49,967 nt of DNA, taken from NCBI GenBank assembly GCA_026224875.1, contig JAMFRU010000031.1, positions 1 through 49,967 of the forward strand. The letters are read 5' to 3'. This document shows, in pieces, positions 1-49,967 of the stretch (within the stretch, counting starts at the first letter, position 1; every line of letters begins with the position of its first letter). The position numbers and the translations under genes are program-made. Source of the stretch: Acidocella sp. (GTDB lineage Bacteria > Pseudomonadota > Alphaproteobacteria > Acetobacterales > Acetobacteraceae). Under the pieces are notes generated by a model. The model was not told the DNA's origin and did not search any database. It saw only the letters and a program-made list of their open reading frames with translations.

Positions 1-153
1 GAAAAGCTCTTCGCCAAAATCAAACACCATTTGCGAGAGGCACAAGCCAGAACCAAGGATGCCGTTTCACAGGCCATCGCAAGCGCCCTCGAAACCATCA
101 AACCAGAAGAATGCAAAAACTACTTCACCAGCGCAGGATACGAGCGAATTTAA
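1..153 (+). CDS. IS630-family transposase, C-terminal fragment (cut by window edge)
   Basis: Frame 1 is open from the first base to a TAA at 151-153 and encodes the last 50 residues of a protein. The end reads like the C-terminus of IS630-type DDE transposases: a basic helix (FAKIKHHLREA) that counts as part of the RNase H-like fold's tail, followed by KPEECKNYFTSAGYERI, which corresponds to the family's usual ...PEECANYF..AGY ending. Such proteins catalyse cut-and-paste transposition into TA dinucleotides. The catalytic DDE residues lie outside the window, so activity cannot be judged. The insertion sequence ends within a few bases of 160, where a palindromic chromosomal repeat begins. Confidence 0.85.
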   Translation, partial: EKLFAKIKHHLREAQARTKDAVSQAIASALETIKPEECKNYFTSAGYERI

Positions 154-160
154 AATCATA

Positions 161-335
161 CCGCTCTAAGGGCCACAGGCCCTTAGGATCCCGCTACCTA
201 AGACTTAAAAAAGAGGCCTGCCTCCATGCTGTTTCAACAGTTAGGTGGCAGGCCTCTTTTTTAAGTCTTAAAGTAATGGGGGTCTGGGGCCTGTGGCCCC
301 AGCGGGGTCCAGGGGCAGAGCCCCTGGCCTTTTTT
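161..335. repeat. Composite multi-hairpin intergenic repeat, copy A
   Basis: Four adjacent palindromes are visible. Hairpin 1: CTAAGGGCC-ACA-GGCCCTTAG (166-186). Central hairpin: perfect 24-bp arms at 199-222 and 247-270, enclosing a 24-base core (223-246) that contains a small CTGTT/AACAG stem. Hairpin 3: CTGGGGCC-TGT-GGCCCCAG (284-302). Hairpin 4: CCAGGGGC-AGA-GCCCCTGG (309-327) followed by a T run. Copy B (19665-19856) has the same order in reverse orientation. Copy A lacks the outer hairpin that copy B has at the corresponding left end; the IS630 fragment lies exactly there. The right T run supplies the stop codon (TAA, complement of 334-336) of the giant Hint gene. It probably acts as a two-way transcription terminator. 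Confidence 0.85.
309..335 (+). terminator. Rho-independent terminator hairpin at the edge of repeat copy A
   Basis: CCAGGGGC-AGA-GCCCCTGG forms an 8-bp GC-rich stem with a 3-base loop, followed by CC and six T residues. It would stop plus-strand transcripts coming from the insertion sequence before they run antisense into the Hint gene. The same arrangement occurs at 19831-19855. Confidence 0.6.
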
Positions 336-3300
336 ACGCAACCGCGACCTTGCTGAGCCCGAGGCGGCGGCAGATCGTCTGCGGCACTTGGCGCGTTGCT
401 TTGGCGCGCGGCAGATCCATTTCGGTGATCGGCGCGGCCGGGGCAACGCGGTCGTCCCAGTTGTGGAAATGCATGCGGTCCACGTTATCGACGAAGCTTT
501 CGGCCTCCACACCTTCGGCGAACAGCAGCTCATGGCTGTCGAGCTCGACATGGTAGTAAGAGAACTGCTCCGGCACATCATATTCGCGGATAATGCTGCT
601 GCCGTTCACCAATGCGCTTGCCTGCACCAGTATCCCGTCGATGGCGATGGCATGGTCCGGCGAGAGCAGCAGGTCGCGCAGCGGCAGGCCATCCCCCAGC
701 GCACCCTGGCGGATGCGGATGGGCAGCGAGCGCAGCGGATCGGCAAAGCCGGTGTGGATATGGCTCTGACCAATCCAGCGCACCGGCATCGCGCCGTTGC
801 TGGTCATCAGCATATCGCCCTTCTGCAGGTCTTCCACCTTGATCTCGCCCGTTGCCGTTGCCAGCGCCGTGCCAGGGTAGAAGCAGAGGGTGATCTCCAG
901 CTGGCCGCTGGCATCGCTCGCATGCAGGTTGCTGGCGAGGTCGCCCGCCGTCAGGCCCACATCGATCGTCACGGTCGAGTGATTGGTGACGTCGGTGACC
1001 GTCAGTATGCCATTTGTGCTGTCGTAGCTCTTGGTCAGCACGTCGCTGCTGCTGTTCAGGGCAAAATTCGCCGTGCCCAGGACGATTTCGTCGCCATAGC
1101 CAAGGTTGATGATGCCCGTGGCCAGCGTGTGGTTGGAGACATTGGCGCCGGTGAAATCAACCACCGTGCCGGCACCATTGCCGTGCAGATCGACAACCCC
1201 GCCGAAGCTGCCCGCCAGATCGAGCGTCCCGGCATCGAGCACCGAGGCGATCGAGGAGCCGGAGGCCAGCGTCGCGGTGAAGCCTGCATCAACGGTCAGC
1301 GTACCCGCACCGGTGATTGCCTGGCTATCGGCGAAGTTGCCGCTCAGCACCACTTGTGCGCCGGAGGCGAGGCTGATCGCCACCGCATCACTGCCGCTCA
1401 AGGTCAGCGCACCGGCATCGGTGATGCTGGCGAGCGTGGTGGCACCGGTGAGCGTGGCGCTGCCGCCCGAAGCAATGGCGAGCGTGCCGCTGCCGGTCAG
1501 CGAACCGGCATCGATAAAGCCGGTGCCCGAAGCCACCGAGATCAGCCCGTTATCGGTCACACCGCTGTTGGTTACCGAGGCCGTGCCGGCGATCACCGCC
1601 ACGGTCATATTGCTGGTCAGCGTATCGCCAGGTGCGGCGCCGCCCACGTAGTTGGTATAATTCTCGAAACTGCCCGTGCTGGTGACGGAGAAATCGTAAG
1701 TCGTCGAGGTGGTCGGTGCCAGCTCGATATCCAAGCCCTTGGCGGTTTCCAGCGCGATGAACGAACCGGCCGAGAGGTTGTTGCTGGCCGTACCCGAGAC
1801 GGTGATATTGTCACTGCTCAGTGAGTGGCCGCTGCTATCGGTCTCGGTGACGGTCAGCACGCCGCTATTGTAGCTCAGCACCAGCCCATCGCCAGCGCCC
1901 GGTGCGGGCAGAGCGCTGCCACCGATGATGATGTCGTCGCCCGTGCCGAAGTTGATCAGCGGGGTGGTGCTGGTGGGGCCGGTGAAATCAACCACCGAGC
2001 CTGCACCATTGCCGATCATATCGATCGGGGAGGTAACCCCGCCGGATACGTCGATCGTACCGTGATCGAGGATCGAGCCGAGGCTGGTGCCGGCGGCGAG
2101 GGTCGCTGTGACACCTGAACCGACAGTCAGCGTACCGGCACCTGTGATCGGCGCGCTATCGGCGAAATTGCCCGAGAGTGTGACCTGCGCGCCGGCGCCG
2201 GCCGTGATCGGGGCTGAGAAGCTGCCCGCCAAAGTGAGGGTACCGTTGTCGATGATGCTGCCGAGCGAACCGCCATCCGTGAGGGTGGCGCTGCCGCCCA
2301 CAACCAGTGTGCCGGTGCCGGAGAGCGAGGCGCCGTCGATAAAGGCAGCGCCGCTGTTGACCGCGATGGTGCCGTTATCGGTGATCCCGCCGGTTGAGAC
2401 CGAGGCCGTGCCGGAGGCGATGGTGACGCTCTCATTGGCCGGGATGTAGTCGCCGGGCGCGATGCCGCCGGTATAATCGGCGTAGTTTTCAAAGGCGCCG
2501 GTGCCGTTGAAGGTGAAGCTGGTGGCAGCGGTTGCTGCCGGTGCCAGTTCGATGACGACGCCCGCGGCACTCTGCAGTTCGATGAACGAGCCGGAGGAGA
2601 GTGCCGCATCGCCGGCAACACCGGAGACGCTGATGCTGCCCAGGGAGACCGAGCCGCTGGCGGAGGTTTCGGTGCCGGTGAGCACGCCGTTGCTGTAGCT
2701 CAGTACCAGAGCGTCGCCGGCCGGGACCTGCAGGCCGTTGAGGATGATCTCGTCCGTGGTGCCGAAATTGGTCAGCACCGGAACGTTGGTGCCGCTGGAG
2801 ATTTCCACCGCGCTGTGCGCGTTATCGCCTTCCATGTTGATGGCGCTGACGGCGCTGCCCGTCAGGTTGATGGTGCCGTGGTTGAGAATGGCGGCGGCGG
2901 AGACACTGCCGAGCGTGGCGGTGACGCCGGTGTTCACGGTGATTGTACCCGTGCCGGTGATCGCGGCGCTGTCCGAGAAATTGCTGGCGATGGTGGCCTG
3001 GCCTGTGGAGGCGAGGCTGATCGCCACTGCATCGGCACCGCCCAAAATCAGCGTGCCGCTATCGGTGATGCCGCCGCCCAGCGTGGTGCTGCCGGTGAGG
3101 GCGGCGGTGCCGGTCACGTTCAGCGAACCCGTGCCGGTAACGGCGCCGGTATCGGTGAAGGAGCCCGAGACGGTGAGCGTGCCCGCATCGGCGAGTTTGC
3201 CGATGCTGTCAGTACCCGAGAGCGTCGCGGATGTGTTCGCAGCGACCGCCAGCGTACCGGCGCCGGAGATGTTGCTGGAGACGGAGCCCGCAACAGTCAG

Positions 3301-6300
3301 CGAACCGCTATCGGTGATGGAGACCCCAGAAGCGCCGCCGGTGAGGGTGGCGTTGCCGGTGATGGCGAGGGCGCCGGTGCCGGTGAGGGAGCCGGTATCA
3401 ATCAGCGTACCGGCCACGGAGGCCGAACCGTTGATGGTAACGGGGCCGGAGACGGTGCCGCCCAGGGCCAGCGAGCCGTTATCGGTGATACCGCCGGTGA
3501 GGCTGGTGTTGCCGGTGAGGCTGGCGGTGCCGGAAACGACCAGCGAACCCGTGCCGCTCAGCGAGCCGGCATCGATGAAGCCGGTGCCGCTGTTGACCGT
3601 GATCGCGCCGTTATCGGTGATGCCGCTGGAGGCAACCGTGGCGGTGCCGGCAGCGATGGTGACGCTCTCGAGGGGTGCCAGCAGGTCGCCAGGCGCTGTG
3701 CCGCCGGTGAAATTGGTGGAGGTTTCGAAGGCGCCGGTGCTGGAGGAGGAGAACACGTAGCTGGTGGCCGTGGTCGGGGCCAGTTCGATGTTGATGCCCG
3801 CGGCCGATTCCAGCGCGATGAAGGAGCCGGTGGACAGGCCGCCGACGCCGGTGGTGGTGCCGGAGATGGTGATGTTATCGGTGGTGATGGTGGTGCCGTT
3901 GGTCTCGGTGACCGTCAGCACGCCGTTGTTGTAGCTGAGCCCGATATTGCTGCTGGCCGGCGGGGTTGCCAGCGCGGGGGCGGTGAGGATGACATCATCG
4001 GTGGTGCCGAAATTGGTCAGCGTGACGGCGGCGTTGGCGGCGTTGAAGTCAACCACGCTATGCGCGCCATTGCCTTCCATGTTGATGGAACCGCCCATGC
4101 CGCCGGCCAGCTTGATGGTGCCGAAATCGGCCACCGAGCCGATGGAGGAGCCGGCCGCCAGGCTGGCGGTGATGCCAGTATTGACGGTGAGGCTGCCCGG
4201 GCCGGTGATGGCGGAGGTGTCGGAGAAATTGCCGGCGATGATCGCCTGCGCGCCGGTGGCAATGCTGACCGCCACCGCATCGGTGCCGCCCAGCGTAAGG
4301 GTGCCGTTATCGGTGATGCCGCCGCCCAGCGTGGTGTTGCCGGTGAGGCTGGCGGTGCCGGAAACGATCAGCGAACCCGCGCCGCTCAGCGAGCCGGCAT
4401 CGATGAAGCCGGTGCCGCTGTTGACCGTGATCGCGCCGTTATCGGTGATGCCGCTGGAGGCAACCGAAGCGGTGCCGGCGGCGATGGTGACGCTCTCATT
4501 GGCCGAAAGCAGATCGCCAGGTGCCGTGCCGCCGGTGAAGTTTGCCGGGGTCTCGAAGGCGCCGGTGGTGGCGACCGAGAAGGCGTAGCCCGTTGCCGTG
4601 GTCGGGGCCAGTTCGATATTGAGGCCCTTGGCCGATTCCAGCGCCACGAAGGAGCTGGTGGAGAGCGCGCCGGCCGCGGTGCCGCTGATGGTGATGGTGT
4701 CAGTGACGATCGTGGTGCCGTTGGTCTCGGTGACCGTCAGTACACCGCTGCCAGTGTTGTAGCTGAGGCCAATGTTGGCGGTCGCCGGAACGGCGGCGAA
4801 GGAGCCGTAGCTGAGGATCACGTCATCGGTGGTGCCGAAGCTGGTCAGGGCCACGATGTCGTTGGAGGTGTTGAAGTCAACCACGCTATGCGCGCCATTG
4901 CCTTCCATGTTGATGGAACCGCCCATGCCGCCGGCCAGGTTGATGGTGCCGAAATCGGCTACCGAGCCGATGGAGGAGCCGGACGCCAGGCCGGCGGTGA
5001 TGCCGGCGTTGATGGTGAGGTTGCCCGCGCCGGTGATGGCGGAGGTGTCCGAAAAATTGCTGCCAATGATCGCCTGCGCGCCGGAGGCAATGCTGACCGC
5101 CACCGCATCGGTGCCGCCCAGCGTAAGGGTGCCGGTATCGGTGATGCCGCCGGTGAGCGAGGTGTTGCCGGTAAGGGCAGCTGTGCCGGTCACGATCAGC
5201 GAACCCGTGCCGGTGATGGCGGCGGCGTCGGTGAGGGAGCCGGAGATTGTCAGCGTACCTGCATCGGCCAGCACACCGGTGACGGTGTCATTGCCGGAGA
5301 GGGTGGCGGACGTACCCGTCGCAACCGCCAGCGTACCAGCAGCGGTGATACTGCTGGAAACAGCGCCCGCGACAGTCAGTGAGCCGGTGTCGGTGATGGT
5401 GGTGACAGAGGAACCGCCGGTCAGTGTGGCGGCGGCGCCGGAGCCGATTGTGAGCGTGCCGGTGCCGGAGAGCGCGCCGCTCTCCACCAGCGTACCGATC
5501 ACGGAGGCCGCACCGGTGACGGTAACGGGGCCCGAGACGGTGCCGCCCAGAACCAGCGTGCCGGTATCGGTGATGGAGGCCAGGCTGGTGTTGCCTGTAA
5601 GGGTGGCGCGGCCGGCGACGGCCAGCGAACCGGTGCCGGAGAGTGTGCCGGCATCGGTGAAGACGGCGCCGGAGGCCACCGTGATGAAGGCATTATCGAT
5701 GAGGGTGGCGCCGGTGACGGAGGCCGTGCCGGAAGCGATGGCCACGTTGAGGCCGTTGGCCAGGGAATCGCCGGGAGCGCCGGTGCCGTTCAGATAATTG
5801 GTGCCCGTTTCGAAACTGCCGAGACCGGTGTTCGAGAAGGTGTAGTTGGTGATCGGGTTGAACTCGATGTTCAGCCCGGCGGTGGTCTCGACCGCGACAA
5901 AATTGGCGGTCGAGAGGCTGGTGCCGGTGATATGGAGGGTGCTGGTGCCGACCACGGAGCCGTTGGCGGCGGTCTCGGTGACCGTCAGCACGCTCGCTGC
6001 ACTGTTGTAGCTAAGAACTTCGCCTTCGCCCGTGACGCTCAGGGGCAAAACGCTGCCGCCGAGGACGATGTCGTCGCCGGTGCCGAAGCCGGTGATCGTG
6101 CCGCCGAAACCGAGCGTATTATCGTTGAGCAGCAGCGTGTTGAGGGCGGCGGTGGTGCCGTGCGTACCGAAAATGATCGTCTGGGTGGCATCGTTACCGG
6201 CCGGGTTGGCAAGGGCCAGCGTGGCGCCGTTATCGATGAAGAATGTGCCGCCGGTGCCGGTGACGCTGGAGGCCACGACCAGATCCGTACCCGCACCGGT

Positions 6301-7518
6301 GACGGTGACAGTGCCGGTATTAAACAAAGTTCCGGTCGGGCTGGAGATGGTGTTGGTGCCGCCGCCATAGGTGGTGGTGCTGGATAATGAGCTGCCGCCG
6401 CCGGTGATGGTTTCCTGACCGTTGGCAAAAGTGGTGGTGATATTCGAGCCGATCGTGCCGGTCAGCGTAATGGTGGTCAGCACGGAGCCGTTGGTGGTCA
6501 CCAGCTCGGTCACGCCGCCTACCGTGGTGATGGTGGCATTCGAGGTGGAGGTGAAGCCATTGACGATGATGGTGTCGCCGCCACCGAAATTATTCACCGT
6601 GCCGGAGAACAGCGTACCGGCCGTTATCTGCAGCGTGTTGGCGGCAGTGTCGGTAAAATCGACCTGCTCCTGCTTGCCGACCGTGCCGGCCAGGATCACA
6701 TTGCCGCCGGCGCCGATTTCGATATAGCCGTCCACGCCCGAAGCGGTGGAAGCGGTGTTGGCGCCGTCCAGAACCGAGGAGGAGATGGAGAGCGTGCCGC
6801 CGTCAACGATGATCCAGCCGGCATTGTAGAAATTGGAGTAGGTGCCGCCACTGGCGGCGGCGGCGGTGATGTTGAGGTCGCCGCCGGCGGCCACGGTGAT
6901 CAGCCCGTAATTGATCAGCCCGTGCAGCGCCTGCGCGTTGGCGCCATTGCCGTAGGTATTGTTAATGGTCAGCGTATCGCCGTTGCCGATGCTGATCAGG
7001 CCGAAATTCTCGTTGATCGCCTCGATGCTCAGTGTGTCGGCGGTCCCGGTGGCGATGATCTCCATATGGGAGTCGTAGCTGGCAACCGTGGATTGCGCGC
7101 CATATAGCCCGGTGATGGTGCCGCCGGCTGCGGTGATGGTGTCAACATTGCCGTAGAAGATGCCCAGCGCATCGCCCTGGATGCTCAGATTGGCGCCGTT
7201 GTTCAGGGTGATGTTTTCACCGCCGATCTGCGTCTCGGTCAGGCTGGCATAGGTGGTGCCGGAGGTGATCACCGTCTCGTTAACGGTGATTTCGTTCGTG
7301 GTCGCCGGGATGATCGGCTGGTTGCCACCGCCGTTGATGAGGACCGATTCGTTGCCGGTGGCCGAGATGGTCGGCCCCACATGCAAGGTGCTCGTGTTGG
7401 TAGTAGTGTGGTGGTTAGCCACAGTGGTCGTGGTTACTATCGAGGTATTGGACCAGTTGTTTAAGGTGCCGGTTTCGAACCATGCAGTTGACGACGTACC
7501 AGTCCAAGTATCCGACAT
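334..7518 (-). CDS. Giant repetitive beta-strand surface protein with C-terminal Hint domain
   Basis: A 2394-residue protein, almost entirely Gly/Thr/Ser/Ala-rich beta-strand repeats such as ITDNGTLTLGG and SLSGTGSLVVSG, as in autotransporter or adhesin passenger domains. The last 183 residues, from Cys2212, are a Hint_2-type domain: CFYPGTALATATGEI at its start, a GDML turn, SPDHAIAIDG (the T/SxxH-type block) and YHVELDSHELLFAEG near its end. Hint domains can cleave the chain before their first Cys, so the passenger may be released or attached to another molecule. No signal peptide and no beta-barrel are visible, and no secretion genes are adjacent. I chose ATG 7518 because a GGGGGG tract precedes it by about ten bases; an upstream TTG (7539) is in frame. 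The stop codon lies in repeat copy A. Function: surface adhesin or S-layer-like protein, inferred only. Confidence 0.85.
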   Translation of the reverse strand: MSDTWTGTSSTAWFETGTLNNWSNTSIVTTTTVANHHTTTNTSTLHVGPTISATGNESVLINGGGNQPIIPATTNEITVNETVITSGTTYASLTETQIGGENITLNNGANLSIQGDALGIFYGNVDTITAAGGTITGLYGAQSTVASYDSHMEIIATGTADTLSIEAINENFGLISIGNGDTLTINNTYGNGANAQALHGLINYGLITVAAGGDLNITAAAASGGTYSNFYNAGWIIVDGGTLSISSSVLDGANTASTASGVDGYIEIGAGGNVILAGTVGKQEQVDFTDTAANTLQITAGTLFSGTVNNFGGGDTIIVNGFTSTSNATITTVGGVTELVTTNGSVLTTITLTGTIGSNITTTFANGQETITGGGSSLSSTTTYGGGTNTISSPTGTLFNTGTVTVTGAGTDLVVASSVTGTGGTFFIDNGATLALANPAGNDATQTIIFGTHGTTAALNTLLLNDNTLGFGGTITGFGTGDDIVLGGSVLPLSVTGEGEVLSYNSAASVLTVTETAANGSVVGTSTLHITGTSLSTANFVAVETTAGLNIEFNPITNYTFSNTGLGSFETGTNYLNGTGAPGDSLANGLNVAIASGTASVTGATLIDNAFITVASGAVFTDAGTLSGTGSLAVAGRATLTGNTSLASITDTGTLVLGGTVSGPVTVTGAASVIGTLVESGALSGTGTLTIGSGAAATLTGGSSVTTITDTGSLTVAGAVSSSITAAGTLAVATGTSATLSGNDTVTGVLADAGTLTISGSLTDAAAITGTGSLIVTGTAALTGNTSLTGGITDTGTLTLGGTDAVAVSIASGAQAIIGSNFSDTSAITGAGNLTINAGITAGLASGSSIGSVADFGTINLAGGMGGSINMEGNGAHSVVDFNTSNDIVALTSFGTTDDVILSYGSFAAVPATANIGLSYNTGSGVLTVTETNGTTIVTDTITISGTAAGALSTSSFVALESAKGLNIELAPTTATGYAFSVATTGAFETPANFTGGTAPGDLLSANESVTIAAGTASVASSGITDNGAITVNSGTGFIDAGSLSGAGSLIVSGTASLTGNTTLGGGITDNGTLTLGGTDAVAVSIATGAQAIIAGNFSDTSAITGPGSLTVNTGITASLAAGSSIGSVADFGTIKLAGGMGGSINMEGNGAHSVVDFNAANAAVTLTNFGTTDDVILTAPALATPPASSNIGLSYNNGVLTVTETNGTTITTDNITISGTTTGVGGLSTGSFIALESAAGINIELAPTTATSYVFSSSSTGAFETSTNFTGGTAPGDLLAPLESVTIAAGTATVASSGITDNGAITVNSGTGFIDAGSLSGTGSLVVSGTASLTGNTSLTGGITDNGSLALGGTVSGPVTINGSASVAGTLIDTGSLTGTGALAITGNATLTGGASGVSITDSGSLTVAGSVSSNISGAGTLAVAANTSATLSGTDSIGKLADAGTLTVSGSFTDTGAVTGTGSLNVTGTAALTGSTTLGGGITDSGTLILGGADAVAISLASTGQATIASNFSDSAAITGTGTITVNTGVTATLGSVSAAAILNHGTINLTGSAVSAINMEGDNAHSAVEISSGTNVPVLTNFGTTDEIILNGLQVPAGDALVLSYSNGVLTGTETSASGSVSLGSISVSGVAGDAALSSGSFIELQSAAGVVIELAPAATAATSFTFNGTGAFENYADYTGGIAPGDYIPANESVTIASGTASVSTGGITDNGTIAVNSGAAFIDGASLSGTGTLVVGGSATLTDGGSLGSIIDNGTLTLAGSFSAPITAGAGAQVTLSGNFADSAPITGAGTLTVGSGVTATLAAGTSLGSILDHGTIDVSGGVTSPIDMIGNGAGSVVDFTGPTSTTPLINFGTGDDIIIGGSALPAPGAGDGLVLSYNSGVLTVTETDSSGHSLSSDNITVSGTASNNLSAGSFIALETAKGLDIELAPTTSTTYDFSVTSTGSFENYTNYVGGAAPGDTLTSNMTVAVIAGTASVTNSGVTDNGLISVASGTGFIDAGSLTGSGTLAIASGGSATLTGATTLASITDAGALTLSGSDAVAISLASGAQVVLSGNFADSQAITGAGTLTVDAGFTATLASGSSIASVLDAGTLDLAGSFGGVVDLHGNGAGTVVDFTGANVSNHTLATGIINLGYGDEIVLGTANFALNSSSDVLTKSYDSTNGILTVTDVTNHSTVTIDVGLTAGDLASNLHASDASGQLEITLCFYPGTALATATGEIKVEDLQKGDMLMTSNGAMPVRWIGQSHIHTGFADPLRSLPIRIRQGALGDGLPLRDLLLSPDHAIAIDGILVQASALVNGSSIIREYDVPEQFSYYHVELDSHELLFAEGVEAESFVDNVDRMHFHNWDDRVAPAAPITEMDLPRAKATRQVPQTICRRLGLSKVAVA
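1663..5814 (-). repeat. In-frame higher-order repeat (long-short-long-short) inside the giant Hint gene
   Basis: The landmark F-E-(T/N) followed by a GG/GT.APGD motif recurs five times, with its FE codons at 5809, 4552, 3724, 2488 and 1663. The spacings are 1257, 828, 1236 and 825 bases, all multiples of three and close to 3x or 2x about 415. Long modules contain an extra stretch beginning GTVSGPVT; short modules lack it. Each module also carries a copy of the NFGTTDDVIL / NFGTGDDIIIGG-type line and of an ELAPTT motif. This points to duplication of a unit of about 2.07 kb on top of an older module of about 415 bases. Confidence 0.8.
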
Positions 7519-7900
7519 AAGCGTAAAACCCCCCAACAACGACTGCGGATGTGAAATTAAAGTCCGCGTAACCTTTTGGGAACGCCGTAACTTCGTTTCC
7601 TTACCGAATGCGCCGGTGCTATCTGCTTTTAATACAAATAAAACTACACATTTTTGAGAGGCTGCATTGCGAAATGGATAAAAACGTCCAAAAAACGAGT
7701 GTTTTGGCTAAAATAACAAATAATAACAAAATCGTGAACGAGACAGGAGCAATGACCTTACGGATAAATAACGATTACATTACACTGTGATAACCCATGG
7801 CTAAACGTTTGTTTAGAATCGGCCCGTCCGGCCTTGCCACATTTCACCCTTGCCTTTTCGGGGGGTACTCCGCCCGCTGTCCCCAAGCTACATCCGGTGC
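7519..7900. promoter_or_regulatory. Divergent AT-rich intergenic region between giant Hint gene and MFS gene
   Basis: About 380 bases without a convincing gene; the region 7620-7790 is clearly richer in A+T than its surroundings. It must hold the promoters of both flanking genes. A weak sigma70-like pair on the plus strand is TTACGG (7757-7762) and TACACT (about 7780) with 17 bases between. No strong candidate stands out for the minus strand. Short open frames here lack a ribosome site and family resemblance. An inverted repeat is listed separately. Confidence 0.4.
7801..7816. promoter_or_regulatory. Perfect inverted repeat, possible operator of the MFS gene
   Basis: CTAAAC-GTTT-GTTTAG is a 6-bp perfect dyad with a 4-base spacer, just downstream of the weak promoter pair and 85 bases before the MFS start. 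It resembles the kind of dyad bound by TetR- or MarR-type repressors that often control Bcr/CflA exporters. No regulator gene is adjacent, so this is only a suggestion. Confidence 0.3.
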
Positions 7901-9091
7901 ATGGTCCGCCCTGTCACCAAAAACCTGCCAGCGCTTCTGGGTTTCCTCATCGCCATCGGGCCGGTCTCCACAGACATGTACCTGCCGGCCTTCCCCGACA
8001 TCGCGCGTGATCTGGGTAGTGCCGCGGCACCTCAATATTCGCTGGCCGCCTATTTCACGGGACTCGCCATCGGCCAGATGACGATGGGCGCGCTGTCCGA
8101 CCGGCTGGGCCGGCGTGGCCCGCTATTGGCCGGGCTCCTTATATATACACTGGCCACCATCGGCTGCCTGGTGAGTTGGGACATGCGCTCGCTGGTCGTC
8201 TTCCGCTTCCTCTCGGCTCTGGGGGCCGCGGCCGGCACGATTTTGCCGCGCGCCATGGTGCGAGACCTGGCCGATGGCCCGGCGGCGGCCAAACTCCTCT
8301 CCAAGCTCATGCTGGTCATGGGGGTGGCGCCGATTACCGCGCCGATGCTGGGTGCGATCGTGGTCAGTTTCGCGTCCTGGCGTATGATTTTCGGCATTTG
8401 CGCGCTCTATGGCCTCATCGCGCTGGTGCTCACCTGGTTTTATCTGCCGGATACGCTGCCTTTGGCCCGGCGCACGCGACTCGGCATGGGCGCGGTGCTG
8501 GTGCGTTATGCCGGGATTGCGCGCGAGCGCGCCTTTATCACCCATGCTACGGTCGGCATGTTCAACGCCGCCGCTTTGTTCGCCTATCTCGCCGCCACGC
8601 CGCAGATATTCATTAACCTCTATGGCTGGCATGTTGTGGGTTATGCGCTGCTGTTTGGGTTCAACTCCATTGCCTATATAGGGTTCAGCCAGATCAACCC
8701 CTGGCTGGCGTCACGCTACGGCATCGCCCCGGTTATCAATATGGCCGTGCTGTCTCTGTTGGGGGCCTGTGCGCTGCTGGCGGTTCTGGCCCTGCACCCG
8801 CTCGGGGCCCTTCCCATCGCGGGCGGGCTGCTGCTGTGCGAGGCTGGGTTCGGCCTGCTCACCCCCAATGCCCTGGTGGGCGCCATGTCCCGCCACCAGG
8901 CCCATGCCGGCAGTGCCTCGGCGCTGTTCGGCACGCTGCAATATACCGGCGGCGCGCTGGCCGGGCTGCTGGTAGGCGTGCTGGCCGACGGTACCGCCAA
9001 ACCCATGGCCTTCGTGATGCTCGCCTGCGCCCTTGGGGCGCTGCTGGCGGCACGCGCCCGGCCGTCTCTTGTTTTTGCCCCCGCGGAGTAA
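7901..9091 (+). CDS. Bcr/CflA-type multidrug MFS transporter
   Basis: A 396-residue, 12-helix major facilitator of the DHA1 family, which exports drugs or metabolites by proton antiport across the inner membrane. Visible marks are TDMYLPAFPDIA in helix 1 (residues 24-35), typical of the Bcr/CflA group, and motif A GALSDRLGRRGP in the loop between helices 2 and 3 (63-74). Length fits Bcr/CflA proteins. I prefer ATG 7901 (MVRPVTKN, directly before helix 1) to a TTG at 7850 that would add an unlikely 17-residue head. The next gene starts 5 bases downstream, so the two are co-transcribed. The substrate cannot be told from the sequence. Confidence 0.85.
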   Translation: MVRPVTKNLPALLGFLIAIGPVSTDMYLPAFPDIARDLGSAAAPQYSLAAYFTGLAIGQMTMGALSDRLGRRGPLLAGLLIYTLATIGCLVSWDMRSLVVFRFLSALGAAAGTILPRAMVRDLADGPAAAKLLSKLMLVMGVAPITAPMLGAIVVSFASWRMIFGICALYGLIALVLTWFYLPDTLPLARRTRLGMGAVLVRYAGIARERAFITHATVGMFNAAALFAYLAATPQIFINLYGWHVVGYALLFGFNSIAYIGFSQINPWLASRYGIAPVINMAVLSLLGACALLAVLALHPLGALPIAGGLLLCEAGFGLLTPNALVGAMSRHQAHAGSASALFGTLQYTGGALAGLLVGVLADGTAKPMAFVMLACALGALLAARARPSLVFAPAE

Positions 9092-9096
9092 AGTTC

Positions 9097-9831
9097 ATGT
9101 CCAAACCCACACTTATCGGTATTCCGGCCTGCACCAAGCTCATCGCGGGCTATGTCCAGCATGCCACCCCGGCGCGCTACGGCGCGGCCCTCATCGCGGC
9201 TGCCAACGGCATCCCCATCCTCATCCCGCCCGAGGGCGATGCCATGCTGCCGCTGCTCGACCGTATCGACGGCATCATGTTCAACGGCTCGCCCTCCAAC
9301 GTCGCCCCTTTGCGCTACGGCGCCGATTTCGATGCGACCCCCAACGACCACGACCCGGAGCGCGACGCCACCACGCTGCCGCTGATCCGCGCCGCATTGG
9401 AGCGCGGCATTCCCATCCTCTGCATCTGCCGCGGCCTGCAGGAGCTTAACGTGGCACTCGGCGGCACTTTGTTTCAGGAAGTGCATAAACAGCCCGGCCG
9501 CATGGACCATCGCGCCGGCGAGGGTGAGCTGCGCTTTGCCATAAAACACGAGGTGACCCTCACCGGCGAGCTGGCCCGCATTATCGGTGCCACCACCATC
9601 GCCGTGAACTCGCTGCACGGCCAGGCCATCGACCAGCTCGCCCCCAGGTTGGTGGTCGAGGCCACGGCACCCGACGGCACCATCGAGGCCGTGCGGGTGA
9701 AGGACGCGCCCGGTTTCAACATCGCCGTGCAATGGCATCCCGAATGGGAAGTGCTGAATTTCCCGGACCGCAAGAGACTGTTCGAGGCATTCGGCGAGGC
9801 CTGTGCAACGTATCGCAACAACAGGGGCTAA
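9097..9831 (+). CDS. Class I glutamine-amidotransferase-like hydrolase (peptidase C26, PuuD-like)
   Basis: A 244-residue cytoplasmic hydrolase of the gamma-glutamyl-GABA hydrolase / peptidase C26 group, which cleaves gamma-glutamyl amide bonds. The nucleophile is Cys111 in ILCICRGLQELN, and the His-x-Glu pair is H214/E216 in VQWHPEWE; NSLHGQ (171-176) is also family-typical. The start ATG 9097 has GGAG 8 bases upstream at the end of the MFS gene. PuuD acts in putrescine breakdown, but no other puu genes are near, so the substrate (gamma-glutamyl-GABA, another gamma-glutamyl amide or a peptide) stays open. The link with an exporter suggests handling of a glutamylated or amine compound. Confidence 0.8.
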   Translation: MSKPTLIGIPACTKLIAGYVQHATPARYGAALIAAANGIPILIPPEGDAMLPLLDRIDGIMFNGSPSNVAPLRYGADFDATPNDHDPERDATTLPLIRAALERGIPILCICRGLQELNVALGGTLFQEVHKQPGRMDHRAGEGELRFAIKHEVTLTGELARIIGATTIAVNSLHGQAIDQLAPRLVVEATAPDGTIEAVRVKDAPGFNIAVQWHPEWEVLNFPDRKRLFEAFGEACATYRNNRG

Positions 9832-9880
9832 ATCCCGCCGCATTCACCCCATATGATCTTCCACAATCAGGAGGGTAATC

Positions 9881-10333
9881 ATGGATATCCAGACGATCGA
9901 CAACCAATACGCCCAGCTGCAGACGCAAGCCCAGCAAACGGTGGGCGAACTGCAAACCCTGGCGCAAAAACTGCAAGCCGCGTCGCAGGCTGGCAATCAG
10001 GATGCGCGGGAATGGTTTCTCGACCTGAAAAGCATCGCCCTCGCCATCCAGGCGGAGCAGAATCAGGTCTCGAACCTGCTCGGCGCGCTGCATAATTTTG
10101 CGGCTTCCCAAATTCAGCAGGCACCGCAGCAGCTACCACAATCCGTGCCGCAAGCCGGCTGGGGCAGCCAGCCGCAATACCCGCAACAGCAACCCTACCC
10201 GCAGCAGGGCTATTACCCGCAACACGGTGGTGGCGGGCTGCTGGGTGAGATATTCAATTCAGGCTTTGGCCGCGCGATTGTTACGGGCGCGGGATTCGGC
10301 ATTGGCGATGATCTGAACAATAAAATCTTTTAA
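9881..10333 (+). CDS. Hypothetical protein: helical N-terminus, Gln/Pro-rich linker, Gly-rich end
   Basis: 150 residues, not recognised as a named family. Residues 1-80 form one or two amphipathic helices rich in Gln and Ala (coiled-coil-like). Residues 85-120 are a low-complexity Gln/Pro/Tyr linker with YPQQ-type repeats. The end (GGGGLLGEIFNSGFGRAIVTGAG) is a Gly-rich hydrophobic stretch that could be a membrane-touching segment. A strong AGGAGG Shine-Dalgarno sequence lies 7 bases before ATG 9881. The gap of 49 bases to the preceding gene allows the same transcript. Coding is supported by the ribosome site, the codon pattern and the position of the terminator repeat right after its stop. 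Function unknown. Confidence 0.7.
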   Translation: MDIQTIDNQYAQLQTQAQQTVGELQTLAQKLQAASQAGNQDAREWFLDLKSIALAIQAEQNQVSNLLGALHNFAASQIQQAPQQLPQSVPQAGWGSQPQYPQQQPYPQQGYYPQHGGGGLLGEIFNSGFGRAIVTGAGFGIGDDLNNKIF

Positions 10334-10335
10334 GG

Positions 10336-10452
10336 AAAAAGCAGCGGCTTTTTAAAAAAAGCTGCGCAAAAACTTTTGGCCCTGTGGGTGTTTACACCCA
10401 CAGGGCCAAAAGTTTTTTGGCTACTTTTTTACAAAAAAGTAGCTGCTTTTGC
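10336..10452. repeat. Three-hairpin palindromic repeat between convergent genes (bidirectional terminator)
   Basis: The centre is a perfect 24-bp inverted repeat (arms 10368-10391 and 10394-10417; inner part CCCTGTGGGTGT). It is flanked by two smaller hairpins, AGCGGCTTTTT/AAAAAAAGCT on the left and GCTACTTTTTT-AC-AAAAAAGTAGC on the right. Both outer ends finish in GCTGCTTTT-type runs when read outward, so each strand meets a stem followed by T residues. It fills the whole gap between the Q/P-rich gene and the second Hint gene. The layout mirrors repeats A and B although the sequence is different. Confidence 0.8.
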
Positions 10453-11640
10453 TTACGCTGCCTGAGGGGCGCAACGTGCCAGCAGCCGGGCCAGCGTGGC
10501 CGCCGGTATCTGGCGCGCGGATTTGGCGCGGGGCAGGTCCATCTCGGTAATCGTGCCGTGGTCGGGATGCGTGTCCCAATTGTCGAAATGCGCGCGGCCG
10601 GCGTTATCAACGAAGGTTTCCGCCGGCGCATTTTCAGCCAAAATCAGATCATGGCTGGCCAGCTCGACGTGGTAATAGGTGAAAATCTCCGGCATGTGTG
10701 TCTCGCGCCGCACGGAATGGCCGTTTACCAGCGCGCCGGCCTGGATGAGAATATCGTCCACCAGCAGCGCATGCGCGTCGGTTACCAGCAGGTCACGCGC
10801 CGGCACGCCATCGGCCAGGGCCCCGGCGGTGATGCGCACGGGGTAGGCGCGCAGCGGATCGGCGAAGCGGGAATGCACGCTCCGTTTTCCAATCCAGCGC
10901 ACGGGCGCGGCATTGCCGGCGGTGGTCATCACCAGCGCGCCGGGCTGCAAACTCTCGATGGTGGCACTGCCGTCCGGCACGGCAATCATCGTGCCTTCCA
11001 GGAAGCAGAGGTACGAATCACTGACGGTATCAAAGGGGATAATCTGGTGTACGCCAGATCCTGAAGTTAGATCTTCATCGGAAATGATCTGGTCGGCGTA
11101 GCTGACATCGGTGAACTCGAACCCGCCCGAGCTGCTGGAGGCGACGACCGAGGTATAGCCCCCCGCGATATTGATGCTGACGAAGTAATTGCCTTCCGAC
11201 GTGGCGCCGTAGGGGCTGGCGAACAGATCGCTTGAAGTGATGACGGCCGCCACGGTGGTGCCGTTATAAAAGGTGAGCGTATTGCCGCCGTTCATCGAGC
11301 CCCAAAGTATGCCGAAAAATATCTGCGGGCCACCAAAAGTCATGGTGAGGTCATAGCCGCCCGTTGCCGCCAGATAATCGTTGGTAACAGCGATCTGGTT
11401 GTTCTGGTTGGTGGGCGAGGGTGCCCAGGAGTAGCCGGTTTGCCCCTGGTACACGGCGGAATTGCCCGTGAAGGTAATGCTGCCGCCGCTGCCGCCGCTG
11501 CCGAAGGTCAGATCGTCAGCTGTTACCTCAGCGTCCGTTATACCGCCATAATTACCGAAGGTCAGCTGCGAAATCTGACTGTCTTTGGCGATGGTGGTGC
11601 CGTCGAGCAGGCTCAGCGTGTAGGTTTCGGACACAGGCAT
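10453..11640 (-). CDS. Small Hint-domain surface protein (beta-sandwich plus Hint)
   Basis: 395 residues. The N-terminal 210 residues look like a beta-sandwich similar to cyanobacterial/proteobacterial PEP-CTERM-type surface proteins (motifs FFGILWGSMNGGNTLTFYNG and a GGFEFTDVSYAD strand near its end). A Hint_2 domain follows from Cys212 (CFLEGTMIAVPDG; DAHALLVDDILIQAG; YYHVELASHDLILAE). The last 50 residues (ITEMDLPRAKSARQIP) match the tail of the giant Hint protein closely, so the two C-terminal regions are paralogous. No signal peptide is seen. ATG 11640 is chosen because the family-like beginning starts there; a GTG at 11679 would place an inverted repeat inside the gene. It has no minus-strand neighbour within 470 bases and is probably transcribed alone. 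Confidence 0.8.
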   Translation of the reverse strand: MPVSETYTLSLLDGTTIAKDSQISQLTFGNYGGITDAEVTADDLTFGSGGSGGSITFTGNSAVYQGQTGYSWAPSPTNQNNQIAVTNDYLAATGGYDLTMTFGGPQIFFGILWGSMNGGNTLTFYNGTTVAAVITSSDLFASPYGATSEGNYFVSINIAGGYTSVVASSSSGGFEFTDVSYADQIISDEDLTSGSGVHQIIPFDTVSDSYLCFLEGTMIAVPDGSATIESLQPGALVMTTAGNAAPVRWIGKRSVHSRFADPLRAYPVRITAGALADGVPARDLLVTDAHALLVDDILIQAGALVNGHSVRRETHMPEIFTYYHVELASHDLILAENAPAETFVDNAGRAHFDNWDTHPDHGTITEMDLPRAKSARQIPAATLARLLARCAPQAA

Positions 11641-11654
11641 GACTTTCGGTGGAT

Positions 11655-11672
11655 GGTTAATATTTTTTAACC
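11655..11672. promoter_or_regulatory. Inverted repeat in the leader of the small Hint gene
   Basis: GGTTAA-TATTTT-TTAACC is a perfect 6-bp dyad with a 6-base spacer, ending 14 bases before the start codon; a further TAACC half-site follows. It could be an operator or a leader hairpin that covers the ribosome site. No good Shine-Dalgarno sequence is visible. Confidence 0.4.
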
Positions 11673-11755
11673 TAACCACCGCCTGCGCGCCGTAGCAATC
11701 ATTTTTTTGTTAAACTTGTCGTGACTTAATCATATTTTGGTTTATGTTTTATATA

Positions 11756-11783
11756 TTTATATAATGTATATTTAAATAGACAA
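11756..11783 (-). promoter_or_regulatory. Putative sigma70-type promoter of the small Hint gene
   Basis: On the minus strand TTGTCT (complement of 11778-11783) is followed after 16 bases by TATAAA (complement of 11756-11761), a 5/6 match to the -10 consensus, within a very AT-rich stretch. The start codon is about 115 bases downstream, which leaves room for a leader with the dyad at 11655-11672. Confidence 0.45.
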
Positions 11784-12115
11784 AATAAAGTCGTTCAGTG
11801 GGCAAGTTAACATGTTTCAGTTTTGGGTGTATTAAAATTCTGTAAACTATATTGGCCGTCTGCAAATCTTCACTGTTAGGCAACTTGGCCGCTTGGCCTG
11901 TGCCGTAAAGCGCCTAGGCACAATCGGCCTGCATGTTCATGCCGCATATGGCGATACACCAGCCGCGCACTATGGGGGGTTTAAAATCCCTTTATAAATC
12001 CATGGCTGTTATAAAGCAGATGTTATAAACCGGCGGTAATTTCCGGGTGTTCTGGAAAGCGGGCATTCCGGAAAACCATTCGTTTCAATTGGCACACACG
12101 CCGTAAGCGCGTCCC
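11784..12115. other. Gene-free intergenic stretch
   Basis: About 330 bases behind the transglutaminase stop and upstream of the small Hint promoter. I see no gene or RNA. Its left part is AT-rich; near 12048-12076 there is an imperfect dyad built on TTCTGGAA / TTCCGGAA, not followed by a T run, so it is not a clear terminator. Confidence 0.4.
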
Positions 12116-12985
12116 TCAGGTCAGCACAGGCTCCAGATCGACACCCACTTTGAGCGAGTGCCGGCCGCCGCCCAGAATAATCCCGCGCAAGGGCGAGACA
12201 TCGGTAAAATCGCGGCCCCAGGCGAGCGTCACATGCTCATCGGACACCAGCAGATTATTCGTGGGATCAAAATCCACCCAGCCGACATCGGGCCCAAGCC
12301 AGGAGGACACCCAGGCATGGCTCTGGTCCGCACCCCGCCTACGCACCTGGCCGGGCAGCGGCAGTGTGCGCAAATAGCCCGACACATAACGCCCCGGCAG
12401 CCCCAGAGCGCGCAGGCAGGCGATCATGAGATGCGCATAATCCTGGCACACGCCGGTGCGGGTAACCACGATCTGCGCCGCGGTGGTGGAGTTGTTCGTA
12501 ACGCCGCCCTTGTAATTCATTTCGGAATAGATGCGCTGGTTCAGCTCCAGCAATGCCACGAGCATTTTCCGCCCGGGGAGAAAACTTAAAGCAGCATAAT
12601 CGGCAATCTCATTCTGCGGCGTGGCCAGCGGCGAGGGCAGGCAATATTCCGCAACGTCCGGGTCGAGCAGGCCCTTGGCCGCAATCGCCTCCCAGCGCAA
12701 TGTTTCCTCAGGCGGCGGCGGGGCTGGCTGCTCCACCTCCACCGTGGCACTCAGTGAGACGGCAAACTGCTTATGCGCGCCGGTGAGTGCCACCGTGGTC
12801 GTACGGTTACCGAAATGGTCTATCTCGTCGCGCCGCGTTTCCGGCGTGGGCGAAATATCCAGCTGCGCCTCGCGGATGATCTGGCCCGGCCTTGTGCGCG
12901 GCAGCAGATGCATGAAATGCGTGCCCAGGACGACAGGGTTGGCATAGTCGTATACTGTGGAATGATGCAGGCGGTATAAAGCCAT
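12116..12985 (-). CDS. Transglutaminase-like cysteine protease of the ATP-grasp/alpha-E system
   Basis: 289 residues: an N-terminal beta domain typical of bacterial transglutaminase-like proteins (MALYRLHHSTVYDYANPV, about 1-90) and a transglutaminase core. The catalytic triad is Cys180 (TRTGVCQDYAHLM), His223 (DQSHAWVSSWL) and Asp240 (WVDFDPTNN). No signal peptide, so cytoplasmic. Such enzymes cleave or transfer peptide or isopeptide bonds. Genes of this family regularly sit beside circularly permuted ATP-grasp and alpha-E genes, where they are thought to process the peptide product. The start is ATG 12985; a 14-bp tandem duplication places a decoy ATG 14 bases upstream. It is co-transcribed with the fused gene, whose stop lies 16 bases away. 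Confidence 0.85.
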   Translation of the reverse strand: MALYRLHHSTVYDYANPVVLGTHFMHLLPRTRPGQIIREAQLDISPTPETRRDEIDHFGNRTTTVALTGAHKQFAVSLSATVEVEQPAPPPPEETLRWEAIAAKGLLDPDVAEYCLPSPLATPQNEIADYAALSFLPGRKMLVALLELNQRIYSEMNYKGGVTNNSTTAAQIVVTRTGVCQDYAHLMIACLRALGLPGRYVSGYLRTLPLPGQVRRRGADQSHAWVSSWLGPDVGWVDFDPTNNLLVSDEHVTLAWGRDFTDVSPLRGIILGGGRHSLKVGVDLEPVLT

Positions 12986-13004
12986 AACTATAAAGCCATA
13001 ACTA
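12977..13004 (-). repeat. 14-bp tandem duplication over the stop/start junction
   Basis: TAAAGCCATAACTA occurs twice in direct succession (12977-12990 and 12991-13004). Read on the minus strand, each copy carries TAG-TT-ATG-GCT-TTA. The upstream copy therefore makes a three-codon frame, Met-Ala-Leu-stop (12999-12988), whose stop is 2 bases before the true transglutaminase ATG at 12985. Confidence 0.9.
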
Positions 13005-15209
13005 CTGGGCAGCTTCCAGTATTTCGTCATCTTCCAGCGTGTGCGCTTCCGGCAGCAAGGTGAAGAAGCGGCGGTGTACGCGGTCTGACAGCATGCGCAA
13101 TTTGGCCGCGATGGCGACGAGCGAAACGCGCATGCCTGTGACTGAGCCTGCAAGGTTGACGACATCGAGCTGCAGCAGCCGTGCCGCCTCGGCATCGTCA
13201 TCGGCCCCCAGCCGCTCCAGGCAGATGCGCAGAGCGGTGCATTGATATGCCAGCGCGCGAGGGTTGGCGGCATCGGCCAGCAGCATGGCGAATACCGGCG
13301 CGGGGGAGAGAATGCCGGCATGGCGCAGATCATAGCTCAACACCGAATCGGCAAGCTCTATACCCAAAGCCAGCCCCGGCTCCAGCCGCTCCACCGGTGC
13401 GTCGAGCAATATCGCCAGGCTTTCGGCGAGTGTCTCGCCGCGTTCCAGCCGGCGGCCCATTTCCAGGAATAGCCAGCCGCCGTCGCGCACCATGTTCTCG
13501 GCGGCAATGCCGGCGAAGGTGGCGGCAAAACTCAGCATGGTCGGCAGCGAGGCTTCTTCGTTTGGCAGCGCCTCGACCGCCTGGTGCAGAGCAAAGCGCA
13601 CGGTCGCCAGCATGGAGGGGGAAAGCCGCTCGGAAGAGGCATTCACCAGCCGCCCGACCTCTTTGAGCAACCCTGCAACCGGGCGGCGGCGCACGAGCGT
13701 CTGGCGCAGAAACCGGCCGGAAACGGTGGTGCCGGCAAGCTCGGCCGGCAGCAGCCCGGCCTGGGCCAGGCATTTGGTCAGCAGCCCGCGCTCGGCAATG
13801 TCGCGCGGGAGCGAAGTGCCGGATTCCAGGCGCGGCAGGGCCAGCATCAGCAACCGGCAGGCCGCCTCCAGCCGTTCCACCGAGCGGCCGAGCCAGAACA
13901 GATTATCGGCCAGGCGCGAAGGCAGATGGGCCGCGGCCAGAAATTTCACATGCTCCGGCGGTTCGGCCACGGCGGGCGCGCCGGTAAAATTGCGCGGCTC
14001 GTCGGAATCCAGAACCCACAGATCTTTCAGCCCCAGAGCCGGACCTTGCGCCGGCGCTGCCAGCGGCACGCCGAGCCCGCCGGGCACCACCTGCCAGTTC
14101 GCGCCATCATGCCAGGCGAACAGCCGGAAGCTGATCGGCTCCGGGCTGTAGCCGGAACCGTTGATGAACGGCGCCTTGGAGGCCTGGGCAACCGCATCTT
14201 CCTCAGCCGGGGGCAGTAGCGGCTCCTCGCCCAGAAGCTGCCAGAATAATCCATCGATATAACGGCGCAGGGCAGGGGCCTGGGCCAGCGCGCTGCCGGG
14301 GGCGTTCAGCATGGTCAGCACGCTTGCGCGGATCGCCCCGAAAGCGCCGGGAATGCCGTGCCCCGGCCGTCCGCCCTGTTCCAGCGGGTCCAGGTCTATG
14401 CCAGAAACACCGCGAATGAGGGTGGAGATATTGAGAAGCCCGCTCAGCGTCTTCATATGCAGCCCGCCATTGCGCGTGGCGAGGTCGCCGGGCTCGATCA
14501 GCAGCACGCCCAGAGCACGCGCCAGCAGCGCATCATCGGCCAAATCCGCCGCCGCGGACGGGCCATTGGCACCGCCGGAGAGCACGGCCACGAGCCCGCC
14601 CTCGGCCTCGCGCCGCACATGGTCCACCAGCATTTCGCGGGCCGGGCGCAGGGAGCGTATGCCGCCGGCACGAAACAGCTCCGGCAGCGTGCCGGCGGCC
14701 AGGCGGCGCAGGCTCAGAGCATGGCCCAGGCCGGGGATGATGCCGGTATGGTCGCGCAGCACGCTGAAATTACCGTCCGGCCCGCGCACGATATCGACCG
14801 CATACAACCCCAAACGCGGCGCCTGCAGCGGCGCCTGCGTATGCATGGGGCGCAGAAAATGCGGCTCGCCGAGCACCAGAGCCGGCGGAATGGAACCATC
14901 CCGCAACAGGGTTTGCGGCCCGTATAAATCCTCCAGCACCGCGTTCAGCAATGCCGCGCGCTGCTTTATGCCGGCTTCCAGGAACGAAAATTCTGAGCTG
15001 GTCAGCAGCACCGGCAACGGATCGTAAAACCGCCTGGGGGCGGTGCCCATCGGGGCCGCCAGCCCCATCTGCCGGTTGAGTGATGCCGCCCGCCGGTCCA
15101 GCTCTTCCGGCCCAACCTCGCGCACAGCGGCCATGATCGGGGACCAGGGCGCGCGTATCCGTCCATTCCGGTCGATCATTTCGTCGCAGGCAGAGGCAAT
15201 CCTGTGCAT
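13002..15209 (-). CDS. Fused circularly permuted ATP-grasp (degenerate) plus alpha-E protein
   Basis: 735 residues: an ATP-grasp-type half (about 40-400) and an alpha-helical alpha-E half (about 430-735, opening with LPSRLADNLFWLGRSVERLE). The fold can still be followed (IKQRAALLNAVLEDLYG; VPGGLG; KDLWVLDSD). Compared with the stand-alone ATP-grasp gene nearby, the metal/ATP motif LEDN is replaced by LRDH (151-154) and ENR by SLR (166-168). About 60-65 residues holding the lysine and Gly-rich loop (TKPVGESGGYG) are absent between LLGEEP (325-330) and SFRLF (360-364). ATP use is therefore doubtful; I read it as a pseudoenzyme that may bind the product or the active ligase. ATG 15209 is the start. 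It is the first gene of a two-gene unit with the transglutaminase, divergent from the intact pair. Confidence 0.8.
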   Translation of the reverse strand: MHRIASACDEMIDRNGRIRAPWSPIMAAVREVGPEELDRRAASLNRQMGLAAPMGTAPRRFYDPLPVLLTSSEFSFLEAGIKQRAALLNAVLEDLYGPQTLLRDGSIPPALVLGEPHFLRPMHTQAPLQAPRLGLYAVDIVRGPDGNFSVLRDHTGIIPGLGHALSLRRLAAGTLPELFRAGGIRSLRPAREMLVDHVRREAEGGLVAVLSGGANGPSAAADLADDALLARALGVLLIEPGDLATRNGGLHMKTLSGLLNISTLIRGVSGIDLDPLEQGGRPGHGIPGAFGAIRASVLTMLNAPGSALAQAPALRRYIDGLFWQLLGEEPLLPPAEEDAVAQASKAPFINGSGYSPEPISFRLFAWHDGANWQVVPGGLGVPLAAPAQGPALGLKDLWVLDSDEPRNFTGAPAVAEPPEHVKFLAAAHLPSRLADNLFWLGRSVERLEAACRLLMLALPRLESGTSLPRDIAERGLLTKCLAQAGLLPAELAGTTVSGRFLRQTLVRRRPVAGLLKEVGRLVNASSERLSPSMLATVRFALHQAVEALPNEEASLPTMLSFAATFAGIAAENMVRDGGWLFLEMGRRLERGETLAESLAILLDAPVERLEPGLALGIELADSVLSYDLRHAGILSPAPVFAMLLADAANPRALAYQCTALRICLERLGADDDAEAARLLQLDVVNLAGSVTGMRVSLVAIAAKLRMLSDRVHRRFFTLLPEAHTLEDDEILEAAQ

Positions 15210-15608
15210 TGCAGCAGGCTTAACAGACAGATGCGCAAGTGCCTACCGCGAAATCTTTATTCTCCACCGCAAATATTGTTGATCGCCCGGCTGCTCCGCT
15301 AGCTGGTCTGGCGGCTGGTCCGGCGCTTGCATGGCCAGTTGCAGGGGCCATCGTGAGAGGGCTTGCAGCGTAACCCGTTTTGGGGGCAGCTTGAGGGGGC
15401 GACATGACGAATCGGTGCCATAGAATGGGTCATGAAATGGGTCATGCTTGATGAAGAGCTTTCATAGCAGCTTGGTGAGAAGCTCCGCGATGCGCGCGCC
15501 AATGGCGCCGATTTCAGCACTTTCACGGCATGCAAGCCTGTCATTTCAGCGCATCACGCACGCAACGCCTGCAATCATGCACACAAAAACTTACCCGGAG
15601 GCTGTGCT
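15210..15608. promoter_or_regulatory. Divergent intergenic region of the ATP-grasp/alpha-E locus
   Basis: About 400 bases between the start codons of the fused gene (minus) and the intact ATP-grasp gene (plus). It has to hold both promoters. I see no convincing -10/-35 pair with proper spacing. The notable element is an 11-bp direct repeat at 15424-15446. No gene or RNA recognised. Confidence 0.4.
15424..15446. repeat. Direct repeat AATGGGTCATG x2, 12-bp period
   Basis: AATGGGTCATG at 15424-15434 and 15436-15446. Its place in the middle of a divergent promoter region and a period near one helical turn suggest binding of a regulator to one face of the DNA, but a chance duplication is possible. 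Confidence 0.4.
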
Positions 15609-17120
15609 GTGAGCGAAATTTTTAAAAGCCTCTGGCCGGATTATGACCCCGGGCGTTTTTTCTGCGAGCTGACCGCCAACCGGCCCGATGCCGGACCGGT
15701 GCCCCGCCTGCTGGCCGAACGCCTGGGGCGCATCGGCCTGCCGGACCTGCGGGCCCGTGCCGCCGCGGCGGAAACCGATCTCATCGACCTGGGCATCACC
15801 TTCACGGTCTATTCGGATGCCACCGCCATCGACCGTATTTTGCCGTTCGACTGTATCCCGCGCGTGCTCACCGCCTCGGAATGGGATTTGCTTGAGCGCG
15901 CCTGCAAACAGCGCGTTGCCGCCCTTAATCTGTTCCTGGGCGATATCTACGGCAAGCATCAGATCATCAAGGACGGCATCATCCCCGCGGACCTGGTCTT
16001 CAACAATCCCAACTACCGGCCGGAGATGCAGGATTTCCCGGTGCCGCACGGCACCTACGCGCATATTTGCGGTATCGATATCATCCGCGACGAAGCCGGC
16101 GATTTCCGCGTGCTCGAAGACAATGCCCGCACCCCCTCGGGCGTCTCCTACGTCATCGAGAACCGGCATCTCATGCTGCGCACCTTTCCGGACCTTATGT
16201 CCGGCATCAAGCTGCTGCCGGTGGATGATTACGGCCGCCGCCTGCGAGGCGCCATGGCGGAGGTTGCACCAGGCGGGCATGGCGACCCGCAGGTCGTGCT
16301 GCTCTCGCCCGGCATCTATAACTCCGCCTATTTCGAACATGTGTTTCTGGCGCGCGAAATGGGTGTGCCGCTGGTCGTCGGCGCCGATCTCATCGTCGAG
16401 AACGACCGCGTGTTCATGCGCACCACCGCGGGCTTGAAGCCGGTCCACACCATCTACCGCCGCCTTAACGATGACTTCCTGGACCCCGAGGTGTTCCGCC
16501 CGGAATCCATGCTCGGCGTGAAGGGGCTGATCCGCGCCTGGAAGGCCGGCAACGTGGCGATCGCCAATGCCGTCGGCACCGGTGTGGCCGATGACAAGGC
16601 GGTCTATGCCTATATGCCGCGCATCATCAAATATTATCTGGGTGAGGAAGCGCTTATCAAAAACGTCGATACGCATATATGCGGCGAGCCCGAGGGGCTG
16701 AAATACACGCTGGATAATCTCGACAAGCTCGTTACCAAGCCGGTCGGCGAATCCGGTGGTTACGGCATCACCATCGGCCCGCGCGCCAGCAAGGAAGAGC
16801 TGGAAGCCTCGCGCGCCGCCATTCTGGCCGCCCCCAGCAACTGGATCAGCCAGCCGATGATCGGCCTCTCGGTCGGGCCCACGCTGGCCGAGGAAGGCAT
16901 CGGTCCTCGTCACTTGGATTTGCGGCCCTTCATCGTCACCGGCAAGGACAGCTGGGTGTTGCCCGGCGGCCTCAGCCGCGTCGCCATGACGCGCGGTTCG
17001 CTGATCGTGAATTCCTCCCAGGGCGGCGGCTCGAAAGACACCTGGGTGCTGGCCGATGATTTTGCCCCCAATTCTGTTGCGGCAGCCAATTCTGTTGCAG
17101 CAGAGGGGGGCGCGAAATGA
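15609..17120 (+). CDS. Circularly permuted type 2 ATP-grasp protein (putative peptide ligase)
   Basis: 503 residues, matching the DUF404/DUF407 family of circularly permuted ATP-grasp ligases, predicted to form amide bonds between amino acids or peptides using ATP. Key parts are intact: GIDIIRDEAGDFRVLEDN (155-172, with E170 and N172 as likely metal ligands), SGVSYVIENR (177-186), RRLNDDFLDP (284-293), the ATP-binding lysine and loop VTKPVGESGGYG (375-386), and LPGGLSRVA plus GGGSKDTWVL (451-481). The start is GTG 15609, with CCGGAGG 9 bases upstream. The stop overlaps the next start by 4 bases (ATGA). The C-terminus contains an 18-bp tandem duplication giving NSVAAANSVAAE. First gene of a three-gene unit. 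Confidence 0.88.
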   Translation: MSEIFKSLWPDYDPGRFFCELTANRPDAGPVPRLLAERLGRIGLPDLRARAAAAETDLIDLGITFTVYSDATAIDRILPFDCIPRVLTASEWDLLERACKQRVAALNLFLGDIYGKHQIIKDGIIPADLVFNNPNYRPEMQDFPVPHGTYAHICGIDIIRDEAGDFRVLEDNARTPSGVSYVIENRHLMLRTFPDLMSGIKLLPVDDYGRRLRGAMAEVAPGGHGDPQVVLLSPGIYNSAYFEHVFLAREMGVPLVVGADLIVENDRVFMRTTAGLKPVHTIYRRLNDDFLDPEVFRPESMLGVKGLIRAWKAGNVAIANAVGTGVADDKAVYAYMPRIIKYYLGEEALIKNVDTHICGEPEGLKYTLDNLDKLVTKPVGESGGYGITIGPRASKEELEASRAAILAAPSNWISQPMIGLSVGPTLAEEGIGPRHLDLRPFIVTGKDSWVLPGGLSRVAMTRGSLIVNSSQGGGSKDTWVLADDFAPNSVAAANSVAAEGGAK

Positions 17121-18133
17121 GCACCTATATGCGCGAACCCGGCCTGCTGGCGCGCGACGCCGAAGGCCTGTTCTGGATGGCCCGCTATCTCGAACGCGTC
17201 GAAAATCTCGCCCGCCTCATCGATGTGACCCAGAGCTTCGAATCCCCCGGTTTCGAGACAGACGCCTGGTGGGGGTTGATCAAAATCAACGCCGATGAAA
17301 AACGCTTCGAGGAGCGCGGCTTCTCGGCCGATGCCACGCATATAAAACGCTTCTATCTGCTCGATGCCGGCAACCCCAGTTCCGTGCCCGGCAGCCTGGA
17401 AGATGCCCGCACCAATGCCCGCACCCTGCGCCCGCTGATGAGCACCGAGATGTGGCGCCAGATCAACGTGTTCCACCGCTTCGTCGGCCGCATCGGTCCC
17501 GCGGATCTGGAAGGCGACGCGCTCTCGCGCCTGTGTACCAAGCTGAAAGACGGCGTGCAGGCGCATACCGGCATCACCGAAGGCACGTTGTACCGCGACC
17601 AGGGCTGGTATTTCTACGAGCTCGGCCGGCTGGTGGAGCGCGCCGACCAGACCACGCGCCTGTTGGACATTAAATACACCGCTTTGCAGCCGCGCGGCGG
17701 GCGCGAGGAAAAGCGCATGGCCGAGCTGACGCAATGGAACGCGGTACTGCGCGGGGCCGCCGGCTACCACGCCTTCAAACGCCGTGCCCGGGCCGAATTC
17801 TCGCCCGAGGATGTGGTGCATTTCCTGCTGCGCGATGCCTCATCCCCGCGCTCGGTGCTGCTCTGCATCCGCCGCATCGAATCGCATCTCGACGACCTGC
17901 GCCGCATGTACGGCCTCTCCGCCGCCGGCGAGGCGGTTGAGCTGGCGGAGATGTTACGCGAATTTCTTGTCGAAAAACCGCTCAGCCATATTCTAAACAC
18001 AGGTCTGCATGACTATCTGGATATCGTGCAGATTCAATTACAAAACCTAGCCGGCTGTATAGGCCGTGGCTTTTTCCGGGACTGGCGCCCGGAACCCGCG
18101 TCAGAGCAGACGCAGGTGCAGTCGCAGGCGTGA
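17117..18133 (+). CDS. Stand-alone alpha-E domain protein
   Basis: 338 residues, all-helical, DUF403/alpha-E family: LLARDAEGLFWMARYLERVENLARLID near the N-terminus, WYFYELGRLVERADQTTRLLD in the middle and LLRDASSPRSVLLCIRRIESHL towards the end. No enzymatic motif is known. Alpha-E proteins accompany circularly permuted ATP-grasp ligases and transglutaminases and are thought to be a core part of the same peptide-forming system. The start overlaps the ATP-grasp stop (ATGA), showing translational coupling and probably a fixed ratio of the two proteins. It is the split counterpart of the C-terminal half of the fused protein across the divergent promoter. Confidence 0.87.
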   Translation: MSTYMREPGLLARDAEGLFWMARYLERVENLARLIDVTQSFESPGFETDAWWGLIKINADEKRFEERGFSADATHIKRFYLLDAGNPSSVPGSLEDARTNARTLRPLMSTEMWRQINVFHRFVGRIGPADLEGDALSRLCTKLKDGVQAHTGITEGTLYRDQGWYFYELGRLVERADQTTRLLDIKYTALQPRGGREEKRMAELTQWNAVLRGAAGYHAFKRRARAEFSPEDVVHFLLRDASSPRSVLLCIRRIESHLDDLRRMYGLSAAGEAVELAEMLREFLVEKPLSHILNTGLHDYLDIVQIQLQNLAGCIGRGFFRDWRPEPASEQTQVQSQA

Positions 18134-19638
18134 CTCAGGCTAGGCTAAAAGTAGCAATCAGGCGGCTGGAATGGCCTTTCCTGGTGTTTTTACTGGCACT
18201 TCTCCCACGTTTGGCCGGGCTCGGTGCCCGGCCTTTCTGGCTGGACGAGGTTTTTACCCTGCAGCGCGTCTCGCTGAAGCCCGGCGCTTTGGTGATGGAC
18301 TCCTTCTATAACCACCACATGCCCAGCTTCTTCCTGCTGCTGTGGCCCCTGGCTGGATTGAGCCATCCCGAATTCTGGCTGCGCCTGCCCTCCGCCATCT
18401 TCGGCGCCCTCGCCGTCACGCTGGTCTTCCTCATCACCCGGCAAATCGCCGGCCGGTTGGCGGCCTGCCTCGCCGCTCTGGTCATCGGCCTCTCACCCAC
18501 CGTGCTCGCCTTCAGCCAGGAGGCGCGCTCCTACACCATGGTGATGACGCTGATCCTGGTCGGGCTCTACGGTCTGGTCAGGCTGGCGCAAAACCTGCCA
18601 GCCGCCAGCCTGAAGCTGCGCAACCCGGATGCCCGCACGGGGTGGGTCTGCTTCATCCTCGGCACCACCGCGGCACTGGACGTTCTGGCCGACGGCCTGC
18701 CCTGGCTCATCACCGCCAACCTCATCGCCATCGTGCTCACTTGCATGGGTAAGGGCAGGGGCGGCTTCATGCGCAATATATTGAAGGCCGACCTCATCAT
18801 CCTGGCCCTCGCGGCACCACTGTATTTGCTGCTGGAAATCTACCAGGAGAAAGCCTTCATCCAGACCCTGGTGTGGATTCCGCCGCTCAACGGCACCAGG
18901 CTATGGTACGCCGTCGGCTCGGTGTACCTGATGCACTTGGCCGATTCCGTGACCTTCCACGTGCTCGATCAGCCCGGCGCCATCCTCGTCTGGGTCATCG
19001 ACCTCGCCCTCGCCGTCACCGTGGCTGCCGCCATCTGGCGCCTGCGCGTCCGCCCCTCGATGCTGGCCATACTCGGCATCTCCGTGGTCTTCCTGCCCGC
19101 ACTCCTCATCGCCATCTCGCTCTGGCAGCCGATATTACTGCCACGCTACATCCTATGGAGTGCCGCCCCCTTCGCCATCCTCGTCGGCATAGGTGCCGCC
19201 AGCCTGCTGGAGCCCCTGGCCCGCCGCACGCAAATAATGGCCACAGCGGCCATCGCAGCCCTATTGCTGGCCAACATGCTCCCCTACTACCAATCCGAAA
19301 CCAAACCGCGCTGGGATATCGCCGCGCAAATGCTGGCCCAGGACGTTGAGCCCGGCGATATCGTCTACCTGCATGATTTCTACGCCGGCAAACTCCTGCA
19401 AATCTACCTGCCCACAGACAAACAAGCCCTGGTTCTGAACGACAACGACGCCGACCTGAACCGCGCCGCGCAAGCCATAACCCAAGGCAAACGCGTATGG
19501 GCCGTCTACGGCCTGGCCGGCCAAGGCAGCGGCAAAACCGAAGTCCAGGACTACGAGCAAAACCAGAAACAATTCGGCCAACCCAAGCTCGTCCAACAAG
19601 CCGGCAACCGCATCGTAATTGCCCTCTTCGGGCAATAA
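18130..19638 (+). CDS. Multi-spanning membrane glycosyltransferase, GT39/ArnT-like (GT-C)
   Basis: 502 residues with about 10-12 hydrophobic helices. The first extracytoplasmic loop carries FWLDEVFTL (Asp39-Glu40), the acidic motif expected for GT-C enzymes that use polyprenyl-phosphate sugars; SQEARSYTM is also typical of this superfamily (RSY motif). The last 130 residues form a soluble domain. It would transfer a sugar to lipid, protein or glycan on the periplasmic face. The start is GTG 18130, which overlaps the alpha-E stop (GTGA), so it belongs to the same operon. That is unusual company for an ATP-grasp/alpha-E pair and hints that the product may be glycosylated or envelope-linked. Substrate unknown. 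Confidence 0.8.
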   Translation: MTQARLKVAIRRLEWPFLVFLLALLPRLAGLGARPFWLDEVFTLQRVSLKPGALVMDSFYNHHMPSFFLLLWPLAGLSHPEFWLRLPSAIFGALAVTLVFLITRQIAGRLAACLAALVIGLSPTVLAFSQEARSYTMVMTLILVGLYGLVRLAQNLPAASLKLRNPDARTGWVCFILGTTAALDVLADGLPWLITANLIAIVLTCMGKGRGGFMRNILKADLIILALAAPLYLLLEIYQEKAFIQTLVWIPPLNGTRLWYAVGSVYLMHLADSVTFHVLDQPGAILVWVIDLALAVTVAAAIWRLRVRPSMLAILGISVVFLPALLIAISLWQPILLPRYILWSAAPFAILVGIGAASLLEPLARRTQIMATAAIAALLLANMLPYYQSETKPRWDIAAQMLAQDVEPGDIVYLHDFYAGKLLQIYLPTDKQALVLNDNDADLNRAAQAITQGKRVWAVYGLAGQGSGKTEVQDYEQNQKQFGQPKLVQQAGNRIVIALFGQ

Positions 19639-19664
19639 GCCCATGGGGCTGGGGAGTTGGGACG

Positions 19665-19856
19665 GAAAAGGCGGGGCTCCGCCCTCGACCCGCTGGGGCC
19701 TGAGGCCCCAGACCCCCATTAACTTTAGAATTGAAGAGGGCCTGCCTCCATGCTGTCGAAACAGCTAGGTGGCAGGCCCTCTTCAATTCTAAAGTTCCGG
19801 GATCCTAAGGGCCTGTGGCCCTTAGCGGGTCCAGGGCAGAGCCCTGGCCTTTTTCC
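19665..19856. repeat. Composite multi-hairpin intergenic repeat, copy B (bidirectional terminator)
   Basis: In order: GGCGG-GGCT-CCGCC (19670-19683), GGGGCCTGAGGCCCC, a central hairpin with perfect 26-bp arms (721-746 and 771-796 of the 19-kb block) around the 24-base core, CTAAGGGCC-TGT-GGCCCTTAG, and CCAGGGC-AGA-GCCCTGG followed by T5 (19831-19855). The core differs from copy A at only 4 of 24 bases. The outer arms differ much more but remain perfectly paired, i.e. they covary. Read outward, both ends finish in a GC hairpin plus T run, so it can stop both the GT39 operon and ftsZ. It fills the gap between these convergent genes. Confidence 0.85.
19831..19855 (+). terminator. Rho-independent terminator at the right edge of repeat copy B
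   Basis: CCAGGGC-AGA-GCCCTGG, then CC and five T. It would end the plus-strand ATP-grasp/alpha-E/GT39 transcript before the ftsZ stop codon. The opposite edge (GGCGGAGCCCCGCC followed by TTTT on the minus strand) does the same for ftsZ. Confidence 0.6.
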
Positions 19857-19874
19857 CCGTGAAACGCCCCAGTC

Positions 19875-21386
19875 CTATGGCCCTCGGCGCAGAAAGGCCG
19901 GGATTTCGAGGCCGACTTCGTCGATTTGCGCAGGGCGCACGGCGGGGCGGGCTTCGGGTTGTGCTTCGGCCTGGATGGCGGGTTCCTGGCGGTGGTGTTG
20001 GTGGGCGGGCGCTGCGGGCTTGTTGGCGCCGCCGAATCCGAACACGGATTTAAAGATGCTGCTGCCGGTTTTGGGTGTTTCCGGCACGCGCACCGGGGTT
20101 GGTGCTACGGAGTGGGCCGGCTGGCGGGGCGGCATCGGGCGGGCGGGGGCAGCAGCCGGGGCGAGCTGGGCGACCAGATCGGCGGTTGCCGCCACGGTGG
20201 AGGGGGATTCATGCGCGCCGAGGGCGATTTCATGCCCGCGATCCACAAAGGCTTTGGAGATGAGCGGCGTTGCCGGGGGCTCGGGCACATAGCCGCCCTG
20301 GCGCGAGACCGGTGCGCTGCCCTGCTGGTTTACGGCCTGGTTGGACACGGCGGAGGGGAAGTTCACCGGCTCGGCGCCATTGACCACTTTCAGGCTCGGC
20401 ATAACCTGCTGCGGCGTGGAATCGATACCCGTGGCGACCACGGACACGCGCAGGCGGCCGCACATGGTGTCGTCCATCGACATGCCGAACATGATGTTGG
20501 CATCGGAGTCGACTTCTTCCTTCACGCGGTTGGCGGCCTGGTCGATTTCGAACAAGGTAATGTCGGAGCCGCCGGTGATGTTGATGAGTAGGCCGCGCGC
20601 GCCCTTCATGTTGGTATCTTCGAGCAGCGGGTTGGAGATTGCGGCTTCGGCGGCGCGGATGGCGCGGTCTTCGCCTTCGGCCTCGCCGGTGCCCATCATC
20701 GCCTTGCCCATTTCACGCATTACGCTGCGCACGTCTGCAAAGTCGAGATTGACCATGCCGGGCATGACCATGAGGTCGGTAACGCCACGTACGCCCATAT
20801 AGAGCACGTTATCGGCCATCTCGAAGGCTTCTTTCCAGCCGGTACGCTCGTTCGCAACCTTGAAGAGGTTCTGGTTGGGAATGACGATCAGCGTATCGAC
20901 ATAGGCCTGCATCTCGATGATGCCTTCCTCGGCGGCGCGCATGCGGCGCTTGCCTTCGAATGCGAACGGCTTGGTGACGACGCCAACGGTGAGGATATCC
21001 CGCTCGCGCGCCATGCGGGCGATGACGGGGGCGGCACCGGTACCGGTGCCACCGCCCATGCCGGCAGTGATGAACACCATATGCGTGTTCTCTAAATGCC
21101 GGGCGAGGTCTTCCGACGCTTCATCGGCCGAGAGTTTTCCCACATCCGGCCGCCCGCCGGCGCCATTGCCTTGTGTTAAGTGCGGCCCGAGCTGAATGCG
21201 CTTTTCAGCGAGCGAGCGCTGCAGCTGCTGCGCATCCGTGTTAGCCACAACAAAGTCCACACCCGGTAGATTGAGCGCGATCATATTGTTGACGGCATTG
21301 CAACCGCCACCGCCTACACCGAACACCGTAATGCGCGGGGTGAAGTCCGTGTGGGTCGGTTTGTCTATCGACAGATGCAAAACCAT
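19875..21386 (-). CDS. ftsZ: Cell division tubulin homologue FtsZ
   Basis: 503 residues. GTPase that polymerises at mid-cell into the Z ring. The tubulin signature GGGTGTG is at 111-117, the nucleotide-binding start [14 protein letters not shown] at 22-35, and the catalytic T7-loop NLDFADVR near 215. After the core (about 325 residues) comes a long disordered Pro/Ala/Gln-rich linker with a conserved [12 protein letters not shown] island. The protein ends in [10 protein letters not shown], the peptide that binds FtsA and other partners. Length and linker are typical of alphaproteobacteria. ATG 21386 has GAGGAGAG 7 bases upstream. Last gene of the dcw cluster and the only one preceded by a real gap, so it probably also has its own promoter. 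Confidence 0.97.
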
Positions 21387-21478
21387 TTTTTTCTCTCCTC
21401 AGGCGAATAGCGGTAAAGAACGCTTCGATTTCATGTCAAACATGTTTTTTTTGAAATCCCCGTTTTTCAGGAATCGGG
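21387..21478 (-). promoter_or_regulatory. ftsA-ftsZ intergenic region with possible ftsZ promoter
   Basis: The only non-coding stretch within the dcw cluster. On the minus strand a perfect -35-like TTGACA (complement of 21434-21439) lies about 50 bases before the ftsZ start, but no good -10 is found at 16-18 bases (TTACCG/TACCGC); TATTCG lies too far. The palindromic ACATGTTTGACATG context may also be a binding site. An ftsZ-specific promoter here would fit the need for more FtsZ than FtsA. Confidence 0.35.
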
Positions 21479-22783
21479 TCAGACACGGTTTTTCAGGAAG
21501 TCCACGATTTTGCCGAACCAGCTGCTGCCGCGTTCGGCGTCGAAATCAATATCGTGCATCGTTTGGCCGTCGCCGGTGGCGAAGGCCAGTAGTCCGATCA
21601 GTGTGGCAAAGCCCGGCCCGCTGGCGGAATCCGGCAGGCCGATGACCGGGCCCGGCCGCCCTAAGCGCACCTGGCGCTCCAGAATATGAGAGGCAAGCTC
21701 GCGCACGCCGCCCAGTTGCGAGGCACCGCCCGTGAGCACCACGCGCGAGGCCGCTTCCCGGCCAAGACCAGCTGACTCCAGCCGCTCTTTAACCATTTCG
21801 AACACTTCCTCCAGCCGCGGACGGATGCAGCCTATGAGATGCGAGCGCGGCATCTGCGCGATCTGATGTTCGGCCTCGCCGACGAGTGGGACCGGCAGCA
21901 GCTCGCGCTGGTCATCCGGGCTCAAATGGCAATTGCCGTACAGCGCCTTCAGCCGCTCGGCATGAGCGATGGAGGTGGACAGGCCCTTCGCGATATCGGT
22001 GGTGACGTGATGCCCGCCGATCGGCAGCTGGGAGGTGTATAAAATTTGGCCCTCGGAAAACACCGCCATGGTGGTGGTGCCGCCGCCCATGTCGATGAGG
22101 GTGGCACCCAATTCGCGCTCATCGGCCGCCAAAGTGGCCAGGCCCGAGGCCATAGGGGCCGAGACGAGTGCCGCGATATCCAGCTCGCAACGGGCGAGAC
22201 AGGCGGCGAGCGTACGCAAAGCCGTGCTGCCGGCATCCACCACATGCAGCTGCGCGGTCAGAATATCGCAGAACAACCCGCGCGGGTCGGTGACACCGGA
22301 GGTTTCATCGGTGGCAAAGCTCAAGGGCAGCGCATGGATCACGGCGCGGCCATCGGAATTGGCGCGGTGGCGGGCTTCGCGCACCACGCGGCGGATGTCA
22401 TCGGCCACCACGGCGCGGCCATCCACCGGCCATTGCACATTGAACAAACGCGATTCCGGGCCGCCGCAGGAGAGGTTTACCAACACGGATTTCAGGCGTG
22501 TATCGGCCTGGTCCTCAGCCGCGCCCACAGCGGCGCGGATCGCCTTTTCCGCCTCTTCGATATCCACGATCCCACCGGATTTGATGCCCCGGCTCTTCTG
22601 CCAGCCAAACCCTAGGCAGCGCAGCCGCCCATCGGCTTCGCCGCGCCCGATCATGCAGGTGATTTTCGAGGAACCGATATCCAGCACGCCAAACGGGCCG
22701 GAGCGGATGGTGCGGTTACGTACCGGTTCATCCGCCCTGGTGATGGCATCCAGTCCGGGCGGGCGGCGCGTCATGCTATTCAT
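21479..22783 (-). CDS. ftsA: Cell division protein FtsA (actin-like Z-ring membrane tether)
   Basis: 434 residues, actin/Hsp70 ATPase fold. Phosphate-1 motif GVLDIGSSKITCMIG (32-46), phosphate-2 LIDMGGGTTTMAVF, and adenosine motif VVLTGGASQLGGV. The C-terminal GKIVDFLKNRV is the amphipathic helix that attaches FtsA to the inner membrane, where it anchors FtsZ filaments. An N-terminal extension of about 30 residues precedes the fold, common in alphaproteobacteria. The start overlaps ftsQ by 8 bases. Confidence 0.95.
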   Translation of the reverse strand: MNSMTRRPPGLDAITRADEPVRNRTIRSGPFGVLDIGSSKITCMIGRGEADGRLRCLGFGWQKSRGIKSGGIVDIEEAEKAIRAAVGAAEDQADTRLKSVLVNLSCGGPESRLFNVQWPVDGRAVVADDIRRVVREARHRANSDGRAVIHALPLSFATDETSGVTDPRGLFCDILTAQLHVVDAGSTALRTLAACLARCELDIAALVSAPMASGLATLAADERELGATLIDMGGGTTTMAVFSEGQILYTSQLPIGGHHVTTDIAKGLSTSIAHAERLKALYGNCHLSPDDQRELLPVPLVGEAEHQIAQMPRSHLIGCIRPRLEEVFEMVKERLESAGLGREAASRVVLTGGASQLGGVRELASHILERQVRLGRPGPVIGLPDSASGPGFATLIGLLAFATGDGQTMHDIDFDAERGSSWFGKIVDFLKNRV

Positions 22784-23756
22784 GGGCTGACTCCGTCTTT
22801 TTTCCGTTCACCGTCTTCGTGTCCGTGGCTGGAGGAGCGGGCGGCGCGTAAGGGCGCACCACCAGCCTGCCCGGCTGGCGCAAATCCACAACCTCCACCG
22901 GCCGGTCGAGCAGTTGCATGGAAGCCTGCAGTGCCGCCAGCTGGCCGATGGCCGCGGCCTCGTTCTCACTCGGCAGTTTCACCACTGTCTGGTCCTTCAG
23001 GATCAAATTCCAGCGCAAGCCGTCCACGCGCTGCGCTGCCGACACATGCGCCAGCACCACCGGCACCGTTTTAAGTTCTTCCAACAATACAGCGGCAAAT
23101 TGCGGTGCATCGGGTCCGGAGAGCAGCAGCAGCCCGGGCTCGCGCCGCTTGGCCGCCAACGCATCCTGGTTGTCGATCACCGCACCCTGCCCGTCGATAA
23201 GCACGAATTGCGGCTGGCCGTTGCTGATTGTTTGCCAGATCGCCAATGGATCACGTGCCGTAACGTTCACAATCAGCGTGTCCGGCAAAATCCGCTCCAC
23301 CGTAACGCTTTGCACCGGGCCCAATTGCGCCACGCGGGCCTGCACATTGGCCAGCGAGAAGCCCAAAGCCGGGTCGCCCGGCTGCACGCCGATGGCAGCA
23401 TTGAGCGAGGCCGGGTCAAGACTATCGGCACCGCTCACCTGCACATGCTCGATTCGCAATCCCATATCCGCCGCAAGCGAAGCCAGCCCGAAGCGGTGGT
23501 GATGCACCGGTGCCGGCGTGGCAGCCGGTGCGGCCGTGGGGATGACGGCCGGCAGAGTACGGAACAATTCCGAACCAATGACGACGATCGCACCAAACCC
23601 CAGAAGCCACAGCCCCGGCCTCAGGCTTTTTCGCACACGGCGGAAAAACAGCGCGCGCTGCGTCAACCGGTCCTGGCGCGGCGCCGGTTTGCGGTTCCGC
23701 GCATTGCGGCGTGGCGGTGCGCCCCCCATCGGGCTAATGGTATCTACACGCGGCAT
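22776..23756 (-). CDS. ftsQ: Cell division protein FtsQ
   Basis: 326 residues, bitopic. A basic cytoplasmic head (1-46), one transmembrane helix (about 47-62, LRPGLWLLGFGAIVVIG), a Pro/Ala linker, then a POTRA domain (IEHVQVSGADSLDPASLNAA) and the FtsQ beta domain (RDPLAIWQ; FVLIDGQGAVID). It links FtsK to the FtsL/FtsB/FtsWI complex in the periplasm. A Pro-rich tail of about 25 residues follows the domain. Overlaps ddl by 13 bases and ftsA by 8. Positions and neighbours are exactly those expected. Confidence 0.93.
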   Translation of the reverse strand: MPRVDTISPMGGAPPRRNARNRKPAPRQDRLTQRALFFRRVRKSLRPGLWLLGFGAIVVIGSELFRTLPAVIPTAAPAATPAPVHHHRFGLASLAADMGLRIEHVQVSGADSLDPASLNAAIGVQPGDPALGFSLANVQARVAQLGPVQSVTVERILPDTLIVNVTARDPLAIWQTISNGQPQFVLIDGQGAVIDNQDALAAKRREPGLLLLSGPDAPQFAAVLLEELKTVPVVLAHVSAAQRVDGLRWNLILKDQTVVKLPSENEAAAIGQLAALQASMQLLDRPVEVVDLRQPGRLVVRPYAPPAPPATDTKTVNGKKTESAHE

Positions 23757-24646
23757 TGCGCCCTCTCCACCATCCAGGCGCAGAGGGCGGGAAAATCCAT
23801 GCCCTCATGCGCGGCTTGTTCCGGCAGCAACGAAGTCGATGTCATACCCGGCTGGGTATTCACCTCCAGCAGCACCAAACGCCCCGTTACCTCATCGTAT
23901 CGCAAATCCGAACGGCTCGCCCCGCGGCAACCAAGCGCCCGGTGTGCTGCAACCGCAATGTTCTTGGCCGCCTGTGTAATCTCGTCGGGAATTTCCGCCG
24001 GCAGCACATGGTGCGAACCACCCGCTGCATATTTTGCGGTATAATCATAGAATTTTTCACGCGCGATGATCTCTGTCACTACCAAAGCGCGGTCTTCCAG
24101 CACGCCCACGGTCAGTTCGCGGCCGGGAATATATTGCTCCACCATGGCCGGGCCAAAATGCCAGTTCGCTACAATCTCAGCCCCCCGGTTATCACCAGGA
24201 TGCACGATGTACACGCCAACCGAAGACCCCTCATTCACCGGCTTCACCACGTAAGGCGGCGGCAGCGGATCATGGTCGGCAAGCTCGGCGATATCGATGA
24301 TGCGATGGGGTGCCACCGGAAGCCCTGCGGCGGCAAACACGGCTTTGGCCGCGGCCTTGTCCATTGCCATGGCCGAGGCACGCACGCCCGAATGTGTATA
24401 GGGAATACCAAGATAATCCAGAATGCCCTGGATCGTGCCATCCTCGCCGAAGCGCCCGTGCAACGCATTGAACACGGCATCCGGTTTGGGTGTAAGGGCG
24501 GTAATCAACGCACCCAGATCGTCCCCCACCACCACGGGCACAACCTCAAACCCGGCCACGCGCAGCGCATCCATCACCTGCGCGCCGGAGCGGAGTGAAA
24601 CCTCCCGTTCGGCGGACATCCCGCCATGCAATACCGCGACGCGCAT
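23744..24646 (-). CDS. ddl: D-alanine--D-alanine ligase
   Basis: 300 residues, DdlB type, ATP-grasp fold, cytoplasmic. Makes D-Ala-D-Ala for the peptidoglycan stem. Visible: VLHGGMSAEREVSLRSG (5-21), ALHGRFGEDGTIQGILDYLG, PYVVKPVNEGSSVGVYIV with the ATP-binding lysine, and LEVNTQPGMTSTSLLPEQA with the metal-binding Glu and Asn. The start ATG shares one base with the murB stop (TGATG type). Length is as usual for the family. Confidence 0.96.
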   Translation of the reverse strand: MRVAVLHGGMSAEREVSLRSGAQVMDALRVAGFEVVPVVVGDDLGALITALTPKPDAVFNALHGRFGEDGTIQGILDYLGIPYTHSGVRASAMAMDKAAAKAVFAAAGLPVAPHRIIDIAELADHDPLPPPYVVKPVNEGSSVGVYIVHPGDNRGAEIVANWHFGPAMVEQYIPGRELTVGVLEDRALVVTEIIAREKFYDYTAKYAAGGSHHVLPAEIPDEITQAAKNIAVAAHRALGCRGASRSDLRYDEVTGRLVLLEVNTQPGMTSTSLLPEQAAHEGMDFPALCAWMVERAQCRV

Positions 24647-25539
24647 CAGGCCTTCACTCCAATTCTCTTAATTTCCCAACGCAGTTCCACGCCGGATTGT
24701 TGGGCCACACGCCGTCTCGCCTCGTCTCCGAGCGCTTCAAGCTCCGCAGCGGTCGCATCACCCAAATTCAGCAGGAAATTGCAGTGTAATTCAGAAATCT
24801 GCGCCTGGCCCATGGTCAAGCCGCGGCACCCGGCTGCATCGATCAGCTCCCAGGCTTTCTGCCCGTCCGGATTGGCGAAGGTCGAACCGCCTGTACGGGC
24901 GCGCACCGGCTGCGTACTCTCGCGCTTGGCTTTTATCTCCGCCATGCGCGCGCCGATCATCGCCGCCTCGCCCGCCCGCGCTTGCAAACGCGCGCGCACC
25001 ACAACCGCATCCGTGGGAAGGTTCGCATGGCGATAGGAAAGCCCCAGATCCACCGCCGGCACGCGCAGCAATTCGCCTGCCCGCGTCACGATCTCTACCC
25101 AATCGAGCACGCCAGCAATATCGCCGCCATAGGCACCGGCATTCATTGCCACAGCACCACCTATCGTGCCGGGAATGCCCGATAAAAACTCCAGCCCCGC
25201 CAGCCCGGCCTCGGCTGCGTACTCTGAAACCGTAACATCAACCGCAGCCGCCCCGGCAATCACGCCATCGGCCTCGACCACCACATCGCCAAAACCGCGC
25301 GCGAGCTTGATGACGACGCCGTTGATCCCGCCATCGCGCACGATGAGGTTGGATGCCGCCCCGATCACCGTAATCGGCATTTCCAGCGGCAGTTCGCGCA
25401 TGAACGCACACAGATCATCCACATCGGCCGGGCGCAACAAAAACTCCGCCGGACCGCCGACGCGGAACCAGGTGAGCGGCGCCAACGCGACGCCTTCCTG
25501 CAACCTTCCGCGCACGGTGGGGATAATTGCTGCCATCAT
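24646..25539 (-). CDS. murB: UDP-N-acetylenolpyruvoylglucosamine reductase
   Basis: 297 residues, FAD-dependent, reduces the enolpyruvyl group to give UDP-MurNAc. Visible: LTWFRVGGPAEFLLRPAD (FAD domain), LAGLEFLSGIPGTIGG, AVAMNAGAYGGD, SYRHANLP, and a GGSTFANP loop with the catalytic Ser. The C-terminus ends with LRWEIKRIG. I chose the ATG at 25539, which shares a base with the murC stop, over a longer frame (to 25629) that would add 30 family-untypical residues inside murC. Type I MurB length. Confidence 0.95.
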   Translation of the reverse strand: MMAAIIPTVRGRLQEGVALAPLTWFRVGGPAEFLLRPADVDDLCAFMRELPLEMPITVIGAASNLIVRDGGINGVVIKLARGFGDVVVEADGVIAGAAAVDVTVSEYAAEAGLAGLEFLSGIPGTIGGAVAMNAGAYGGDIAGVLDWVEIVTRAGELLRVPAVDLGLSYRHANLPTDAVVVRARLQARAGEAAMIGARMAEIKAKRESTQPVRARTGGSTFANPDGQKAWELIDAAGCRGLTMGQAQISELHCNFLLNLGDATAAELEALGDEARRRVAQQSGVELRWEIKRIGVKA

Positions 25540-26966
25540 CACCGCCGGCCTTTCGAGGCGCTCTGCAATTCGGCCAGCTGGGCCGGCAAAATCGCCGCCC
25601 ACTGGGTGATGTTGCCAGCCCCAAGACAAATAACAAAATCGCCATGCCGCGCAATCGCATGCACCATCTCGGCCAGATGCGACGGATCGGAGAGCGGCAC
25701 CACCTGCCGGTGCCCGCGCTCGCGCAGCCCCTCGACCAGCGCATCCTTGTCGATCCCCTCGATTGGCTGTTCGCCGGCGGCATACACATCGGCCACGATC
25801 ACCGTGCCGGCATCATTCATGCAGGTGCAAAATTCTTCAAACAGGCTCTGCAACCTTGAGAAACGATGCGGCTGTACCACGGCAATAACATCGCGCGCAC
25901 CCGCCTGGCGCGCCGCCTTCAGCACGGCGGCAATTTCCACCGGATGGTGCCCGTAATCATCGATCACGGTAATGCCGCCCGTCTCGCCCGTTTTGGTAAA
26001 GCGCCGCTTCACGCCCGCAAACGCGGCAAGTGCTACTTTAATTTGTTGCTCGTCAATCTCCATCTCGGTTGCCACCGCAATCGCCGCCAGCGCATTTTGC
26101 ACGTTGTGGTTACCCAGCATCGGCAGCTTGAACGGACCGATCCGCCGCGCCCGGCCCGAGATGCGATCCGAGAGCCTTACCTCGAAACTCGCGCCATCTT
26201 TCGAGGAAATGATCCGCTCAGCCCGCACATCCGCCTGCGGCGAAAAACCGTAGGTAATCACGCGATGATCGGAAAGCACGGGCAACATCTGCTGCACCGC
26301 CGGATGATCGATGCACAGCACCGCAAAACCATAGAAAGGTATGTTCGATACAAACTGCCGGTACCCGGCCTCCATCGACTCTTTGGTGCCCCAATGGTCG
26401 AGATGTTCCGGATCCATATTGGTCACGATGGTGATTACGGCGGGCAGCCGCAGAAAACTGCCATCGGATTCATCGGCTTCCACCACCATCCATTCGCCGG
26501 CACCCAGCCGCGTGTTGGAATTATAGGCGTTGATGATGCCGCCATTGATCACGGTTGGGTCCAGCCCCGCCCCTTCCAGCACCGCCGCCACGAGCGAGGT
26601 TGTCGTCGTCTTGCCATGCGTGCCGCCAATGGCGATCGCCCATTTCAACCGCATCAGTTCGGCCAGCATTTCCGCCCGCCGCACCACGGGGATAAGCTTC
26701 TTGCGCGCCGCCATCACTTCGGGATTATCCTTGGGCACAGCGGTGGAAATCACCACCACCTGCGCAGCCCCCAGGTTCTTCGCATCATGCCCGATGGCCA
26801 CGGGAACGCCAGCCGCGCGCAGCCGCAAAACATTGGCATTCTCGGATAAATCGGAGCCCTGCACCTCGTAACCTAGCTCATGCAGCACCTCGGCAATGCC
26901 CGACATGCCGATGCCGCCAATACCGACAAAATGCAGCGGCCCGATGGTAAGTGGCAGCGCCCTCAT
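25539..26966 (-). CDS. murC: UDP-N-acetylmuramate--L-alanine ligase
   Basis: 475 residues, cytoplasmic Mur ligase that adds L-Ala to UDP-MurNAc. Rossmann start [21 protein letters not shown] (13-33), ATP loop [11 protein letters not shown] (114-124), substrate part [11 protein letters not shown], and [11 protein letters not shown] in the third domain. Overlaps murG by 4 bases. Normal length. Confidence 0.97.
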
Positions 26967-28069
26967 GCCGGCACTCCTTCCAGCACTAAATCCGCAAGCT
27001 TCGCCGCCGCATCCACACGCCCATACGCCGCCGAAGCCGCCACCATTTTCGTCAAAAGCCCAGAATCCATCAACAATGTCTCAATCTTTTCAGCCAATAA
27101 TTCAGGCGTAAGCCCGGCTTGGTCCAGACGTAAAGCCGCCCCTGTTGCCGCCAGCGCATCGGCGTTGGCGCGCTGATGGTCGTCAATGGCGTTGGGGAGC
27201 GGAATAAAAATCGCGGGGCGGCCTGCGGCGGCGATTTCCGCGACGCTGGAGGCACCGGCACGCGCCACTACCAGCTGCGCCTTGGCCAGAAGCGAAGCCA
27301 CATCCGTGAAAAAAGGCGAGAGTTCCACCGCGATGCCTGCGGCCTCAAAAACCTGCCGGGCCTGCTCAATCTCTTCCTTGCGGCATTGCTGCGTCACATT
27401 CAACCTTATCCGCAGCGCCGCCGGCAGCAGCGCGAGCGCCTCTGGTACCAGCGTACCAAACACTTTTGCGCCCAGCGAGCCGCCTAATACCAGCAGCTCA
27501 ATCCGCTCGCCCGGGGCTGTAAAAACCTGCCCATGCAGTGCGGCAATCGCCGGGCGCACCGGGTTGCCTACCACCTGCACCGCAACGCCCTTAGGCACAG
27601 CCAATGTCCCCGGAAAATTCAAAGCCAGCAGATCCGCATAACGCGACAAAAACCGGTTCGCACGGCCCAGCACTGCATTCTGCTCATGCAGGATCACGCG
27701 CGGCTTTTTGCCAAACAGCATCGCCGTCGCCAGCACCGGCGGCACCGAAGGATAGCCGCCAAATGCCACCACCACCGAGGGCCGCACATCACGCAAAATC
27801 CGCCGCGCCTCGAACACGCCACGCGCCAGCGCCAATGCCCCCTGCACGGCACGCTTCACGCCACGGCCGGACAGGCCCGCGCCCGAAACCACATGCCGCT
27901 CCGCTTGCGCAAACACCGGCGAGGCCAGCCCGCCGGACCGTGCATCGGTTAGCAACACCACGCGCTCGCCACGGAGCAGTAATTCAGCCGCCAGCGCCTC
28001 GGCCGGGAAAAAATGCCCGCCCGTGCCGCCGGCCGCAATCACCACCGGGCTGTGGACCAGCGCCTTCAT
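26963..28069 (-). CDS. murG: UDP-GlcNAc transferase to lipid I (MurG)
   Basis: 368 residues, GT28 family, at the inner face of the membrane, turning lipid I into lipid II. N-terminal loop [16 protein letters not shown] (12-27), [30 protein letters not shown], and donor-binding [12 protein letters not shown] and [14 protein letters not shown]. Overlaps ftsW and murC by 4 bases each. Confidence 0.96.
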
Positions 28070-29181
28070 GACATCTCTGCCTTGGGGCGCCGGCGCGTGA
28101 GTGCCAGCAAAAATCCCATTTGAATCGAAATCGCGAGCGCTGAACTGCCGCCATAGGAGATGAACGGCAGGGTCATGCCCTTGGTGGGGATCAGCGATAG
28201 CGACGACGCCATATTCACAAACGCCTGCAACCCAAAGGCGATAATCAACCCGCCCGCCGCCAACACGACAAACAAATTCGACTCACCCAGCAGCCGCACC
28301 AGCGCCCGCAGCACAATCGCAGCGAATACCAGAATGATGAAAGCGCAGAAAAACAGCCCAAACTCCTCGCCCGCGACGGCAAACACGAAATCCGCGCGCG
28401 CGTCTGGGAGCCAATGTTTTACCTGCCCCTCGCCTGGCCCCAAGCCCCACACGCCGCCATTGCCGAAAGCTTCCAGCGCCGTTTGTGCCTGGCTGCCGGA
28501 GGGTGGGTTCACAAACATCATCACGCGCGTATGGACATGGGCGATGAAGAAGAACGCGTAGACCAGCGCCAGCAGCACGGTAATGGCGGCAACGCCGATC
28601 CATTTCATGTCCATGCCGTCGAGGTAAAACTGCGCCAGCACGACCATGGTGAACAGAAAGGTCATGCCGATATCAGGCTGCATTTTCAGTAGCAGTGCCG
28701 TGAGCAGATACACACCCACAGCCGCGCGCTTGCCCGGAAAGCCCGGTGTGCGCCTGGCCTCGGCAATGCACCAGCCAGAGATGATGATGAAAGCCGGGCG
28801 CAAAAATTCCGAGGGCTGAACAGTGAATCCCGGCAACGCGAGCCAGCGGTTGGCGCCATCCACCTCGGTACCATGCACCAGCGTAAAGCCCGTAAGCAGA
28901 AAGAAGCTAATGCCCAGGCCGAGTGCTGTAAGCTTCACCTGGCGCAGCGAGAGCATCGACATACCCAGCATCACTCCGCCGCCCATGGCGAGGAACAGTA
29001 TCTGCTTGAGCATCGCCACCGTATGCGGGTCCGACAGATGTGCCGTGAACCCCGGCATCGCCGCCAGCGCCAGCACATAACCGATGCCCAGCAGCACGGC
29101 GAGGCCAAGCATGGTGACGCGATCGACGCTCCACCACCATTTGCCGATGAATGAGTTATCCGCGCGAGACAGAGGCGGCAT
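28066..29181 (-). CDS. ftsW: Septal peptidoglycan polymerase FtsW (SEDS family)
   Basis: 371 residues, about ten transmembrane helices. SEDS glycosyltransferase that polymerises lipid II with FtsI at the septum. Visible: ALPGFTVQPSEFLRPAF, with the P-S-E stretch of the family, LLKMQPDIGMTFLF, and SYGGSSALAISIQMGFLLAL near the end. A conserved Asp within KMQPD agrees with the catalytic position in SEDS proteins. It sits between murD and murG as in the standard cluster, with 1- and 4-base overlaps. Confidence 0.95.
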   Translation of the reverse strand: MPPLSRADNSFIGKWWWSVDRVTMLGLAVLLGIGYVLALAAMPGFTAHLSDPHTVAMLKQILFLAMGGGVMLGMSMLSLRQVKLTALGLGISFFLLTGFTLVHGTEVDGANRWLALPGFTVQPSEFLRPAFIIISGWCIAEARRTPGFPGKRAAVGVYLLTALLLKMQPDIGMTFLFTMVVLAQFYLDGMDMKWIGVAAITVLLALVYAFFFIAHVHTRVMMFVNPPSGSQAQTALEAFGNGGVWGLGPGEGQVKHWLPDARADFVFAVAGEEFGLFFCAFIILVFAAIVLRALVRLLGESNLFVVLAAGGLIIAFGLQAFVNMASSLSLIPTKGMTLPFISYGGSSALAISIQMGFLLALTRRRPKAEMS

Positions 29182-30461
29182 TATTCCCCCCCCGCCAAAG
29201 CGGCAAAACGCTCGCCGCGCGCTTCAAAATTCGGAAATTGATCGAAACTCGCCGCGGCAGGCGAGAACAGCACCACGCCACAGGCCGCCGCAGCCGCAAA
29301 AGCTTCGGGCACGGCGCGGTCCAACGTCTCGACATTCTCATGCGCCACACCGGCCTCGCCCAGGCGCCATGCAAACGCCGGCCCATCCTGGCCGATCAGA
29401 AACGCTTTTTCGATACGCGGAAAAAACGGTGCCAGATCGTCGATCCCGCCTGCTTTCGCCACGCCGCCAGCGATCCACACAAAGCGCTCGTAGCAACCCA
29501 TGGCGCGGCTTGCCGCATCGGCATTGGTCGCCTTGCTGTCGTTGATAAAGCGCACGCCGCCGCGCAAAGCTACCTCCTGCTGCCGGTGCGGCAGGCCTGG
29601 GAAGCTTGCAATTCCTTGCGCAATCGCGCCCCAGTCCACACCCAAGGCGCGGGCCATCGCCGTGGCGGCGGAGGCGTTTTGCGCATTATGCTTGCCGGGC
29701 AGCGACTTCACCTTCAGCTCGGCAATATCATCGCCGGAAATTTCCACCACGCGCGCCGGGCCGTTCCGCAGCCATGCCGCCATCTCGCGCGACTCGGCAT
29801 CGTCAATGCCGATCACCGCCGTGCAGCCCTCATCCTGGCGCGCAAAAATCTCCCGTTTGGCGGCGGCATAGCCGGCCATGTCCCCGTGCCGTTCCAAATG
29901 ATCGGGCGAGAGATTGAGCATCACCGCAACATCGAAGCGCAGTGTCGCGATTCGTTCCAACATATAGCTGGACATTTCCAGCACATACACGCCGTTATCC
30001 GGCAGAATCGGCAGGCTTAACGCGGCTGGGCCGAGATTTGCCCCCGCGGCATTGGGTATACCGGCCACATCGAGAATATGCGCCAGCAAAGCGGTGGTGG
30101 TGGATTTGCCATTGGTGCCGGTAATGCCGGCAAAACGCGCCTGGCTGCCTAACCCGCGCACGGCCTGGTACAACAATTCCGCATCGGTCAGTACCGGCAC
30201 GCCCTGCGCTAAAGCCCATTCGGCTTCGGGGTGCGGCTGCGGCAATTTATGCGGAATCCCAGGCGAGAGCACGACAGCATCGAGATGCCCTTCAACCTCC
30301 GAAGGCCGGGCAACAATAAACGCGGAGGCCGCCTCACGCGAAGCCTCAGAATCATCCCACACGAACACGTCCGCGCCCAGCTCGCGCAGCCGCTCGGCCG
30401 CCGGCATCCCTGCCCGCCCCAGCCCTACAACCACAAAACGCGAGCCTGCAAAAATACTCAT
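29181..30461 (-). CDS. murD: UDP-N-acetylmuramoylalanine--D-glutamate ligase
   Basis: 426 residues, cytoplasmic Mur ligase adding D-Glu. N-terminal Rossmann VVVGLGRAGMPAAERL (10-25), ATP loop GITGTNGKSTTTALL (112-126), and the motifs LNLSPDHLERHG, GKHNAQNA and INDSKATN. Overlaps mraY by 4 bases and ftsW by one. Slightly shorter than Escherichia coli MurD, common in this class. Confidence 0.96.
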   Translation of the reverse strand: MSIFAGSRFVVVGLGRAGMPAAERLRELGADVFVWDDSEASREAASAFIVARPSEVEGHLDAVVLSPGIPHKLPQPHPEAEWALAQGVPVLTDAELLYQAVRGLGSQARFAGITGTNGKSTTTALLAHILDVAGIPNAAGANLGPAALSLPILPDNGVYVLEMSSYMLERIATLRFDVAVMLNLSPDHLERHGDMAGYAAAKREIFARQDEGCTAVIGIDDAESREMAAWLRNGPARVVEISGDDIAELKVKSLPGKHNAQNASAATAMARALGVDWGAIAQGIASFPGLPHRQQEVALRGGVRFINDSKATNADAASRAMGCYERFVWIAGGVAKAGGIDDLAPFFPRIEKAFLIGQDGPAFAWRLGEAGVAHENVETLDRAVPEAFAAAAACGVVLFSPAAASFDQFPNFEARGERFAALAGGE

Positions 30462-31546
30462 CGGATTTTCAACGTGGCGAGCCCCACCAGCCCCAAAATC
30501 ATCGAGATGATCCAGAAACGGATCACGATCGTCGGCTCCGCCCAGCCCTTCTTCTCGAAATGATGGTGCAACGGCGCCATCAGAAACACGCGCCGCCCCG
30601 TGCGCTTGTACCAGAACACCTGCACGATGACCGAGATGGTTTCGACCACGAACAGCCCGCCGACAATCGCCAGCACGATCTCATTCTTGGTCGCCACCGC
30701 AACCGCGCCCAAAGCCCCACCGAGCGAGAGCGAACCGGTATCTCCCATGAACACGGCGGCCGGCGGCGCGTTGAACCATAAAAACCCAAGCCCCGCGCCA
30801 ATGAGTGCGGAGAGGAACACAGCCAGCTCGCCCACACCGGGCACGAAATGCAGCTCCAGATAGCCCGAAAAAATCTTGTTCCCCACGAGATACGCGATCA
30901 GCGAGAACACCGCCGCGGCAACCATCGTCGGCACCGTGGCGAGCCCATCCAGACCATCGGTAAAATTCACCGAATTGGCCGCGCCCATCATCACGAACAA
31001 CGCCACGAAAGGGAATAAAAACCCAAACGGGATCAGCAAATTCTTGAACAATGGCAAAGCCAGATCGGTGGCGATGCCCGGCGGCATCAAGTAGACCATC
31101 CACACAGCGGCAATCAGCCCGACCACGCTTTCGCCCAGCAGCCGCACCCGGCCGGAAACACCCTTGGTATTGCGCCGCGTCAGCTTCAAATAATCATCCG
31201 CAAAGCCAATGGCGCCGTAGCCGAAGGTAACGAACATCGTCGCCCATACGAAACCGTTGCTGAGATCGCCCCACAGCAACACCGAGAATCCCAGCGCCAG
31301 CAAAATCAGCACACCGCCCATGGTCGGCGTGCCTTTTTTCTCCACCAGATGCCGCTCCGGCCCATCGGAGCGGATCGGCTGGCCATGCCGCTGCACGGAT
31401 TTCAAATAGCGGATCAGGCGCGGCCCGAGCCAGAAGCTGATCACCAGCGCTGTAAGACACGCCCCACCGGCACGAAAGGTGATGTACCGGAACAGGTTGA
31501 AGAAATGCACATACCCAGCCAGAGGCAAGAGGATCCAATAAAACAT
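30458..31546 (-). CDS. mraY: Phospho-MurNAc-pentapeptide transferase
   Basis: 362 residues, ten transmembrane helices. Joins UDP-MurNAc-pentapeptide to undecaprenyl phosphate to give lipid I. Marks: KKGTPTMGGVLIL (70-82), FADDYLKLTRRNTKG with the catalytic D117-D118 pair, NSVNFTDGLDGLA, and MAPLHHHFEKKGW with the His cluster. One-base overlap with murF, 4-base overlap with murD. Confidence 0.97.
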   Translation of the reverse strand: MFYWILLPLAGYVHFFNLFRYITFRAGGACLTALVISFWLGPRLIRYLKSVQRHGQPIRSDGPERHLVEKKGTPTMGGVLILLALGFSVLLWGDLSNGFVWATMFVTFGYGAIGFADDYLKLTRRNTKGVSGRVRLLGESVVGLIAAVWMVYLMPPGIATDLALPLFKNLLIPFGFLFPFVALFVMMGAANSVNFTDGLDGLATVPTMVAAAVFSLIAYLVGNKIFSGYLELHFVPGVGELAVFLSALIGAGLGFLWFNAPPAAVFMGDTGSLSLGGALGAVAVATKNEIVLAIVGGLFVVETISVIVQVFWYKRTGRRVFLMAPLHHHFEKKGWAEPTIVIRFWIISMILGLVGLATLKIR

Positions 31547-32895
31547 CAGCCGGGACTTTCCAGAGCAGAGATCACGTCACGCATCCGGCTGCCGTAGCTG
31601 CCTTTGACCAAAACGATGTCGCCATCCGCAAGGGCGGATTTCATCACAGGGGCCAGGGCAGCGGCTGTTTGCGCATGCGCCCCCTGTTTGGCGGGGGGCA
31701 GCGAGTCGAACAAAACCTTGGTCCAGGGCCCGCAGGTGAAAACGACATCGGCGCCGTCCTCCAATGCGGGGCGCAGCGCCAGATGCTCGGCTTGAGCGAA
31801 ATCGCCCAGCTCCAGCATGTCGCCCAGCACGGCCACGCGGCGCCCGCGCTGCAATTTCAGCACGGCAAAGGCCGCGCGCATCGAGGCGCCGGACGCGTTG
31901 TAGCTTTCATCCAGCAGCAGAATTTTGCGGCCGCCGGGCAATGTCAGCGCCTGCCGCTCGCCACGGCCTTTGTAGGGGGTGAACCCGTGCAATGCCGCGG
32001 CGGCCTGCGCTAAATCCAGCCCCAAGGCTACGGCGGCGCTGAGTACGGCGAGCCCGTTCATCGCCATATGCAACCCCGGCGTGGCAAGGCCGAACGTGAC
32101 TTTTGCGCCGGCAATATTGGCGGTGATTTCAGAGCCTTCAGCCCACATCATGCGTTTTTCGATATATGCATCGGCTGGTGCCTCTTCGCCTAACACCAGA
32201 GCACGGCCGCCTGCGGGCACCGCAGCGCGCAGCAGCGACAAAAAATCCGTGCCGCCGGGGATAACCGCCGTGCCGCCAAGCACCAGTGCCGCAAAAATAC
32301 TGGCTTTTTCCCGCGCAATCGCCTCAACGGAGCCCATCAACCCCAGATGCGCCCGGTCCACGCAGGTGATGATCGCCACATCAGGCCGCACCAGCGCCGC
32401 CAGCGGCGCGATCTCGCCGGGGTGGTTCATGCCGATCTCGAACACGCCGAACGCAGCATCCCGCGGCATCCGGGCGAGGGTGAGCGGCACGCCGATATGG
32501 TTGTTGAAACTAGCCTCGGCCGCATGCACCTCGCCGAAGCCAGAGAGCATTCGCCGCAGCATCTCCTTGGCTGTGGTCTTGCCCACGCTCCCGGTTACCG
32601 CCACGATTTTCGCCGCCGACCGCGCTCGCGCCGCAGCGCCCAGACGCTCCAGCGCCTTCAGTGTATCGGGCACCACAATCACATTGCCCGGCATCGACCT
32701 GGACACCAGTGCCGCCGCCGCACCCTTGGCAAAAGCCGCCGCGACAAAATCATGCCCATCGCGCTCGCCTTGCAGGGCCACGAACAGATCGCCCGGCTGT
32801 AAGATACGCGTATCGATGCTGATGCCGGAAACATCCCAACCACGCGCCACGCCCAGCGCCGCAGCCAGTTCAGCCGCCGCCCAAAGCGCGCTCAT
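31546..32895 (-). CDS. murF: UDP-MurNAc-tripeptide--D-Ala-D-Ala ligase
   Basis: 449 residues, cytoplasmic; adds the dipeptide made by Ddl. N-terminal ISIDTRILQPGDLFVAL (26-42), ATP loop VTGSVGKTTAKEML (100-113), FEIGMNHPGEIA and DESYNASGASMRAA. Overlaps murE by 4 bases. The order murE-murF-mraY is standard. Confidence 0.96.
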   Translation of the reverse strand: MSALWAAAELAAALGVARGWDVSGISIDTRILQPGDLFVALQGERDGHDFVAAAFAKGAAAALVSRSMPGNVIVVPDTLKALERLGAAARARSAAKIVAVTGSVGKTTAKEMLRRMLSGFGEVHAAEASFNNHIGVPLTLARMPRDAAFGVFEIGMNHPGEIAPLAALVRPDVAIITCVDRAHLGLMGSVEAIAREKASIFAALVLGGTAVIPGGTDFLSLLRAAVPAGGRALVLGEEAPADAYIEKRMMWAEGSEITANIAGAKVTFGLATPGLHMAMNGLAVLSAAVALGLDLAQAAAALHGFTPYKGRGERQALTLPGGRKILLLDESYNASGASMRAAFAVLKLQRGRRVAVLGDMLELGDFAQAEHLALRPALEDGADVVFTCGPWTKVLFDSLPPAKQGAHAQTAAALAPVMKSALADGDIVLVKGSYGSRMRDVISALESPG

Positions 32896-34274
32896 GCCGC
32901 ACCGCCGAGATCGCGGATCACCGAGGCGTCATCGAAGGGAATTACCTCGCCCTGCACAATCTGCCCCTGCTCATGGCCCTTACCGGCCACCACCAGCACG
33001 TCACCCGCCTGTAAATCCGCTAGTGCCGCCGCAATCGCGGTACGCCGGTCGCCGATTTCACGCGCGCCCGGGCAGGCTGCCATAATCGCCGCACGGATTA
33101 GCCCTGGGTTTTCGCTGCGCGGGTTGTCATCGGTAACGATACAAAAATCCGCGCCCTGCGCTGCCGCGGCACCCATAAGCGGACGCTTGCCGGCATCGCG
33201 GTCACCACCGGCGCCGAACACGATATGCAGCCGCCCGGTCGCATGCGGGCGAAGTGCTGACAGCACGCGCGCAATCGCATCGGGCGTATGCGCGTAATCG
33301 ACATAGGCGGCCGCACCATTGGGCAGCACCAAAGCCCGCTCCAACCGCCCGCGTACGCCGGTAAGCTGGGGCAAATATCCAAACGCGCCAGTCACACCGC
33401 AGGCTTCAGCCAGCGAAGCCGCCAGCACGGCGTTATCGGCCTGGAACCGGCCCGGCAGATGCAATTCCACCGTCTTCCCGCCGCTCACAACCAACTGCCC
33501 ATCCGGGCGCGGCTCTACCCGCTCCAGCGTCACGGCCTCAAAATCCAGCCCCTGCAACGCTGCAATCGCCTTGGCCCGGAGCAAAATACTTGGCGCGATA
33601 TCCGCCATCACCCGCACCGCACCGCCACGCTGCATCAGCCGCGTGAACAGCTCCAATTTGGCCTCGCCATAGGCCTCCATGCTGCCGTGATAATCCAGAT
33701 GATCGCGGGTAAAATTGGTAAATCCGGCGGCGGTAAACCGCAGCCCGTCCAGCCGGTGCTGCTCCAAGCCGTGGCTGGATGCCTCCATGGCCACATCGTT
33801 CACGCCATCGCGCGCCAGTTCGGCAAGCGTTTGCGCGAGGGTTACGGGATCCGGCGTGGTCAGGCTTTCCGTTACCGCCCGCCCAGGCGCCACCACCCCG
33901 AGGGTGCCGATGGAAGCCGCGCGCCGCCCAGCCAGCGCAAAAATCTGGCGCAAAAAATCGACCGTGCTGGTCTTGCCATTGGTCCCGGTTACCGCCGCCA
34001 GACGCTCCGGCAACCGCCCCGCCAGCTCCACCGCCAACTCAGCCAGTTTGGCCCGTGGTTCGGGCGAAAAAATTAGCTTGCGCGGCGGCACACCTGGCGG
34101 CCATTGCGTACCCTCGGGCGCCAGCACCGCCGCCGCGCCGCGCGCCACGGCCTCGGCAATAAACGCACGCCCATCCGCCTTCACGCCAGGGAGTGCCGCA
34201 AACAAAAACCCAGGCCGCACCGCCCGGCTATCCGCCGTTATGCCTGTAATGCCCAGCATCTCAGGAGACACCAT
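32892..34274 (-). CDS. murE: UDP-MurNAc-Ala-Glu--meso-diaminopimelate ligase
   Basis: 460 residues. N-terminal ITADSRAVRPGFLFAAL (11-27), ATP loop TGTNGKTSTVDFL (96-108), EASSHGLEQHRLDG, and TDDNPRSENPG with DNPR at 383-386. DNPR is the signature of ligases that add meso-diaminopimelate, so the organism has DAP-type peptidoglycan. Start ATG 34274 has GGGAG upstream and overlaps ftsI by 14 bases; a second ATG at 34259 has no ribosome site. Confidence 0.96.
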   Translation of the reverse strand: MVSPEMLGITGITADSRAVRPGFLFAALPGVKADGRAFIAEAVARGAAAVLAPEGTQWPPGVPPRKLIFSPEPRAKLAELAVELAGRLPERLAAVTGTNGKTSTVDFLRQIFALAGRRAASIGTLGVVAPGRAVTESLTTPDPVTLAQTLAELARDGVNDVAMEASSHGLEQHRLDGLRFTAAGFTNFTRDHLDYHGSMEAYGEAKLELFTRLMQRGGAVRVMADIAPSILLRAKAIAALQGLDFEAVTLERVEPRPDGQLVVSGGKTVELHLPGRFQADNAVLAASLAEACGVTGAFGYLPQLTGVRGRLERALVLPNGAAAYVDYAHTPDAIARVLSALRPHATGRLHIVFGAGGDRDAGKRPLMGAAAAQGADFCIVTDDNPRSENPGLIRAAIMAACPGAREIGDRRTAIAAALADLQAGDVLVVAGKGHEQGQIVQGEVIPFDDASVIRDLGGAA

Positions 34275-36339
34275 CGCCCATCTCCCGTTCCGTTACATGG
34301 CTTCCCAGCATCGGCGAGACCGGCGCCATCACCCCGTCATGCTTGCGATGCGCATGCGCCGCCGCGGGCTGTGCCGCCGCACCACCAACCGCATTGGGCA
34401 CAGCCGCCCCGGTCCTGCTCGTGGCAAGTGCTGCCGGCGGGGTGGCGCCCATCAGCATATAGGCAAACGGGTTCGCGCCCGGCGGCAACGGATTGCCCGG
34501 CCCAAGCCCGCGCTGGCCCGGCGGCGTGCCCGGCGTCAGCGAAACTGTTAAACGTTGGTCAAGTGCTGCCAGCTGCTCGCCATCAGCCGGCATAATCCCC
34601 AGCATCGGCCCAATGCGCGCGATAATCCGCCCCACGCCAGGTGCGGCAATATAACCGCCGGTGGTAAACCCGTAGGTCGTGGCATCGGGCTTGGGCTGCA
34701 GCACCAGCACGTATACAACGTATTGCGGGTTCTCCATCGGGAAGGCCGCCATGAACGAAGCGTTGTTGATGTGCTTCAAATATCCGCCATGCGGCCCCAC
34801 CACCTGCGCCGTGCCGGTCTTGCCGCCCACCACATAGCCCGGCACCGCCGCGTTCTTGCCGGTACCGAACAGCACCACATTGGTCATCAGCTTGCACATC
34901 ATGTCGCTGGTGCTCTGCTGCATAATGCGCACACCAGCCGGCTGCGGCCCGTTCTGGTCCACCGCCAGCAAGGTCGGCTGGTAGCGTATGCCGCCATTCA
35001 CAATCGGCAACACGGCAGTCACCAGCTGCAACGGCGAAATCGCGATGCCCGCGCCGAACGATACCGTCATCGTCGCCGCCAGACCCCAGTTATTGAACGA
35101 TGGAAACTGCGGTTTCGGCGGACCGGGGAGCTGAATATTCAGCGGCTGGAAAAACTGCTGCCGCGTATACCAATCCTGCTCGATCTTCGGCCCCAAAATA
35201 GTGGCAATGCGCGACGCCCCAATATTGGACGATACGTTGAGAATCTCCGGCACCGACATCCAGCTGTTGGCCGGCTCGAAATCGGTAATATGGAAGCGCC
35301 CGACTTTTAACGGATGCGTGGTATCAAAATAATCCCAATAATGCACCATGCCGCTATCCAGCGCCATGGCGACGGTCTGGAGTTTGAACACCGAACCCGG
35401 CTCATAGGTGCCATTGACGCATTTGTTGAACTGGTCATTCGGCACAGCCGAGCCGTAACTGTTCACATCATAATCCGGCAGGCTGACCATCGCCAGAATC
35501 TCGCCAGTATGCGCATTCATCACGATAGCGCAACCGCCCGGCGCCTGAAACTCCTTCACCGCCGACGCCAGCTCGTCATGCACGATGCTCTGAATGCCCG
35601 CATCGATGGACAAAGCCAGCGGCGCCGGATCATTGGTCAGCCGCTTGTTGAAAAACTGCTCAACACCGGCAACGCCATCGCTATCCACCTTCACCCCGCC
35701 CAGAATATGCGCGGCGAGATCGCCATCCGGGTAATGGCGCTTCTCATTATTCTCGAAATACACGCCCGGAATGCCGAGCGAGTTCACCGCCAGCTCTTCC
35801 TGCGGCGTCAGCTTGCGGTCGAGATAAACAAACTCCTTGCGCTTGGGCACCGGCACGCCATCGCCCAGTTTCACGGCCATGGCGGCGGCATCTATCCCCG
35901 GCATCGCATTTGCCAGCAGGGTCGCGGCGGCGGCCGGGTCCGGCACCTGCTGCGGGTCGGCAAAAAGTGCCGCACCGGGCAGGGAAACCGCCAATATGGT
36001 GCCGTTGCGGTCGGTAATATCGGCACGGCTGGGCGGCGGCGGGGCCACACTCAAAGTCGGCTGCATCGCCGCAATCTGCGCGGCCGAGGGCAGTTTCGGG
36101 TCAACCACGGTGGACCAGGTGAGTTTCAGCCCCAACACAAAGTACAGTCCGATGAACAGACAGGCGGCGATGAGGATACGCTTGCGCGCCCTATCCAGCG
36201 CCACGCGCGTATCCAGCTCCGGGCTGGTCACGCGCACATGTTCCATCAGCGGCGTGGCGCCGCCGCGCGACGGCGCACCCTTGCGCTTCTCCAGAGCCTT
36301 CCGGGGCGGCCTATCGCCCGGCGTCAGCGTCAAGGTCAC
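34261..36339 (-). CDS. ftsI: Septal transpeptidase FtsI (PBP3)
   Basis: 692 residues. Cytoplasmic head (1-52), transmembrane helix (about 53-72), PBP dimerisation domain, then the transpeptidase domain with Ser316-x-x-Lys319 (EPGSVFKLQ), SSN at 370-372 and KTG at 507-509 (VGGKTGTAQVV). Cross-links septal peptidoglycan with FtsW. About 100 residues longer than usual: the last 100 or so residues, behind the catalytic domain, are low-complexity Pro/Ala/Gly with a HAHRKHDG patch and face the periplasm. Overlaps ftsL by 4 and murE by 14 bases. Confidence 0.95.
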   Translation of the reverse strand: MTLTLTPGDRPPRKALEKRKGAPSRGGATPLMEHVRVTSPELDTRVALDRARKRILIAACLFIGLYFVLGLKLTWSTVVDPKLPSAAQIAAMQPTLSVAPPPPSRADITDRNGTILAVSLPGAALFADPQQVPDPAAAATLLANAMPGIDAAAMAVKLGDGVPVPKRKEFVYLDRKLTPQEELAVNSLGIPGVYFENNEKRHYPDGDLAAHILGGVKVDSDGVAGVEQFFNKRLTNDPAPLALSIDAGIQSIVHDELASAVKEFQAPGGCAIVMNAHTGEILAMVSLPDYDVNSYGSAVPNDQFNKCVNGTYEPGSVFKLQTVAMALDSGMVHYWDYFDTTHPLKVGRFHITDFEPANSWMSVPEILNVSSNIGASRIATILGPKIEQDWYTRQQFFQPLNIQLPGPPKPQFPSFNNWGLAATMTVSFGAGIAISPLQLVTAVLPIVNGGIRYQPTLLAVDQNGPQPAGVRIMQQSTSDMMCKLMTNVVLFGTGKNAAVPGYVVGGKTGTAQVVGPHGGYLKHINNASFMAAFPMENPQYVVYVLVLQPKPDATTYGFTTGGYIAAPGVGRIIARIGPMLGIMPADGEQLAALDQRLTVSLTPGTPPGQRGLGPGNPLPPGANPFAYMLMGATPPAALATSRTGAAVPNAVGGAAAQPAAAHAHRKHDGVMAPVSPMLGSHVTEREMGDGVS

Positions 36340-37127
36340 TGACTGCCGCCTTGCGCCATGCCGAGCAGCGAGCCGCTATCCTCTTCATCAACCGGGGCGG
36401 GGCGGGCCACGGCGCGTACCGGCACCAGCTGCGCGCCCATCGGCATGGCATGCACCGGCGCGGGGCCGGAGGCCGCGGCCAGATACACGGAAGAGCCCAT
36501 CTCGCGCCGCGGTGCGGGCACGTGATGCTCGACATCGGCCGCGCGGGCCACACGCTCGGGCGCCACATGATGATGCGGCACCACCGGAGCAGCCGGTGCG
36601 ATCTCGGATTCGGATACGGACGCCACATGCACCGGGGCCTGCCGGGCCACCGGCGCGGCTGCTTGTGTAGCAACGGCGGACGGCACAATGGCAGCCGTCT
36701 GCACGGCTGCTTGTACTGCCGCAGTCTGCACCGGCGGGGGCGCTACGGCAGGCGCCGCCGGAGCGGGTGCTGCGGCCGCCAGTTGTGGCAAGGCCGGCAC
36801 GGGGTCCTCGGGATTGCTGCCCGGCGGCTTGGCGCCCGGCGCCGGCAGGCTGGTGCCCAAAGCCGCCATCGTCATCAGCTGCCCCGGCTTCATCGGCTGC
36901 AGCCCGGTAAATTGCGTGGCGAGCGAGGCCAGCCGCGATGGATCCGCCTCCAACGCCCATTGCGCCTGCAACACGCGAATCCCCTGCACATCCTGCGTCG
37001 TCGCCTGGTTGATGTCCGAAACCTGCGAATCCAGCGCCTGGCTCTGGTGCTTGACCACGAACATCATGGCACCCGAGAGCACGAACATCATGCCGGAAAC
37101 AATCGTGAAGGGCCGGATGATCATCAT
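36336..37127 (-). CDS. ftsL: FtsL-like divisome protein with long Ala/Pro tail
   Basis: 263 residues. A single N-terminal transmembrane helix (about 5-26, RPFTIVSGMMFVLSGAMMFVV), then a short coiled-coil segment (HQSQALDSQVSDINQATTQD; about 27-70) and the motif ADPSRLASLATQ, as in alphaproteobacterial FtsL. Everything after about residue 90 is Ala/Pro/Val-rich and probably disordered in the periplasm; usual FtsL proteins are only 100-140 residues. Named mainly from topology and from its place between rsmH and ftsI. Two Met codons begin the gene; ATG 37127 overlaps rsmH by 4 bases. Confidence 0.85.
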   Translation of the reverse strand: MMIIRPFTIVSGMMFVLSGAMMFVVKHQSQALDSQVSDINQATTQDVQGIRVLQAQWALEADPSRLASLATQFTGLQPMKPGQLMTMAALGTSLPAPGAKPPGSNPEDPVPALPQLAAAAPAPAAPAVAPPPVQTAAVQAAVQTAAIVPSAVATQAAAPVARQAPVHVASVSESEIAPAAPVVPHHHVAPERVARAADVEHHVPAPRREMGSSVYLAAASGPAPVHAMPMGAQLVPVRAVARPAPVDEEDSGSLLGMAQGGSQ

Positions 37128-38083
37128 GCCGCCAGCTCCCCGCCAAGTTTCTCCCCAAGTTTCTCCATCGCCCGTAATTTGGCACTGCGCGCCCGCGGGT
37201 TGGCGCGCATCTCAGCGTCGCTCGCCACCACGGCCGATTTCGTCAGCAGCCGGAAATCCGCCGCCACAGGCTTGGCAAAACCCGCCGGGTCATGGCGCGA
37301 GGCACCAGGCGCCCGCCCGCAGGCCTGGCCGAAGAATTTCTTCACAATCCGGTCTTCCAGCGAATGAAAGCTCACGACCACCAGCCGCCCGCCCGGGCGC
37401 AGCATCGCCGCCGCCTGCACAAGTGCCGCCTCGATATCGGACAGTTCCTCGTTCACCGCGATGCGCAGCGCCTGAAAACTTCTGGTCGCCGGGTCGATGC
37501 CCGATTTATCCGGTCGCACAACACTCCGTATCACGCCGGCTAGATCCGACGTCGTCTCGAACTTTTGGACTTTCCGCCGCTCGACGATCACTTTCGCAAT
37601 CCGCCGCGAGGCTTTCTCGTCGCCATATTCGTATAAAATATCTGCAAGTTCGGATTCGGGGCAAAGATTAACAATCTGCGCCGCATCGCGCCCGCTGCTG
37701 CCCATTTGCATGTTCAAAGGCCCGTTATTGCGAAATGAGAAACCCCGCGCGGGGTCATCGATCTGATACGATGAGACACCGAGATCAAACACCGCGCCAT
37801 CGAGCGCGGTCACATCGCGCGATTCCAGAATCTCCTTAAGATTGCTGATCCGGCCTTCACAAATTACAAATCGGCCAGCATACTCAACGCAAAAATCCTG
37901 CGCCCGCGCAACCGCCGCGGGGTCGCGATCAATCGCAATCAGTGTGCAGGCCGCCGAGTCGAGAATCGCACGCGCATAGCCGCCGCCGCCAAAAGTGCCA
38001 TCAAGATATACCGCGCCATCACGCGTGGCGAGCATGTCCACCGCTTCATTTCGCAGCACGGGCGTGTGTGAATAATTCGTCAT
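37124..38083 (-). CDS. rsmH: 16S rRNA (cytosine1402-N4)-methyltransferase
   Basis: 319 residues, formerly MraW; methylates N4 of C1402 in the ribosomal P site using S-adenosylmethionine. SHTPVLRNEAVDML at the start, SAM loop YLDGTFGGGGYARAIL (26-41), AVFDLGVSSYQIDDPARGFSF, and VVVSFHSLEDRIVKKFF. The end (RANPRARSAKLRAMEK) is family-typical. ATG 38083 is chosen because MTNYSHTPVL is the usual beginning and it overlaps the mraZ stop (ATGA); a longer frame upstream runs within mraZ. Confidence 0.96.
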   Translation of the reverse strand: MTNYSHTPVLRNEAVDMLATRDGAVYLDGTFGGGGYARAILDSAACTLIAIDRDPAAVARAQDFCVEYAGRFVICEGRISNLKEILESRDVTALDGAVFDLGVSSYQIDDPARGFSFRNNGPLNMQMGSSGRDAAQIVNLCPESELADILYEYGDEKASRRIAKVIVERRKVQKFETTSDLAGVIRSVVRPDKSGIDPATRSFQALRIAVNEELSDIEAALVQAAAMLRPGGRLVVVSFHSLEDRIVKKFFGQACGRAPGASRHDPAGFAKPVAADFRLLTKSAVVASDAEMRANPRARSAKLRAMEKLGEKLGGELAA

Positions 38084-38565
38084 AGTGCATCTTTCGGCGC
38101 AGCTTGTGGCACCGGTGCGCCAAAAGTAAGGCGCGGCGCCAAAGCGCGCGTGGCCTCCAGAAATGCCTTCGCCGCCTCGGGCGCCCAGATATGGAAATGT
38201 GTGCCCCGGCCGAGGAAACACGCCGTCTCGCCCAATTGCGCTTCGGCGACCAGATGGTCCGGCAGCATGATCCGCCCCTGCCCGTCCAGCTCCAGTTCCA
38301 CCGCATCGGAGTAAATCTTGGTGGCAAACCCCTGCCGGTCCGGGTCGGTTTCAGCCATGGCGGCCAACTCGGCCTCGTATTTGGCGTAGTTCGGCAGCGG
38401 CCAGCCCTCGATGCAGCCGGCGATCAGCGATGGGCGCAGGATCAGCGTCATCTCGGCATCGCTCTTATCAGCATCACCCTTCCACGCATTGCGAAACGCG
38501 GCCGGCACGGATACCCGCCCCTTCCCGTCCAGCCTGTTCTCATGCGTGCCAAAGAGCTGTTTCAT
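38080..38565 (-). CDS. mraZ: Transcriptional regulator MraZ
   Basis: 161 residues from ATG 38565. Two tandem SpoVT/AbrB-like halves, each with its D-x-K/Q-G-R motif: LDGKGRVSVPAAF (12-24) and LDGQGRIMLPDHL. MraZ forms a ring that binds repeats upstream of its own gene and represses the dcw cluster. The start is not certain: in-frame ATGs at 38595 and 38625 would add 10 or 20 basic residues. I chose the one that gives the usual family beginning (xxLFGTHENRLD). None has a clear Shine-Dalgarno. First gene of the cluster, overlaps rsmH by 4 bases. Confidence 0.9.
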   Translation of the reverse strand: MKQLFGTHENRLDGKGRVSVPAAFRNAWKGDADKSDAEMTLILRPSLIAGCIEGWPLPNYAKYEAELAAMAETDPDRQGFATKIYSDAVELELDGQGRIMLPDHLVAEAQLGETACFLGRGTHFHIWAPEAAKAFLEATRALAPRLTFGAPVPQAAPKDAL

Positions 38566-38600
38566 CGGGGGCCGTGAGGCGTCTACTTTCACCATTTTAT

Positions 38601-38651
38601 GGGAAATCGTGGATTTCTTCCCCATTACCATGTGCTGGCGTGCCGCGTCAA
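38601..38651 (-). promoter_or_regulatory. Putative mraZ promoter with adjacent dyad/TGGG repeats
   Basis: On the minus strand TTGACG (complement of 38646-38651) is followed after 18 bases by TAATGG (complement of 38622-38627). Just downstream lies GAAATC-GTG-GATTTC (38603-38617), a perfect 6-bp dyad. On the plus strand the same stretch reads TGGGA (38600) and TGGAT (38610), 10 bases apart, similar to the spaced TGGGN boxes that MraZ binds elsewhere, though on the opposite strand. If this promoter is used, RNA starts near 38614 and the most upstream ATG (38625) is excluded. Confidence 0.35.
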
Positions 38652-38787
38652 AGAGAATCGGCCCCAAACCGCCCCCGAATCGATGTGCGAATCGCTGCAC
38701 GACTCGCCAGCATCTTCGAGGCAAATCCCGCTATATCAGTGGACTGTGTTGCCGTTTTGTTCCGCCACCATTCCCGATGGCAGAAAA

Positions 38788-39256
<469 letters not shown>

Positions 39257-39261
39257 GTTGC

Positions 39262-39290
39262 CTCCTACCCGCGCGCCCAAGGCGGGTCAA
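39262..39290 (-). promoter_or_regulatory. Putative rnpB promoter inside the amidase gene
   Basis: TTGACC (complement of 39285-39290) and TAGGAG (complement of 39262-39267) are exactly 17 bases apart, and the predicted 5' end of rnpB follows about 7 bases downstream. The -35 box is formed by the Val-Asp codons and the -10 box begins with the TAG stop codon of the amidase gene. Confidence 0.55.
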
Positions 39291-39939
39291 CCAAGGCCCG
39301 TATCGCCGCCGCGCGCCGCATTGTCGGCCCATCTTCCTCACCGCTCAAATGCTCGGGCAGAAAATGCCGCTGAAACGCGCGGATGACATCCGCCGGCGCC
39401 AGGCTCACATCATAGCCGATCGCCGATAGATCGCCCCAGAAATCTTTGGATTCGCTAAATAAATTGTTCCAGCAGCCAATCCCCGCCTCCGCCAGCCGCC
39501 GCCAGTCGAACAACTCCCCGGGGTCCTGCTTGCGGTTCGGCGCGATATCCGAATGTGCCACGACATCGCGCGGATGGATGGGATGCCTCCGCATAATCCC
39601 CGCAGCCAAAGCCTCCACCGCCGCCATCTGCACGTCGGGAAACGCCCGGTAACCCCATTCATGCCCTGGATTAACGATCTCTATCCCTATGGAGGCATCG
39701 TTGAGCAGCCTGCGCCCGCGCCAGTACGAAATCCCGGCATGCCAAGCCCGTTTTTCCTCCGGCACCAGACAATAAACCGTGCCGTCCTCATCCACGACGT
39801 AGTGCGCCGAGACCTTGGCGGCGGGCGAGCACAGCAGATCAATGGCCGACTGCGCATCCGGCATGCCGGTGTAATGCATCACCAGGAACTCTACCGGGCC
39901 TTCGCGCTCGTCGATGTTGGGTGACGGGGCAAAGATCAT
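39265..39939 (-). CDS. N-acetylmuramoyl-L-alanine amidase, AmpD/AmiD-like
   Basis: 224 residues, amidase_2 family zinc hydrolase that cuts between MurNAc (or anhydro-MurNAc) and the stem peptide. Zinc ligands: His22 (FLVMHYTG), a His in VVAHSDIAP, and Asp in KQDPGELFDW; AHYVVDEDGTVYCLVPEEKR is also typical. No signal peptide or lipobox, so a cytoplasmic recycling enzyme like AmpD is more likely than the outer-membrane AmiD, though the extra helical C-terminus (about 160-224) is AmiD-like. It ends in VDPPWARG, whose codons appear to double as the rnpB promoter. Confidence 0.88.
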   Translation of the reverse strand: MIFAPSPNIDEREGPVEFLVMHYTGMPDAQSAIDLLCSPAAKVSAHYVVDEDGTVYCLVPEEKRAWHAGISYWRGRRLLNDASIGIEIVNPGHEWGYRAFPDVQMAAVEALAAGIMRRHPIHPRDVVAHSDIAPNRKQDPGELFDWRRLAEAGIGCWNNLFSESKDFWGDLSAIGYDVSLAPADVIRAFQRHFLPEHLSGEEDGPTMRRAAAIRALVDPPWARG

Positions 39940-40006
39940 GGACTTGGGCGCGAGAAGGTTTGCCGCTTTTTGTGAACAAAAACTGGCACCAAAAAAACTT
40001 TATGAC

Positions 40007-40780
40007 TCATAGGCGCCGGTCTCGCTTTATCGCGTCATACGCCGCGTTGATCTTCGCCACCTTATCCGAGGCTATTTTCACCCGTGCCGCCGATGCCCCC
40101 TGGGACGCCAACACATCCGGATGATGCTCACGCACCAACTGCTTCCAGCGCGCCCTTATCTCATCCGCCGTCGCACCGCGCTTCAGCCCAAGTGCTACAT
40201 ACGAATCCTCAGCCGGCGGTCCCGCCACGGCACCGCCCGAAGCCCGGCGCATCGCCGCCTCATCCAGCCGGAAAGCGGCTGCCACGCGCGACAGAAATTC
40301 CGCCTCGGCGAGATTAACCGGCCCATCCGACCGGGCGATCTGGTACAGCCCGCCCAGCACCTGCTCGAGAATCCCGCGCTCGTCCGAGAATGTCTGACCC
40401 AGCTGCGTGGCATAGCTCTCAAACCCATCGGTACTATCCCGCGCCTGGTCGAACAGCCGCGCTACCGTCGCCACATTGCCCTCGGGGATGGAAAAACTGG
40501 AGCGGAACGCCTGGATCTCGATCCGGCTCACCGGCCCGTCGCACTTGGCCAGTTTAGCCGCCAGCACGGTCACGCTGATGGCAAACACCTGGTCCCGCCG
40601 CCCCAGCATTCCCGCCAGATGCGCCGGGTCGAACGGCAAGGCCCGCCCGGCAAAACTGGCGACACCCTGAAACTTGCCCTGATCGGCGGCATGGCCCATC
40701 GCCATACCGAATAAAGCACCGACCGGCCCACCCATGGCGAAGCCCGCCATGCCCCCGATAAACTTGCCCCAATAGCTCAT
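40007..40780 (-). CDS. DjlA-like membrane-anchored J-domain co-chaperone
   Basis: 257 residues. Residues 1-35 are Gly-rich and hydrophobic (GKFIGGMAGFAMGGPVGALFG), a GxxxG-type membrane anchor as in DjlA. Residues 50-170 form a TerB-like helical domain. Residues 190-257 are a J domain with the HPD motif at 220-222 (VREHHPDVLA), which stimulates DnaK ATPase. Located at the inner membrane with the J domain in the cytoplasm. A 67-base gap separates it from the downstream amidase; it starts divergently from the oxoprolinase gene with about 80 bases between. Confidence 0.88.
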   Translation of the reverse strand: MSYWGKFIGGMAGFAMGGPVGALFGMAMGHAADQGKFQGVASFAGRALPFDPAHLAGMLGRRDQVFAISVTVLAAKLAKCDGPVSRIEIQAFRSSFSIPEGNVATVARLFDQARDSTDGFESYATQLGQTFSDERGILEQVLGGLYQIARSDGPVNLAEAEFLSRVAAAFRLDEAAMRRASGGAVAGPPAEDSYVALGLKRGATADEIRARWKQLVREHHPDVLASQGASAARVKIASDKVAKINAAYDAIKRDRRL

Positions 40781-40861
40781 GTATCCAACCTAACATGCTC
40801 CCGCCCTTGAACCCAACCCAAACATCGGACATCAAACAGCGCAAGAATCCTGGATGTGAAT

Positions 40862-43800
40862 ATGGACTGGCAGTTCTGGATCGACCGTGGCGGCACGTTC
40901 ACCGATATCGTTGCACGCGATCCGGAAGGGCGTCTGTCCACCAAAAAGCTGCTCTCGGAAAACCCCGAGCGCTATGACGATGCCGCCATCGCCGGCATAC
41001 GGGAATTTCTGGGCCTGGGCGCTGCCGAGCCCATCCCTCCCGGCGTCATCGGCAGCGTAAAGATGGGCACGACGGTAGCCACCAACGCGCTGCTGGAGCG
41101 CAAAGGTGCGCCCACGCTGCTGCTCGTCAACAAGGGTTTTGGCGACCTTCTGCGCATCGGCAACCAGGCCAGGCCGCGCCTGTTCGACCTCGATATCCGC
41201 CTGCCCTCAATGCTCTACGCGCAGGTGGCCGAGGTGGCCGGGCGCGTCGCCATTAACGGCGAGGTGATCGAGCCTCTCGATGAGCCGGCGGCGCTCGCGT
41301 TGCTGCGCCAGGCACGGAAAGACGGCATCGAATCCGTGGCGATTGCCCTGATCCACGCCTGGAAGCACCCCGCTCTGGAGCAGCGCCTCGGCCTGCTCGC
41401 GGCCGAGGCCGGATTTGTTCAGATCTCTCTCTCGCATGTCGCCAGCCCTTTGCTGCGCCTGGTGCCCCGGGCAGATACCACCGTCGCCGATGCCTATCTT
41501 TCACCCGTGCTGACAAAATACATCGCCCAGGTTTCCGCCGGATTGAGCAGTTCTGACAAATCGGAGGGGGAGGCAAACCAACCCCCGCCTTTGTACTTCA
41601 TGCAGTCGCACGGCGGCCTGACCCGCGCCGACCATTTTACGGGCAAGGACGCGATCCTCTCCGGCCCGGCCGGCGGTATTGTGGGCGCGGTGCGCACAGC
41701 GGCGGCGGCGGGTTTTTCGTCCGTCATCGGCTTCGATATGGGCGGGACCAGCACGGATGTTGCTCTGTATGACGGCGCCTACCAGCGCACATTGGAGACC
41801 GAGATTGCGGGCGTACGGCTACGCGCGCCGATGCTCGCCATCAACACCGTGGCGGCCGGCGGTGGCTCCATCCTCAGCTTCGACGGCGCCAGGCTACGCG
41901 CTGGGCCGGAGAGTGCGGGCGCAAATCCGGGCCCGGCCTGCTACCGCAAGGGCGGCCCGCTTACGGTGACGGACGCGAACCTGCTGCTCGGCAAAATTCT
42001 GCCCGCGCATTTCCCCGCAATCTTTGGCCCCAATGGCGATCTGCCATTGGATGCGGATGTGGTGCGCGAGAAATTTGACGCCCTGGCGGCGGAGGTAGGA
42101 CAGGCCACCGGCACGGCGCAGACCCCCGAACGCTTGGCAGAGGGGTTTTTGGCCATCGCCAATGCCAATATGGCGCAGGCCATCCGCCAGATTTCGGTGC
42201 AGAAGGGCTTGAACCCAGCTGATTTTACACTGGTCTGCTTCGGCGGGGCGGGCGGGCAGCATGCCTGCGCCGTCGCCGACGAGCTTGGCATGGAACGAGT
42301 GTTTCTGCACCCGCTCGCCGGGGTGCTATCCGCCTACGGCATCGGCCTGTCCGATTTTCTCATATTACGTGAACAAGGTGTTGAAATTCCTTTTGTCCCG
42401 GAGGCCAAAGAGGAGCTTGCCGCCATTGCCGCCCGGCTAGCCACTGAGGCCAAAGCGGCTTTATTGGCGCAAAACCCGGATGCCGCGGTCAGCCATACCA
42501 CCACGATCCTGCTTCGCTACGCCGGTACCGACACGGCGCTGCCGATAAAATTATGTAGTTTCAAAAAGATGTCTGAGGCATTCACCATCGAACATCAACG
42601 CCTATTCGGCTTCACCACGCCGGAAAAAACCCTGGTCGTGGACACGGTGCTGGTGGAAGCGTCCGCGCCCGGCGAGCCCCTCGTCGAACCCGAGATCGCC
42701 GCCGGGCCTTTGCCCGACCCCCTAGCGATATCGCGCCTCACCTCCGGCGGGCAGACACATGACGCGCCGGTGTATGACCGAGCCGCGCTGGGCGCAGGCA
42801 GCAAAATCTCCGGGCCGGCGGTGTTGCAGGAGGCAATTGCCACCATCATTGTGGAACCGGGTTGGGAAGCGGAGATAACCACCCAAAATCATTGTATTTT
42901 GACCCGCATTGCGGCGCGCGAAAACGCCGTAATCGCGGATTCGGCCAAAGCCGATCCCGTATTTCTGGAACTTTTCGCCAATCTCTTCATGGCCATCGCC
43001 GAGCAGGCCGGGGCGGTGCTGCGCAACACAGCGCAGAGCGTCAACATCAAGGAGCGGCTGGATTTCTCCTGCGCGATTTTCGACGCGGACGGCAATCTCG
43101 TCGCCAACGCCCCGCATGTGCCGGTGCATCTAGGCGCCATGGGTGCTTCCGTCCGCCACGTCCTGAACCTGCGCGGCGATACCTTGCGCCCTGGCGATGC
43201 GGTCGCGCTAAACAACCCCTACGCCGGTGGCACGCATCTACCTGATATTACAGTCATTACCCCCGTATTTGATGAGGCCGGCGCGAAAATCCGCTTCTTC
43301 ACGGCCTGCCGCGGGCATCATGCCGATATCGGCGGTCTCACCCCCGGCTCTACCCCGCCGTTCTCAAAAATCCTGGAAGAAGAAGGGGTTGTGATTGATA
43401 ACCTCCTGCTTCTTTCGGCCGGTGTATTTCAGGAGCAGGCATTCCGCGATGTGCTGGCCGGCGCAAAATACCCGGCGCGCAATCCGGAGCAGAATGTCGC
43501 GGATATCAAGGCGCAGATCGCCTCCAACGCCACGGCCACCCAGGCTTTATCCGCAATAACAAAGCGTTATGGCTGGAAGGTGGTCCAGGCCTATATGGGC
43601 CATGTGATGGACAACGCCGAAGCCGCGACCCGTGCGGCGATTCTGCGCCTGACCGATGCCAGCTTCGATTACACCATGGACGACGGCTCACCGCTAAAAA
43701 TATCGTTGAAAATCAACCATGACGACGCCAGCGCCGTAGTAGACTTCACCGGCACCGGTGCCGCCGGCCCCAATAATTTTAACGCCCCCCGGGCCGTAAC

Positions 43801-44482
43801 CACCGCCGCCGTGCTCTACGCCTTCCGCTGTCTGGCCGGCACGGAACTGCCGCTCAACGAGGGTTGCCTGAAACCGCTTACCATCATCATCCCCGAGGGC
43901 AGCTTCCTCTCCCCGCCACCCGGTTCGGCCGTGGTCGCGGGCAATACCGAGGTGTCCCAGGCTGTCACCGTGGCACTGCTCGGCGCCATGGGAGTCTGCG
44001 CCTCCGCCCAGGCCACCATGAACAACTTCCTCTTCGGCAACGCCAAGCACCAGTATTACGAGACCATCTGCGGCGGCGCCGGGGCTGGCCCGGGCTTCAA
44101 CGGCTGCTCGGCCGTACACACGCATATGACCAACACCCGCATCACCGATCCCGAGGTCATGGAGCTGCGCCATCCGGTGCGGGTAGAAGCGTTTTCCATC
44201 CGCCGCGGCTCAGGCGGGCCAGGAAAATTTCACGGTGGGGATGGCGTTGTCCGCAAAATCAGGTTTCTAGAGCCCATGACAGCCACCATCACCGCGTCGC
44301 GCCGTACCATCCCGCCTTTCGGGTTAGCGGGCGGCATGCCCGGAGCGTGCGGCGCGCAATTCGTCGAGCGCGCGGATGGAACGCTAACCGCCCTCCCCGG
44401 CCGTGCCGAAGCAGAACTGGCGGCGGGTGATGCCATCATCATCGAAACGCCCGGCGGCGGCGGGTATGGTTCGTTTGAGTAA
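40862..44482 (+). CDS. 5-oxoprolinase (fused hydantoinase A/B type)
   Basis: 1206 residues in one chain. The A part (about 1-690) opens with [13 protein letters not shown], has [15 protein letters not shown]-type and [15 protein letters not shown]-binding motifs (hydantoinase A/actin-like fold) and [11 protein letters not shown]. The B part (about 700-1206) contains [39 protein letters not shown] and [15 protein letters not shown]. Together they hydrolyse 5-oxoproline to glutamate using ATP, in glutathione and pyroglutamate turnover; a related cyclic amide cannot be excluded. Cytoplasmic. I prefer ATG 40862; a GTG two codons upstream (40856) is equally possible. The end overlaps the next gene by 17 bases. 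Confidence 0.9.
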
Positions 44483-47306
44483 AAAACTCCTCTGGTTCGT
44501 GCCGGCCGTCATCGCGGCCGTCGGCCTAGGCACGCTGCTGGCGCTGCCGGGCTTCGTTGCGTCACAAAGCCACCGCCCGGCCATGGAGCGCTTTGCCTCG
44601 GCCCTCACCGGGCGTGAGGTGCATATCGAGGGCAAACTCACTCTGGAGCTTCTGCCGCGTCCCCGGCTGACCGCGACACGCATCACCATCGCCGGGCCGG
44701 ACAATGAGGTGATCAGCGCCAAAGCTTTGGCACTGGATATCGCGCTGCCCGCTTTGCTGCGCGGCCAGCTGGCGGTGCAGACATTGAACCTCGACAGCCC
44801 GGTGATAAAATTCCCCTGGCCTCTGCCGGGCGGCCCGCGCGCCGTGGCACCGCCGCCCTGGCTGGCGGCCCTGCATGCGCATTTCACCAACGCCAGCATC
44901 AGCCTTGGCGGCCAGTCCTTCACCAAAGTAAGCGCGGATCTGTTCACCGGGCCCGATGGGGCGGTGAGTGTTTCCGGCAACGGCAATCTGCTGGGCCAGA
45001 TGGTAACGCTGAGCGTCGCGTTGGGCCGCACCGGGCTGGATGGCGCGGCACCTTTGGCGGTTCAGGCCAGTGTTGCACAGGCCAGTAATGGCAAGACCAG
45101 TAATGGAAACACCAGCACCACGCCGGTAAGCGCCGATTTCACCGGCGCGCTGAGCGATGCCAGCGTGATCAACGGGCAACTTACCGCCAACCTCCCGGGC
45201 AAAATCACCGCCAGCACCGATCTCAGTGCCAATGCCATGCAGCTCTCCCTCGGCAGGCTGGCTTTGGCGCAGGGGAATGAAACCCTCTCGGGCAGTGCCG
45301 TCTTCAGCCTGGTGAAGCCGGCTTTGACCGCCGATTTGATGGGTCAAAACATGAATTTTGACCAATGGGCCACGCTGCCTGCCCCGCTGCTGTCCTGGGC
45401 CGCATCCGTTCCCGCCGACATCACCCTGAATGCCAGCGCCGTAACCCTGCTGGGGCAGAATTTCCCGGCGCTGAATGTTACAATCAGCACCGGGCCAAGC
45501 GGCACCAGCGTCAAGGCGCTGAATGTGAGCCTGCCGGGCGGCGGTACGCTGGCCGGGTCCGGGGCAATCGCGGGCGGCGGCCAGCTCTCGGGCCAGCTCA
45601 GCCTGACAGTGCCTGATGATACCGCCTTGCTGGCCGCCTATCATCTGCCGCCTTTGCCCAACTGGCCGGCAGCCCATTTTACCGCCACGCTGGCCGGCAC
45701 CACGGCGCAACCGGTATTGCAGGGGCTTACCGGAACACTCGGCGCCGACCATTTAACCGGCAATGTGGTGCTGACACAGCACCACATGGCGGGGCAGCTG
45801 AAATTCGACCATCTGGCAGTTGGCCCCCTTACCGCCTGGGCCGGGCAGCCGGCGCCAGGGGCGTTTACCGCCGAGCTTGAGATTACAGCGGCAAAAGCCG
45901 AAGCCGGGCCGGTAAAACTCACCGATTTCGCCGTGGATGCGGCGCTGGACGGCACGCTGAATGTCCGGCGTGTTTCAGCCAATTTATATGGCGGGCTGGC
46001 GGCGGGGAGCTTTGCGCTCGACGCCGATGGCAGGGTTAACGCGGCACAGGGTTTTATCGACCTCCCCTCCGCCACGCCTCTGGCCGGGTTGATCCCCGCA
46101 ACCTACGCACCGCCGGCGGCAATGCTCTCCCCGCGCCTCAGCGTGCTGTTCGCCGCGCGCGGGCCGGCGAACGCGCTTTCCGCCAGTGCCGTGGCGCGGC
46201 TGGGGGAGTTCACCTTTACGGTCTCGCCGGTCATCGACCTGGTGCATGGGAGTGCCACGGGCGCGCTCTCGGTCCAGCACCCCGAGGCGCGGCTGGTTGC
46301 GCGGCTGTTCGGCTGGGACCAGGCGCTGGTGTTCCCGGGTGCGGGCTCAGCCTCGCTGCGGGCGCGGTTTACCGCCTCGGCGGACCAATACGGGCTCAAT
46401 GATTTCGTGCTCTCCTTCGGCGCGCTGAATGCCAGCGGCCAGGTGATGGCGAATAAGGGGGTCTTTACGGGGCAGATCAGCGCCCAGAACGTCGCGATCC
46501 CACCCATGACTATCGGGATGCAGTTCCCCACCAGCCTGCCGCTGCAGGGCAAGCTCACGTTCAGCACCCAGCAGGTCATCTATGCCGGCAATCCACTACT
46601 GGGGCCGAGTGCCGCCACATTCAGCTGGTCCAACAGCGGGGCAACGCTGGATGTGGCGCAGGCGCAATATGGCGGCGGCAATTTTTCGGGCAGCCTGGGC
46701 ATGACGTTGAGTGCGACCGCCGCACCCGCCTTCACGGCCAAGCTCATGGCGCAAAATATCGACACCAGCAGCCTGGCTCTGCCAATCGCCTTCCCCTACC
46801 CCATCCCCACCGGCAAGCTCGATGCCAGTGCCACGCTGACAGCCAGCGGCTATGGGCTTAAAAGCGTGGTGGCAACCTTGGGCGGCACGGCCACGCTGAA
46901 CGCCAAACAAGGCGTGCTGCACGGGTTCAATCTGCAAGCTTTCGGCGACGCGCTGGGCACGCCGGATGCCGTGCATACGCTCTACAAGGCGCTGGTGAGC
47001 GGCTCCACCAAATTCACCAGCCTCAACCTGGCTATGACCCTCGCCAACGGCAATTGCACCTTAACCTCCGCCAGCCTGGACGGGCCCTCTGGCCATGTGG
47101 ATGGCAGCGGCGGTATCGATCTGTACGACAACGCCCAGGCTTTGCGCCTCACGTTTACACCGGCCCAGGTGCAGCCGCCGGTGAGCGCGACCTTGCTGGT
47201 GCTGGGCACCTGGGCCGCACCCAAGCATATCGCGCATATGAAACCGGCCTTGGCGTGGAAGCCCCCCCCGGCGGCGGCGGCGGCAGAAACGACGCCGGCT
47301 CACTGA
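44466..47306 (+). CDS. AsmA-family protein (envelope lipid transport-type)
   Basis: 946 residues. One N-terminal membrane helix (LLWFVPAVIAAVGLGTLLAL), then an AsmA-type beginning (SHRPAMERFASALTGREVHIEGKL) and a long repeating beta-groove region ending in an AsmA_2-like part (QNIDTSSLAL; GGTATLNAKQGVLHGFNLQ; TSASLDGPSGHVDGSGGIDL). AsmA-like proteins span the periplasm from the inner membrane and are linked to phospholipid transfer to the outer membrane. The start ATG 44466 (MVRLSKK) lies within the oxoprolinase gene and is preceded by a GGCGG stretch; an upstream in-frame ATG at 44403 would add an unlikely head. Terminator at 47335. Confidence 0.87.
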   Translation: MVRLSKKLLWFVPAVIAAVGLGTLLALPGFVASQSHRPAMERFASALTGREVHIEGKLTLELLPRPRLTATRITIAGPDNEVISAKALALDIALPALLRGQLAVQTLNLDSPVIKFPWPLPGGPRAVAPPPWLAALHAHFTNASISLGGQSFTKVSADLFTGPDGAVSVSGNGNLLGQMVTLSVALGRTGLDGAAPLAVQASVAQASNGKTSNGNTSTTPVSADFTGALSDASVINGQLTANLPGKITASTDLSANAMQLSLGRLALAQGNETLSGSAVFSLVKPALTADLMGQNMNFDQWATLPAPLLSWAASVPADITLNASAVTLLGQNFPALNVTISTGPSGTSVKALNVSLPGGGTLAGSGAIAGGGQLSGQLSLTVPDDTALLAAYHLPPLPNWPAAHFTATLAGTTAQPVLQGLTGTLGADHLTGNVVLTQHHMAGQLKFDHLAVGPLTAWAGQPAPGAFTAELEITAAKAEAGPVKLTDFAVDAALDGTLNVRRVSANLYGGLAAGSFALDADGRVNAAQGFIDLPSATPLAGLIPATYAPPAAMLSPRLSVLFAARGPANALSASAVARLGEFTFTVSPVIDLVHGSATGALSVQHPEARLVARLFGWDQALVFPGAGSASLRARFTASADQYGLNDFVLSFGALNASGQVMANKGVFTGQISAQNVAIPPMTIGMQFPTSLPLQGKLTFSTQQVIYAGNPLLGPSAATFSWSNSGATLDVAQAQYGGGNFSGSLGMTLSATAAPAFTAKLMAQNIDTSSLALPIAFPYPIPTGKLDASATLTASGYGLKSVVATLGGTATLNAKQGVLHGFNLQAFGDALGTPDAVHTLYKALVSGSTKFTSLNLAMTLANGNCTLTSASLDGPSGHVDGSGGIDLYDNAQALRLTFTPAQVQPPVSATLLVLGTWAAPKHIAHMKPALAWKPPPAAAAAETTPAH

Positions 47307-47334
47307 AATCCCGGCTCACTGAAATTGCCTCATT

Positions 47335-47362
47335 AAAAAACCCGGCCTGAGCCGGGTTTTTT
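47335..47362. terminator. Bidirectional intrinsic terminator
   Basis: AAAAAA-CCCGGC-CTGA-GCCGGG-TTTTTT: a 6-bp GC stem with a 4-base loop, extended by A/T pairs and flanked by six T on either strand. It ends the oxoprolinase-asmA transcript and the convergent FYDLN gene. Confidence 0.92.
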
Positions 47363-47381
47363 ATCATGCCAAAATTAAATC

Positions 47382-47708
47382 TTAACGTTCGTCGTCATTG
47401 CCTTCCGCCGGTACCTCGATATCGGCGTCGATCACATCGGCGCCATCATCGAGACTGTCGTCATCGTCGAGAATATCCTCGTCGTCATCGGCATCCGGCA
47501 CTTCGACGTCGAGATCATCGCCATCCAGCACGGGTTTGACGACTTTCTTCGTCTCTTCCGGCAGAGGAGAGGCGCGCTTTAGGCGCGGCAGCTCGGCCGG
47601 TTGCTCGGTGCTGCATTTGGGGCAGACAGCAGGCTGCTTGCTAAGGTCGAAAAACCGCGTGCCGCAGGACACGCAGGTATGTTTTTCGCCAAGTTCCGGT
47701 TTCGCCAT
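47382..47708 (-). CDS. FYDLN-acid (TIGR02300) zinc-ribbon protein
   Basis: 108 residues. Two CxxC pairs (Cys12/Cys15 and Cys29/Cys32) form a zinc ribbon around TRFFDLSKQPAVCP, the FYDLN position of the family; the second half is a strongly acidic run (DDDEDILDDDDSLDD). This family is restricted largely to alphaproteobacteria and often lies near aroA; its role is unknown. I start at ATG 47708 because GAGG is well spaced before it; the GTG at 47714 would sit directly on that site. Confidence 0.9.
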   Translation of the reverse strand: MAKPELGEKHTCVSCGTRFFDLSKQPAVCPKCSTEQPAELPRLKRASPLPEETKKVVKPVLDGDDLDVEVPDADDDEDILDDDDSLDDGADVIDADIEVPAEGNDDER

Positions 47709-47806
47709 GTTCACCCTCGGGTCTGATCTAAGTACAGCTTAAGGGCGGCGCGATGCCATGCCCAACACGCTATGTCAAACCGTGCAGCCCGTGCTAAGCG
47801 CGCGCC

Positions 47807-49168
47807 ATGGAGTCCTTAACGCAGTCCACCACGCCCCGGCCGCACCAGGCCGCCCGCCCCGCCCAGCCGCTTACCGGCAGTATTGCCGTACCCGGCGATA
47901 AATCGATCAGCCATCGCGCCTTGATGTTCGGCGCGCTGGCGGTGGGGCGGACGCGTATTTCCGGGCTGCTGGAGGGCGAGGACGTGCTGCGCACCGCCAC
48001 CGCCATGCGGGCTCTGGGTGCCGAGATTGTGCGTGATGGGGCAGACTGGATCGTCTCGGGTCGCGGCATCGGCGGGCTAACGGAGCCGGCGGATGTGCTG
48101 GATATGGGCAATTCGGGCACGGCGGCGCGGCTGCTGGCGGGGATTCTGGCCACGCATGATTTTTATTCGGTGATGACCGGGGATGCTTCGCTCCGTAAAC
48201 GCCCGATGCTCCGGGTGATCGAGCCTTTGCGGGCCACGGGTGCAGAGTTTTATGCGCGCCAGGGCGGGCGGCTGCCGCTGACGATTCGCGGCGCGCGCGA
48301 TGCCTTGCCCGTAAACTACCGCCTGCCGGTGGCCTCGGCGCAGGTTAAATCGGCTATTTTACTGGCCGGGCTGAATGCGCCGGGGATTACCATTGTCGAG
48401 GAGCCGGAACCCACACGCGACCATTCCGAGAACATGCTGAAGCATTTCGGCGCGACCATCGAGGTGACAGCCGCAGGGCCCGCTTCCAGCCAGGGCCGGG
48501 TGATCCGCCTGACTGGCCAACCCGAACTGCGCGGGGCGGATGTAACGGTGCCGGGCGACCCCTCCTCAGCCGCGTTTCCGCTGGCGGCAGCTCTGCTGGT
48601 GCCGGGCTCATGCGTAACCGTGACCGGCGTGGGGCTGAACCCACTGCGCACCGGGTTGTTCACCACGTTGCGCGAAATGGGGGCAGAGCTGGCTGTGAGC
48701 AACGAGCGCATCGAGGGTGGTGAGCCGGTGGGCGATATCACCGCAACCTATACCGGGTTTTTGCGCGCGGTGGATGTGCCGGCACGGCGCGCGCCCAGCA
48801 TGATCGATGAATATCCGATTCTCGCCGTGCTCTCCGCCGCGGCGCAAGGCACCTCGCGGCTGCGCGGCCTGCATGAGCTGCGGGTAAAGGAAAGCGACAG
48901 GCTGGCCGCCACCGCCGCAATGCTGCGTGTGAATGGCGTGCATGTGGAAATCGAGGATGACGACCTGATCATCCATGGCGGCGGCAACCTGCCCGGCGGC
49001 GCATTGGTGGAGACACATATGGACCACCGGCTGGCGATGAGCGCGCTGGTGCTGGGCCAGGTGACGGGGCGGCCGGTGCAGATCGACGATGCACGGTTTA
49101 TCGACACCTCCTTCCCCGGATTTTTGCGCCTGATGCGCGGGCTGGGCGCGAAGATGGAGGCGGCGTGA
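47807..49168 (+). CDS. aroA: 3-phosphoshikimate 1-carboxyvinyltransferase (EPSP synthase, class II-like)
   Basis: 453 residues, cytoplasmic, sixth step of the shikimate pathway. Substrate-binding SIAVPGDKSISHRALM (25-40, K32), LDMGNSGTAARLLAG, LRKRPMLRVIEPLRATGA, VPGDPSSAAFPLAAALL, and DEYPILAVLSAAAQG with the catalytic Asp. The KRPM..V..PLR pattern and overall length resemble class II enzymes of the Agrobacterium kind rather than enterobacterial class I. The residue following GNSG is not the Ala seen in CP4, so glyphosate behaviour cannot be stated. A 98-base divergent gap separates it from the FYDLN gene; cmk follows after 22 bases. Confidence 0.95.
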   Translation: MESLTQSTTPRPHQAARPAQPLTGSIAVPGDKSISHRALMFGALAVGRTRISGLLEGEDVLRTATAMRALGAEIVRDGADWIVSGRGIGGLTEPADVLDMGNSGTAARLLAGILATHDFYSVMTGDASLRKRPMLRVIEPLRATGAEFYARQGGRLPLTIRGARDALPVNYRLPVASAQVKSAILLAGLNAPGITIVEEPEPTRDHSENMLKHFGATIEVTAAGPASSQGRVIRLTGQPELRGADVTVPGDPSSAAFPLAAALLVPGSCVTVTGVGLNPLRTGLFTTLREMGAELAVSNERIEGGEPVGDITATYTGFLRAVDVPARRAPSMIDEYPILAVLSAAAQGTSRLRGLHELRVKESDRLAATAAMLRVNGVHVEIEDDDLIIHGGGNLPGGALVETHMDHRLAMSALVLGQVTGRPVQIDDARFIDTSFPGFLRLMRGLGAKMEAA

Positions 49169-49190
49169 GTATCGTGCACGGACCAACGTC

Positions 49191-49811
49191 ATGATCATCG
49201 CCATCGATGGGCCGGCGGCGGCCGGCAAGGGCACGTTGGCGAAACGGATCGCCGCGACTCTGCAACTGCCCTATCTCGATACCGGAATATTGTACCGCGC
49301 CACCGCCAAGCGCGTGCTGGAAGCCGGCGGTAACCCCGAAGATGTGAGCACCGCCCTGACCGCGGCGCAAAGCCTGAGTGCTGCCGATCTGGCGCGCAAC
49401 GATCTGCGCGATGCCGCGACCTCAAAAGCGGCGAGCCAGGTGGCGTCCATCGCCGCCGTGCGCCAGGCCCTGCTGGATTTCCAGCGCCATTTCGGCACGG
49501 CGCATGGCGCGGTGCTCGATGGGCGCGACATCGGCACGATCATTTTCCCCCAGGCGGATATTAAGCTTTTCGTGACCGCCAGCGTGGAAGCACGGGCGCA
49601 GCGGCGTTACCAGGAGTTTTGCGCACGCGGCGAAACCGTGGCCTTGGCCGAGGTGATCGCCGACGTGCAGGCCCGCGACGAAGCCGACCGCACCCGCACC
49701 GCCGCACCGCTGATGATGGCACGCGACGCCACGCTGATCGACACCACAGACATGGATGCGGACACCGCGTTTGCCTGCGCTTTGGCGTTAATCCACGGCA
49801 AAACCACGTAA
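49191..49811 (+). CDS. cmk: Cytidylate kinase
   Basis: 206 residues, phosphorylates CMP/dCMP. P-loop IDGPAAAGKGTLAKRIA (5-21), YLDTGILYRA, LDGRDIGTIIFPQADIKLFVTAS, and RDEADRTRTAAPL in the lid. Slightly shorter than Escherichia coli Cmk, as usual here. Lies 22 bases behind aroA, a conserved pair. In most relatives rpsA (ribosomal protein S1) follows, but here an insertion sequence end starts within about 30-45 bases of the stop codon. Confidence 0.95.
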   Translation: MIIAIDGPAAAGKGTLAKRIAATLQLPYLDTGILYRATAKRVLEAGGNPEDVSTALTAAQSLSAADLARNDLRDAATSKAASQVASIAAVRQALLDFQRHFGTAHGAVLDGRDIGTIIFPQADIKLFVTASVEARAQRRYQEFCARGETVALAEVIADVQARDEADRTRTAAPLMMARDATLIDTTDMDADTAFACALALIHGKTT

Positions 49812-49855
49812 CGGCCCGGTTGGGTTTCAATGCGTAACAGGTAATACCAGTCATC

Positions 49856-49967
49856 TTAGCCTCTGACACACGCCCATCCCCTTGTTCCGATTGAAATGAT
49901 TCTGGCTGGGTCGTTGACCAAGAAGAGCCATGCCTGTTTGCAAGCTTCGAGCATTGCCTCGTAGCTA
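49856..49967 (-). CDS. IS630-superfamily transposase, C-terminal fragment (cut by window edge)
   Basis: The last 36 residues of a protein on the minus strand, ending with TAA (complement of 49856-49858). The pattern MLEACKQAWLFLVNDPARI followed by ISIGTRGWA matches the ending of IS630-type transposases (...ACC.AW..L...P.RI.SI..R.WA). The frame is clean. The element's end should lie near 49840-49850 (GTAATACCAG), 30 or so bases behind cmk; the terminal repeat cannot be fixed without the other end. It belongs to a different IS630 subgroup from the fragment at 1-153. Confidence 0.75.
   Translation of the reverse strand, partial: SYEAMLEACKQAWLFLVNDPARIISIGTRGWACVRG

Follow-up and report, generated by a model that had tools for sequence, protein, structure and literature searches.

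A predicted family of pseudo-ATP-grasp proteins fused to alpha-E in Acidocella and relatives, and its transglutaminase neighbours

The window analysed here, a 49,967-nucleotide stretch of an Acidocella sp. genome (assembly GCA_026224875.1, contig JAMFRU010000031.1), encodes a protein in which a circularly permuted (CP) type 2 ATP-grasp region is fused to an alpha-E domain (Table 1). With evenly balanced confidence, we propose that this protein represents an old, family-wide pseudo-ligase that may act as a non-catalytic, anion-binding scaffold of a transglutaminase module. A pseudo-ligase lineage is suggested because the E-x-N pair, the DDK lysine and the DLRPF aspartate are lost across the sampled family, because a basic residue occupies the former metal site in almost every member while other core residues are retained, and because the gene is under purifying selection although a module of about 60 residues, carrying the second lysine and the Gly-rich loop, was repeatedly excised.

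Table 1. Positions of the fused gene, its neighbours and related elements in the window
Feature	Position	Strand	Basis
Fused gene: pseudo-ATP-grasp (CP type 2) plus alpha-E, 735 aa	13002..15209	-	ORF and Pfam
RDH of the fused protein (residues 152-154); stand-alone counterpart E170-D171-N172	14748..14756	-	alignment
SLR of the fused protein (residues 166-168); stand-alone counterpart ENR (184-186)	14706..14714	-	alignment
Residual 41-residue linker (306-346) of the fused protein; 100 residues in the stand-alone ligase	14172..14294	-
Complete alpha-E domain within the fused protein	13062..13925	-	Pfam
Transglutaminase-like protein, directly 3' of the fused gene	12116..12985	-	start 12985 is a chosen Met
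Stand-alone CP ATP-grasp ligase (503 aa), apparently intact, oriented divergently to the fused gene	15609..17120	+
Stand-alone ligase residues 324-423 (K330, K377, SGGYG 382-386); 41 residues in the fused counterpart	16578..16877	+
Stand-alone alpha-E protein, 338 aa; start overlaps the end of the ligase gene	17117..18133	+
Sigma-54-like -24/-12 element TGGTCC-N6-TGC, oriented toward the ligase/alpha-E operon	15316..15330	+

Loss of catalytic residues in the window and across the family

The fused protein matches the Pfam profile CP_ATPgrasp_2 (PF14403) at 225.2 bits, against a curated cut-off of 32, but only over profile positions 1-270 of 374, whereas the stand-alone ligase covers all 374 at 514 bits. 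The Alpha-E profile (PF04168) is matched over its full length (1-294 of 294) at 136.6 bits, and other core residues of the grasp part are retained, in agreement with an earlier note on this DNA, which had held that the core fold and the alpha-E half are kept. The two paralogues are 32% identical across 285 residues. Their alignment bore out the motif exchanges that had been read by eye, with LRDH in the fused protein where the ligase reads LEDN, and SLR where it reads ENR. Residues E170-D171-N172 of the ligase are what we take to be the E-x-N metal site of ATP-grasp families such as D-Ala ligase and glutathione synthetase, an assignment based on likeness to these enzymes and on the spacing D142-13-E155-2-N157. 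The Gly at fused residue 305 (323 in the stand-alone ligase) and the Pro at 347 (424) are both conserved. Between them lie 41 versus 100 residues, and therefore 59 residues are missing from the fused protein; the loss had been put at 60-65. The K377 and SGGYG loop of the ligase are without counterpart, and the position of K330 is occupied by Pro. The earlier note would have been contradicted by a lysine and loop placed elsewhere in the fused chain, but a search of the whole chain found neither: none of its eight lysines stands in an ATP-binding Lys/Gly-loop context, and its only G-rich stretch (GGLG at 377) corresponds in the alignment to PGGL, which is conserved in the ligase. The E-x-N ligands, ATP-binding lysines and Gly-rich loop of an active ATP-grasp are thus lacking in the window's fused protein. 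Its predicted structure has a mean pLDDT of 59.5, with values below 50 for residues 181-300, 404-436 and 570-645.

The family was sampled as 152 fused rows (34 Acidocella, 79 long alphaproteobacterial, 28 long non-alpha and 11 other short) and 67 stand-alone ligases, giving 219 aligned rows. Five fragments (L080, L083, L088, L140, L143), stand-alone ORFs shorter than 430 aa and repeats of identical core sequence were excluded before counting, and fused ORFs that stopped short of query residue 700, or of a length of 700 aa, were removed at one sampling step. The counts do include two cut Acidocella rows, of 581 and 710 aa. The Asn of E-x-N was kept in none, and the Glu in two, of the 151 fused rows with letters there; among the 152, the DDK lysine was kept in three and the DLRPF aspartate in none. 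Every one of the 67 stand-alone ligases retains all four residues. In 148/151 fused rows, the former Glu or Asn position is taken by a basic residue. Since the sampled family as a whole shows the E-x-N and DDK losses, LRDH in place of LEDN marks the fused family. The claim of a catalytically dead copy therefore stands as far as the catalytic residues are concerned, but the E-x-N and DDK losses are not peculiar to this genome. Among long alphaproteobacterial members, E155 and K315 were each present in one of 79 rows. A lysine at the second position was kept in nine of 28 non-alpha and five of 79 alphaproteobacterial long members; together with the two rows with Glu and three with the first lysine, this means that some members could bind nucleotide.

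The arginine of SLR/ENR is invariant in all 219 rows, and D142, R145, R171, D245, D277, N305 and R424 are invariant or nearly so in the fused family. Such polar residues, with the nearly always basic former metal site, would also fit an enzyme of changed chemistry, performing metal-free and ATP-free acyl transfer or amide hydrolysis rather than acting as a scaffold. This alternative is considered improbable, as at least six lineages excised about 60 of some 400 grasp residues, and the remainder stays under selection, as measured in Acidocella.

Repeated excision of the module and selection on the remainder

Unlike the family-wide residue losses, the 59-residue excision is, judging from the sampled sequences, special to Acidocella and some other lineages; to the earlier question of whether relatives share the loss, the answer is yes for the E-x-N and DDK residues, but only in some lineages for the excision. 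Trees placed at least six independent losses of the module in Acidocella and other lineages. The excision is alike in extent across separate lineages, and the linker left in the short forms measures 39-44 residues. The 73-row tree, which took 8/34 Acidocella and 54/79 long rows, was built by a quick method, and its stars mean less beside long branches, SHORT_L161 being one. A further tree took 30/67 stand-alone, 20/79 long, 7/11 short and 2/34 Acidocella rows. SHORT_L102 may share the loss of the Acidocella lineage (support 75/20). A single origin of the short form within Acetobacteraceae was rejected (p-AU 1.7e-5) in a topology test that took eight of the 34 Acidocella rows, and joining L098/L100/L101 to the Acidocella lineage was borderline (p-AU 0.052).

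Distinct Acidocella rows with the short form number 34; of these, 32 have an open frame of at least 725 aa and two are cut. The short form is therefore no assembly artefact. An Alpha-E profile search gave a fused-gene match in 36 of 37 Acidocella genomes and none in G005 (82% complete). Within Acidocella, the median dN/dS of the fused grasp part was 0.25; the transglutaminase gave 0.20 and the stand-alone ligase 0.11. The fused protein is under purifying selection. That the gene is a dying paralogue heading for loss could be argued from its C-terminal grasp part, the fastest-evolving portion (median dN/dS 0.42), and from a TGA within one matched piece in the metagenome-assembled genome G003 (86% complete). 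Decay is nevertheless most improbable, given medians of 0.25 and 0.18 in the two main parts of the gene (426 and 412 of 465 pairs), the 32 open frames and the similar extent of excision in separate lineages; the earlier view of a kept gene is upheld. With catalytic residues lost and the gene under selection, the protein is, on this predictive basis, a pseudoenzyme.

Does the fused protein serve the ligase or the transglutaminases?

The transglutaminase-like protein directly downstream contains, by inspection, Cys, His and Asp motifs, which we take to be those of a transglutaminase; a full-length fused gene beside a transglutaminase was correctly described at the outset. A same-strand transglutaminase lies directly 3' of the fused gene in 57/57, 76/76, 28/29 and 16/20 loci by locus group, where loci with fewer than 500 bases downstream are excluded, one of the 29 "non-alpha" loci (L252) is in fact alphaproteobacterial, and the loci that supplied the transglutaminase queries (L250-L252) match by construction. 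The small transglutaminase does not adjoin the fused gene in a single genus, represented by G472 and G417. DUF2126 is absent from 8/43 fused genomes, and the genome that contains the window carries its large transglutaminase on another contig.

The earlier note had named the active ligase as partner, and the fused protein may indeed be a regulatory or product-binding subunit of it, for example a pseudo-subunit in a hetero-oligomer. A full-length stand-alone ligase occurs in 39 of 43 fused genomes, with a fragment in three more, versus 65 of 246 other genomes (G105 and G275 gave weak matches alone and were scored as having neither gene); ligase and fused gene lie side by side in divergent orientation in Acidocella, G347, G417 and G472; and the core fold and many residues are retained. 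However, this reading is thought unlikely. The near-constant neighbour is the transglutaminase, and no stand-alone ligase was detected in four fused-gene genomes, G355 (100% complete), G587 (96%), G390 (85%) and G135 (84%). The two of these whose loci were inspected, G355 and G390, drafts of 380 and 720 contigs, keep the order large transglutaminase/fused gene/transglutaminase, which weakens the ligase as partner further. The stand-alone ligase is also common without the fused gene and therefore does not need it. Operon adjacency and co-occurrence are not proof of contact, which limits the scaffold reading, and the link to the ligase is strong too.

In the proposed scaffold mechanism, the CP ATP-grasp would have given up Mg-ATP chemistry at, or soon after, its joining to alpha-E. 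Without help from metal or ATP, the remaining core may grip an anionic ligand, either a peptide or a carboxylate, which would be an amide product or substrate. Core and alpha-E together could offer this ligand to the neighbouring transglutaminase and also, in genomes that have it, to the large transglutaminase-DUF2126 protein. The amide compound would be made or extended by the stand-alone ligase/alpha-E pair. A more specific version is offered tentatively and is rather doubtful: the family may be a metal-free, ATP-free "reader" derived from a ligase, its Mg site turned into an anion pocket, its partner the transglutaminase pair, and its module dead weight excised at nearly the same borders.

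Control of the ligase operon may be by sigma-54 (nitrogen) in Acidocella, as predicted from a -24 GG/-12 GC element whose position is conserved in 20/22 intergenic regions, against a mean of 5.7 and a maximum of 13 in shuffles; the pattern was chosen after the conserved stretch had been seen. Sigma54_DBD was found in 4/4 genomes searched.

Relation to known systems and meaning

Fused ATP-grasp/alpha-E proteins occur in Pseudomonadota and Actinomycetota. Those of Caballeronia (L251), Sinorhizobium (L252) and Tsukamurella (L250) share the architecture, metal-site loss and downstream transglutaminase with Acidocella, and are named in public records "circularly permuted type 2 ATP-grasp protein", the name of the intact ligase. 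Proteins of this type retain the module of about 60 residues in degenerate form, whereas Acidocella has lost it, as have five or more further lineages. Compared with CP_ATPgrasp_2/CP_ATPgrasp_1 (PF14403, PF04174; solved member 3N6X), the fused protein is without E-x-N, the DDK lysine and the DLRPF aspartate, and in Acidocella also without the module after the LLGE motif. A PDB profile search gave 3n6x plus 13 matches at E 0.44 or worse, and did not reach glutathionylspermidine synthetase residues. The Globodera pallida proteins 5oet and 5oeu, presumably glutathione-synthetase-like effectors, are eukaryotic, secreted and without alpha-E, unlike the fused protein.

Iyer et al. 2009 reportedly described ATP-grasp/alpha-E/transglutaminase/Anbu systems with predicted roles in peptide synthesis or tagging; these peptide-modification systems share gene kinds with the window's module. 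Their work is cited in passages of PMC5666114 and PMC6376114. The Yersinia bercovieri Anbu operon, as described in the available part of PMC6376114, is without the fused protein, unlike the window's module, and co-expression pull-down there gave no specific contacts. Literature searches gave nothing useful on metal-ligand residues and no papers on inactive ATP-grasp proteins; titles, abstract starts and passages held no account of the fused protein as a pseudoenzyme, and an earlier mention by Iyer et al. 2009 is possible.

If the fused family is without a catalytic site, models of the amide/peptide system should include a single ligase instead of two, and a scaffold acting with transglutaminases should be sought in this widespread, uncharacterised system. 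An NtrC/sigma-54 target cluster has been reported in B. cenocepacia (PMC5491218, in the part available) and, with the sigma-54-like site in Acidocella, points to nitrogen limitation as a relevant condition. Loss of a single module time after time amounts to a clean natural experiment, which shows a dispensable part and yields short proteins for structure work; if the "reader" idea is true, these lineages would supply a natural series of minimal pseudo-ligases.

Loss of catalytic residues across the fused family

In the window, the match of the fused pseudo-ATP-grasp/alpha-E protein to the ATP-grasp profile stops at position 270 of 374, whereas that of the divergently encoded stand-alone ligase covers the full profile. 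The earlier note had contrasted LRDH in the fused protein with LEDN in the ligase and SLR with ENR, and had described a missing stretch carrying the ATP-binding lysine and Gly loop. Alignment bore out both contrasts, with RDH replacing EDN and SLR replacing ENR, as well as the missing stretch: the spacing between the conserved Gly and Pro flanking the ATP-binding module is 41 residues in the fused protein versus 100 in the ligase. Neither the lysine nor the loop was found elsewhere in the fused chain.

The family was surveyed in an alignment of 152 fused proteins and 67 stand-alone ligases, of which 31 are Acidocella-like (>80% identical to that of the window). Long and short fused forms are those with and without the module; the fused set comprises 79 long alphaproteobacterial rows, 28 other long rows (27 from Pseudomonadota, one from a plasmid of a named Actinomycete), 34 rows from Acidocella and 11 other short rows. 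EDN is retained in 67/67 ligases. The E-x-N pair is presumably a Mg-binding site, an assignment taken from ATP-grasp enzymes; among the 151 fused rows with letters there, Glu is kept in two and Asn in none. A basic residue occupies one of these two positions in 77/79 long alphaproteobacterial, 27/28 other long, 11/11 short and 33/33 Acidocella fused proteins, versus 0/67 ligases. The first lysine (K315) is retained in 3/152 fused rows, the DLRPF aspartate in 0/152, and the second lysine (K362) in 5/79 long alphaproteobacterial and 9/28 other long rows; R171, D245, D277, N305, R424 and D462 are present in all fused rows. The Actinomycete member shows the same loss state, and a single branch separates fused (57 rows) from stand-alone (30 rows) proteins on the tree (SH-aLRT 100). 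These counts and the one-branch split place the loss of the putative metal site at the root of the sampled fused family. The LRDH/LEDN contrast is thus real, but it is a trait of the fused family and not peculiar to the window protein. The fused protein is very probably not an ATP-grasp catalyst. A stand-alone member from Y. bercovieri is reported to release phosphate from ATP, the sole report of activity found (PMC6376114).

Repeated excision of the ATP-binding module

Gly-Pro spacing in the fused family is bimodal: the 107 long rows span 83-106 residues, the 45 short rows span 39-44, and no row is intermediate. Short forms comprise all 34 aligned Acidocella rows, the Acidocella relatives L094-L096, and L097, L098/L100/L101, L099, L102, L161 and L162. 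By a quick method, the long/short label requires seven changes on a tree built without the module columns, six of them forced by starred branches; a careful Acetobacteraceae tree requires four. A single short clade within Acetobacteraceae was ruled out (p-AU 1.7e-5). Short L099 is sister to long L119 of the same genus, and L161 (on a long branch) and L162 are placed in other families amid long forms. We conclude that the same module was lost separately at least six times. The direction, from long to short, is the likely one because stand-alone ligases and outgroup rows are long. In the literature covered, which does not include the founding 2009 paper, no report of the fused copy as a pseudoenzyme or of repeated excision was found.

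Both forms occur in genus g313 (L099/L157, L119) and genus g318 (L097/L155, L117), where long and short neighbours on the tree, well supported in g313 and weakly in g318, would represent recent excision events.

Pairwise Nei-Gojobori dN/dS was calculated among Acidocella for pairs with dS of 0.1-1.5. Median values for the fused protein were 0.25 for residues 1-335 (426/465 pairs), 0.42 for residues 336-425 (289/465) and 0.18 for its alpha-E part (412/465). The corresponding medians were 0.11 (stand-alone ligase), 0.20 (transglutaminase) and 0.14 (stand-alone alpha-E). The fused gene is under constraint, weaker than that on the ligase.

The gene cluster and a sigma-54-like element

Features of the cluster and its surroundings in the window
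Feature	Position	Strand	Remark
Peptidase C26/class I GATase (gamma-glutamyl hydrolase type)	about 9100-9828	+	another glutamyl-amide enzyme close to the cluster, ~2-3 kb from transglutaminase
408-aa protein	10453-11679	-	Hint_2 domain and long N-terminal part without Pfam match
Transglutaminase	12116-12985	-	first in cluster order
Fused pseudo-ATP-grasp/alpha-E	13002-15209	-	next to transglutaminase
Sigma-54-like element	15316-15330	+	two mismatches from consensus used; about 280 bases upstream of ligase start
Stand-alone ATP-grasp	15609-17120	+	divergent from fused gene
Stand-alone alpha-E	17117-18133	+	after stand-alone ATP-grasp
FtsZ	19875-22783	-	past cluster; FtsA-like protein adjoining (by eye)

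The window belongs to an Acidocella (Acetobacteraceae) genome, which carries two more transglutaminases on other contigs, a single large transglutaminase-DUF2126 and a small one; a search of the genome found no additional CP ATP-grasp or alpha-E. Relatives of the fused protein at 66-87% identity (23 titled loci) belong to Acidocella species or broader-titled MAGs with few exceptions, including one titled 'Verrucomicrobia bacterium' and one 'Rhodovastum'.

A TGG-N9-TGC element oriented to the ligase operon was found at the same place in 20/22 Acidocella divergent regions (shuffled controls: mean 5.7, maximum 13), and a stricter form in 19/22 (mean 0.8, maximum 4), the pattern having been chosen post hoc, after the conserved stretch was seen. 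The sigma-54 gene was present in 4/4 genomes searched. Because consensus matches over the whole window are at chance level (84 versus 81 expected), the sigma-54 case rests on conservation. In Burkholderia cenocepacia, a cluster that encodes DUF404/DUF407, DUF403 and two transglutaminases is reported among the common NtrC/sigma-54 targets (PMC5491218).

Genomic partners and possible role

The gene immediately downstream of the fused one encodes a transglutaminase in 57/57 Acidocella loci, 76/76 long loci, 28/29 mostly non-alphaproteobacterial loci and 16/20 other short loci; these are counts of loci, with some genomes counted twice and three loci matching by construction. The four short-form loci lacking it come from G472 and G417, genomes that share a genus and in which small transglutaminases adjoin the large one. 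Named records of Tsukamurella and S. meliloti have the fused gene followed by a transglutaminase, as in the window; that of Caballeronia has ligase, alpha-E, large transglutaminase, fused gene and transglutaminase, with an opposite-strand zinc peptidase between alpha-E and the large transglutaminase. A large transglutaminase (>1000 aa) was not among the matches of short-form genomes G080, G324, G453 and G513, and was found in the other nine short-form genomes searched.

In a hand tally of listed matches in 289 alphaproteobacterial genomes, 43 had a listed fused gene. The stand-alone ligase was full-length in 39 of the 43 and a fragment in three more, versus 65/246 other genomes, and DUF2126 occurred in 35/43 versus 9/246. 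Such co-occurrence with the ligase would suit a regulatory partner of that enzyme, the reading ranked second, which we regard as rather unlikely; among eight genomes re-examined, four carry the fused gene with zero stand-alone ligase matches (G355, G587, G390, G135), and the drafts G355 and G390 have the order large transglutaminase, fused gene, transglutaminase. The fused gene is strongly linked to both ligase and transglutaminase, but of the two links G355 and G390 retain just that to the transglutaminase.

The reading ranked first, to which we give an even chance, is that the fused protein is a pseudo-ligase scaffold: its rebuilt metal site would hold an anionic ligand, and the scaffold would support the transglutaminase module.
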